Positions 1-38,999 of a stretch of 38,999 bases of DNA are shown here, in pieces. Position numbers and translations under genes: made by a program. This stretch comes from Thiogranum sp. (lineage in GTDB: Bacteria; Pseudomonadota; Gammaproteobacteria; DSM-19610): the NCBI GenBank assembly GCA_030148775.1, contig JASBST010000054.1, positions 1 to 38,999 of the forward strand. Reading direction: 5' to 3'. Below the pieces are notes generated by a model. The model saw only the letters and a program-made list of their open reading frames with translations. It was not told where the DNA came from and made no database searches. The stretch's first letter is position 1, and every line of letters starts with the position of its first letter.

Positions 1-400
1 CTTCCTTCTTGCTCATTTTCTCGAAGGTCCCGTCCAGTTCCATGGCTTCCAGATCTTTCAGACGCTTGATCGACTGGCGCACGGTCTTGAAGTTGGTCAT
101 CATGCCGCCCAGCCAACGGTGATTGACATAGGGCATTTTACAGCGGGCGGCTTCGCTACGGATGGTGTCACGCGCCGAGCGCTTGGTGCCGACAAACAGA
201 ATGGTGCCCTTGTTGCCCACCAGCTTGCCGATGAAATTCAGCGCATCATTATAAAGCGGAAGGGTCTTTTCCAGATTAATGATATGGATTTTGCTGCGTT
301 CGCCGAAAATGAAGGGTGCCATTTTCGGATTCCAGAAACGGGCCTGATGCCCAAAATGCACGCCAGCTTCAAGCATTTGGCGCATGCTTACGGTAGACAT
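1..400 (-). CDS. rpsB: 30S ribosomal protein S2 (partial, 3' end outside window)
   Basis: Read leftward from the ATG at 398-400, the frame encodes a protein beginning [19 protein letters not shown] and continuing through [14 protein letters not shown] and the block [19 protein letters not shown], all diagnostic of ribosomal protein S2. About 133 of the usual roughly 240-260 residues lie in the window; the rest is beyond base 1. S2 binds late to the 30S body and contacts S1. A GAGG ribosome binding site sits about 8 bases before the ATG. The gene is divergent from map, as in E. coli, where tsf follows rpsB. The leader carries inverted repeats (separate entry). Confidence 0.97.
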
Positions 401-546
401 AGTATAAACCTCATTGCAGGGTTGAGCCTCCATACGCCCCTTGGCGGCAACCCGTCTCCGGGCACCCGGCCGCAAGTGTCGGCGTATGTGTGGATTCAGT
501 TCCGTACCGCCTGGGCTTTACGAAACACGTAGTTAACAAGCCGCGC
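401..546 (-). promoter_or_regulatory. Structured rpsB mRNA leader (probable S2 autoregulatory element)
   Basis: The untranslated leader of rpsB, about 140 bases, contains nested inverted repeats. An outer arm CATACGCC at 431-438 pairs perfectly with GGCGTATG at 481-488. Inside it an imperfect CTTGCGG/CCGCCAAG arm encloses a CCGGG-TG-CCCGG hairpin at 458-469. Conserved stem-loops in rpsB leaders that mediate feedback by S2 are known in gammaproteobacteria. Equating this leader with that element is inference; the pairing itself is visible. Confidence 0.6.
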
Positions 547-575
547 TTTATACCATACACTACCCCTAACAGCAA
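547..575 (-). promoter_or_regulatory. rpsB promoter, sigma70 type
   Basis: On the minus strand TTGCTG (570-575) is followed after exactly 17 bases by TATAAA (547-552). This is a near-consensus sigma70 promoter about 140 bases upstream of the rpsB start codon. Confidence 0.65.
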
Positions 576-627
576 TCATTCCGGCAACTTAGCCGGGCCT
601 CTGGGACCATTCATCAGCAGCTGAAGC

Positions 628-643
628 CCGCCGTCCGCGGCGG
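628..643 (+). repeat. GC-rich hairpin just upstream of map
   Basis: CCGCCG-TCCG-CGGCGG forms a perfect 6-bp stem with a four-base loop ending 12 bases before the map ATG. It could mask the weak ribosome binding site (ATGGGA). Its function is unknown. Confidence 0.4.
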
Positions 644-655
644 CTATGGGACGTC

Positions 656-1357
656 ATGGCAGCCAGCATCAAAACCAACGAAGAAATCGACAAAATGCGT
701 GTCGCCGGCCGACTCGCCGCCGAAGTGCTCGAAATGATCGGGCCCCACGTCCAGCCGGGCATCACCACTGCCGAACTGGACCGTATCTGTCATGACTATA
801 TCGTCAACGAGCAGCAGGCGATCCCGGCCCCCCTCAATTACCGCGGTTTCCCCAAGTCGATCTGCACCAGTCTCAATCACCAGGTCTGTCACGGCATTCC
901 CGGCGATCGTCGCCTGAAGGCCGGCGACATGCTCAACATCGACGTCACGGTGATCAAGGATGGCTTTCACGGTGACACCAGCAAGATTTTTTTTGTCGGC
1001 GAACCCTCGGTGATCGCCAGACGACTGGCCGGCGTAACCTATGAGTGTATGTGTCTGGGCATCCGGATGGTGAGGCCGGGCGTGCAACTGGGCGATATCG
1101 GTCATGCCATTCAACGTCATGCCGAGGCGCACAATTACTCCATTGTCAGGGAGTACTGCGGGCACGGCATCGGGCGGGAGTTCCACGAGGATCCGCAGGT
1201 GCTGCATTACGGCCGTCCTGGAACCGGGATGACTCTGGAGCCCGGCATGACCTTCACCATCGAACCGATGGTGAACGTCGGGCGGCGCCAGACCAAGCTG
1301 CTCAAAGACGGCTGGACCGTGGTCACCAAGGACCATAGCCTCTCGGCGCAATGGTAA
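656..1357 (+). CDS. map: Methionine aminopeptidase type I, interrupted by an in-frame TAA
   Basis: MAP removes the N-terminal methionine from nascent proteins and uses a dinuclear metal site. Four of the five ligands are present: Asp96 (NIDVT), Asp107 (HGDTS), His170 (CGHGIG) and Glu203 (TIEP). The frame then reaches SAQW and a TAA at 1355-1357, exactly where the fifth ligand (E. coli Glu235, in QYEHT) should be. The frame stays open after the stop and encodes a normal MAP C-terminus (HTVLVTPSGYEVLTLRPDESI) ending in TGA at 1421-1423. One G-to-T change in a GAA codon explains everything. As written, the product lacks the last ligand and about 22 residues. The TGA of the full frame overlaps the glnD ATG, which supports the full-length gene as the ancestral form. 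Confidence 0.93.
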   Translation: MAASIKTNEEIDKMRVAGRLAAEVLEMIGPHVQPGITTAELDRICHDYIVNEQQAIPAPLNYRGFPKSICTSLNHQVCHGIPGDRRLKAGDMLNIDVTVIKDGFHGDTSKIFFVGEPSVIARRLAGVTYECMCLGIRMVRPGVQLGDIGHAIQRHAEAHNYSIVREYCGHGIGREFHEDPQVLHYGRPGTGMTLEPGMTFTIEPMVNVGRRQTKLLKDGWTVVTKDHSLSAQW

Positions 1358-1423
1358 CACACCGTGCTGGTGACTCCTTCCGGCTACGAGGTGCTGACGC
1401 TGCGCCCGGACGAATCCATCTGA
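1355..1423 (+). other. map: Detached 3' remnant of map after the in-frame stop
   Basis: This stretch is in the same frame as map and encodes the expected terminal segment beginning HTVLVTPSGYEVLTL. It is a continuation of map beyond the TAA, not a separate gene, and needs no frameshift to join. Its TGA shares a base with the glnD start codon. Confidence 0.85.
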
Positions 1424-4104
1424 TGATCGGCGAATCCGTCCCAGCCGTGCATGATCGTGCCGCCCACGCGGGCGATCCACCCTTTTCGCTGTGGTTCGAC
1501 ACCGGCCTGCTCAAAAACAGCGCGCCGCAGGGATACCGCCGCTTCCTGCAACAGGTACGCGAAGTGCTGGCGCAGCGCTTCGCTGCGGGCGAGGACATCA
1601 TCGCCCTGATCCACGCCCGCAGCTGGGCCGTCGATCAGGTGCTGGCACGCTGTTGGGAGCATTGGCTGGGCGGGTTCGAGGGTACCCTGGTTGCCGTGGG
1701 CGGCTACGGCCGTTGCGAACTCCTCCCCGGCTCGGACGTCGATATCATGGTGCTGTTGGACAGCGTCGAAGACTCGGACTCGGGCAGCCGCCTGGAAGGC
1801 ATGCTCACGCAATTGTGGGACATCGGCCTGGAAGTCGGTCACAGCGTGCGTACCCTGCAGGAATGCCACGATCAGGCCGGCGCCGACATCACAGTGGCGA
1901 CCAACCTGATGGAGGCGCGGCGCGTGTGTGGCTCGGCGGCGCTGTTCGAGCAGTTGCGGCGGCGCACCGGGCCGGACAGTCTGTGGCCGAGCCCGGCGTT
2001 TTTCGCCGCCAAGCTCGAAGAGCAGGAGCGACGTTACAAGCGGTTTGACGACGCGGTCTATAACCTCGAACCCAATGTCAAGGAAGGCCCCGGCGGTCTG
2101 CGTGACGGCCAGATGATCGCCTGGGTGTTCAAGCGCCACTTCGGTTCCGATCAGCTCCGGAAACTGATCGCCCACGGCTTCATCAGCGATGAGGAATACG
2201 CCGAGCTGATGGAAAGTCAGCGCTTTTTGTGGCGGGTGCGCTTCGGCATGCACCAGATCACCGGACGCCGCGAGGACCGGCTGCTGTTCGATCACCAACG
2301 CACGCTGGCCAAACAGTTCGGCTACCACGACGAGGCCCACCACCTCGCCGTGGAGTGGTTCATGAAAGACTATTATCTGGCCATCCGGCAACTCAGCCTG
2401 CTCAACGAGATGCTGTTACAGCTGTTCAAGGAGGCGATACTATACGCCGAAGAGGAACTCAGCGCGCCGCAGAAGATCAACCGTCGCTTTCAGGCACGCA
2501 ATGGCTTCCTCGAAGTGGCTTATGACAGCGTGTTCGAACACTATCCCTTCGCAATGCTGGAAGTGTTTTTGATCCTGCAACAGCAACCCGAATTGCAGGG
2601 GATAAGAGCGGCGACCATACGGCTTCTGCGCGAATACCAGCACTTGATAGATGACGAGTTCCGCGCCGATATCCGCTGCCGCAGCCTGTTCATGGAAATA
2701 TTCCGCCAACCCAGGGGACTCACGCACGAACTGCGGCGAATGAACCGTTACGGCATTCTGGCGGCCTATTATCCGCCTTTTCAGGCAATTGTCGGTCAAA
2801 TGCAGCACGACCTCTTCCACGCCTATACCGTGGACGAGCACACGCTGTTCGTCGTTCGCAACCTGCGGCGTTTCACCGTGCCGGCTCACGCCCACGAATT
2901 CCCCTTGTGCAGCCGGGTGGCGGACAGTATCCCGAAGCCCGAGCTTCTGTACCTGGCTGGTTTTTTCCACGACATCGCCAAGGGTCGCGGCGGCAGTCAC
3001 TCCGAACTCGGCGCCATCGACGCGCGCGAGTTCCTCGCCCGCCACGGCTTCAGTGAGTACGACTGCAATCTGGTCGCCTGGCTGGTCGAGAATCACCTGC
3101 TGATGTCGAGCGTGGCGCAACGACGCGACATATCCGACCCGGAGGTGATCCACGAGTTTGCCTGTCAGGTGGGCGCGCGTACGCGCCTCGACTTCCTTTA
3201 TCTGCTGACCGTTGCCGATATCTGCGGTACCAACCCGACGCTATGGAACAGCTGGAAGGACGCGCTGCTCAAGGAGCTGTACAACGCCACCCGTAGCGCA
3301 CTGCTGCGGGGGCTGGAAAACCCGTTGCATCGCGAAGAGCTGATTGGCGACATCAAAAGCGCCGCGCGCGCCCTGCTTCTCGCGCAGGGCATCGACGCGC
3401 AACTGCTGGAAACCCTGTGGCAGGATCTGCCGGAAGATTATTTTTTACGCCACAAGGTCGACGAAGTCGTCTGGCATGCCGGAATCATCCTCGAGCCCGG
3501 CAACAGCGACGGGGTACGCGTCGCGCTGCAACCGCATTCGGAACGCGGCGGCAGCGCGTTGTTCATTTACACGCCTGTGATGGACCGGCTGTTCAGCCGC
3601 ACCACCGCCCTGCTCGATCAGTTGGGCCTGACGATCACCGAGGCGCGGATTATCACTACCGCGCGCGCCTATGCCGTGGATACCTATCAGGTGCTTAACG
3701 CCTCGGGCGAACCGGTATTGGATCGCTATCAGGGCCAGGAACTCGTGACCCTGCTCGAACAGGCGCTGGCGCAACCCGAGGGCGAAGCCGCGGCGGTGAC
3801 GCGTGCTCCGCCGCGCCGGCTGCGGCATTTCAAAGTGCGGACAAGGGTCGGTTTCGAGCACGATGAAATCGCCCAGCGCACCGTCGTGGAATTGGTCACC
3901 ACCGATTACCCGGGTCTGTTGTCGCGCGTCGGGCGGGTATTCTTCAATAACGCGATTCAGTTGCAGAACGCCAAAATAACCACTTTCGGCTCACAGGCCG
4001 AAGACGTGTTCTTCGTTACCGACATGCAAGGCCGTCCGCTCACCGAACAACAACAAAACGATCTGCGCGCAAGCCTGACCGAGGCGCTGGACGACGCCGA
4101 CTAA
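1423..4104 (+). CDS. glnD: Bifunctional [protein-PII] uridylyltransferase/uridylyl-removing enzyme
   Basis: GlnD senses glutamine and adds UMP to, or removes it from, PII proteins (GlnB/GlnK), setting glutamine synthetase activity. The 893-residue product has the nucleotidyltransferase motif GGYGRCELLPGSDVDI at about 93-108, an HD phosphohydrolase motif (FFHDIAKGRGGSHSELG) near 513-530 and two C-terminal ACT regions (about 705-790 and 820-893) that bind glutamine. I chose the ATG at 1423 because it overlaps the TGA of the full map frame (TGATG), implying translational coupling. The longer in-frame start at 1351 lies inside map and adds residues that are only shifted map sequence. The length matches the family. 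Its stop overlaps that of the convergent VOC gene. Confidence 0.96.
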   Translation: MIGESVPAVHDRAAHAGDPPFSLWFDTGLLKNSAPQGYRRFLQQVREVLAQRFAAGEDIIALIHARSWAVDQVLARCWEHWLGGFEGTLVAVGGYGRCELLPGSDVDIMVLLDSVEDSDSGSRLEGMLTQLWDIGLEVGHSVRTLQECHDQAGADITVATNLMEARRVCGSAALFEQLRRRTGPDSLWPSPAFFAAKLEEQERRYKRFDDAVYNLEPNVKEGPGGLRDGQMIAWVFKRHFGSDQLRKLIAHGFISDEEYAELMESQRFLWRVRFGMHQITGRREDRLLFDHQRTLAKQFGYHDEAHHLAVEWFMKDYYLAIRQLSLLNEMLLQLFKEAILYAEEELSAPQKINRRFQARNGFLEVAYDSVFEHYPFAMLEVFLILQQQPELQGIRAATIRLLREYQHLIDDEFRADIRCRSLFMEIFRQPRGLTHELRRMNRYGILAAYYPPFQAIVGQMQHDLFHAYTVDEHTLFVVRNLRRFTVPAHAHEFPLCSRVADSIPKPELLYLAGFFHDIAKGRGGSHSELGAIDAREFLARHGFSEYDCNLVAWLVENHLLMSSVAQRRDISDPEVIHEFACQVGARTRLDFLYLLTVADICGTNPTLWNSWKDALLKELYNATRSALLRGLENPLHREELIGDIKSAARALLLAQGIDAQLLETLWQDLPEDYFLRHKVDEVVWHAGIILEPGNSDGVRVALQPHSERGGSALFIYTPVMDRLFSRTTALLDQLGLTITEARIITTARAYAVDTYQVLNASGEPVLDRYQGQELVTLLEQALAQPEGEAAAVTRAPPRRLRHFKVRTRVGFEHDEIAQRTVVELVTTDYPGLLSRVGRVFFNNAIQLQNAKITTFGSQAEDVFFVTDMQGRPLTEQQQNDLRASLTEALDDAD

Positions 4105-4475
4105 GACGGTGCGGCTTCGATCAGTTCCAGCCCGTTGCCGTCCGGATCGCGCACAAACGCCGCCTGCCGCCCCGAGCGGCTGCGGGTGAAGTCGACTCCG
4201 GCCCGTTCCAGACGTTGCAGATACGTCGCCAGATTCTCCACTTGCAGCGCCAGATGCCGGTCTCGGCCCGGGTGCGACGGACGCTCGCTCACCGGGTCGG
4301 CATTGTGCACTTGCAGCAAATGGATCTGCTGCCCGCCGACTTTCAGCCAGGCGCCATCGAACCCCATTTCCGGTCGGCTCCGGTCCACTTCAAGCCCGAG
4401 CAGATCGACATAGAAACGCAGTGCCGCGGCGACATCGGCGACCACCAGGCTGACGTGATGGATGCGCGCGCTCAT
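4101..4475 (-). CDS. VOC (glyoxalase/bleomycin-resistance) family protein
   Basis: This 124-residue protein begins MSARIHHVSLVVADVAAALRFYVDLLGLEV, the standard first beta-alpha-beta unit of a vicinal-oxygen-chelate protein. The second half has HLALQVENLATYLQRL and FVRDPDGNGLELIEA. Metal-binding positions of the fold (His6 or His7, a central His in RHLALQV, Glu in LELIE) are present. The substrate cannot be told from sequence: lyase, dioxygenase or binding protein are all possible. The start was set at the ATG whose bases overlap the stop of the upstream EamA gene (ATGA); the longer frame runs back into that gene. The two probably form an operon. Confidence 0.82.
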   Translation of the reverse strand: MSARIHHVSLVVADVAAALRFYVDLLGLEVDRSRPEMGFDGAWLKVGGQQIHLLQVHNADPVSERPSHPGRDRHLALQVENLATYLQRLERAGVDFTRSRSGRQAAFVRDPDGNGLELIEAAPS

Positions 4476-5353
4476 GCAGCGGTTTTCACCTGAGCGTGCG
4501 CCGCCAGATAACCGGCGAGCACGATCAGCAGGCCGCCAAGCCATTCCTGCATCAGCACCCGCTCGTCGGTCAACAACATCGCCGACAAGGCGCCGACCAC
4601 CAGCTCAAACAACAGAATCACCGCGGACCGGTGTACCGGCATGTGTGTCACCCCATAGATCACGCTCACAGTCATAATACTGAAGCCCAGCCAACCCAAC
4701 AGCAACGCGCCCGTCCAGGCGCCGGGCTGCGCCTGTGGCACCGGTTCGCCAGAGAGCAGAATCCAGACAGCGGCCACCAGCACCACGCCCAGCCAATCGG
4801 CCGCCGCCTTGTCGCGCACGGTAACGGCGTGCAGCTTGCGCACCAGCACATTGGAAAAGGCGAAGGCCATGCCGGAGGAAGCCGCCAGCCAATCGGCACG
4901 ATCCCGGGGCCAGGGCAGGCCGATTTGCGGGTCCCACAACATAGTGACCGCCCCAGCTATCGCCAGCGTAAACACCACCAGACCCTGACGACCGGGGTGC
5001 TCGCCAAGCAGCAACCAGCCGAGGATCAGCGCCCACAGCGGGGACAGATAGAACAACAACAACACCCGCACCACATTGCCATCGATAACCGCCAGCACGA
5101 AGGAAACGTTACACCAGCCGACCGCGAGCGCCATCAGTGCCATCAACAGCGGGCTGGCGCGCCAGGCGGCGCCGCTGCGCCGCAGCCACACGCCGCCAAG
5201 CGCCAGCGCCGCGCCATAGCTCGTCAGCGAAGCCCAGAGCCCGCCGATGCCGTGCGCGTCGAGCAGGCGCAGCGGATACCACACCAGCCCCCAGAGGCTG
5301 GCGGCGAGCAATAAACTGGCGATCGGGAGGAATCGGTGATTGGAGGCCGGCAT
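4472..5353 (-). CDS. EamA/DMT-family membrane transporter
   Basis: A 293-residue protein with about ten hydrophobic helices in two repeated halves, the drug/metabolite transporter layout. The N-terminus ASLWGLVWYPLRLL and the second-half segments SGMAFAFSNVLVRKL and SAVILLFELVVGALSAMLL fit EamA permeases. Such proteins export amino acids or other small metabolites in some bacteria; the substrate here is unknown. It is divergent from dapC with 47 bases between, and overlaps the VOC gene by four bases. Confidence 0.85.
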   Translation of the reverse strand: MPASNHRFLPIASLLLAASLWGLVWYPLRLLDAHGIGGLWASLTSYGAALALGGVWLRRSGAAWRASPLLMALMALAVGWCNVSFVLAVIDGNVVRVLLLFYLSPLWALILGWLLLGEHPGRQGLVVFTLAIAGAVTMLWDPQIGLPWPRDRADWLAASSGMAFAFSNVLVRKLHAVTVRDKAAADWLGVVLVAAVWILLSGEPVPQAQPGAWTGALLLGWLGFSIMTVSVIYGVTHMPVHRSAVILLFELVVGALSAMLLTDERVLMQEWLGGLLIVLAGYLAAHAQVKTAA

Positions 5354-5368
5354 CAGTTTCCGTATACT
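5340..5368 (+). promoter_or_regulatory. Probable dapC promoter
   Basis: TTGGAG (5340-5345), 17 bases, then TATACT (5363-5368), giving a leader of about 26 bases to the dapC ATG. No Shine-Dalgarno sequence is visible in that leader. The promoter lies over the start of the divergent EamA gene. Confidence 0.5.
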
Positions 5369-5400
5369 TGCTGTTTTCCTGTCATATCCTGCTCGTTTTC

Positions 5401-6597
5401 ATGAATCCGGACCTGGCCCGCCTGCAACCCTATCCGTTCGAGCGCCTGGCGAGTTTGTTCGCCGGTGTGACGCCGCCCGGCGGCTTGTCGCCCATTCGTC
5501 TGTCGATCGGTGAACCGCGCCATGCCGCGCCCGCCTTCGTCGCCGAGACGCTGACGCAACACCTGCAAGGGCTGTCACAGTATCCGTCGACACGCGGCGG
5601 CGAAAGCTTGCGCGAGACGATCGCCCGGTGGTTGCAGCGGCGCTATCAATTACCGGCGGGCAGCCTCGACCCGGCGCGCCACCTGTTGCCGGTCAACGGC
5701 ACCCGGGAAGCCCTTTTTGCCATCGCCCAGTGCATCGTCGATCGGGGATCTGCGCCGCTGGTGTTGATGCCAAACCCCTTTTATCAGATCTATGAGGGCG
5801 CTGCATTACTCGCCGGCGCGCAACCCGCGTTCTACAACCTGACGGCGGAAAATGATTACCTGCCCGATTTCGACGCGATCGACGACGCCGTGTGGGAACG
5901 CTGTCAGCTGTTCTACCTGTGTTCGCCAGGCAACCCCGCCGGCCGCGTCAGCGATCTGTCGGCGCTACAGGCGCTCATCGGACGCGCCGAACGCCACGAC
6001 TTCGTCATCGTCGCTGACGAATGCTACGCGGAAATCTATCTGGACGAAACACAACCGCCGGCGGGACTGCTGCAGGCCGCCGCCGCCCTGGGCAACCGGG
6101 ACTACAGCCGCTGCCTGGTCTTTCACAGTTTATCCAAGCGCTCCAACCTTCCCGGCCTGCGCTCCGGCTTCGTCGCCGGCGACGCCGAGCTGATCGAGGC
6201 CTTTTTCCGCTATCGCACCTATCATGGCTGCGCCATGCCCCCGGCTACCCAGGCCGCCAGCCACAGCGCCTGGAGCGATGAGCGGCACGTGGTCGAAAAC
6301 CGCCGCCTGTACCGGGAAAAGTTCGCCGCCGTTACCGATATACTGGTGCCGGTGCTCGAATCGACCACCCCGCCGGCGGGCTTCTATCTGTGGCCGCGCA
6401 TCCCGATCGACGACGAGCGTTTCGCCCGCGGATTGCTGCAACAACAAAATGTCATCGTGCTGCCAGGGTCCTACCTGTCGCGCGACACAGCGGCGGGCAA
6501 CCCGGGCGCACGGCACGTGCGCATGGCGCTGGTCGCCCCGCTGGACGAATGTATCGACGCCGCGCAACGCATACGTGGCTATATGGAAACCTTATAA
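5401..6597 (+). CDS. dapC: Succinyldiaminopimelate transaminase
   Basis: PLP-dependent fold-type I aminotransferase, 398 residues, converting N-succinyl-2-amino-6-ketopimelate with glutamate to N-succinyl-LL-diaminopimelate in lysine and peptidoglycan-precursor synthesis. Visible motifs are [20 protein letters not shown], the PLP-contacting DECYAEIY, the Schiff-base lysine in [16 protein letters not shown], and an Arg near the C-terminus in RHVRMALV that binds the substrate carboxylate. The assignment as DapC rather than another aminotransferase rests on its place directly before dapD and dapE. The start at 5401 gives the normal family N-terminus [16 protein letters not shown]; a longer frame from 5137 runs through the opposite-strand EamA gene. 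Confidence 0.92.
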
Positions 6598-6619
6598 CAG
6601 CATAACAGCGGAGAAACTC

Positions 6620-7441
6620 ATGAACGACCTGCAGGACACTATCGATGAAGCTTTCGAACGACGCGCGGACATAACGCCGCGCAGCGTGGAAACCCATGTC
6701 AAGGAAGCCACGCTGGAAGCCATCCGCCTGCTCGACAGCGGACAGGCACGGGTGGCGGAGAAAAAGGATGGCGCCTGGGTGGTCAACGACTGGTTGAAGA
6801 AAGCCGTGTTGTTGTCCTTCCGGATTCAGGACAACGAATTCATGAAGGGTGGTTTTACCAACTATTACGACAAAGTCAGCTCCAAATACGCTGATCACAA
6901 TGCGCGCGAGTTTCGCGCCAGCGGTGTGCGCGTGGTCCCGCCGGCGACCGCGCGCTTCGGGGCTCATATCGCTTCGGGAGTGGTATTGATGCCCTCCTAC
7001 GTCAACATCGGTGCGTATGTGGACAGCGGGACCATGGTGGACACCTGGGCCACGGTCGGTTCCTGCGCCCAGATCGGCAAGAACGTGCATCTTTCCGGTG
7101 GCGTGGGGATCGGCGGGGTGCTCGAGCCGGTGCAGGCGGCGCCGACGATCATCGAGGACAATTGCTTCATCGGCGCGCGCTCCGAGGTCGTCGAGGGGGT
7201 CATTGTCGAAGAGGGGTCGGTGATCTCCATGGGCGTCTATATCGGCCAGAGCACGCGCATCTACGACCGTGAAAATGACGAAATCCTCTATGGCCGGATT
7301 CCAGCCGACTCCGTCGTGGTCTCCGGCAACCTGCCGTCGAAGGACGGCAAATACAGTCTTTACTGCGCGGTCATTGTGAAAAAAGTGGATGAAAAGACGC
7401 GCGGGAAAGTCGGCATCAACGAACTTCTGCGGGATATCTGA
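6620..7441 (+). CDS. dapD: 2,3,4,5-tetrahydropyridine-2,6-dicarboxylate N-succinyltransferase
   Basis: DapD transfers succinyl from succinyl-CoA to tetrahydrodipicolinate. The 273-residue product (family about 274) has the left-handed beta-helix hexapeptide repeats. It includes [40 protein letters not shown] and [20 protein letters not shown], nearly identical to the E. coli protein, and the C-terminal [24 protein letters not shown] ribosome binding site stands 7 bases before the ATG. It lies 22 bases after dapC in the same operon. Confidence 0.97.
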
Positions 7442-7455
7442 TCGCAGGCAGCCTC

Positions 7456-7797
7456 ATGGTCACTATCTACGGAATCAAAAACTGCGACACCATGAAAAAA
7501 GCCATGCGCTGGCTGGAGGAACATGGCGTCGACTATCGTTTTCACGATTATCGCAAACAAGGACTGGACGAGGACCGCTTGCTGGCCTGGGAAAAGGAAC
7601 TGGGTTGGGAAACTCTGCTCAATCGGCGCGGCATGCTCTGGCGCAAATTGCCTGCGGCGACGCGCGATAATATCGGGCGTGAGTCGGCCCTGGCCTGCAT
7701 GCGGGAGAATCCGGGGATCATCAAACGGCCGCTGCTGGATCTGGGGCACCGGCGCATTGTCGGTTTCAAAGCCGAGGAATACGCCGGGCTGTTCTGA
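7456..7797 (+). CDS. ArsC/Spx-family thioredoxin-fold reductase (YffB type)
   Basis: A 113-residue protein starting MVTIYGIKNCDTMKKAMRWL. A single active-site Cys (CDT) in the thioredoxin fold and the later segment GIIKRPLLDL are typical of the ArsC/Spx/YffB family. True arsenate reductase needs further residues, and the YffB branch, which commonly sits between dapD and dapE in gammaproteobacteria, has no settled substrate. It follows dapD by 14 bases. An arsenate-resistance role is not supported by the context. Confidence 0.88.
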   Translation: MVTIYGIKNCDTMKKAMRWLEEHGVDYRFHDYRKQGLDEDRLLAWEKELGWETLLNRRGMLWRKLPAATRDNIGRESALACMRENPGIIKRPLLDLGHRRIVGFKAEEYAGLF

Positions 7798-7804
7798 GCG
7801 CTGA

Positions 7805-9004
<1,200 letters not shown>

Positions 9005-9049
9005 CCGATGTACCTCGATAAAAACCACGCCGGGAGCTCCGTACGGCCA

Positions 9050-9916
9050 ATGAACCTGACGAAACTGCTGTTGATCGCGGCGTCGCTGATCTGGCTCGGC
9101 GGGTGCAGCATGGGACAGATGGTGGCGCGCACGTCGGTGTCCATCATGGACGGCAACATCGATGCCATGAACCGGGAAACGGATCTGGCGCTGGCGGCCA
9201 CCGCCATACCGGCCAATATCAAGCTGATCGAAGGGCTGATTGTGGAAGACCCGCGCAACACCGCGTTGCTGGTGAATGCCGCGCAGGCCTTTTACGGTTA
9301 TGCCTTCGGCTTTGTCGAACAGAAGGATCCGGAACGAGCCGACGCGCTGTACGCCCGCGGCGTGCAGTACGCACTGCGGGCGTTGCGCGTGTACGGTTTC
9401 GATATCGATCTGTCGCGCGCGCAACCCGAGGCGCTTGATCGCGCCCTGTCAGGTCTGCGCAAAAGCGCTGTGCCGGCGCTTTTCTGGACGGCTTCCAACT
9501 GGTCCAAGCAGATCGATCTGAACCGCAGCGATCCGGCCCGCATCGCCCAACTCAGCAGCGCCGAACGGTTGATGCACCGGGTCGGCGAACTCGATCCGGA
9601 ATTTTATTACGGCGGCGTGCACTTGTTTTACGGGGTTTATTATGGCGGCCGCGCACCGATGCTGGGGGGTGACTACGCCAAATCGGAGCAGGCGTTCGCG
9701 CGCGCGCGCGCCGCCACCGGCGGCAGGCTGTTGCTGGTCGACGTCTTTCAGGCCGAGTATCTGGAGCGGCAGCGACTGGACGCGGAGGCCTTCGCCCGCC
9801 TGCTCAACGGCGTCCTTGAAAAGCCGCTGGGTACGTTTCCTGAAATGGCGCTGGCCAATCAGATCGCGCGCCAGCGCGCCCGCGCCCTGCTCGCCAAACA
9901 ACACGACTGGTTCTGA
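9050..9916 (+). CDS. TRAP transporter TatT-family lipoprotein (TPR component)
   Basis: A 288-residue lipoprotein: the signal segment KLLLIAASLIWLGGC ends in a lipobox with Cys19. The body is helical repeats with family blocks GNIDAMNRETDLALAATA, ALLVNAAQAFYGYAFGFVEQ and FYYGGVHLFYGVYYGG. This is the TatT family known from Treponema pallidum Tp0956, a trimeric TPR lipoprotein that partners a periplasmic TRAP binding protein (TPAT systems). The start at 9050 gives a clean lipoprotein signal; a longer in-frame ATG at 9008 adds 14 residues with no function. It heads a four-gene TRAP operon 45 bases after dapE. Confidence 0.86.
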   Translation: MNLTKLLLIAASLIWLGGCSMGQMVARTSVSIMDGNIDAMNRETDLALAATAIPANIKLIEGLIVEDPRNTALLVNAAQAFYGYAFGFVEQKDPERADALYARGVQYALRALRVYGFDIDLSRAQPEALDRALSGLRKSAVPALFWTASNWSKQIDLNRSDPARIAQLSSAERLMHRVGELDPEFYYGGVHLFYGVYYGGRAPMLGGDYAKSEQAFARARAATGGRLLLVDVFQAEYLERQRLDAEAFARLLNGVLEKPLGTFPEMALANQIARQRARALLAKQHDWF

Positions 9917-9931
9917 TTAGGGGGCACACCG

Positions 9932-10960
9932 ATGCTGCGCCGGAGTCTGTATTTGCTGAGCCTGCTGTTGCTGCTACCCGCGGCGGCGGGCGCCGCGCCC
10001 GAGTATTTGATCAAGTTCGCCACGCTGGCGCCGGCCGGCTCCACCTGGATGAATCTGCTACAGGACTGGGATCGCGAGTTGCGGCATAAAAGCGACGGAC
10101 GTCTGGGGTTCAAGTTCTATCACGGCGGGGTTCAGGGTGACGAACCCGAGGTGTTGAAGAAAATGCGCTTCAACCAGTTGCAGGGCGGCGCTTTCACCGG
10201 TTACGGCATCGGCCGCATGTATTCGCCGGCGCGGGTCATGGAACTGCCGTTTCTGTTTCACAATACCGACGAAATCGATTATGTACGCGCGCAACTGGAT
10301 GCGGACTTGCGCGCCGGTTTTGTCGCCAATGGCTATCGCCTGCTCGGGTGGATGGAAGTCGGCTTCGTGCATATGTTCTCCAAACAACCGTTGCACAACA
10401 TCGAAGAGATGAAATCACGGCGCGTCTGGCTGTGGCAGGGCGATCCGCTGGGCCAGGCCTTTTTCGACGTCAGCGGCATATCGCCTGTTCCCCTGTCGAT
10501 CATCGACGTCTACACCAGCCTGTCCACCGGCCTGATCGATACCGTTTATGCCCCGCCACTGGGTGCGATCGCGCTACAGTGGTTTACCCGCACGCCTTAC
10601 GTCAGCAGCGTGCCGCTGACCAACGGCATGGGCGCGTTGATCGTCAGCGACAGATTTTATTCCCGCTTGCCGGCGGCGTTGCAAAAACTGTTGCTGGAGA
10701 CGGGCCGCGGCACCGGCGCGAAACTTATCGCGGCCACCCGCGAGGATAATGAAAAAAGCCTCCAGACGTTGAAGGAATACGGTCTGACCTTTGTCGATCC
10801 GGACGCCAGCATGAACGAAACGGCGTTGCGCGGATTACGGGATCGCGCCGCGGCACAACTGATCGACAGCGACTATATTCCGGGTTCCGTCTTCGATAAA
10901 GTCCGTCAGCTGCTGCGACAGTATCGCGCCGCTCATGCCAACGCGCCCGCCTCACCCTGA
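9932..10960 (+). CDS. TRAP transporter substrate-binding protein (DctP/TatP type)
   Basis: A 342-residue periplasmic binding protein with a cleaved signal peptide (hydrophobic LYLLSLLLLLPAAAGAA). The DctP fold is recognised from IKFATLAPAGSTWMNLLQDW, FKFYHGGVQGDEPEVLKKM, VMELPFLFHNTDE and MKSRRVWLWQGDPLGQAFF; the Arg in the last block sits where DctP proteins hold the substrate carboxylate. Pairing with TatT suggests a TPAT system, whose ligands are unknown and may be hydrophobic. An AGGGGG ribosome binding site precedes the ATG. Its 3' end overlaps dctQ by 26 bases. Confidence 0.9.
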   Translation: MLRRSLYLLSLLLLLPAAAGAAPEYLIKFATLAPAGSTWMNLLQDWDRELRHKSDGRLGFKFYHGGVQGDEPEVLKKMRFNQLQGGAFTGYGIGRMYSPARVMELPFLFHNTDEIDYVRAQLDADLRAGFVANGYRLLGWMEVGFVHMFSKQPLHNIEEMKSRRVWLWQGDPLGQAFFDVSGISPVPLSIIDVYTSLSTGLIDTVYAPPLGAIALQWFTRTPYVSSVPLTNGMGALIVSDRFYSRLPAALQKLLLETGRGTGAKLIAATREDNEKSLQTLKEYGLTFVDPDASMNETALRGLRDRAAAQLIDSDYIPGSVFDKVRQLLRQYRAAHANAPASP

Positions 10961-11459
10961 CGGCCGCGCCGCGCCGCGGGCCCTGCGCGTGCTGCGTGAA
11001 CTCTTGGTACGAATGGAGACCGGGCTGGCCGCCGCCAGCCTGCTGGTGTTGCTGTTACTGGCCCTGCTGCAAATCGTCGCCCGCAATCTGTTCGATACCG
11101 GCTTTGCCAGCGCCGACACCCTGAGTCGCTACCTGGTGCTCTATGTCATGTTTTTTGGCGCCGCGCTGGCGACGGCCGGCGAACGTCATATCCGTATCGA
11201 TGTCGCCAACCAGCTCCTGAACGCGCGTATTCGTGCCCGGCTGTATCGCCCGTTACAGGCGCTGGCGGCGCTGGTGTGCGGGATTCTCACTGTGGCGGCG
11301 CTGCGTTATTTGCGTGACGCCTGGCAGTACGCGCCCGATCACGAGCGCTGGCAGGTTCTGGTCGGCCTGATCATTCCGCTGGGATTCGCCCTGCTGAGCC
11401 TGCACTATCTGCTGGCGACACTGCTCGGTCCGGACGATGGCGAGGGCGCATGTTCATAG
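10935..11459 (+). CDS. TRAP transporter small permease (DctQ type)
   Basis: A 174-residue protein with four hydrophobic helices, the DctQ pattern: LAAASLLVLLLLALLQIVARN, YLVLYVMFFGAALATA, LQALAALVCGILTVAAL and VLVGLIIPLGFALLSLHYLL. The segment GERHIRIDVANQLL is a family signature. It joins the large permease to form the membrane module. The start at 10935 overlaps the binding-protein gene by 26 bases; an internal ATG at 11013 is an alternative. It overlaps dctM by ten bases. Confidence 0.87.
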   Translation: MPTRPPHPDGRAAPRALRVLRELLVRMETGLAAASLLVLLLLALLQIVARNLFDTGFASADTLSRYLVLYVMFFGAALATAGERHIRIDVANQLLNARIRARLYRPLQALAALVCGILTVAALRYLRDAWQYAPDHERWQVLVGLIIPLGFALLSLHYLLATLLGPDDGEGACS

Positions 11460-12706
11460 GCGTCACGCTACTTGTCATCCTGGCCCTGATCGGGTTGCCG
11501 CTGTTCGTTGTGCTCGGGGGCGGCAGCCTGCTCTATGCGCACCACAGCGGCCTCGACGCCGCCCTGCTGATCATCGAACTCAATCGCCTGGCGACCTCGC
11601 CCAATCTGCTCACCATCCCGCTGTTCAAGCTCGCCAGCGTGGTATTGGCCGCCGGCGGCGCGCCGCAGCGTCTGATCCGCCTGTTCAACGCCCTGCTCGG
11701 CTGGCTACCTGGGGGGCTGGCCGTGGTGGCCATCGCCGCCTGCGCCTTTTTTACTTCGTTCTCCGGCGCTTCGGGCGTCACCATACTGGCGCTCGGCGGG
11801 CTACTGTATCCGGTGCTGCAAAAGGTCGGCTATCCGCAACGCTTCAATCTGGGACTGTTGACCACATCCGGCTCGCTCGGCCTGCTGTTTCCGCCCAGCC
11901 TGGCGATTCTGCTCTATGGCGTGGTCTCGGGCGTCAACATCGACGATCTGTTCGCCGCCGGCATCGTGCCCGGGTTGGTGTTGATGCTGATGCTCGGAGG
12001 CTATGCCGCACTCACCGGCCGCCGTTTTGCGGTCAGCCGTCACGCCTTCGCCTGGCCGGTCGCGCTGCGCGCGGTGCGCTCGGCCTTGGGCGACATCCTT
12101 TTACCGGTGCTGATAGTGACGGGTATTTTCGGTGGCTATGTCACCGTCAGCGAGGCCGCGGCCTGTACGGCGCTGTATGTGTTCGTCATCGAAGCCTGGG
12201 TTCATCGCAGCATCGATCTGCGCAGGCAACTGGCGTCGCTGCTGGCCGATACGGCGATGTTGGTGGGCAGTATCCTGATCATACTCGGCGTCGCCATGGG
12301 TCTGACCAACCTGCTGATCGACGCGCAGCTGCCGATGCGTTTGCTCGACTGGATAGAAGGGACAATAGATAGCCCGCTTAAATTCTTGATAGTTCTTAAT
12401 ATATTTCTTTTGATTGTCGGTGCCATGATGGATATTTTTTCCGCCACCGTCGTCATTGTTCCGCTGCTGCTTCCCCTGGCGCAACGCTTCGGCGTCGATC
12501 CCGTGCATCTGGGGATCATTTTTCTCGCCAATCTGGAGATCGGTTATTCGACGCCACCGGTGGGAATCAACCTGTTTATCGCCGGCCAGCGCTTCGAGCA
12601 GCCGATTTTACGCCTGTTTCGCGCTGCTTTACCCTTCCTGGGTCTGATGCTGGTGTGGTTGATGCTGGTCACCTATCTTCCGGTACTTTCTCTATGGTGG
12701 CGGTAA
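11450..12706 (+). CDS. TRAP transporter large permease (DctM type)
   Basis: A 418-residue, multi-helix (about 11-12 TM) sodium-coupled permease. Family blocks include FFTSFSGASGVTILALGG, TTSGSLGLLFPPSLAILLYG and ANLEIGYSTPPVGINLFIAG, the last two forming the two substrate/sodium-site hairpins. Length is normal. The stretch 12355-12425 is strikingly AT-rich with rare codons (ATA, CTT, TTG) although the protein sequence remains typical. It is the last gene of the TPAT-TRAP operon and is followed by a hairpin at 12713-12736. Confidence 0.92.
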   Translation: MFIGVTLLVILALIGLPLFVVLGGGSLLYAHHSGLDAALLIIELNRLATSPNLLTIPLFKLASVVLAAGGAPQRLIRLFNALLGWLPGGLAVVAIAACAFFTSFSGASGVTILALGGLLYPVLQKVGYPQRFNLGLLTTSGSLGLLFPPSLAILLYGVVSGVNIDDLFAAGIVPGLVLMLMLGGYAALTGRRFAVSRHAFAWPVALRAVRSALGDILLPVLIVTGIFGGYVTVSEAAACTALYVFVIEAWVHRSIDLRRQLASLLADTAMLVGSILIILGVAMGLTNLLIDAQLPMRLLDWIEGTIDSPLKFLIVLNIFLLIVGAMMDIFSATVVIVPLLLPLAQRFGVDPVHLGIIFLANLEIGYSTPPVGINLFIAGQRFEQPILRLFRAALPFLGLMLVWLMLVTYLPVLSLWWR

Positions 12707-12712
12707 ATCCCC

Positions 12713-12736
12713 AATTCTCTTAATAAAAAGGGAATT
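12713..12736 (+). terminator. Hairpin after the TRAP operon (possible weak terminator)
   Basis: AATTCTCTT (12713-12721) and AAGGGAATT (12728-12736) form a 9-bp stem with one G-U pair and an AATAAA loop. There is no T-run after it, so it is at best a Rho-assisted terminator or mRNA-end stabiliser. Confidence 0.3.
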
Positions 12737-12795
12737 CTACCGCTACTGTGACTAAGCTGTGTCTACAGGTAGCGAGCGCGTAACTAGACCAAACC

Positions 12796-13890
12796 ATGAA
12801 CGAAGCCGTCGTATTTCTGCTGGCCGGACTGTCGCTGTATGCGGGCGGGCATCATCTCTATCTGGGCGTCAGCGGCCGCGGCTGGCCGTGGCCGCATCTG
12901 TCCGTGGGCGGTTTGTATGGGCTGTTGGCCGGTTTCGCCATCGCCTGGGGGCTGAATCTGGGCAGCGTCGAGCGGGCACGGGCGTTCGACGTCGAACTGT
13001 TGTCCGGGTTCGGAGCGTTGTTATGGATTGGTCTGCTGTGGCACCTCGCCCGGCTGTGTTCGCTACGGCGTCTGCTGCTTCTGGATCTGCTCACCGCCGC
13101 CTGGATATTTCTGTGGCTGCGTCAGCTCGTGGCCGCGACCGGTGGTCACGAGCTGACGCCGACGCTATTCGAACTGTTTCATGACGGCGGCGGGCGCGAC
13201 TCAGTAGCCGTCTGGACGCTGTCGGCCACATTGCTCGGCTGCGCCTACCTGCTGTATCGACTTTACCGTCTACGGCGATCGGCCTACGCCTGGTGCGGAC
13301 TGGTCGGCGTTGCCGGCTTGGCGGCGGTCAATCTGCAGAATTATCTGGGCGGCGCGCAGGCGTCGGGGAGTTCCTCTCTCGCGCCCCTCGGTTTCGTCCT
13401 GTTTCTATTTCCCTGGAGCGCCTATATCGGCTGGCGGAACTGGCGCCGACCGCGCCCCTCGGCGCCCGCCGAGATCACCTCGACACTGCCGTCCCCGCCC
13501 TGCTTTCACCGCGACGTGGCGCAATTGCGGGCGCCCGCAGGTACGCCCGCCACGTCCTTGTCCGGCGGCGGGACCCCGTCCCGAGCTACGTTGTCCGCCG
13601 CGGCGGAACAACCTGTCGATGCGCGACCCCTCCCCGACCCCGACGGTGGCGACAAGGTCACGACCCGCGGCGCCGTCGACAGTGCCACCCTCGGTCTGAT
13701 CACCGACAGCCTGATCGACATCGCCGTATACGCCACCATGGCGCTGAACCGTTTCCAGCGCGGCGACGCCGACCCCGCCACGCTGGAATCCCTGTGCCGA
13801 AAAATTCGTGTCCAGGCGATTCAGACGCGCCGTGTGACACACCGGCTGCTGGCCGATGAACGCGACCAGTCAGAGAAAAACGACGGCTGA
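12796..13890 (+). CDS. Polytopic membrane protein of unknown function
   Basis: A 364-residue protein I do not recognise. The N-terminal two thirds hold about seven hydrophobic segments (near residues 2-22, 36-54, 70-88, 92-112, 138-156, 164-183 and 192-212), rich in Leu, Trp and Tyr. A Pro/Ser/Ala-rich linker (about 222-285) leads to a cytoplasmic helical domain (about 290-364) with the pattern LGLITDSLIDIAVYATMALN and CRKIRVQAIQTRRVTHRLL. The seven-helix-plus-soluble-domain plan resembles membrane signalling receptors, but no kinase or cyclase motif is visible. No good ribosome binding site precedes the ATG. It stands alone between the TRAP operon and a convergent minus-strand block. Confidence 0.7.
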   Translation: MNEAVVFLLAGLSLYAGGHHLYLGVSGRGWPWPHLSVGGLYGLLAGFAIAWGLNLGSVERARAFDVELLSGFGALLWIGLLWHLARLCSLRRLLLLDLLTAAWIFLWLRQLVAATGGHELTPTLFELFHDGGGRDSVAVWTLSATLLGCAYLLYRLYRLRRSAYAWCGLVGVAGLAAVNLQNYLGGAQASGSSSLAPLGFVLFLFPWSAYIGWRNWRRPRPSAPAEITSTLPSPPCFHRDVAQLRAPAGTPATSLSGGGTPSRATLSAAAEQPVDARPLPDPDGGDKVTTRGAVDSATLGLITDSLIDIAVYATMALNRFQRGDADPATLESLCRKIRVQAIQTRRVTHRLLADERDQSEKNDG

Positions 13891-13905
13891 GCCGCCAATT
13901 CAGGG

Positions 13906-14469
13906 TTAGGGTTGCGGGTCCGGCGCGAGCGGTTTGCGCTTGGCCCGCAGTTGCGCGACAGCCGCGTCGACGGCCTTGACAACCTCGGCCTCGAGCGCCT
14001 CGGCCACCGGCTGCGCCGGGCTTCCGGCGGCGCTGCGACCGGGGCGCAGAAACAGCACCCGGGTATCGTCGTCGGTTTCGATCAGGGTCAGGTGCAACGG
14101 ACATAACGCCAGCATCTCCGGATCGGCGTTACCGACCTGATTGGCGTACCAGCCGTTGCAGAAAACCATGGCGCGAATTCCCTGTAAATGGTTGCGATTG
14201 TAATTTGCGCCCCAGCGTTTGGCGAAACGACTCAGGTTGGCCTGGATATCGGGCTCGAAGACCACATAAAAATGATCGGCCTCCAGCTGTCGATGGATGA
14301 CCCTGTAGCTGACATCGAGCGGTTGACCGGTGGACCATACCCGGACGTTGTCACCGGCGGCCTGCAGCGGCGGGATCCAGCAAGCGACGATCAGCGTCAA
14401 CAGGGCGGCTGTCGCCAGCCGGCGGCGGCCGGACGGCATGGGACGATCGCTGTGGCAGGCCCGATTCAT
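13906..14469 (-). CDS. DUF302-domain exported protein
   Basis: A 187-residue protein with a signal peptide (basic GRRRL, hydrophobic LATAALLTLIVACWIPPLQA, then AGD). The mature part carries the DUF302-like block (YRVIHRQLEADHFYVVFEPDI) and then ALCPLHLTLIETDDDTRVLFLRP, an arrangement I associate with small DUF302 proteins of proteobacteria. Two cysteines (FCNGWYAN and LALCPLHL) could form a disulfide. The biochemical function is unknown. The start was set at the ATG overlapping the TGA of the upstream U32 gene (ATGA), which implies coupling. Confidence 0.75.
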   Translation of the reverse strand: MNRACHSDRPMPSGRRRLATAALLTLIVACWIPPLQAAGDNVRVWSTGQPLDVSYRVIHRQLEADHFYVVFEPDIQANLSRFAKRWGANYNRNHLQGIRAMVFCNGWYANQVGNADPEMLALCPLHLTLIETDDDTRVLFLRPGRSAAGSPAQPVAEALEAEVVKAVDAAVAQLRAKRKPLAPDPQP

Positions 14470-15737
14470 GACAGATTCACCGCCAGCAATCCCATTTCGC
14501 ACCCGCCCGCGAGCGGGATCCGCACCCGGTGGCCGCTGCCGGGCGCCACTGTCAGGGCTTCCCCCTGCAAGCCACGCATTTCATCGAGGCGGAACAGTCG
14601 GTTGCCGGCCGGGCTGATCAGCTCCAGCGTATCGCCGACACAGAACCGGTTTTTCACCTCGATTTCAGCCAGGCCGGAAACATCGTCATAGGCGATCAAC
14701 TCGCCCACGAAGCGTTGTTGGGTACTGTCGGAATGATTGCGCAGGTAGTTCTGTGTATCGGCGTCGCGATGGCGCTGAAAAAAACCGTCGGTATAGCCGC
14801 GGCTGGCGAGATTCTCCAGCTTGCCGAGCAGGCCGACGTCGAACGCGCGGCCCGCCACCGCGTCGTCGATGGCCTGGCGGTAAACCTGCGTGGTCCGGGC
14901 GGTGTAGTAATGCGATTTGGTGCGACCCTCGATTTTCAGGCTGTCGATACCCATCGCGGTCAAGCGGGCGATATGTTCCACCGCGCGCAGATCCTTCGAG
15001 TTCATGATGTAGGTGCCGTGCTCGTCTTCCTCCACCGCCATCAGTTCGCCCGGGCGCCCCGGCTGTTCGATCAATGCCTGTCTGGCCGGCTGCAGATCGC
15101 CGCTGATATCCTCCTGTCCGGGATGCACTTTATAGTCCCAGCGACAGGCATTGGTACAGGTGCCCTGATTGGCGTCGCGGTGGTTGAAATAGCCCGACAA
15201 CAGGCAGCGGCCCGAGTAGGCGATGCACAGTGCGCCGTGCACGAACACTTCCAACTCCATGTCCGGGCACTGCTGGCGGATCTCCTCGACCTGATCGAGC
15301 GACAGTTCGCGCGACAGAATCACGCGCCTGATGCCGATCTGTTGCCAGAATTTCACGCTGGCGTAATTCATGGTATTGGCCTGCACCGACAGGTGGATCG
15401 GCACCTCCGGCCAGCGCTCACGCACCAGCATGATCAGACCCGGATCGGCCATGATCAGCGCGTCCGGCGCCAGCTCGATCATCGGCCGCATGTCGGCGAG
15501 AAAGGTCTTCAGCTTGCTGTTGTGCGGCAATACATTGGTGGCGAGAAAAAAGCGCTTGCCCTGCGCCTGCACCAGCTCGATACCGGCGGCCAGGTTTTCC
15601 ATGCGATTGAAATCATTGTTACGCACCCGCAGACTGTAGCGCGGCATGCCGGCATAGACCGCGTCGGCGCCGTAGGCGATGGCGTAGCGCAAATTGCGCA
15701 ATGTGCCGGCCGGGGCCAGCAATTCAGGAGCTTTCAT
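14466..15737 (-). CDS. trhP: Peptidase U32 family protein, TrhP/YegQ-like (tRNA hydroxylation)
   Basis: A 423-residue protein opening KAPELLAPAGTLRNLRYAIAYGADAVYAG, with the U32 signature ELEVFVHGALCIAYSGRCLLS. A further cysteine cluster in GYFNHRDANQGTCTNACRW probably binds an iron-sulfur cluster. E. coli YegQ/TrhP of this subfamily acts in prephenate-dependent 5-hydroxyuridine formation at wobble position 34 of tRNAs; related U32 proteins hydroxylate rRNA (RlhA). Length and the SGRCLLSGYFNHRD block favour YegQ. The separate gene 15828-16094 lies upstream after a 90-base gap. Confidence 0.85.
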   Translation of the reverse strand: MKAPELLAPAGTLRNLRYAIAYGADAVYAGMPRYSLRVRNNDFNRMENLAAGIELVQAQGKRFFLATNVLPHNSKLKTFLADMRPMIELAPDALIMADPGLIMLVRERWPEVPIHLSVQANTMNYASVKFWQQIGIRRVILSRELSLDQVEEIRQQCPDMELEVFVHGALCIAYSGRCLLSGYFNHRDANQGTCTNACRWDYKVHPGQEDISGDLQPARQALIEQPGRPGELMAVEEDEHGTYIMNSKDLRAVEHIARLTAMGIDSLKIEGRTKSHYYTARTTQVYRQAIDDAVAGRAFDVGLLGKLENLASRGYTDGFFQRHRDADTQNYLRNHSDSTQQRFVGELIAYDDVSGLAEIEVKNRFCVGDTLELISPAGNRLFRLDEMRGLQGEALTVAPGSGHRVRIPLAGGCEMGLLAVNLS

Positions 15738-15827
15738 GTGGGCGTGATCCGGGGGCAGTTCCGCTTGAACGGGCGAACCTTAAACCCGGCGGCGCCTGTG
15801 AGCAAGAGGGGGCATCAATCGCGACTT

Positions 15828-16094
15828 TCAGGCGCCACGTATAGCGGTGTCCATGGCCTGCACCGCGGCGTCCCATTCGGACCCCTGATTGCCGTGTTCG
15901 GCCATCAGCTCCATCAGCCCGTAGGCCAGCTGTCGGTGTTCGGGCCGCAAATCGCGCAGTTTGCGCAGCATATACATATAGCCCCCCTTCTCCATGCGCA
16001 GCGTGCTGACCAGCGCGTAGAGATTGAGGCTGCTGCCATCGTGGGGCGCCGCCCGGATCAGTTCGACGACCTGGCTGAGAATATCCTGTGACAC
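15828..16094 (-). CDS. Small helical protein of unknown function
   Basis: About 88 residues, mostly helical, including LSQVVELIRAAPHDG, LVSTLRMEKGGYMYMLRKL and YGLMELMAEHGNQGSEWDAAV. No family recognised. I chose the GTG at 16094 because GGAG lies 7 bases upstream and the start falls immediately after the tsaB stop. An ATG at 16127 would add 11 residues, overlap tsaB by 32 bases and has no ribosome binding site. It is co-oriented with tsaB and the helicase and probably in one transcript. Confidence 0.62.
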   Translation of the reverse strand: MSQDILSQVVELIRAAPHDGSSLNLYALVSTLRMEKGGYMYMLRKLRDLRPEHRQLAYGLMELMAEHGNQGSEWDAAVQAMDTAIRGA

Positions 16095-16095
16095 G

Positions 16096-16794
16096 TCAAG
16101 ACTCCACGCCGGGTTTAACGGCGACATTGTTGCGCAAATATACCGGCGCGGCCTCGGCGGGGGGCAGGCCCGGGTGATCGCCCAACGCGTGCGCGGCCAG
16201 GCGCGCCACGGCGCCGGCGCGCGGCCGGGCCGCCGCCTGACAGGCGGCGGGTGGTGCCGGCAGACGTTTCAACATCACTTCCGCGTAACTGCGCCAGGCG
16301 TCGCCCACGACACACCATTCCCGCCCCTGCGGCAGCGGGAACGCCGACGGCGCGCAGACGACTTCATCGCCAATGGCGGTGACCAGGCCGTTTTCCGCCA
16401 CACCGTAGGTGCCGAAGTAGACTTCGCCCATGCGCGCATCGAGCGCCGCGAGAATGGGCCACCGGGCGCAGTCGCCGGCGCAGGCCTGCGCCAGCGCCGC
16501 CAGTGTGGACACCGGAATCACCGGCAAACCGGCGCCAAAGGCGATACCCTGCGCCATGCCGGCGGCGATGCGCAGGCCGGTGAACGAACCCGGCCCGCGA
16601 CCGAACGCGACCGCATCCAGATCCTGCCGCTGCAGACCGGCCTCTTGCAACAGCTCCTCGACGAACGGCAACAGCAGCGCGGCGTGTGCTCGTGGCGCGA
16701 TCTTGAAGCGTTCGCGGATTTCGTCGCAGATGCAAAGCGCGGCCGAACAGGCGTCGGTGGAGGTCTCCACGGCGAGTATCCGTATCGGCTTCAT
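16096..16794 (-). CDS. tsaB: tRNA threonylcarbamoyladenosine biosynthesis protein TsaB
   Basis: TsaB is the ASKHA-fold partner of TsaD/TsaE in t6A formation at position 37 of ANN-decoding tRNAs. The 232-residue product begins MKPIRILAVETSTDACSAAL and has AFGRGPGSFTGLRIAAGMAQG and LAALDARMGEVYFGTY, all TsaB hallmarks; the metal-binding histidines of TsaD are absent, as expected. The ATG at 16794 overlaps the stop of the upstream helicase gene (ATGA). A longer GTG-started frame from 16923 would lie inside that gene and is rejected. Confidence 0.94.
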   Translation of the reverse strand: MKPIRILAVETSTDACSAALCICDEIRERFKIAPRAHAALLLPFVEELLQEAGLQRQDLDAVAFGRGPGSFTGLRIAAGMAQGIAFGAGLPVIPVSTLAALAQACAGDCARWPILAALDARMGEVYFGTYGVAENGLVTAIGDEVVCAPSAFPLPQGREWCVVGDAWRSYAEVMLKRLPAPPAACQAAARPRAGAVARLAAHALGDHPGLPPAEAAPVYLRNNVAVKPGVES

Positions 16795-18770
16795 GACAGC
16801 CGCGCCGCCTCGGCGGATTCGAAGAACACTTTCACCGCGTCGAAGTCCCGTGTGCGTCGCATCGCCGGCAAACTGTTGATAAACACCTTGCCATAACGCT
16901 TGGTCACCAGCCGCGGGTCGCACACCACCAGCACGCCGCGGTCGCTGACGTCGCGAATGAGACGCCCGACGCCCTGCTTCAGGGTGATCACCGCGTGCGG
17001 CAACTGTTCCTCCATAAAAGGATTACCGCCGCGCGCCTGTAGCGCCTCGATACGCGCCTGCCAGAGCGGATCGCCGGGCGAGGCAAACGGCAGTTTGTCG
17101 ATAATCACACATGACAAGGCCGCACCGCGAACATCTACGCCCTCCCAAAAGCTGCTGGTGACGAGCAGCACTGCATTGCCCAGTTCGCGAAAGCGTTCCA
17201 GCAGTTCGTTGCGCGGCGCGCTGCCCTGGACCAGCAGCGGAAAAGCACATTCGGCCTGCAAGCGGCGCCGCGCGGCGTGCAGCGCGCGGTAACTGGTGAA
17301 CAGCGCGAACGCGCGGCCGCGCGAGGCCTGCACCACTGTCAGGCTCAGATCGAGCATGCGTTCGGTAAAATCCGGCGCGGTAGGTTCCGGCAGTCCCTTG
17401 GGCAGATAAAACAGGGCGTGATTGTGGTAGTCAAAAGGACTGTCGAGCTGCAAGGTCTGCGCCTCGGCAAGACCAAGGCGGCGGGTGAAATGCTCGAAAC
17501 TGCCGTTGACCGACAGCGTGGCGGACGTGAACACCCAACAGTCGGGCAGACCCTGACGCCGGCTATCGAAGTTCTCCGCCACATCCAACGGCGTCAAATG
17601 GATGCGGAAGGCGTTTTTCCAGGTCTCGAACCAGTGGACGTGGTTTTCCGGCGTATCGCCGCTGGTCCGGGCAAGCAGCGCGACCAGCTTGACCGCGCGC
17701 TGATGGCAATTGTCCAGCCCGCGACCAAGTCCGGCGGCCCCGGCGAGCGCTGCGCTCAACGCCGCCAGGGCCTCACGCAGCGGTGCCAGCGCCTGCTGGA
17801 CCCGTTGGTCCGTCGCCAGCCGCGACCAGGGAGCGCGTTGCTCCTGTTCGCCCATCGCCAGACGCAAATCGCGCACGCGGCGTTCCAGTTCGTGGCTGTG
17901 CTGCGCCAGCCCTTGTGTCGAGGCCGTTTCGCGGACGTACTCGCGCATGCTGTCCTGGGCCAGTTCCAGCAACTGACGGCTCGACAGACTGATGCCGAAA
18001 AAACGGGCCGCGGTATCGGGCAGCTGATGGGCCTCGTCGATAATAAATGCGTCGGCGCCCGCCAACAGATCGCCGAAACCTTCTTCTTTCAAGGCCAGAT
18101 CGGCGCACAGAAGATGATGGTTGATCACCACCAGGTCGGCTTCCTGCGCTTCGCGTCGAGCCTTCACCACGTGGCATTGCTGGAACCAGTCGCAAGCCTG
18201 GCCAAGACAGTTTTCCACCGTCGAGGTCACCCACGGCCAGATGGCGGAATCTTCCGGAATCCCGGTCAGTTCGGCGATGTCCCCACGGCGCGTGCGGCCG
18301 GCCCAGTCGTGCACCTGCTCCAACTGCGCAACCATGTCGCGCGCCGACAGGGTCGCATCGCTGCGCGCCAGCGCTAGGCGCTGCTGGCACAGATAATTGG
18401 CGCGTCCCTTGAGCAGCGCCGCCCGCATCGGCACGGCCAGCGCCGCGCGCACACGGGGCAGATCGCGGTGGAACAGTTGATCCTGCAGGTGGCGGGTACC
18501 GGTGGAGATGATTACGCGTCGTCCGGACTGCAACGCCGGGACCAGGTAGGCGAAGGTTTTTCCGACACCGGTACCCGCCTCAACCACCAATGGTGTCTCG
18601 TGTCGCAGCGCCGCTTCGATGGCCGCCGCCATCTGTACCTGCTCAGCGCGAACCGCGAAGTTGCTGATTTCGCCGGCCAGTTGTCCGTGCGTGCCCAGGC
18701 TGCGGGCGGCTTCGCCGGTGATGTCCGCCGCCGCGCCGGTGTCGGTCGGGAGTGTATCCTGACTGCTCAA
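16791..18770 (-). CDS. yoaA: ATP-dependent DNA helicase, YoaA/DinG family (iron-sulfur, XPD-like)
   Basis: A 659-residue superfamily 2 helicase. Walker A is EAGTGVGKT (64-72), the DEAH box is at 245-248 and motif VI is QGVGRLIRD. Four cysteines (128, 188, 193, 199) between motifs I and II form the 4Fe-4S site of the XPD/DinG group. The length and absence of an N-terminal nuclease domain fit YoaA, which in E. coli pairs with the polymerase-III chi subunit in damage tolerance; DinG is the alternative. It overlaps both neighbours by four bases, so the three genes are probably translated together. Confidence 0.9.
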   Translation of the reverse strand: MSSQDTLPTDTGAAADITGEAARSLGTHGQLAGEISNFAVRAEQVQMAAAIEAALRHETPLVVEAGTGVGKTFAYLVPALQSGRRVIISTGTRHLQDQLFHRDLPRVRAALAVPMRAALLKGRANYLCQQRLALARSDATLSARDMVAQLEQVHDWAGRTRRGDIAELTGIPEDSAIWPWVTSTVENCLGQACDWFQQCHVVKARREAQEADLVVINHHLLCADLALKEEGFGDLLAGADAFIIDEAHQLPDTAARFFGISLSSRQLLELAQDSMREYVRETASTQGLAQHSHELERRVRDLRLAMGEQEQRAPWSRLATDQRVQQALAPLREALAALSAALAGAAGLGRGLDNCHQRAVKLVALLARTSGDTPENHVHWFETWKNAFRIHLTPLDVAENFDSRRQGLPDCWVFTSATLSVNGSFEHFTRRLGLAEAQTLQLDSPFDYHNHALFYLPKGLPEPTAPDFTERMLDLSLTVVQASRGRAFALFTSYRALHAARRRLQAECAFPLLVQGSAPRNELLERFRELGNAVLLVTSSFWEGVDVRGAALSCVIIDKLPFASPGDPLWQARIEALQARGGNPFMEEQLPHAVITLKQGVGRLIRDVSDRGVLVVCDPRLVTKRYGKVFINSLPAMRRTRDFDAVKVFFESAEAARLS

Positions 18771-19276
18771 GGGCCGGTCCGGTTATCCCAGAGTTCGTCG
18801 CCGATGGCGCCTTCTTCCCGGGTCCACACCAGGCGCGAAATTATCTTGAAGCGTGCGACGCTCATGGCGCCGCGTTTCCTGCGACTGCTGTCGGCCGTAT
18901 CGTCCATGGCCTGGCATATATCCTCACGCTCGGCTTCGTGGATCTCGACCGGTTCATAGTTCTCGTCCATGATGACCAGCAACACGCTGTCCCAGTCGCG
19001 CTCGACTCTGAGCTGCCCGATACGCTGTCCGCTTTTTTCTTCGTCGAAGATCACCCGCGCCTTGATCTGGATGCGCTTGCCTTCACGATCTCCGGTGCCG
19101 AGCGCATCGTAACCCAGGGAACGGTCCTCGCAGATGTTCAACGCCAACAGACGTGCTGCGTCGTGCTCGGCGATTTCATTGCTGACACCGGGTAGCGGCT
19201 TGCCGGTAGTGCGACGGAACTCCGCCGCCAAACGGCGCGCCTCACTGATCAATTTGTCAACCGAGTAAATGCCCAC
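18767..19276 (-). CDS. Conserved hypothetical protein (possible DUF6998-like)
   Basis: A 169-residue soluble protein from a GTG at 19276. Notable segments are IYSVDKLISEARRLAAEFRR, IAEHDAARLLALNI, GKRIQIKARVIFDEEKSGQRI, WDSVLLVIMDENYEPVEIHE and RRKRGAMSVARFKIISRLVW. The middle part (IQIK then DSVLLVIMDENY) recalls PD-(D/E)xK-like nuclease cores, but a catalytic set is not certain. I recall similar proteins under a DUF name near 6998 but cannot verify it. A TTG at 19351 would add 25 unconserved-looking residues. Its end overlaps the helicase start (ATGA). Confidence 0.72.
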   Translation of the reverse strand: MGIYSVDKLISEARRLAAEFRRTTGKPLPGVSNEIAEHDAARLLALNICEDRSLGYDALGTGDREGKRIQIKARVIFDEEKSGQRIGQLRVERDWDSVLLVIMDENYEPVEIHEAEREDICQAMDDTADSSRRKRGAMSVARFKIISRLVWTREEGAIGDELWDNRTGP

Positions 19277-19347
19277 AGCGTCCGTTGTTCTTGTCTGGGT
19301 CCCGAGGCGCCTGCTCCCTGACGGGCATTGTACACCGATAAAAGCGC

Positions 19348-19854
19348 TCAACCACCCAGATCACGTATGCGTTGTTCGGCCCGGCGCGCGCCTTCGCTGT
19401 CATTCAGGGACCAACGGACCCGTGCCACCAGTCGCCAGTTGCTGACTTGCAGCAGCCGGTTGTCGCCGGCCAGGGCGTTGGACTTCAACGCCAGCTGCTC
19501 GGCTTCCTGCGGCCGGCCCTGGTCCAGCCGGACGGCCGCCAAACGGTGCCACAAGGCCGCGTTCCTGGCGTCGATACGCAAGGCCCGCTCGATGGTGGCC
19601 GCCTCGTTGTTGCTATCGCCGGCGCGATGATAGTTCTCGGCCTGATCCAACAAGGCCACGACGGCGCCATTGATCGGTGCGGCCGGCGACGGCAGCGGCG
19701 TGACGACCACGCCCGGCGGTGTGGTTTCGTCCGGCGTGGTCGTCGGCGACGGCACCGGCTCGCCGGTGCGTCCGTCTATCACCGGCGGCAGACGGGTGGG
19801 CGCCGTGCTGCAGGCGCCGAGGAACAAACACAGCAGTACGACAGATTTTTTCAT
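19348..19854 (-). CDS. TPR-type lipoprotein downstream of PBP1b
   Basis: A 168-residue lipoprotein: MKKSVVLLCLFLGAC ends in a lipobox (LGAC). A Pro/Thr-rich linker (about 20-55) precedes a C-terminal helical region with two tetratricopeptide-like units, YHRAGDSNNEAATIERALRI and LWHRLAAVRLDQGRPQEAEQ. The ATG at 19854 overlaps the PBP1b stop (ATGA); a longer frame would run inside mrcB. The coupling hints at an outer-membrane partner for PBP1b, comparable in position only to LpoB-type activators. No sequence similarity to LpoB is claimed. Confidence 0.78.
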   Translation of the reverse strand: MKKSVVLLCLFLGACSTAPTRLPPVIDGRTGEPVPSPTTTPDETTPPGVVVTPLPSPAAPINGAVVALLDQAENYHRAGDSNNEAATIERALRIDARNAALWHRLAAVRLDQGRPQEAEQLALKSNALAGDNRLLQVSNWRLVARVRWSLNDSEGARRAEQRIRDLGG

Positions 19855-22151
19855 CGCAACCATCCAGGTAACCAGTCGGGCAGGCGCTGTCCGGCACAGG
19901 GCGCCGGCGGCGGCAGGGCGCCCGCCTCGACAAAGGGTAATTGTACGGTATCGTCGCAGCCCGTGTCCGCCAATCCGCCGCTGGCCGCATCGACCCCGTG
20001 CCAGGTCACGGTCTCGGGTTTGAGCAACTGCTGCGGGGTCGCGCCCGCCTCGCTGTAGAGATCGGCCCACACCTGCATCGCCCCACGGGCACCGGTCAGG
20101 CCCATCGGCTGGTTGTCGTCGCGCCCGATCCACACCACGCCGAGCTTGTCGCCGTCGTAGCCGGCGAACCAGGAGTCACGCAGGTCGTTGGTGGTTCCGG
20201 TCTTGCCCGCCAGCCCGAGCGACGGCGGGAAGCGTTGTGTCAGGGCCCGGGCGGTGCCTTCGGCCACGACTTTCTGCAACGCGGTGCTGATCAAAAAAGC
20301 CGGCGCCGGATCAATCACCCGCCGCACGCTGAGGTCGTAGCGTTGCAGCGGCTTGCCCGCGGCGTCCAGTACTTCACGGATACTGCGCAACGGTAATTGG
20401 AAACCGCCGCTGGCGAAACCCAGATATAACCGCGTGACCTGAAGCAGACTCATATCGGTCGCACCCAGGAACAGAGACGGATAGGGGTTCAGCGGTTTTT
20501 CCAGCCCCAGACGGCGCAGTGTGTCGACGACGCGCGGAACGCCGAGTTCCAGTCCCAGGCGCGCGCTGGCCACGTTGTAGGAGTGCGCCAGCGCCTGGTA
20601 CAGCATCACCTGGCCGTGATAACGCTGGTCGTAGTTTTGCGGCGACCATAGCTTGCCGGACTGCTCGTATTGCAGCGGCGAGTCGTCGAGCAAGGTGGCC
20701 AGGTTATATCGCTGCGGCTGCTCCAGGGCGGTCAGATAGATCGCGGGTTTGATCAGCGATCCAATCTGCCGCTGGATATCCAACGCTCGGTTGAAACCGG
20801 CGTAACCGGCCTGGCGTCCGCCGGCCAGCGCTAGGACTTCGCCGTTGGAGGAATGAGTCACCAATCCGGCACCCTGAAGTTCCGGCTGCTGCTCCAGCAA
20901 GGGTTTGATGCGCCGGTCGAGCGCCTTCTGTAGCGCCCATTGCACCTGCGGATCCAGTGTGGTGAATATCCGCAGCCCCTCGCCGATCAGGTCGGCCTCG
21001 TTGTAGTCGCGGAGCAGCTGCCGGCGCACCAGATCGAGAAAGGCGGGAAATGTCTTGCTGGTGCCGGCTTCGGGCGTCACCAGGCCAAGCGCTTCATTGC
21101 GGGCCTTCTGGTATTCGGCGCGCTCGATGATGCCCTGATCGAGCATCACTTGCAGCACCAGGTTGCGCCGCTCCCGCGCCCGCTGCGGATGGCGCCGCGG
21201 GTCGTAATATGACGGACCCTTGACCATGCCCACCAGCAACGCCATCTGCGCCGTGGTCAATTCGTCCAGCGGCCGTTGAAACAAAAACCGACTTCCCAGG
21301 CCGAAGCCGTGGATGGCGCGCTGCCCATCCTGGGCCAGATACACTTCGTTGAGATAGGCTTCCAGAATTTCGTTTTTGTCGTAGCGACGCTCGATCAACA
21401 GCGCCATGATGGCCTCATTGAGCTTGCGCCACAGGCTGCGGCGATTGCTGAGAAAGAAGTTTTTCACCAGTTGCTGCGTCAGCGTGCTTCCGCCCTGCAC
21501 CACCCGGCCGGAACGCAGATTCACCCACATTGCCCGTGCCACCGCGCGCGGCGAGATGCCCCAATGCTGATAGAATCCGCGGTCCTCCACGGCGATCAAA
21601 GCCTTGACCAGCGTTGCGGGCACTTCGTCGAGCCGCACCAGAATCCGGTCTTCCTGACGCGCCGTGTGGATGCTGCCGATTTCCAGCGGGTCCAGGCGTG
21701 CCAACGCGATATCGGCGCCGCTGCGATCGTTCTGCAGGCGGGTCACCCGCGCACCTTCGAAGCTGATGCGCAACGGTTGCGAAGCCTCGCGACCGTCCCA
21801 GAAGTCGAAGGCGCGGCTGATCAGCTGGAAACGGCCGGCGTTACGGGAGACCTCGCCGGGGCGGCGCGGCCGGCTGACAAAGCGATAGCCCAGCGCCTTG
21901 AGCTCGGTGGCAAACTGGGTTGCGCTCAGCGGTAAACCGGTATAGAGCTCCAGCGGGCGGGCGTACACACGCGCCGGCAGCGTCCAGCGATGGCCCTCGA
22001 ATTTCCGATAGACCTGAAAATCGAGAAAGGCCACATATCCCGCGAGCAGGACCAGCAGGGTGATGAGAACGCGCCCCCAGGGCAGCGAACGGCCCTTGCG
22101 CGAACGACGCCGCGTGTTTCGGCGGCGGCTTTTGGATTTTTTTCGTGGCAT
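19851..22151 (-). CDS. mrcB: Penicillin-binding protein 1B (bifunctional transglycosylase/transpeptidase)
   Basis: A 766-residue class A PBP that polymerises and cross-links peptidoglycan. A very basic cytoplasmic N-terminus (1-22) precedes one TM helix (about 26-44), a UB2H-like region (60-145), the GT51 domain with catalytic Glu189 in EDRGFYQHWG, and the transpeptidase with Ser465-x-x-Lys468 (GSLIK), Ser524-Tyr-Asn526 and Lys650-Thr-Gly652. All catalytic motifs are intact. The UB2H segment and the RVYARPLELYTG block favour PBP1b over PBP1a. It is translationally coupled to the TPR lipoprotein. Confidence 0.93.
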   Translation of the reverse strand: MPRKKSKSRRRNTRRRSRKGRSLPWGRVLITLLVLLAGYVAFLDFQVYRKFEGHRWTLPARVYARPLELYTGLPLSATQFATELKALGYRFVSRPRRPGEVSRNAGRFQLISRAFDFWDGREASQPLRISFEGARVTRLQNDRSGADIALARLDPLEIGSIHTARQEDRILVRLDEVPATLVKALIAVEDRGFYQHWGISPRAVARAMWVNLRSGRVVQGGSTLTQQLVKNFFLSNRRSLWRKLNEAIMALLIERRYDKNEILEAYLNEVYLAQDGQRAIHGFGLGSRFLFQRPLDELTTAQMALLVGMVKGPSYYDPRRHPQRARERRNLVLQVMLDQGIIERAEYQKARNEALGLVTPEAGTSKTFPAFLDLVRRQLLRDYNEADLIGEGLRIFTTLDPQVQWALQKALDRRIKPLLEQQPELQGAGLVTHSSNGEVLALAGGRQAGYAGFNRALDIQRQIGSLIKPAIYLTALEQPQRYNLATLLDDSPLQYEQSGKLWSPQNYDQRYHGQVMLYQALAHSYNVASARLGLELGVPRVVDTLRRLGLEKPLNPYPSLFLGATDMSLLQVTRLYLGFASGGFQLPLRSIREVLDAAGKPLQRYDLSVRRVIDPAPAFLISTALQKVVAEGTARALTQRFPPSLGLAGKTGTTNDLRDSWFAGYDGDKLGVVWIGRDDNQPMGLTGARGAMQVWADLYSEAGATPQQLLKPETVTWHGVDAASGGLADTGCDDTVQLPFVEAGALPPPAPCAGQRLPDWLPGWLR

Positions 22152-22297
22152 GCAGTACTACAGTCCGGATCGAGCGGCGGATCCGCGCGGCAACGCCCGG
22201 CGGGATCCAGTCCAACAGAGGAGACAGCGGGTAGTATACCTATGGACCGGCCGGCGTACAGCGCAGGCCGAAAAGCGTCGGCATCCGGCAACAGCGG

Positions 22298-23500
22298 TTA
22301 TTTTTCCCCACTGACTGCCTGGTACCTGGCTTCCAGACTGTGGTATTGCTTTTCCAGCTCTGCGAGCGCGGCGTCCTTGAATTCCACCAGCGCTTCCAGC
22401 TCCTGGATTTTTACTTCGAGTTGATAGGTTTCCCCGGCGGCGTCTTCGTCCGCGACCAGGTCCGGCGCTGAGTCGCCTTCGATCACGGCCAGTTCGGGCC
22501 CGTCAACCGGCTCGGCACCCTGTTCCAGTTTCGCCTGCGCGGCCTCCAGCTCAGTGCGCAACAGGGCGTTCTCGTCCTCCAATACCGCGACACAGCCGCT
22601 CAGCTCCTGGTTGGCCCTCTGAATACCGGCGATCGCCGCTTCGAGTTCTGCCGCCTTGCCTGCTTCAGGCGCGAGTTCCTGAATCAGGCTCTGCAGATGG
22701 GTGATGGTCTCGTGCTGGTTGCCGATCATTGTCTTGAGGCCGTTTAGCTGTGTCGAATCCAGCGCCTGCTCCCCGACTTCGGCCTTGCCGCCCTCTTCGC
22801 GTGCCTGCTTGAGCCGTTTGTTCTCCTGCTCCAGCATCTGCAGGCAACGTTGCAACTCGACGTCGTGGCGTTCGAACTCATCGAGCTTGTTCAGGATACT
22901 GTCGAGATTCTCGATCTCGGATGCGCGCGTCTGCAACTCGCTTCGCAACGCGCTCATGGCGTCCTGCTGATTGAGTATCACCTGTTTGAGGCGGTCTAAC
23001 TCGTTATCGTGCGTATCCAAGATCGCGGACGCGTTCTCATCCGCCGGTTCCGGCGCAGCCGCGCCTGGGTCCGCCTCCGGTTCCACCGGCGACGCCGTCA
23101 CCGACGCGGCCGCCGCAGGCCACTGCTGCAGCAGTTTGGCGACACCTTCGCTGAGCGCGGTCTGAAAATGCACTGGGTTTTCCGAGAATTCCTGTGCCGC
23201 GACTTCCAGTTCGAGAAACTGGTGCCGGATCGACAAATGCTCGGCGGTCTGCTGATCCCCGGCGTCACCGGCATCCAGCGCTTCGCACAAGGCCTGATTG
23301 CGCCGTATCTCCTCGCGCAGATAGTGCGGAAAATCGACGGACGTGGTCTGCGCCTCCTCGTTCAGTTGGTTTTGCAAACCGCGCAGACGCGACTTGAGGG
23401 CATGACTGCGCCATAGCAACCAGCCGGCCGCGACCAGCAACAGGATGATCGTCTCGATCATACCAAACAGACTGTAAAGACCTAGATGTAATTCTTGCAT
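22298..23500 (-). CDS. Membrane-anchored coiled-coil protein of unknown function
   Basis: A 400-residue protein: one N-terminal TM helix (about 12-30, LFGMIETIILLLVAAGWLLW), then long heptad-rich acidic coiled coil (about 33-110 and 155-390) broken by an Ala/Pro linker near 125-155. Coils are rich in Leu, Glu, Gln and Ala, for example LQRCLQMLEQENKRLKQA. No enzymatic motif. Its first residues, MQELHLGLYSLFG, share ELHLGL with the juxtamembrane KKKELHLGLAIGV of the VWA protein encoded 35 bases upstream. Both probably work in one envelope complex; this is inference. Confidence 0.72.
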   Translation of the reverse strand: MQELHLGLYSLFGMIETIILLLVAAGWLLWRSHALKSRLRGLQNQLNEEAQTTSVDFPHYLREEIRRNQALCEALDAGDAGDQQTAEHLSIRHQFLELEVAAQEFSENPVHFQTALSEGVAKLLQQWPAAAASVTASPVEPEADPGAAAPEPADENASAILDTHDNELDRLKQVILNQQDAMSALRSELQTRASEIENLDSILNKLDEFERHDVELQRCLQMLEQENKRLKQAREEGGKAEVGEQALDSTQLNGLKTMIGNQHETITHLQSLIQELAPEAGKAAELEAAIAGIQRANQELSGCVAVLEDENALLRTELEAAQAKLEQGAEPVDGPELAVIEGDSAPDLVADEDAAGETYQLEVKIQELEALVEFKDAALAELEKQYHSLEARYQAVSGEK

Positions 23501-23535
23501 TGCAGGTATCCGTCAGGACGTGTAGATCATGCTGT

Positions 23536-25131
23536 TCATTGCGACGCCTCCTCGTCGGCGTCTTCCTCGCCCGCGGCGGCGGCCTCGGCCGCGCGCTTAC
23601 GTCTTTTCAGGAACCACCAGACACCTAATCCGAGCGCGAGCAGGAACAGGTTCACGCCGATAAACACCCCGATCGCCAGGCCCAGATGCAATTCCTTTTT
23701 TTTGGGCTCCGGCGGCACTTCCTCTGCTGTCTGCGTCGTGGGCGCTTCTACGGGCTGTTCGGCAGCTTGCGTCTCGGCGGGCGTCTCCGCTGCGGGCGCT
23801 GTCGGTTCGGTTTCGACCGCTGGCACCGCGGGCGCTGGCGGGGCGGCGGCTGCCGTCGTGGGTTTGACCTCGAAATGCACCGTTTTCTGGCGCTTGAAGG
23901 TCTGGCTTTCAGCGATCAGATCGATGCTATAGGCACCGGGCTTATCGAAGGCGAGGGTGTTCGAATAGATGGCGTCGCCGGTTTTGCGATCGCCGTATTG
24001 CCCGTTATCGAACAATTCGAAGCTGGCCTCGGCGCCGTCTGGCGTCTGTACCCGCATGTGGAATCGGGTGTTGGTCAACAGGGCTTCCTTGTCCAGCAGC
24101 TTGCCGTCCTGTTCGAGCCAGGATTCGAGCACCACGTGCTCGCCCAGTGCCACTCCCGGAACCTGGGGATTATGCTTGAGCGACATATCGGTGACGATAT
24201 ACGCACGGTTCTTGCCGCCGGTGAACAGCAACTTCCAGGTGCCCGCCTCCGGTTGACGCAGCGTGATCATGTCGAAGTATTCGGACAGGAACCATTTCAG
24301 ATTTTCGCCGGCATCCTCCGCGCCGAGCTTGCGCCCCTGCGGGGACTGCAGATAAATGCGGACGTCCTCGCGCTCTTTCGAAGCGACAATGGTCACCTCC
24401 TCGATAGAGGGATCGACATTGAATTCGCCGCCGTCGATCGGCAGCATATCGGGTTCCTTGGCGGTTTCGAAAATGTCACTGAAAACGTCGTGCAGATCGG
24501 CATCCGTTTTGGCCAATTTGAACAGACCGCCGGTCTGCTGCGCGAGCGCCTGCAGCAGCTCCACATCCGAGGCCTCGGTGAACGCGATGGCGTAAACTTT
24601 GATCTTTTTCTCTTGCAGGGATTTGGCCAGTTCACCCCGCAGGCGCTGATTCAGTTTCCAGTCTTCATCGCTGTCGCCGACGTCCATTTTGCCGTCGGAC
24701 ATCAGTATGAGCATTTTCTCATGATCGGCGCGACCGCCGCGCTCGAGCATGTCCGTACCTTTGCTCAGCGCCGCATACAGATTGGTATAAACCCCTTTGG
24801 AGGATACTTTGTCGGCGGCCGCCAGTATTCGGCTGTTGTCGCCCGGCTCCGGCGCGGTCAGCCGCAGAACCGGGTAACCGTTGTCGCTGAAACTGACAAG
24901 GCCAATGCGATCATCGCTATCCAGCAGCGACATGAACAACTTGGCCGCCGGGACGCGCAGCTTGTGCGGGTCGTTTTTCGCCATGCTGCCGGAGCTGTCC
25001 ATCAACAGCACCGCGTCCACCCCCGCGGAGGCGGCCGGCACTACGGCAAACAGCGCGGCGCAGATCCACCAGATCCGGACAAGGCGGCCGAATGCCCGCC
25101 GACGGGTGCCTGCTGCTGAAATCCTGTTCAT
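23536..25131 (-). CDS. Von Willebrand factor A domain membrane protein
   Basis: A 531-residue exported protein. The signal peptide (LVRIWWICAALFAVVPAASA) is followed by a VWA domain (about 38-215) with a complete MIDAS motif Asp45-x-Ser47-x-Ser49 and LILMSDGKMDVGD. A beta-rich middle (about 230-420, FELFDNGQYGDRKTGDAIYS) resembles the extension in Ca-activated-chloride-channel-like and choice-of-anchor proteins. Then come a Pro/Glu/Thr-rich linker (430-485), a TM helix (GLAIGVFIGVNLFLLALGLGVWWFL) and a basic-acidic tail. A type I membrane topology with the VWA domain in the periplasm is expected. AAAGGATG supplies the ribosome binding site. Confidence 0.85.
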   Translation of the reverse strand: MNRISAAGTRRRAFGRLVRIWWICAALFAVVPAASAGVDAVLLMDSSGSMAKNDPHKLRVPAAKLFMSLLDSDDRIGLVSFSDNGYPVLRLTAPEPGDNSRILAAADKVSSKGVYTNLYAALSKGTDMLERGGRADHEKMLILMSDGKMDVGDSDEDWKLNQRLRGELAKSLQEKKIKVYAIAFTEASDVELLQALAQQTGGLFKLAKTDADLHDVFSDIFETAKEPDMLPIDGGEFNVDPSIEEVTIVASKEREDVRIYLQSPQGRKLGAEDAGENLKWFLSEYFDMITLRQPEAGTWKLLFTGGKNRAYIVTDMSLKHNPQVPGVALGEHVVLESWLEQDGKLLDKEALLTNTRFHMRVQTPDGAEASFELFDNGQYGDRKTGDAIYSNTLAFDKPGAYSIDLIAESQTFKRQKTVHFEVKPTTAAAAPPAPAVPAVETEPTAPAAETPAETQAAEQPVEAPTTQTAEEVPPEPKKKELHLGLAIGVFIGVNLFLLALGLGVWWFLKRRKRAAEAAAAGEEDADEEASQ

Positions 25132-25181
25132 GCCAACATCCTTTAAACCGTTGCTTTTACTGGGATAACTATAGTATTACC

Positions 25182-25197
25182 GCGTCGCGGGCGACGC
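25182..25197. repeat. Perfect inverted repeat upstream of the VWA gene
   Basis: GCGTCG-CGGG-CGACGC forms a 6-bp hairpin between tpm and the VWA gene. There is no T-run on either side, so terminator function is doubtful. An AT-rich stretch with TAATACTATAG next to it may hold the VWA promoter. Confidence 0.35.
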
Positions 25198-25298
25198 CCT
25201 GTCCCTGTAACGGCAGCAATAAGATTTAATTGAGATTCAGGCGCTTATTGGCTGTTTGAGCGGCGTTTGCTGCACCCGCCAGGTAGACGCTGTCCCCG

Positions 25299-25958
25299 CT
25301 AGGCCGGCGGTTTTTGCAGCACATAGACCTGTTCCGCCAGTCGACTCAGACCGCGTTCGCGGAACCGGCTTTCGCGCTCGAGGATATCCTCCCGCAACAG
25401 CGGTCGGATTTGCCAGTGGTTGCCGAACAGGGCCTCGACTTCGGCCTCGTCGACGGAAAAGGGAGGGCCGTTCATTTGTGTCTGCGGATAAGCCAGCGTG
25501 ATCAGCAGCAACCTGCAGCCGGGCGCCGCCAGGGCGGTCAACTGCGCCGCGTAAGCCGGTCGCATCGGTTGTGGCAGCGCGATCAGTGCCGCACGGTCAT
25601 AGATCGCGTCGACTACGCCTGTCTGCGCCGGCTCCAGGGTGAAGAAGTCGCCGCAGTACAGCGTCACGCCACCGCTTTGCCAGCAAGCGAAAGCGCCCTC
25701 GCGCCGCCGCCGGGGTTGCAGCCCCTGTTCACGGAAAAAGGCCGTTACCGCCCGCTCGCTGAGTTCCACGCCCAGTACCGGCGCGCGCGCCCCCAGCCAC
25801 ACCATATCGCGGCTTTTCCCGCACAGCGGCACCAGCGTGGTGGCATGCGTCGGCTCGACCACCTGAGGCCAGAAACGCTCGAGATGGGGGTTGACGGTTT
25901 CCTGATGAAAACCGATCAGGTTGTCGCGCCAGCGTTGCTGCCAGAATTGTGCGTCCAT
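25299..25958 (-). CDS. tpm: Thiopurine S-methyltransferase family protein
   Basis: A 219-residue SAM-dependent methyltransferase of the TPMT family, which in bacteria methylates thiopurines and also tellurite or selenite species. The N-terminus DAQFWQQRWRDNLIGFHQ and the blocks LVPLCGKSRDMVWL, VLGVELSERAVTAFF and YCGDFFTL contain the SAM site; IYDRAALIALPQPMRPAYA is another family block. The ATG at 25958 was chosen because upstream residues come from the cysG reading region in another frame. It lies 11 bases after cysG. A role in sulfur, selenium or tellurium methylation is plausible but unproven. Confidence 0.88.
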   Translation of the reverse strand: MDAQFWQQRWRDNLIGFHQETVNPHLERFWPQVVEPTHATTLVPLCGKSRDMVWLGARAPVLGVELSERAVTAFFREQGLQPRRRREGAFACWQSGGVTLYCGDFFTLEPAQTGVVDAIYDRAALIALPQPMRPAYAAQLTALAAPGCRLLLITLAYPQTQMNGPPFSVDEAEVEALFGNHWQIRPLLREDILERESRFRERGLSRLAEQVYVLQKPPA

Positions 25959-25969
25959 AACGACCCGAC

Positions 25970-27400
25970 TCAGACGTGCGGCGTGCCGCCGAAGGGGCGC
26001 GGATCCGCGCCGGGCAGCGGCTTGAACCACTGCAGCGTCTTGTGCAGTTCGACCACCCTGCCGACGATGATAATGGTCGGCGGCTTGAGCGCTTGCTCGC
26101 GTACCGTCTGCTCCAGCTTGAGCAGTTCGGTAACGACTACGCGCTGGTTTTGCGTGGTGCCCTGTTGAATCAGCGCCACCGGCGTGTCCGCGGCCAGACC
26201 GTGACGGATCAGTTCGGCGGACACCACCCCCACGCCGTGCAGGCCCATGTAGAAGACGATGGTCTGATTGGGGTGCGCCAGCGCTTTCCAGTTCAAGTCC
26301 ACCGTGCCGTCCTGCAGATGGCCGGTGGCGAACACCACCGACTGGGCGTAGTCGCGATGCGTCAGCGGAATGCCCGAATAGGTGGCGCAACCGGAGGCCG
26401 CGGTGATGCCGGGGACCACCTGGAAGTTGACGCCATTGTCCATCAGCGTGGCAATCTCCTCGCCGCCGCGTCCGAAAATGAAGGGGTCGCCGCCTTTAAG
26501 CCGTACCACGCGCTTGCCCTCCTGCGCCAGGCGCACCAGCAGTTGGTTGATGTTTTCCTGCGATAGCGCGTGATTGTCGCGCTCCTTGCCGACATAGATG
26601 CGTTCGGCGTCGCGGCGCGACAAGTCCAGAATGGGCGGCGCCACCAGGCGGTCGTAGACCACCACATCGGCCATTTGCAACAGCCGCAGCGCGCGGAAGG
26701 TGAGCAGATCCGGATCACCGGGGCCGGCGCCGACCAAATAGACTTCGCCCAGCGGATGAGGATTGTCTGCACTGCCCGCCAGCTCGCGTTCCAACTGCTC
26801 GCGGGCCTTGTCGTCGCGACCGGAAAAAAGCAGCTCGGCGACTTCACCCTGCAGGGTGTTCTCCCAGAATTGGCGTCGCTGGGTCACGCCACTGAAACGC
26901 TGTTTGACGCGTTCGCGAAAACTTTCCACCAGCCGCGCCAGACGGCCGTAGGCGGCGGGCACGTAGCTTTCCAGCCGGGCGCGCAACAGCCGTGCCAGAA
27001 CCGGCGAATGGCCGCCGGTGGACACCGCCACCTGCACCGGCGAGCGATCGATGATCGAGGGTACGATAAAGGTGCAAAGCTCCGGTTGATCGACGACATT
27101 GACGGGAATGCCCTCCTGTTTGGCGCGCGCCGAAACCTGCCGGTTCACCGCCTGCCGGTCGGTGGCGGCAATTACCAGGACTTTGCCGGCGATATCGTCA
27201 TCCTCGAATGTCCGTGCCGACCAGCTCATTTCTCCTGCCTCGGCCTGTCGCGCAAGCTCGTCGCACAGCCGCGGCGCCACCAAGTGCACGCGCGCACCGG
27301 CGCGGCGTAGTAAAGCGGCTTTACGCGCCGCCACGCCTCCGCCCCCGACCACCAGGCAGTCGCGGTTTTCCAGATCGAGGAATATGGGGAAAAAATCCAA
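25970..27400 (-). CDS. cysG: Siroheme synthase (trifunctional CysG)
   Basis: A 476-residue fusion that makes siroheme from uroporphyrinogen III. The N-terminal precorrin-2 dehydrogenase/ferrochelatase domain (1-150) has CLVVGGGGVAARKAALL and VVDQPELCTFIVPSIIDRSP. The C-terminal SAM-dependent uroporphyrinogen methyltransferase domain (about 215-460) has VGAGPGDPDLLTFRALRLLQ, RLKGGDPFIFGRGGEE and VVPGITAASGCATYSGIPLT. Both halves look intact. Siroheme serves sulfite and nitrite reductases, including reverse-acting DsrAB in sulfur oxidisers, which suits a neighbouring dsrS-like gene. Confidence 0.95.
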   Translation of the reverse strand: MDFFPIFLDLENRDCLVVGGGGVAARKAALLRRAGARVHLVAPRLCDELARQAEAGEMSWSARTFEDDDIAGKVLVIAATDRQAVNRQVSARAKQEGIPVNVVDQPELCTFIVPSIIDRSPVQVAVSTGGHSPVLARLLRARLESYVPAAYGRLARLVESFRERVKQRFSGVTQRRQFWENTLQGEVAELLFSGRDDKAREQLERELAGSADNPHPLGEVYLVGAGPGDPDLLTFRALRLLQMADVVVYDRLVAPPILDLSRRDAERIYVGKERDNHALSQENINQLLVRLAQEGKRVVRLKGGDPFIFGRGGEEIATLMDNGVNFQVVPGITAASGCATYSGIPLTHRDYAQSVVFATGHLQDGTVDLNWKALAHPNQTIVFYMGLHGVGVVSAELIRHGLAADTPVALIQQGTTQNQRVVVTELLKLEQTVREQALKPPTIIIVGRVVELHKTLQWFKPLPGADPRPFGGTPHV

Positions 27401-27410
27401 TGTCTGCGCC

Positions 27411-27677
27411 TCAGTTGTTTTTCACATCATCCAGCAGTGGATCCAGTTCGCCGTCACGTTCCAATGCGGCGAGGTCGTCGTAACCGCCGACATGATGATC
27501 GCCGATGAATATCTGCGGTACGGTACGCAGGCCGCTGCGCTGTTCCATTTCCTGCCATAGTTGCATATCGTGATCCACGGCGATCTTGCGTATTTCTATC
27601 CCCTTGCGGGTCAACAGCCGGTCGGCGCTGATGCAGTAGGGACAGAAGCGGGTACAGTACATGACGACTTCAGACAT
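27411..27677 (-). CDS. grxC: Glutaredoxin 3-type dithiol glutaredoxin
   Basis: An 88-residue glutaredoxin with the active site Cys12-Pro-Tyr-Cys15, the cis-Pro block RTVPQIFIGDHHVGGYDDL and the expected GG glutathione-binding turn. It reduces disulfides and glutathione mixed disulfides in the cytoplasm. The start is the ATG of MSEVVMYC; the much longer frame upstream is not conserved. It sits 10 bases before cysG and 65 bases after the dsrS-like gene in the same leftward operon. Confidence 0.93.
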   Translation of the reverse strand: MSEVVMYCTRFCPYCISADRLLTRKGIEIRKIAVDHDMQLWQEMEQRSGLRTVPQIFIGDHHVGGYDDLAALERDGELDPLLDDVKNN

Positions 27678-27742
27678 ACTTTCCTGACCTGAACGGTAGC
27701 GGTGATCCGACACACCGGGAAACGGAGACTCGAACCATGCAT

Positions 27743-28879
27743 TCACCCGCGTCTGCCGCGCAACTGATCGAACTGTTGTTGCAAGACGGAGGTAATAGGT
27801 TCGATTTTCTTGCGCATCACCGAACCGATGGCGTCGGTGCGCGCGAATACGGGATTGACCAAAGGTTCGCCCACCCATGATAGCGTCAGCATGGCGGCTA
27901 CGTCGGCGCGACACGCCGGCAGCGCGGTCAATATTTCCTGCACCGCGCGCGTCGTCGGACAGACCGCCGGCACGTCGAGCAGCGCCTGTGCGTCTTCGAC
28001 GATGGTCGCTATATCCGCGGCCGGGTCGCCATGGGGACAGACGCTGGAAAAATAGCGCTGCACCGAGTTGAGAAATTCCACCACGACATCCTGATTGGTG
28101 GGCTTGCTCATCACGGTCTCGGCCGTGGCGAGAAACTGCTGGCCCTGGGCGCCGACACAGCGCGCCAGCTGAACCGCCAGCGGATTGTTGGTAGCGATCA
28201 AAGACGAAAGATGTTCGCACACCTCGGCGGCGTCTGGTCGCGGCGCGCCGGCCTCCGGCAAGGCGTCCGGCAAGGCGTCCATGAATCCGATGTAGAACGA
28301 ATTGCGGCGCTTCGCCTGGCGCCAGAGTTTGTCGCGCATGGCCGCGTCGATCAGCCCCGGCTGCAGGACCAGGCGCACGCTCTCGATCATGGCGCGGTGC
28401 TCGGTTTCAAAGGGCAGGTACTCGATCAGAAACTCGGCCAATACCGGCCCCATGCTGCCCTGGACGACGCACTCGCGCTCCAGCATACGCCGCGCATTAT
28501 CGGCTACCGGCATCGCCCACCAGGCGCGCCGGGCGATTTCGTCGCTCAAACCGGCCGCGTGCACCACCGCCACCACCGCTTCCGGCTCACCCAGCAGCAG
28601 CAACTGCTCAAGACTGTCGTCGCGCGCCTGCCCCATCCGGGTCCAGCGACGCAAAAATACCGGGTAACCGCCCGGCGAACCCAGCACCTGGCTGGAGAGC
28701 AGTTCGCGGATCTTCTTCAGGTACTGATCGTCGCGCCCGTTGGGATTGAGGCGCACGCTGGCCTCGCCCTGCTCGGACAAGGCGTGCACCGTCATCGACG
28801 ATTCGTCGATGCGCACCGCCTGCAGCTTGTTCGCCAGCATGACGTTCAGGCGCAAAGCGTCTTCAGCGGACAGTTCCAT
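27743..28879 (-). CDS. dsrS: DsrS-like sulfur-oxidation accessory protein
   Basis: A 378-residue (about 41 kDa) soluble protein beginning MELSAEDALRLNVMLANKLQAVRIDESSM, followed by VLGSPGGYPVFLRRWTRMGQ, LEQLLLLGEPEAVVAVVHA and MGPVLAEFLIEYLPFE. I recognise these blocks as DsrS, the last gene of the Allochromatium vinosum dsr cluster, a cytoplasmic 41-kDa protein reported to affect dsr expression after transcription. Identification is from memory of the family, not a search. The internal ATG at 28879 gives the expected length; an upstream in-frame start at 28957 overlaps the sel1 gene. No other dsr gene is adjacent here. Confidence 0.7.
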   Translation of the reverse strand: MELSAEDALRLNVMLANKLQAVRIDESSMTVHALSEQGEASVRLNPNGRDDQYLKKIRELLSSQVLGSPGGYPVFLRRWTRMGQARDDSLEQLLLLGEPEAVVAVVHAAGLSDEIARRAWWAMPVADNARRMLERECVVQGSMGPVLAEFLIEYLPFETEHRAMIESVRLVLQPGLIDAAMRDKLWRQAKRRNSFYIGFMDALPDALPEAGAPRPDAAEVCEHLSSLIATNNPLAVQLARCVGAQGQQFLATAETVMSKPTNQDVVVEFLNSVQRYFSSVCPHGDPAADIATIVEDAQALLDVPAVCPTTRAVQEILTALPACRADVAAMLTLSWVGEPLVNPVFARTDAIGSVMRKKIEPITSVLQQQFDQLRGRRG

Positions 28880-28953
28880 ACACGGGTATCCCAAGGTGAA
28901 TTCCGGGCGCGGAAACCGTGGCACCGACGCCGGCCGCCGCGCCAGGCCGGAAT

Positions 28954-29391
28954 TCAACGCTCAAAGCCGGCGGCACGATACAGTTCGTTGGCCTTTTCGA
29001 GGTTCTGCTCGACTCCTTTGCCTTCCTCGTACATCATCGCCAGCGTGGTCAGGGAACCGACCAGGCCCTGCTCGGCCGCTTTTTCAAACCACTCCACGGC
29101 CTTGGCGGGGTCTTTCTCCACGCACTCACCTTCCAGGTACATGAAACCCAGGCCGTGTTGCGCCACGGCGTAACCGTTTTCCGCCGCAGCGGTCATCCAA
29201 CGCAGCGCCAGGCCATCGTGTTGCGCCACGCCCAACCCGTTCTGGTACATGATCGCCAGGCGATGCTGGGCTTCGGCATTACCGTCATTGGCGAACGGCG
29301 ACAGCAGCTGCGCGGCCCGGGAAAAATGCCTCGCCTCGAAAGCCGCCATGCCGCTGGCATACTCGACTTCGTCGTTGTTGGACTCCGACAT
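28954..29391 (-). CDS. Sel1-like repeat protein
   Basis: A 145-residue cytoplasmic protein of helical Sel1-like (TPR-type) repeats: three units are visible (AEAQHRLAIMYQNGLGVAQ, AVAQHGLGFMYLEGECVEKD and GSLTTLAMMYEEGKGVEQN), after an N-terminal TPR-like helix pair. Such proteins act as scaffolds. It is the first gene of the leftward dsrS-grx-cysG-tpm operon and has a good promoter and a GGAGAG ribosome binding site. No signal peptide. Confidence 0.85.
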   Translation of the reverse strand: MSESNNDEVEYASGMAAFEARHFSRAAQLLSPFANDGNAEAQHRLAIMYQNGLGVAQHDGLALRWMTAAAENGYAVAQHGLGFMYLEGECVEKDPAKAVEWFEKAAEQGLVGSLTTLAMMYEEGKGVEQNLEKANELYRAAGFER

Positions 29392-29414
29392 ACATCTCTC
29401 CGCGCAAAATCACT

Positions 29415-29443
29415 AGTATATTAGAGAATTCTTTTCTTACCAA
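29415..29443 (-). promoter_or_regulatory. Promoter of the sel1-dsrS-grxC-cysG-tpm operon
   Basis: On the minus strand TTGGTA (29438-29443) is followed after 17 bases by TATACT (29415-29420), about 24 bases before the sel1-repeat start codon. Good sigma70 match and spacing. Confidence 0.6.
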
Positions 29444-29571
29444 ATGACGCGCCGAGACATTCACTGGTCAAAGGGCACCAAAAACCCCCAGTATTAATGA
29501 CGTATTATCTCACTCGGGATATATAGAGAAATCCTGATATACCTGTATACTTGCGCGCCATTCAATGGTGG

Positions 29572-29640
29572 GCCGGTCGCGACCGGCGGCGATGGACAAG
29601 GGGGTATCAGGGACCCCGTCCTTCGTGGCACCCCTTTTTT
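29572..29640 (+). promoter_or_regulatory. Attenuator-like leader of the 63-residue protein gene
   Basis: The 343-base gap 29392-29734 has no other gene. A perfect 16-bp palindrome GCCGGTCG/CGACCGGC (29572-29587) precedes GGGGT at 29601-29605. That GGGGT can pair with ACCCC at 29613-29617 or, alternatively, with ACCCC at 29630-29634, which is followed at once by six Ts (29635-29640). The second pairing gives a terminator-like hairpin and the first would prevent it. A TATACT box at 29546-29551 could start the transcript, though its -35 is poor. Switching is inference from the repeated pairing partner. Confidence 0.45.
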
Positions 29641-29734
29641 GCACCGGAACCACAGTGGACGTGGTGCGGAATTTTATGTCGGCGAGCGATTCGCTGCCCC
29701 AACGATTCAAAACCTGTCGAAGGAGATCGCTACA

Positions 29735-29926
29735 ATGGATCAAACTTATTACGACTTTACCACCAAGATGGAAAACGAAGGCGTCAATACCGATTACGTG
29801 CAGGGCTGGCAGAGTGGCTACATTCTGAACCCGCCGCGCGAAGAGCAGCACATGACCGAAGCCTACGAAGCCGGTTATGAAGATGGTAAAGCTCGCAATA
29901 TGGACAATTATTCCAACTGGAAGTAA
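29735..29926 (+). CDS. Small acidic protein of unknown function (63 residues)
   Basis: A 63-residue soluble protein starting MDQTYYDFTTKMENEG, rich in Tyr, Asp, Glu and Asn, with YVQGWQSGYILNPPREEQ and YEAGYEDGKARNMDNYSNW. The repeated G(W/Y)...GY...EDGK patterning suggests two short helical hairpins. No cysteines and no known domain. AGGAG lies 9 bases before the ATG, and an intrinsic terminator follows directly, so it is expressed as a single-gene unit behind an attenuator-like leader. I have the impression of homologues in other sulfur oxidisers but cannot verify it. Confidence 0.75.
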   Translation: MDQTYYDFTTKMENEGVNTDYVQGWQSGYILNPPREEQHMTEAYEAGYEDGKARNMDNYSNWK

Positions 29927-29940
29927 GCCTGCTTAAGTAA

Positions 29941-29967
29941 AAAACGGGCCGACGGCCCGTTTTTTTT
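29941..29967. terminator. Bidirectional intrinsic terminator
   Basis: An ACGGGCC-GAC-GGCCCGT stem flanked by A-run and T-run (eight Ts on the plus strand, six on the minus). It ends the 63-residue protein gene rightward and the ExeA-like gene leftward. Confidence 0.85.
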
Positions 29968-30013
29968 CGCGTCTGGTCCGCGATCCTTCCCGTCGCGGTT
30001 TCCGAATCCTCCT

Positions 30014-31465
30014 TTATTTCACCGCTCCGGCGCTCCTGGAGTCCTCTGTCGCGGCCGTTTCAGGCCCGCTTCGCGGCAACACCTCCAACCCCATCAACGC
30101 ACGACCGGCCGCCCAGGCCCGGGTCGCGAACTGTCCGGCCCAGTCGCGCGTCGGCGCCATCCATGAGTCGTGAGTGACAGCGCCGATAACGCCCACCGCG
30201 ATCAGCACCAGTAGCCCGACCCACCGGGTGGGTCGCGGGGACTGCCGGCGTCTTCGCTTCCAACCGGGTACGCGCAACTCGGTGTCGGCGAACAACTGAT
30301 ACAAATCGACCTCGAGCGGCATCGGTTCAGGATGCAAATCCAACTCGAGCGGCGCCGTCACCTCCTCCGACGGCGCTGTCGCCGGAAAATGTTCCAGCGC
30401 CTGATCGGGGACCATGGCGGGGGGGCGCCGGCGCGGGCCTTGCGCCCGGACCGGTTCAGCGGCGGGCGCGCCTGGTGCTGACGGTTCGACGCCGGACCGG
30501 CTGCTGGCGGGCGCGGTCCGCTCGTGTGGCGCCACGGCCTGGCTGTGAATGGCACCGCTCTCGCTATCCCGGCAGGATTGATCGGCTCGCGCCAGGGACT
30601 CGCCGGTCGACGATACGTCGCCGGCGGCGGGCGCTTCTTCCGTCGGCGGCCGCTTAATCGGACTCAGACGGCCGTCGTCCCGGGCCACGCGTTCCACCAG
30701 CCCGGCCTCGATCGTTTGCTGCTGTTCGGCAAAACCGTATACCAATGCCAGATCGCACAACCGGTTGATCAGGCGCGGTACACCCATGGCGTAACCGGCG
30801 ACAGCCCGACAGGCGGCGTCGCTGAACAGCTCGCCCCTGGCCCCGGCATGGCGCAGCCGATGGCGGATATAGGCCGAGGTTTCCCCGGCATCGAGGGCGT
30901 CGAGATGATAATCCAGGGCGATGCGCTGGGCGAATTGCCGCAAATCGGGACGACGCAGGTTATCCCGCAGTTGCGGTTGTCCCACCAGCAGGATCTGCAG
31001 CACAAAATCCTTGTCGGAATTGACATTGGACAGCATCCGCAACTCCTCCAGCGCCTCGGTACTGAGATTCTGCGCTTCGTCGACGACCAGCAGCGTGCGT
31101 TTGTTGGCGCCGTACTGGGCGATGACGAAATCGACGAAACGCTCGTGCAATGTCGTTTTATCGCAATCCCCGGCGGGAAGGTCGAACGCCGCCGCTATCC
31201 ATTGCAGCAGTTCGCCAAACGACGGATGGGTGTTGCTGACCAGGCCGACGCACAGGTCGTCGTCCAGCCGATTGAGCAGTTCGCGCAGCAGCGTCGTCTT
31301 GCCGGCGCCAATCTCACCACTGAGGATGCAAAAAGCGCTTTGGTTGTGGATGGCCAGCTCCAACGTATCGAGCGCAGCCTGGTGTTTGCTACTGGGAAAG
31401 AGGAAGTCCGGATCGGGAAGCAGGCTGAAGGGGCGTTCGCTGAATCCGTAATAGGCTTCGTACAT
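30014..31465 (-). CDS. ExeA/GspA-like AAA ATPase with C-terminal membrane helix
   Basis: A 483-residue protein starting MYEAYYGFSERPFSLLPDPDFLF, the hallmark of the ExeA/GspA family. Walker A GEIGAGKTT is at 50-58, Walker B TLLVVDEAQNL at 124-134, and the AAA core ends near 270. A long Pro/Ala/Ser-rich linker (about 275-405) leads to a single TM helix (VGLLVLIAVGVIGAVTH, about 425-442) and a short periplasmic tail without a peptidoglycan-binding domain. GspA ATPases help assemble type II secretin through peptidoglycan remodelling, usually with GspB; no gsp or pilus gene is visible here, so the role is open. It is the only gene before the terminator at 29941. Confidence 0.85.
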   Translation of the reverse strand: MYEAYYGFSERPFSLLPDPDFLFPSSKHQAALDTLELAIHNQSAFCILSGEIGAGKTTLLRELLNRLDDDLCVGLVSNTHPSFGELLQWIAAAFDLPAGDCDKTTLHERFVDFVIAQYGANKRTLLVVDEAQNLSTEALEELRMLSNVNSDKDFVLQILLVGQPQLRDNLRRPDLRQFAQRIALDYHLDALDAGETSAYIRHRLRHAGARGELFSDAACRAVAGYAMGVPRLINRLCDLALVYGFAEQQQTIEAGLVERVARDDGRLSPIKRPPTEEAPAAGDVSSTGESLARADQSCRDSESGAIHSQAVAPHERTAPASSRSGVEPSAPGAPAAEPVRAQGPRRRPPAMVPDQALEHFPATAPSEEVTAPLELDLHPEPMPLEVDLYQLFADTELRVPGWKRRRRQSPRPTRWVGLLVLIAVGVIGAVTHDSWMAPTRDWAGQFATRAWAAGRALMGLEVLPRSGPETAATEDSRSAGAVK

Positions 31466-31550
31466 GTAAACCGTCCCGTTGAACTTTTGTTATTATCGCG
31501 GCCGGTGACGACAGCAGCATCCCTACGGGCCCGCCCCGGCCCGTGGCCGA

Positions 31551-32159
31551 TCAGGATGACTGCGCGCTGCCGTCCGGCACTTCGGCCGGCTGATCGTCAT
31601 CGACGCCGAGTTGGTCGTCCAGACCTTTGCGCAGCGTCTTCAGCATCGCGGGCACTTCGATCTCCATGACCTGGTCACTGATCCACTTGCTGTCGCGTGG
31701 CCCCATGCTGTTGGTGACGCACTCGCCCAGATAGCGCTTGAAGGCGTAGCCGGGGGCGCCGTCGTCAAAACGAAATTCAGCGTAATCGGCCATGCGTTGG
31801 TTCAGCAGATCAATAAAAGGTTGGCGGAAATCTTGTCCGCGACCTTCAAAATCGACGCGGTTGTCGTGATAAGTATCGGCGAGTTTCAGCGCCAGCGCGA
31901 CGATAAAACGTTGACGCTGCTCTTCATCCAGGCGCGCGTGCATCAAACGATCGCTGACGTGGACGAGAAACGCGCACAATTCCTGCAACACTTCAAGACG
32001 CTGCAGCTGGGTATCGGTATGGAAGCCTTCGTTTTCCAGATTCAACAGTGTCTGGCCGGCGATACGCCATTCGACAAACGCCACAACGCCGGCGATTTCT
32101 TCCAGCGAGCGTTGCTTTTTCTTGTCGTTCCAGCGAGTTCGGATACGCACGATGTTCAT
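31551..32159 (-). CDS. Conserved protein of unknown function (202 residues)
   Basis: A soluble, mostly helical protein: RSLEEIAGVVAFVEWRIAGQ, LEVLQELCAFLVHVSDRLMH, RQRFIVALALKLADTYHDNR and VDFEGRGQDFRQPFIDLLNQ. No enzyme motif recognised; the tail is acidic and low complexity. GAGGA sits directly against the ATG, closer than normal; a GTG three codons later would have better spacing, so the start is uncertain by three residues. It is divergent from the Sfum_1244-like gene across an intergenic region holding a perfect 12-bp palindrome. Confidence 0.7.
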   Translation of the reverse strand: MNIVRIRTRWNDKKKQRSLEEIAGVVAFVEWRIAGQTLLNLENEGFHTDTQLQRLEVLQELCAFLVHVSDRLMHARLDEEQRQRFIVALALKLADTYHDNRVDFEGRGQDFRQPFIDLLNQRMADYAEFRFDDGAPGYAFKRYLGECVTNSMGPRDSKWISDQVMEIEVPAMLKTLRKGLDDQLGVDDDQPAEVPDGSAQSS

Positions 32160-32192
32160 TCCTCAACTTGCGGCTGGCGCGGGAGAATACAA

Positions 32193-32204
32193 CATGCTAG
32201 CATG
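32193..32204. promoter_or_regulatory. Perfect palindrome in a divergent promoter region
   Basis: CATGCTAGCATG, a 12-bp perfect palindrome, lies midway in the 77-base gap between the 202-residue gene and the Sfum_1244-like gene. Its position suits an operator for a dimeric regulator controlling both sides. The regulator is unknown. Confidence 0.35.
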
Positions 32205-32236
32205 AAATTCCATACTGATTCAGTCAGGTATTGGCC

Positions 32237-33298
32237 TTGGAAGCACCGCCAAACAAAGCCTTGTCTTCGGCGCACCTGCAGTTGCAAACCCGCGTGCAGC
32301 ACAACTGTCATATCTCCGACGCCCGTTTCGCCAGCGATTTCACCATGTGCGTCTATCTTTTGAAGATGCGTGAATACTACCGCTGGGAAAAGGGCTACGG
32401 CTACGCCGATCCGCTGGTCCACGCGGAGGTGGGTGAATGGCTCACCCAGCGTGAACGGCTGTGGGAAACGCTGGAGGAAAAACCGTTCGTTCCGCTGGAG
32501 ATCGACGGCGGCGTCTACGATCCGTTCGACGCCGACGCCATCAATCAGGCGCTGGCCCCGCACCGGCTGGTCTATAGCGCCGGTTACGGCGCCAAGGCAA
32601 AGCCTCACTTTTATCTGGCGCGGCTGGAGCGTGATATCCACCATGACGGCTTCCGTATTTTCGTCTCCGCCGAGGAGTACGCGCGCGACCTCTCAGCGCC
32701 GCCGGCCATGTCGCAGAACGGGCGCATTTATATCCGCCGCGAATCGCTGCGACGGATGCTGTGGGAGCGCCTTGAGGAATGGCGCTGGAACCGGCTCGAT
32801 AACGCCATGGGGCGGGCGCTGCAGTGCTACGATTTCGAACAGGATCTGGATGGCGCGCTGGAGGCGATGACCGACACGGAAATTCGCGCCCTGATGTTGC
32901 ACGAAATCGGCGAGGCGGAGGCCGGTCGGGAACTGGGCGAGAGTTGGCGCGAAATGATCGACTCTTTCCCACGCTCGCGGCTGGAATTGATGGCGCGCGC
33001 AGTGCGCGACCATCTGGCGGATGCCCTGTCGACCCTGCCGGCACTACTGCAGGAACAACACGCCCCTTCTCTGCACTTTTATTTCGCCAACCTTTCGGGT
33101 ATGCGCAAACAAATATATCCGGCTCTTCATAAAGCCTACCAACACTGGGTAGAATACGACGACACCAGCCGGCTGGAGGCGCAGATTGCGCGCGGACGCG
33201 ATCACTGGCTACAGGTCGCGCGCGATTTGTTGCGGTTGCACGAGAGTCGCGTCAAGGATGCCTGGCAGAATATGGAAACGCTGATCGAAGAAAAATAG
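32237..33298 (+). CDS. Sfum_1244-like conserved protein
   Basis: A 353-residue soluble protein that I associate with the Sfum_1244 family, found in sulfur-metabolising proteobacteria; function unknown. Blocks include CHISDARFASDFTMCVYLLKMREYYRW, KGYGYADPLVHAEVGEWL, FVPLEIDGGVYDPFDADAIN, and the second-half ALMLHEIGEAEAGRELGESW. The last has an H-E-x-G-E pattern in a helix, which could bind a metal, though this is speculative. The TTG at 32237 has AGG eight bases upstream; a TTG at 32231 is the alternative and no ATG fits until deep inside the conserved region. It heads a four-gene plus-strand operon. Confidence 0.75.
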   Translation: MEAPPNKALSSAHLQLQTRVQHNCHISDARFASDFTMCVYLLKMREYYRWEKGYGYADPLVHAEVGEWLTQRERLWETLEEKPFVPLEIDGGVYDPFDADAINQALAPHRLVYSAGYGAKAKPHFYLARLERDIHHDGFRIFVSAEEYARDLSAPPAMSQNGRIYIRRESLRRMLWERLEEWRWNRLDNAMGRALQCYDFEQDLDGALEAMTDTEIRALMLHEIGEAEAGRELGESWREMIDSFPRSRLELMARAVRDHLADALSTLPALLQEQHAPSLHFYFANLSGMRKQIYPALHKAYQHWVEYDDTSRLEAQIARGRDHWLQVARDLLRLHESRVKDAWQNMETLIEEK

Positions 33299-33317
33299 TT
33301 GTAACGAACGCAGACCC

Positions 33318-33923
33318 ATGCCAGAGAACAAGCGCATCAGACCGCTACGCAGCATTGTCGAAATCAGGCCCGACACCTTCATCTTCGAGCAGCGCAATGC
33401 CCTGTCGGCCGAGGTCTGCCGCGAGGCCATCGAGCGCTTTGAACGAACCACCGAGGAACAGTACGAAGGCCGCATCGGCCAGATGGCCGACACCGATCGC
33501 AGCCTGAAAAAGACCACCGATCTGGTGGTCAGCGGCAAAGCGCATTGGAAGGACATCGACCAGGCGCTGTTTCGTTCGCTGGGACACGCCATTTTGGAGT
33601 TTCGCGAGACCTTCCCTTATTTCAAGGGCCCCTTCAAGGACATGGGCTACGGTCTGCAACGCTATCTGGCGGGTGAACACTATCACTGGCACATCGACGG
33701 CGGCAGCCATGACTTCAGCCAACGCCAGCTGGTGGCGATCTGGTACCTCAACGACGTACCCGGCCCGGGCGGCGAAACCGAGTTCCTGTTCCAGGATGTC
33801 AAAATAAAACCGGAACAGGGCAAGTTGCTGCTGTTCCCGCCTTTCTGGACCCACGAACACCGCGCTGTGACCTTGCATAGCGGCAGCAAATACATCGCCA
33901 CCACCTGGGTGGTATTCGCATGA
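33318..33923 (+). CDS. 2OG-Fe(II) oxygenase, prolyl-4-hydroxylase-like
   Basis: A 201-residue double-stranded beta-helix oxygenase. The iron facial triad is His125-x-Asp127 (YHWHIDGG) and a distal His (179 or 181 in FWTHEHRAV). Lys191 in SGSKYIATTW takes the 2-oxoglutarate anchoring place usually held by Lys or Arg. FLFQDVKIKPEQGKLLLFPP is the classic strand pair of P4H-type enzymes. The substrate is unknown. It lies 19 bases after the Sfum_1244-like gene and overlaps the GNAT gene by four bases (ATGA). Confidence 0.87.
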   Translation: MPENKRIRPLRSIVEIRPDTFIFEQRNALSAEVCREAIERFERTTEEQYEGRIGQMADTDRSLKKTTDLVVSGKAHWKDIDQALFRSLGHAILEFRETFPYFKGPFKDMGYGLQRYLAGEHYHWHIDGGSHDFSQRQLVAIWYLNDVPGPGGETEFLFQDVKIKPEQGKLLLFPPFWTHEHRAVTLHSGSKYIATTWVVFA

Positions 33924-34369
33924 ACGGGACTTCTCTTGCCGCCCGCGAGCCCCGCACCCCCGCTGAATGGGAACGCTATTACGCATTGCGCTGGCGGATT
34001 CTGCGCGCACCCTGGCAGCCCCAAGGACCGGACCGCGAAGAGGACGAGGAGCGCTGCATCCACCGGCTGCTGTGCGCCGAGGACGGCACCGCCCTGGCCG
34101 TGGGTCGTCTGCACCGGCTCGACCAGCATACCGGGCAGATCCGGTTCATGGCGGTCGCCGAGGGCCAGGAACGCAAGGGCTACGGTAGCGTGCTGCTGCA
34201 ATCGCTGGAACAGGCGGCGCGGGAAATTTCGCTGCAACAGCTGATTCTGCAGGCACGGGAACAGGCGGTGCCGTTCTATCGGCGGCGTGGCTACGAGCTG
34301 GTGGAAAAGAGCTTTTTACTGTTCGACGAAATCCAGCACTACCTGATGCGCAAACAATGGGGGTCTTGA
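33920..34369 (+). CDS. GNAT family N-acetyltransferase
   Basis: A 149-residue GNAT protein. Motif A, GQIRFMAVAEGQERKGYGSVLLQSL, holds the acetyl-CoA pyrophosphate loop (Q/R-x-x-G-x-G/A as RKGYGS). The C-terminal AVPFYRRRGYELVEKSF is the usual motif B end. Start ATG overlaps the oxygenase stop. The substrate is unknown; close coupling to an oxygenase and the following unknown gene suggests a shared target. Confidence 0.88.
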   Translation: MNGTSLAAREPRTPAEWERYYALRWRILRAPWQPQGPDREEDEERCIHRLLCAEDGTALAVGRLHRLDQHTGQIRFMAVAEGQERKGYGSVLLQSLEQAAREISLQQLILQAREQAVPFYRRRGYELVEKSFLLFDEIQHYLMRKQWGS

Positions 34370-34372
34370 GAC

Positions 34373-34777
34373 ATGGCCGATCTTTTCAGCGTCACCGCGC
34401 CGCTGGCCTTACGCTATCGTGACAGCGGCGAAAAACAGATCATGGTGGAGCGCCTGCCCTACGCCGATGGGCTGCTGTACCTGCCAACGTTCTGGACCGA
34501 CATGCCGCTACCGGAGGCGCTGCGCTATGTGCCCGGGCCGATCGAAGGCGACGGTCCGTGGAAGGTCGGCAATGCCATTGTCACTGTACTGGCGTGTCAC
34601 GGCACCGATGCCGAGCTGGCGACCGAGTTCAGCTACTGGCAGAGTCGCCTGATGGAGCTGGCCGACGACTATCCGTCGCGCGAACTGATCGAAAAGCTGA
34701 TGAAGACCCATGCCGCAGGCGTGGCCGGTATCGATATCTGTCATCCCGAATTCCGCAAGCAGTCCGGCAACGGTTAA
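34373..34777 (+). CDS. Conserved hypothetical protein (134 residues)
   Basis: A soluble protein starting MADLFSVTAPLALRYRDSGEKQIMVERL, with YLPTFWTDMPLPEALRYVPG, DGPWKVGNAIVTVLACHGTD and ATEFSYWQSRLMELADDY. No family recognised. One Cys-His pair (ACHGTD) and another late (DICHPEF) could bind a metal, but this is only a pattern. It follows the GNAT gene after three bases and ends the plus-strand operon; the next gene is convergent. Confidence 0.72.
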   Translation: MADLFSVTAPLALRYRDSGEKQIMVERLPYADGLLYLPTFWTDMPLPEALRYVPGPIEGDGPWKVGNAIVTVLACHGTDAELATEFSYWQSRLMELADDYPSRELIEKLMKTHAAGVAGIDICHPEFRKQSGNG

Positions 34778-34798
34778 GCGTCACTGCGTCTACCCGGC

Positions 34799-35119
34799 TC
34801 AGGCCACGATCTCTGTCAGCGTCATATCGCCGGAGGTGTCGACCACTACTTCCTCCACCGACGGCAGCCGGCTGAGTATATAACCGGACATCAGCAGTAC
34901 CATGCGTTTGTTCTCGGTGTGAAAAGCCCCCAAAATGCGGTCGGCGGCGATCTGGCAGCGCTGATAGAGATCCGGCTGCTCCACCCAGATCCGGCTCATC
35001 TGCCAGCCGCGCGACATGTCTTCGTCCATTTTCTGATAAAACTCCTGCGCCTCCTGCATCAGATGCTCGGGAACGTCGATGTCATAGGTTTGATCGTCTA
35101 TGGTCAGTTTCAATATCAT
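34799..35119 (-). CDS. Conserved hypothetical protein (106 residues)
   Basis: A small protein: an N-terminal beta-hairpin (ILKLTIDDQTYDIDVPEHLM), a helical middle (QEAQEFYQKMDEDMSRGWQMSRIWVEQPDLYQRCQIAADRI, shown only in part by its key residues Trp, Trp, Cys) and a C-terminal LSRLPSVEEVVVDTSGD. No known domain. It is divergent from the PiuC-like gene across 38 bases and convergent with the 134-residue gene. Confidence 0.68.
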   Translation of the reverse strand: MILKLTIDDQTYDIDVPEHLMQEAQEFYQKMDEDMSRGWQMSRIWVEQPDLYQRCQIAADRILGAFHTENKRMVLLMSGYILSRLPSVEEVVVDTSGDMTLTEIVA

Positions 35120-35157
35120 CGTACACTCTCTGTCTTGATCAATTGCAGGATATTCCC

Positions 35158-35832
35158 ATGCTGCTCGTCATTCCCGCAGTACTCGATAGCGCCAAACTGC
35201 AACAGGTGCGCTCGCTGCTCGACCAGGGTAACTTTGTCGATGGCCGGCTTTCGGCCGGCGAAAGCGCCCGTCGCGTCAAACGCAACGAAGAACTCGAATC
35301 CGGCTTTCGGCACCTGCAGCAGCTGAATAATCTGGTGATGGGCTCGCTGGTGCAACACCCACTCTACCAGGCCGCGGCCATGCCCTATCGGGTCGCCACG
35401 CCCTATTATGTCCGTTACACCCAGGGTATGGGCTACGGTGACCATGTCGACGATCCGGTCATGGGGCCGCCCGGCGGACAGTATCGCTCCGATATATCCA
35501 CCAGCGTGTTTCTCAATCCGCCCGATCAGTATGAAGGCGGCGAGCTGGTAATCCGGACACCGTTCGGTCAGCAGTCGATCAAGCTGGCCGCCGGCGATGC
35601 GGTCCTCTATCCCTCATCGAGCCTGCATCATATCAACGAAGTCACGCAGGGCGTGCGCCTGGTGGCGGTCACCTGGGCGCAAAGCATGCTGCGCGATCCG
35701 CAGCAACGCGAGTTGCTGTTTCAGTTGTACCAGGCGCGGGAAGCACTGCGTACTTCACAGCCTGAAAGCGACGCCAGCACCCGGGTCGATCAGGTTTACG
35801 TCAATCTGACGCGCATGTGGTCCGAACTCTGA
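35158..35832 (+). CDS. Fe(II)-dependent dioxygenase, PiuC/YbiX family
   Basis: A 224-residue 2OG-Fe(II) oxygenase of the PiuC/YbiX type. The triad is His96-x-Asp98 (GYGDHVDDP) with a distal His157/158 (SSSLHHINEV); Arg167 (GVRLVAVTW) anchors 2-oxoglutarate. The blocks STSVFLNPPDQYEGGELVI and RDPQQRELLFQLYQA are family signatures. PiuC often accompanies TonB siderophore receptors; none is visible here. The ATG at 35158 has AGGA about 8 bases upstream; a TTG at 35143 would place that site inside the gene. An intrinsic terminator at 35857-35887 follows, active mainly on the opposite strand. Confidence 0.88.
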   Translation: MLLVIPAVLDSAKLQQVRSLLDQGNFVDGRLSAGESARRVKRNEELESGFRHLQQLNNLVMGSLVQHPLYQAAAMPYRVATPYYVRYTQGMGYGDHVDDPVMGPPGGQYRSDISTSVFLNPPDQYEGGELVIRTPFGQQSIKLAAGDAVLYPSSSLHHINEVTQGVRLVAVTWAQSMLRDPQQRELLFQLYQAREALRTSQPESDASTRVDQVYVNLTRMWSEL

Positions 35833-35848
35833 GAACGTACAGGGATGG

Positions 35849-35887
35849 CAAAAAAAACGGGCCGGGTGCTGTTACACACCGGCCCGT
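35849..35887 (-). terminator. Intrinsic terminator of the 67-residue gene
   Basis: Read on the minus strand, ACGGGCCGG and CCGGCCCGT (35857-35887) form a long stem with a bulged inner GTG/CAC, followed by eight Ts (35850-35857). It lies 21 bases after the stop of the leftward 67-residue gene. Confidence 0.75.
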
Positions 35888-35907
35888 GGTTGCGCCGCGG
35901 CCCGCGC

Positions 35908-36111
35908 TTAGCGGTGGGAGCCTCGTTCTTCGTGCGCCACGTCAACCAGCTTGATCGCCAGATCGTTGTATTCCTGGCGGTAGTTGTTTAACGCATGTCC
36001 TGCTTCGGGCGCAAAGTATTCCTGCGCCGAGACGCCGTGTTCCTGTTCATAGGCAATGAACTTCTTCTGCATCTCGATCATTTTCTTGATCATCTCTTGC
36101 TTGTCGCTCAT
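35908..36111 (-). CDS. Small conserved protein of unknown function (67 residues)
   Basis: A 67-residue charged helical protein: MSDKQEMIKKMIEMQKKFIAYEQ, then SAQEYFAPEAGHALNNYRQEY and IKLVDVAHEERGSHR. No cysteines, no known domain. TTTGGAGG lies 7 bases before the ATG, an excellent ribosome binding site, and an intrinsic terminator follows, so it is a well-expressed unit. It is next to the DsrC-like gene and co-oriented with it. I believe similar small proteins accompany dsr-type genes in other sulfur oxidisers, but this is from memory. Confidence 0.75.
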   Translation of the reverse strand: MSDKQEMIKKMIEMQKKFIAYEQEHGVSAQEYFAPEAGHALNNYRQEYNDLAIKLVDVAHEERGSHR

Positions 36112-36201
36112 GGTTTAGCCTCCAAAGCGTTCATTTCTAAGGCGTGCGCCGCACGATGATTGCGGGCAACTATATTACGGGGGACTGATAAAGGGCTATA
36201 T

Positions 36202-36211
36202 CCCATATGGG
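36202..36211. repeat. Palindrome CCCATATGGG upstream of the 67-residue gene
   Basis: A perfect 10-bp palindrome between the DsrC-like gene and the 67-residue gene. A looser GGGC...GCCC pairing around it followed by TTTAT could also act as a weak terminator of the DsrC-like gene. Function undecided. Confidence 0.3.
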
Positions 36212-36221
36212 CAGGCCCGGC

Positions 36222-36560
36222 TCAATAGCCACCCTTGCGGGTACTCGGCGGCAGACCGGCGATTTTGCGGCCCTGCTTGCTGGGCATGCCCGGGAACAGG
36301 TTGTACATGTCCTTGCTGGTCGGCTTGGTACCCCATTTCTTCGCCATGTCCTTGAGAATCGTGCGCTCGTTGGGCTCGACGCCGCCGCTGTTATAGTGTT
36401 GATCGCGCAGATAATGAACGATATCCCAATGCTGCTCGGTCAACTCCAGTTTGTCGGCAGCAGCAATGGCCTGGGCGACCGCTTCGCTCCAGTCCTCGGT
36501 ATTCACCAGGTAACCGGTTTCAGTGGTTTCGATGGTTTTGCCGTCGACTTCAAGTGCCAT
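36222..36560 (-). CDS. DsrC/TusE-family protein lacking both redox cysteines (RspA type)
   Basis: A 112-residue protein of the DsrC/TusE/DsvC fold: LEVDGKTIETTETGYLVNTEDW, LELTEQHWDIVHYLRDQHY, and the C-terminal NLFPGMPSKQGRKIAGLPP. DsrC carries two sulfur-relay cysteines (KQACRFAGLP and the penultimate GC-V); TusE keeps the last one. Here the whole protein contains no cysteine: Arg98 takes the upper site and the tail ends RKGGY. Cysteine-free homologues have been named RspA and proposed to be regulatory. It cannot carry persulfide. ATGGAGAAAGCT provides the ribosome binding site. It is the last gene of the tauD-cas6 operon. Confidence 0.88.
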   Translation of the reverse strand: MALEVDGKTIETTETGYLVNTEDWSEAVAQAIAAADKLELTEQHWDIVHYLRDQHYNSGGVEPNERTILKDMAKKWGTKPTSKDMYNLFPGMPSKQGRKIAGLPPSTRKGGY

Positions 36561-36603
36561 AGCTTTCTCCATAGTAATTAAAAGATTAGAGTAAGTTATT
36601 AAA

Positions 36604-36627
36604 CCTGATCCTGGTAACAGTTTCAGG
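36604..36627 (-). terminator. Hairpin between the Cas6-like and DsrC-like genes
   Basis: On the minus strand CCTGA...TCAGG with an inner CTG/CAG pair is followed by TTTAAT. The stem is weak, so it may be a partial terminator or processing site that changes the ratio of the two products. Confidence 0.35.
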
Positions 36628-36642
36628 TCGATTTCAAAAAAT

Positions 36643-37353
36643 CTAGGTTTTTTTGTCGCTCGTCGCCTGGTGCACGGCGCTGATCCCCTTATGCGGAATG
36701 AACAGGCCGCAGCCGAGCAGGCGGTGGTCCCCCAGCGCCTGTTGCTGGACTTTGATCGCGTCGGCCGGTTCCAGATCCGCCAGCATGACGCTGCGGGTGT
36801 GGAGATCGCCGTCGGGATGGCGCAGGGCATGGGCGCGCCCACACAGCATTTTCCGCACCCGCAGTCCCAGCGTCCTCAGCAACTGTTCCGCCGCCGCCGC
36901 CATGAAGGCCTCCTCATCGGTCCGGTCGATACCCGCCGGTACCACCACATAACGGGCGAACTGGGTGGATAGCGTGCTGAATAATTTCACTTTGGCTTCG
37001 CCGATCGCTAGTCGATAACCGTCGATATCCAGGGTTTGGCCGCTCAGCGCGCGCGCATCCTCGATCCGCGCCTTGGGCATACGCAGCGTCATGCGCGAGC
37101 GCCGCGACAAATGCAGCAATGCGCCGCCATCATCCTCGGGGCGAATCCAGCCGTTGCCCGATTCGGCGCCGTGGATCAGGTGTATCCCCACCCCCGGTTC
37201 GTCTTCGATCCAGGGCAACGCGCTACGGATCGCGCCGGACAACGCGAACGCGTGATCCAGGGGCAGGCATTTGCAGCGAATCTGATAGACCAGATCCACC
37301 ACCTCGTCCGACACCTGCGAAACACTCTCGTCTTTATCCTCTTCCCAGAACAT
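36643..37353 (-). CDS. Cas6/Cmx6-like RAMP-fold protein, outside any CRISPR locus
   Basis: A 236-residue protein resembling the type I-MYXAN Cas6/Cmx6 family: VDLVYQIRCKCLPLDHAFALSG with SALPWIEDEPGVGIHLIHGA near the N-terminus, SRMTLRMPKARI in the middle, and the terminal glycine-rich RAMP loop LLGCGLFIPHKGI (212-224) after VQQQALGDHR. Cas6 proteins cut CRISPR precursor RNA within repeats. Candidate catalytic residues (His34, His58, His61, Tyr23) are present but unproven. No array and no cas3, cas5, cas7 or cas8 gene occurs in the window. It sits between a small protein gene and the DsrC-like gene, so a CRISPR-independent RNA-binding or RNA-cutting role is likely. The name rests on remembered family patterns, not a search. 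Confidence 0.72.
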   Translation of the reverse strand: MFWEEDKDESVSQVSDEVVDLVYQIRCKCLPLDHAFALSGAIRSALPWIEDEPGVGIHLIHGAESGNGWIRPEDDGGALLHLSRRSRMTLRMPKARIEDARALSGQTLDIDGYRLAIGEAKVKLFSTLSTQFARYVVVPAGIDRTDEEAFMAAAAEQLLRTLGLRVRKMLCGRAHALRHPDGDLHTRSVMLADLEPADAIKVQQQALGDHRLLGCGLFIPHKGISAVHQATSDKKT

Positions 37354-37376
37354 CTGATCCTCGCGGTGACCGGCGC

Positions 37377-37571
37377 TCAGCGTTTGGACGCCGCCGCAAA
37401 CGCGGCTTCAAGGCGATCCTCCCAGCTTTCCGGGGTATCCGGAAACGGCGGTCGTACGTCCATTTGAAAAAACAACTCACCGCCGCGGGCTTTTTCCTCG
37501 ACGACCTGCCTCAGTTCGTCGAAAGACTGTAATTCGTGATGCTGTAACAAAATTTCACTTAAACACAACAT
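37377..37571 (-). CDS. Small protein of unknown function between tauD-like and cas6-like genes
   Basis: About 64 residues: MLCLSEILLQHHELQSFDELRQ, EEKARGGELFFQMDVRPPFPD and WEDRLEAAFAAASKR, mostly helical. No family recognised. AGGTGAG lies six bases before the ATG at 37571; a GTG at 37580 that overlaps the upstream stop (GTGA) is the alternative. Tight spacing (23 bases to the Cas6-like gene) places it in the operon. Confidence 0.65.
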   Translation of the reverse strand: MLCLSEILLQHHELQSFDELRQVVEEKARGGELFFQMDVRPPFPDTPESWEDRLEAAFAAASKR

Positions 37572-37576
37572 GTGTC

Positions 37577-38506
37577 TCACCTGTCCGGGTCGATGTCGCT
37601 GATACGATCGAAATAACGTGCACGGTACAACAGCCGGGCTTCGCCGCCATCGCCTTTCCGGTCAAACGCGCTGCGACAATGCAACACGTTGTTGCTGATG
37701 AATCCCTGTCCGGCTTCCAGTCGGTGGCGAAATATATAGGGCGAATCCTGTTGAAACAAGTTCAGCAGACTCTGCGCCGCCGCCCGCGTGACGACATCGT
37801 CCTTCCAGACGATGTTGCGCGTCCGCGCCGAATAGCGCATATGCAAATGACCGCTGGCGCTGAGCGAGAAAACCGGACCGGTCTGCTCGCCGCGCAATCG
37901 CACGCCATCCTGGATATTGGCCGGAATGCTCATGGCGTCAGCGGCCATCAGCGCGCGGATGTAGTCCGGGTTTTCATCGCGCAGCCGAATATAGGCGATT
38001 TCGTGATCGAGAATCGCATTCTCCCCGCCCCGCCCGGCCGGCCGCACGCATTGCAGAATCACGCCATGCAACTGGTTCTCGGCGCTATTATAATAGCCGT
38101 CGGTGTGCCAATTGAGACGTTTGTCGGTGTAGGGGATATATTCGCCGGCGCTGCGTTGCGCCGCCACCCGTAGCGAGCTGATACCGTCTTCATCGGCGCA
38201 CAGGTTGCTGTCGAGCCGCCGCAAACCGAGCTGCCGGCCCAACGCCCGCAGCATCGCCTTGTCGTCCGCCGCGCCGGGCGGCAGCTGATAGATGGCGAAA
38301 TTGGCACGCCCGACGGCGGCCAGTATCGCCACACGTTCGGCGCGGGTAAGCGCGAATCCGTCCTCAATCGAGACTGTAATTTCATCCAGGGTGTGGGGAT
38401 ATGCCGACAGTTTCTGTGTCCGCCAGGCGTCGTACGAAGCGGCGCATTCCGGGTTGAACGGACTGCGCGCAAACACGTCGTCTTGTAGGGGTGCCAGGCT
38501 GACCAT
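37577..38506 (-). CDS. TauD/TfdA-family 2OG-Fe(II) dioxygenase
   Basis: A 309-residue dioxygenase with the iron triad His134-x-Asp136 (LNWHTDGYYN) and distal His276 (ISNNVLHCRSAF); an Arg in RLLYRARYF near residue 292 anchors 2-oxoglutarate. Other family blocks are NAILDHEIAYIRLRDENPDY and YSARTRNIVWKDD. TauD proteins release sulfite from taurine, but related members hydroxylate many substrates and a sulfonate substrate cannot be assumed. It is the first gene of the leftward tauD-small-cas6-dsrC-like operon; a TAAACT box about 50 bases upstream may be its -10. Confidence 0.88.
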   Translation of the reverse strand: MVSLAPLQDDVFARSPFNPECAASYDAWRTQKLSAYPHTLDEITVSIEDGFALTRAERVAILAAVGRANFAIYQLPPGAADDKAMLRALGRQLGLRRLDSNLCADEDGISSLRVAAQRSAGEYIPYTDKRLNWHTDGYYNSAENQLHGVILQCVRPAGRGGENAILDHEIAYIRLRDENPDYIRALMAADAMSIPANIQDGVRLRGEQTGPVFSLSASGHLHMRYSARTRNIVWKDDVVTRAAAQSLLNLFQQDSPYIFRHRLEAGQGFISNNVLHCRSAFDRKGDGGEARLLYRARYFDRISDIDPDR

Positions 38507-38713
38507 TTGCCGCTTATCCCGCTCCGTTGAACAGCATTCGAAACCCCGAGTTTACCAGAACCCGCGCCCGCCTATTCACGCAAAGCTGCTGGAATTTATG
38601 CAAAATACCCTCTGTATGCCGCTACCGGAGTGGGATCGGGCGCAGGTCCTGCCTATAAGCTTTTGATAATATTAACGCATTCTTTATTCATGGCTTTTTT
38701 GCCCTGCCCACTC

Positions 38714-38719
38714 TATAAT
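38714..38719 (+). promoter_or_regulatory. Promoter of the structured RNA
   Basis: A perfect TATAAT at 38714-38719 is preceded by an AT-rich tract (38655-38695) that could act as an UP element; the -35 is poor. The GC-rich discriminator CGCCGCCCGC after the -10 resembles that of stringently controlled stable-RNA promoters. Nothing else is visible between the tauD-like start (38506) and here. Confidence 0.5.
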
Positions 38720-38725
38720 CGCCGC

Positions 38726-38926
38726 CCGCTGAAGACGCATTAAACGCCCTATCCCCAAAGAGATAGTGTTGCCAAGGGCGTACACCCCAAGGGTAGGGTT
38801 CTCGAACCGGTGTCCGCCACCTAGACTTCGGGGTGCCCAATGAGGGGGTTCCTCGTATCGGCCCTGCGGGTACTGATACGGGAACCTCGGCTCATCAATT
38901 TGATGATGTACCGAATTTTTAGTTTT
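38726..38926 (+). ncRNA. Candidate structured RNA or terminated leader, unassigned
   Basis: The approximately 200-base stretch has no plausible ORF but dense pairing. P1: ACGCCCT (38744-38750) with AGGGCGT (38775-38781), holding inner TATC/GATA. P2: CACCCC (38783-38788) with GGGGTG (38830-38835), enclosing GGTT-CTCG-AACC. P3: ATGAG, GGTTCC and CGTATC (38840-38859) with GATACG, GGAACC and CTCAT (38875-38895). A final hairpin TCATCAA/TTGATGA closed by TCGG/CCGA (38887-38914) is followed by TTTTTAGTTTT, a terminator. CTCAT is shared by P3 and the terminator, so the two compete. I could not match it to tmRNA, RNase P, SRP, 6S or a known riboswitch. It is either a small RNA or the leader of a gene beyond the window. 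Confidence 0.55.
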
Positions 38927-38999
38927 ACGGGTCTACGCGGATTAGTGTGGGTCATTTTTGGTGAATTTCGGTAGTGGCGGCAAGAAAGCGGCGATGATT

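Follow-up and report, generated by a model that had tools for sequence, protein, structure and literature searches.

A Cas6-family protein encoded beside a cysteine-free DsrC paralogue is tied to the reverse Dsr system of Gammaproteobacteria

What does a Cas6-family protein do when it is encoded beside an iron oxygenase and a DsrC paralogue, and not beside a CRISPR system? This question was raised by a 38,999-nucleotide stretch of DNA from Thiogranum sp. (assembly GCA_030148775.1, contig JASBST010000054.1), analysed at its full length and called here the window.

A conserved gene module with a Cas6 homologue

The initial annotation had proposed that four genes of the window form an operon, one of them encoding a Cas6 homologue. 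Our analysis confirmed this operon, whose four ORFs all lie on the minus strand at the positions originally assigned, and the gene order recurs in other genomes. The module and its 3' flank are as follows:

37577..38506, minus strand: TauD-like Fe(II)/2-oxoglutarate oxygenase of the dsrQ type, 309 aa (PF02668, E 3.8e-19)
37377..37571, minus strand: small conserved protein, about 64 aa
36643..37353, minus strand: Cas6-family protein without CRISPR neighbours, 236 aa (PF09559, TIGR02807)
36222..36560, minus strand: cysteine-free DsrC paralogue with C-terminus RKGGY, 112 aa (PF04358, 112.1 bits)
35908..36111, minus strand: orf67, a conserved 67-aa protein 3' of the DsrC paralogue, often the fifth gene
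35143..35832, plus strand: PKHD-type Fe/2OG oxygenase (PF13640 and PF18331), a frequent outer neighbour of the module

Since the same set recurs in relatives, its composition is not due to chance, and the TauD-like, small, Cas6-family and DsrC-like genes constitute a conserved module. The TauD-like protein of the window has the HxD...H Fe/2OG site (HTD and NNVLH), and among 84 copies, including those from the window and from loci of other classes, HxD is present in 78 and the distal NNxLH in 80. The small protein, present at 74 of 80 loci, has no match in Pfam, NCBIfam or PADLOC; its ORF was listed as 37377-37580 with a GTG start at 37580, while the start used by relatives is an ATG near 37571, and the shortened consensus of 94 copies reads ML.LSE...GE.ff.mDv.Ppf.DTPe.WEdrlEaaF. 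The orf67 gene, with no match above cut-off in Pfam or NCBIfam, and the PKHD-type oxygenase gene are each present at 56 of 80 loci.

By its profile matches the third protein is a real Cas6 homologue, as first suggested, passing the cut-offs both of PF09559 (E 3.1e-60, 203.9 bits; cut-off 26.7) and of NCBIfam TIGR02807 cas6_cmx6 (118.2 bits; cut-off 98.85). In support of this, the family histidine, whose conservation the initial annotation had wanted checked, is kept: H34, R85, R91, G172 and G216 are each found in 110 of 110 distinct sequences and G214 in 109, H58 being missing in five. H34, the presumed catalytic residue, is also common to the CRISPR-borne I-MYXAN Cas6 of two cyanobacterial plasmids, encoded next to cas3 and cmx8. 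Moreover, the gene is under purifying selection, with dN/dS values of 0.03-0.21 in seven pairs, two of which have dS above 2.

The orphan status claimed for this Cas6 was upheld. The refutations that the initial annotation had named did not materialise, as the Cas6 homology stands and its own genome shows no cas1. Homology searches found no cas3, cmx8, cas7 or cas5 of type I-MYXAN and no cas1 in the window, which also holds no CRISPR array (three or more exact 20-mers at a spacing of 45-90), and no cas1 was found anywhere in the 87%-complete genome, where the search outside the window was for cas1 only. Similarly, no I-MYXAN cas or cas1 homologue was detected in 104 neighbourhoods (1.16 Mb, window included, many cut by contig ends), in a search whose positive control gave 21 matches and in which one of the four cas1 queries, from locus L035, may not be Cas1. 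The sole neighbourhood flagged as carrying an array, L073, actually contains a 55-nt tandem repeat. In a sample of 370 gammaproteobacterial genomes, cas1 occurs in 56 of the 124 carriers of the Cas6-like gene and in 88 of the 246 other genomes, an association that is not significant (odds ratio 1.5, p 0.09). The Cas6-like protein is therefore independent of CRISPR-Cas. That it acts in trans on arrays located elsewhere in the genome, or is a CRISPR remnant, would fit its passing the I-MYXAN Cas6 cut-off and the slightly higher frequency of cas1 among carriers; we find this barely credible, given the 68 carriers without cas1 (among them the single-contig genomes G009 and G038), the non-significant association, the neighbourhoods empty of cas homologues and the low dN/dS.

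The DsrC-like protein passes the cut-offs of PF04358 (E 2.3e-32, 112.1 bits) and TIGR03342, and scores 84.5 bits against the TusE model NF008562, below its cut-off of 191. It contains no cysteine, and hence lacks the two C-terminal arm cysteines of DsrC; the penultimate cysteine of TusE is likewise absent from its end, RKGGY, which is invariant (18 of 18). Because the arm cysteines are gone, the paralogue cannot carry sulfur. The cysteine-free homologue noticed beside this one Cas6 gene proved to be its regular neighbour, a conclusion supported by 88 loci with a DsrC paralogue within 1.5 kb: all 88 proteins end in KGG or KGGY, and just four have a cysteine within their last 25 residues. The DsrC/TusE sulfur-carrier family, to which the paralogue belongs although it has lost both arm cysteines, and RspA are what we take to be its closest known systems.

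Association with the reverse Dsr system

Purple sulfur bacteria and many colourless sulfur bacteria oxidise sulfur by means of reverse Dsr. The link to sulfur oxidation proposed in the initial annotation turned out to be very strong: among the 370 genomes, none of which was dropped beforehand, 124 have the Cas6-like gene, 122 have dsrA and 117 have both, so that the gene is present in 117 of 122 dsrA genomes, as against 7 of 248 without a strong dsrA (Fisher p 1.6e-80, ancestry ignored). The carriers with names include Allochromatium, Thiocystis, Thiothrix, Parabeggiatoa and Thioalkalivibrio. PF09559 was absent from all 33 dsrA genomes examined in other classes, where dsrQ and the small gene occur without the Cas6-like gene.

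The two genes are also neighbours. Among 80 named loci, dsrA starts within 3.5 kb of the Cas6-like locus and faces away from it in 60 of the 68 with enough flank; of the 20 loci without a nearby dsrA, 12 have under 4 kb of flank, and eight have at least 4 kb of sequence upstream of the Cas6-like gene, none of it holding dsrA. Four genomes of only 1.0-1.1 Mb keep the TauD, small, Cas6-like, DsrC-like and orf67 genes, followed across the divergent junction by dsrA-dsrB. The window itself ends at this junction:

38931..38999, no strand: contig end, the last ~70 bases diverging from relatives in an intergenic comparison and single-copy in the genome

About 490 bp of sequence remain upstream of the TauD-like gene before the contig ends, in the place where relatives carry dsrA, and another contig of the same genome (C24) begins inside dsrB and continues through DsrE/F-, DsrH- and DsrC-family genes; the dsrA of this genome falls in the assembly gap beyond the contig end.

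As for the carriers without a strong dsrA, G000 and G083 show part of dsrB at the edge of a contig, and in G105, G137, G285 and G314 the contig stops within or shortly past the module, so the missing dsrA may be an assembly gap; G299 is an exception. In three of the five dsrA genomes without the Cas6-like gene (G120, G133 and G213) dsrA starts less than 2 kb from a contig end, which in G133 is reached by the TauD and small genes. The other two, G217 and G347, have no module in the 3.8 kb and 1.75 kb seen upstream of dsrA, respectively, and remain exceptions.

Genes adjacent to an operon can be co-inherited within a class, and the Cas6-like gene could on that account merely travel with the dsr region. 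To this we give next to no credence: the counts of 117 of 122 versus 7 of 248 and the retention of the module in the reduced genomes argue against it, as do G119 and G321, which keep the gene although their dsrA lies ~41 kb and over 500 kb away. Note that in these two genomes it adjoins rnc, and no further gene of the module was detected close by. The Cas6-like protein is almost certainly part of the reverse-Dsr system.

The neighbouring DsrC paralogue could point to stable RNA. In a passage of PMC3397948, the DsrC/TusE family has a part in tRNA thiolation in E. coli, and the Cas6-like protein might by analogy target tRNA or some other stable RNA, for example to modify or cleave it in response to sulfur, in an echo of 2-thiouridine synthesis by TusE-MnmA. 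We regard this as highly improbable, as the DsrC paralogue has no cysteine for sulfur and the gene tracks dsrA.

Proposed mechanism and candidate RNA substrates

The reading given in the initial annotation, a Cas6 homologue recruited to bind or cut cellular RNA in the control of sulfur oxidation, is partly supported. Our preferred explanation, held with middling confidence, is that a former CRISPR RNA-processing protein was taken over by the gammaproteobacterial reverse Dsr system, where it would bind, and perhaps cut, dsr transcripts with the DsrC paralogue as its partner. The protein would bind a hairpin of the dsr-operon transcript and probably cut beside it, as Cas6 does at the CRISPR repeat, which would determine how much of the Dsr proteins is made, or in what ratio; the DsrC paralogue would couple this activity to the condition of the DsrAB/DsrC machinery. 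The parts of this explanation differ in strength. RNA binding is predicted to be likely; cutting could equally well occur or not; a dsr transcript as the putative target is somewhat more tentative. The candidate substrates are the dsrA leader hairpins and a hairpin between dsrC and dsrM, the former lying at the end of the window:

38747..38834, plus strand: ungapped dsrA upstream element, made of the palindrome CTATCCCCAAAGAGATAG, CACCCCAAGGGTAGGG and the -10-like CCTAGACT
38840..38895, plus strand: hairpin A of the presumed dsrA leader RNA, with covariation

The upstream element outscores the maximum of 177 Markov-resampled controls in 55 of 59 dsrA upstream regions; its model was built from 27 of those 59, and some of the remaining ones are weak. 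It occurs once in each of eight genomes, and its reversed pattern not at all. We dropped it as a structured RNA, and since its three parts lie at a fixed spacing in most loci we read it as promoter or operator DNA. In a second scan it exceeded the threshold at 9 of 12 additional loci from the class, in none of four reduced genomes, in none of 16 other-class loci with enough upstream sequence (nine more were too short) and in none of the three divergent loci L144-L146, two of which score slightly above the controls. Thus, the element does not simply follow the Cas6-like gene.

The two leader hairpins were compared in 13 members of the genus, using a structure drawn by eye from locus L044, of which RNAalifold alone recovers only the second hairpin. 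In this structure 88.0% of cells were paired; 13 cells had changed on both sides, a number reached by 0 of 500 shuffles, and there were 25 further pair types, reached by 37 of 500. Hairpin A is absent in L041. A model of the second hairpin, R1, gave strong matches in 9 of 19 genomes, all beside the dsrA of this genus; matches elsewhere were at chance level, and R1 was rejected as a general Cas6 substrate. No Rfam family reached its gathering score in eight loci, the window stretch giving one match far below it. A further hairpin, between the genes for the Cas6-like and DsrC-like proteins, is visible in several members of the genus and absent in others; it was also dropped.

The hairpin 3' of dsrC had a mean best energy of -23.8 kcal/mol in 53 loci of the class, compared to -13.9 when shuffled. 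Its sequence varies between genera, and a T run frequently comes after it, as in an intrinsic terminator. It differed between these 53 loci and five usable other-class loci without the Cas6-like gene (p 0.002); because the data are non-independent, only five loci form the comparison and one of them (L191) has a strong hairpin too, we treat it as no more than a lead. In the part of PMC3397948 concerned, the dsrEFH and dsrC transcripts of Allochromatium vinosum on sulfide are reported as significantly higher than that of dsrA, a pattern that mRNA processing could give; against this, dsrC may owe its higher transcript to an additional promoter of its own (passage of PMC3368242).

Does the protein cut these hairpins or just occupy them? 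Domesticated nucleases can lose cutting, and the Cas6-like protein might repress or activate dsr translation by occupancy alone, as the invariance of its G loop and basic residues and, in this genus, the position of a leader hairpin a few tens of bases upstream of the Shine-Dalgarno of dsrA would allow. This is unlikely, as H34 would not be expected in all 110 sequences had catalysis been lost. Alternatively, the Cas6 fold could have taken on a protein-protein role without RNA, for example in the maturation or regulation of DsrAB, DsrC or sulfur transfer. The linkage to a DsrC paralogue and an oxygenase fits such a role, and W3 and the SGNGW motif (65-69), found in most members and missing from the CRISPR-borne copies compared, suggest a new contact surface. 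We consider it quite unlikely nevertheless, because the features expected of an RNA site (H34, R85, R91 and the GxG loop) belong to the small set of positions without any change.

Co-option for dsr transcripts can be taken one step further, to a stand-alone Cas6 as a standard and possibly essential component of gammaproteobacterial reverse Dsr, a regulator whose cutting of dsr mRNA hairpins would be gated by a cysteine-free DsrC mimic. In this complete form the proposal is doubtful. If true, gated cutting would couple the load on the sulfur relay to the synthesis of the enzymes, a regulatory principle of which we know no described counterpart.

Relation to known systems

By profile, the protein belongs to the same family as the Cas6 of type I-MYXAN/I-B systems, such as the plasmid copy of Nostoc sp. 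CENA543 and PDB 8fcj chain B, and shares the DH histidine and GCG loop with cyanobacterial CRISPR Cas6 copies. However, it is 24-29% identical to the six plasmid copies found, 8fcj chain B has an Asn at the position aligned to H34, and W3 and SGNGW set most members apart. Unlike in type I-MYXAN, no cas3, cmx8, cas7, cas5 or cas1 homologue and no array adjoins the gene. CRISPR proteins are known to serve cell physiology, as in the Myxococcus dev system (DevTRS) and other cases of re-use; unlike dev, the present case involves one stand-alone Cas6 tied to an energy-metabolism pathway across a class.

The statement in the initial annotation that it knew of no described system of this make-up held in part only. 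Lenk et al. 2012, as cited in a passage of PMC7596348, gave the name dsrQ to a TauD-like gene that is divergent from dsrA, and dsrQ corresponds to the TauD-like gene of our module, which in relatives has the same place and orientation, divergent from and adjacent to dsrA; that account, as far as its dsrQ passage goes, mentions no Cas6 homologue or DsrC paralogue. Moreover, a cas6 appears among the dissimilatory sulfur genes mapped for mangrove MAGs, including Chromatiales and Burkholderiales, in the legend of Figure 3B of PMC10989796, and is probably the Cas6-like gene described here. In the main text of that paper, cas6 occurs once, in this legend, CRISPR nowhere, and neither function nor conservation is discussed. 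Besides this legend, the passages on Cas6 examined in the open-licence literature concern ordinary CRISPR. Found in nearly every dsrA genome of our sample and kept in 1-Mb genomes, the Cas6 homologue points to a pathway component that has been drawn, yet remains unstudied.

These results have consequences for annotation, since genomes labelled 'type I-MYXAN Cas6' from this gene alone need not have such a CRISPR system. The gene is a widespread example of a CRISPR protein serving another purpose, and its presence hints at an RNA-handling step in sulfur oxidation, which would bring RNA processing into an energy pathway.

The Cas6-family protein and its module

Contig C22 (38,999 bases) makes up the complete window, within a parent genome of 3.1 Mb, and its Cas6-like gene has its nearest named relatives in Thiogranum MAGs. 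The gene belongs to a five-gene module with the following surroundings.

Module and adjoining genes in the window
38506 down to 35908, minus strand: five-gene module encoding a TauD-like oxygenase, a protein of ~64 aa (small), a Cas6-family protein (36643-37353), a cysteine-free DsrC paralogue and a 67-aa protein (orf67)
35143-35832: Fe/2OG oxygenase adjoining the module
34799-35119: unclassified protein
34373-34777: unclassified protein
33318-33923: Fe/2OG oxygenase adjoining the module
32231-33298: DUF6866 protein
within 32231-35832: GNAT acetyltransferase

The Cas6 similarity claimed in the initial annotation was borne out by PF09559 (203.9 bits), TIGR02807 (118.2 bits; cut-off 98.85), the PADLOC Cas6 models (E down to 8.5e-58) and a profile match to the Cas6 chain of PDB 8fcj (E 3.4e-17). 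Judged by sequence, the protein can be firmly assigned to the Cas6 family. Conservation of its histidine had been left to be checked: H34, together with R85, R91, G172 and G216, is invariant in 110 of 110 non-redundant Cas6-like sequences, with H58 present in 105 and C215 in 107 of them. H34 and the glycine loop also occur in the Cas6 proteins encoded at CRISPR loci on two cyanobacterial plasmids; however, these lack the W3 and the SGNGW stretch that most Cas6-like members have. The dN/dS of the gene is 0.03-0.21 (seven pairs, two of them with dS >2).

Three 2OG oxygenases lie within one dsr neighbourhood in the window. In L117, a locus of a 1.1-Mb genome, the module also adjoins a 2OG oxygenase of the same kind as that at 33318-33923, together with the 106-aa protein.

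Distribution of the module and co-occurrence with dsrA

The first relatives search found exactly one copy of the Cas6-like gene in 17 of 17 genus genomes. A scan using one genome per species gave 316 loci encoding a Cas6-like protein, and the analysis was performed on the best 80 of these 316 (L037-L116), whose titles name gammaproteobacterial groups, with two exceptions ('Bacterium' and 'Proteobacteria bacterium'). The gene order, which was to be sought in other genomes, recurs: TauD, small, Cas6-like, DsrC-like and orf67 are repeated across the neighbourhoods examined, the exceptions being contig ends and some divergent members. Incomplete loci included, TauD was detected in 67 of the best 80, small in 74, orf67 in 56, DsrA in 60 and DsrB in 51. 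In each of the 60 loci with dsrA, no more than 3.5 kb separates its start from the Cas6-like gene, and the two genes are on opposite strands. Among the 20 loci without dsrA, 12 have <4 kb of upstream sequence; the other eight (L061, L084, L088, L092, L105, L107, L108 and L115) have at least 4 kb, so this adjacency is usual, not universal. An extra gene for ~237 aa, matching no Pfam family, separates small from the Cas6-like gene in L021 (4061-4774) and in 15 of the best 80 loci.

A class sample of 370 gammaproteobacterial genomes, at least 85% complete, was searched with a profile built on 24 Cas6-like proteins. The gene was found in 124, once per carrier except in G266, where it is in two pieces; strong dsrA (best E <1e-50) was found in 122, 117 above the family cut-off and five as fragments. 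The presumed tie to sulfur oxidation was upheld, since 117 of the 122 strong-dsrA genomes carry the Cas6-like gene; seven genomes have the Cas6-like gene alone, five dsrA alone and 241 neither (Fisher p 1.6e-80, shared ancestry being ignored). In certain genomes, such as G157 (C113, C10) and G003 (C35, C5), dsrA is present a second time, on a different contig; G347, with dsrA and without the Cas6-like gene, may show only an additional copy of this sort.

Among 299 genomes sampled across the phylum, PF09559 occurred in four, each gammaproteobacterial: the window's own genome and G570, G591 and G607, where the gene is divergent from dsrA. It was found in none of the 33 other-class genomes of this sample having dsrA over the cut-off, and the association is therefore a trait of Gammaproteobacteria, not of Dsr generally.

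DsrC paralogues without cysteines are already known. In 88 loci a gene for a DsrC-like protein lies no farther than 1.5 kb from the Cas6-like gene; every one of the 88 proteins has KGG or KGGY at its C-terminus, and four have a cysteine within the final 25 residues. Because the arm cysteines of DsrC serve sulfur transfer (excerpt of PMC3397948), this job is presumably impossible for the paralogue. According to an excerpt of PMC7596348, Lenk et al. 2012 gave the TauD-like gene the name dsrQ; its speculated role is sulfite release from sulfonates. Six dsrA loci were initially taken from other classes. In four of them dsrQ and small are divergent from dsrA; the Cas6-like gene was not detectable in these four, and a CysG-type siroheme synthase gene comes next in three. 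Thus, dsrQ-small is the broader association, the Cas6-like gene and the DsrC paralogue being a gammaproteobacterial addition. In L168, L170 and L171, from other proteobacterial classes, a second protein of ~70 aa and the CysG-type gene come after dsrQ and small, which are divergent from dsrA.

Four loci of 1.0-1.1 Mb genomes (L117, L118, L121 and L122) have kept TauD, small, Cas6-like, DsrC-like and orf67 adjoining dsrA-dsrB, which argues for a needed function. In L119 and L120 (1.4-1.5 Mb genomes) the Cas6-like gene lies beside rnc, and the remaining module genes were not detected nearby. Its neighbours in these two, recognised by eye, are rnc (RNase III), era and recO.

Independence from CRISPR

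I-MYXAN genes had been a possible companion of the four-gene order elsewhere; homologues of I-MYXAN cas3, cmx8, cas7 and cas5 and of cas1 were not found in 104 neighbourhoods (1.16 Mb, some overlapping), in a search whose positive control gave 21 matches. In the class sample, 56 of the 124 carriers have cas1, as do 88 of the 246 remaining genomes (odds ratio 1.5, p 0.09), and carriers without cas1 include the single-contig genomes G009 and G038. A Gloeobacter morelensis plasmid (L142, 5965-6756) encodes a PF09559-type Cas6 with no annotated cas genes within 6 kb and with PAPS-reductase-family and cupin genes nearby; this is possibly a second CRISPR-free Cas6 setting.

Control sequences of the dsr operon and proposed role

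Contig C22 continues for ~490 bases on the upstream side of TauD before it stops, and contig C24 starts within dsrB (E 5.6e-85), placing the genome's own dsrA in an assembly gap. On C24, dsrB is followed by two DsrE/F-family genes, DsrH, a DsrC ending CKYSGLPKPTGCV and a nitrate-reductase-gamma-family gene at the dsrM position. The genome has ten DsrC-family matches, a large number of paralogues, on C24, C111, C91, C22, C77, C75 (two), C25 and C39 (two).

The window retains an 88-base dsrA upstream element and the first leader hairpin, its final ~70 bases differing from relatives. The element (38747-38834) is ungapped, its three parts being the palindrome TATCCCnnnnGGGATA, CACCCCATGGGTAGG and CCTAGACTT. 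In 55 of 59 upstream regions it scores higher than any of the 177 resampled controls; the model was built on 27 of them, which leaves 28 independent regions, several with a weak score. All eight genomes searched for the pattern have it exactly once. Its fixed spacing points to promoter DNA, and many Gammaproteobacteria have this single-copy promoter/operator-like element at dsrA. In the dsrA leader, 13 genus members share two hairpins: 88.0% of cells are paired, and 13 changes affect both sides, a number matched by 0 of 500 shuffles; two weaker measures were matched by 13 and 37 of 500, and RNAalifold by itself finds the second hairpin only. A hairpin after dsrC is on average far stronger than in shuffled sequence in 53 class loci (-23.8 vs -13.9 kcal/mol), and to a lesser degree in five from other classes (-15.3 vs -12.7 kcal/mol), only one of 20 further loci having given a usable dsrC (Mann-Whitney p 0.002 on non-independent data). 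In most class dsr operons examined, the dsrC-dsrM spacer (L157, 2102-2180, and 52 other loci) holds this strong hairpin, its sequence varying among genera.

The initial claim that no system of this make-up had been described stands in part. In the searchable portion of the open-licence literature we found no paper discussing Cas6 together with Dsr, nor any report of the tie across the class, of CRISPR having been lost or of a function. However, the Cas6 family and dsrQ are already known, and cas6 is named in a figure legend to a map of dsr genes in mangrove MAGs (PMC10989796, 2023; its main text has 'cas6' once and CRISPR never), so the neighbourhood appears to have been drawn already.

From what is known of the Cas6 family, a member with an intact site would be expected to act on RNA. 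The weakest step, dsr mRNA as the target, is suggested by co-occurrence, neighbourhood and candidate hairpins. We propose that Cas6 was co-opted as an RNA-binding factor that would act on dsr transcripts and probably also cut their RNA, with the DsrC paralogue as its putative partner.
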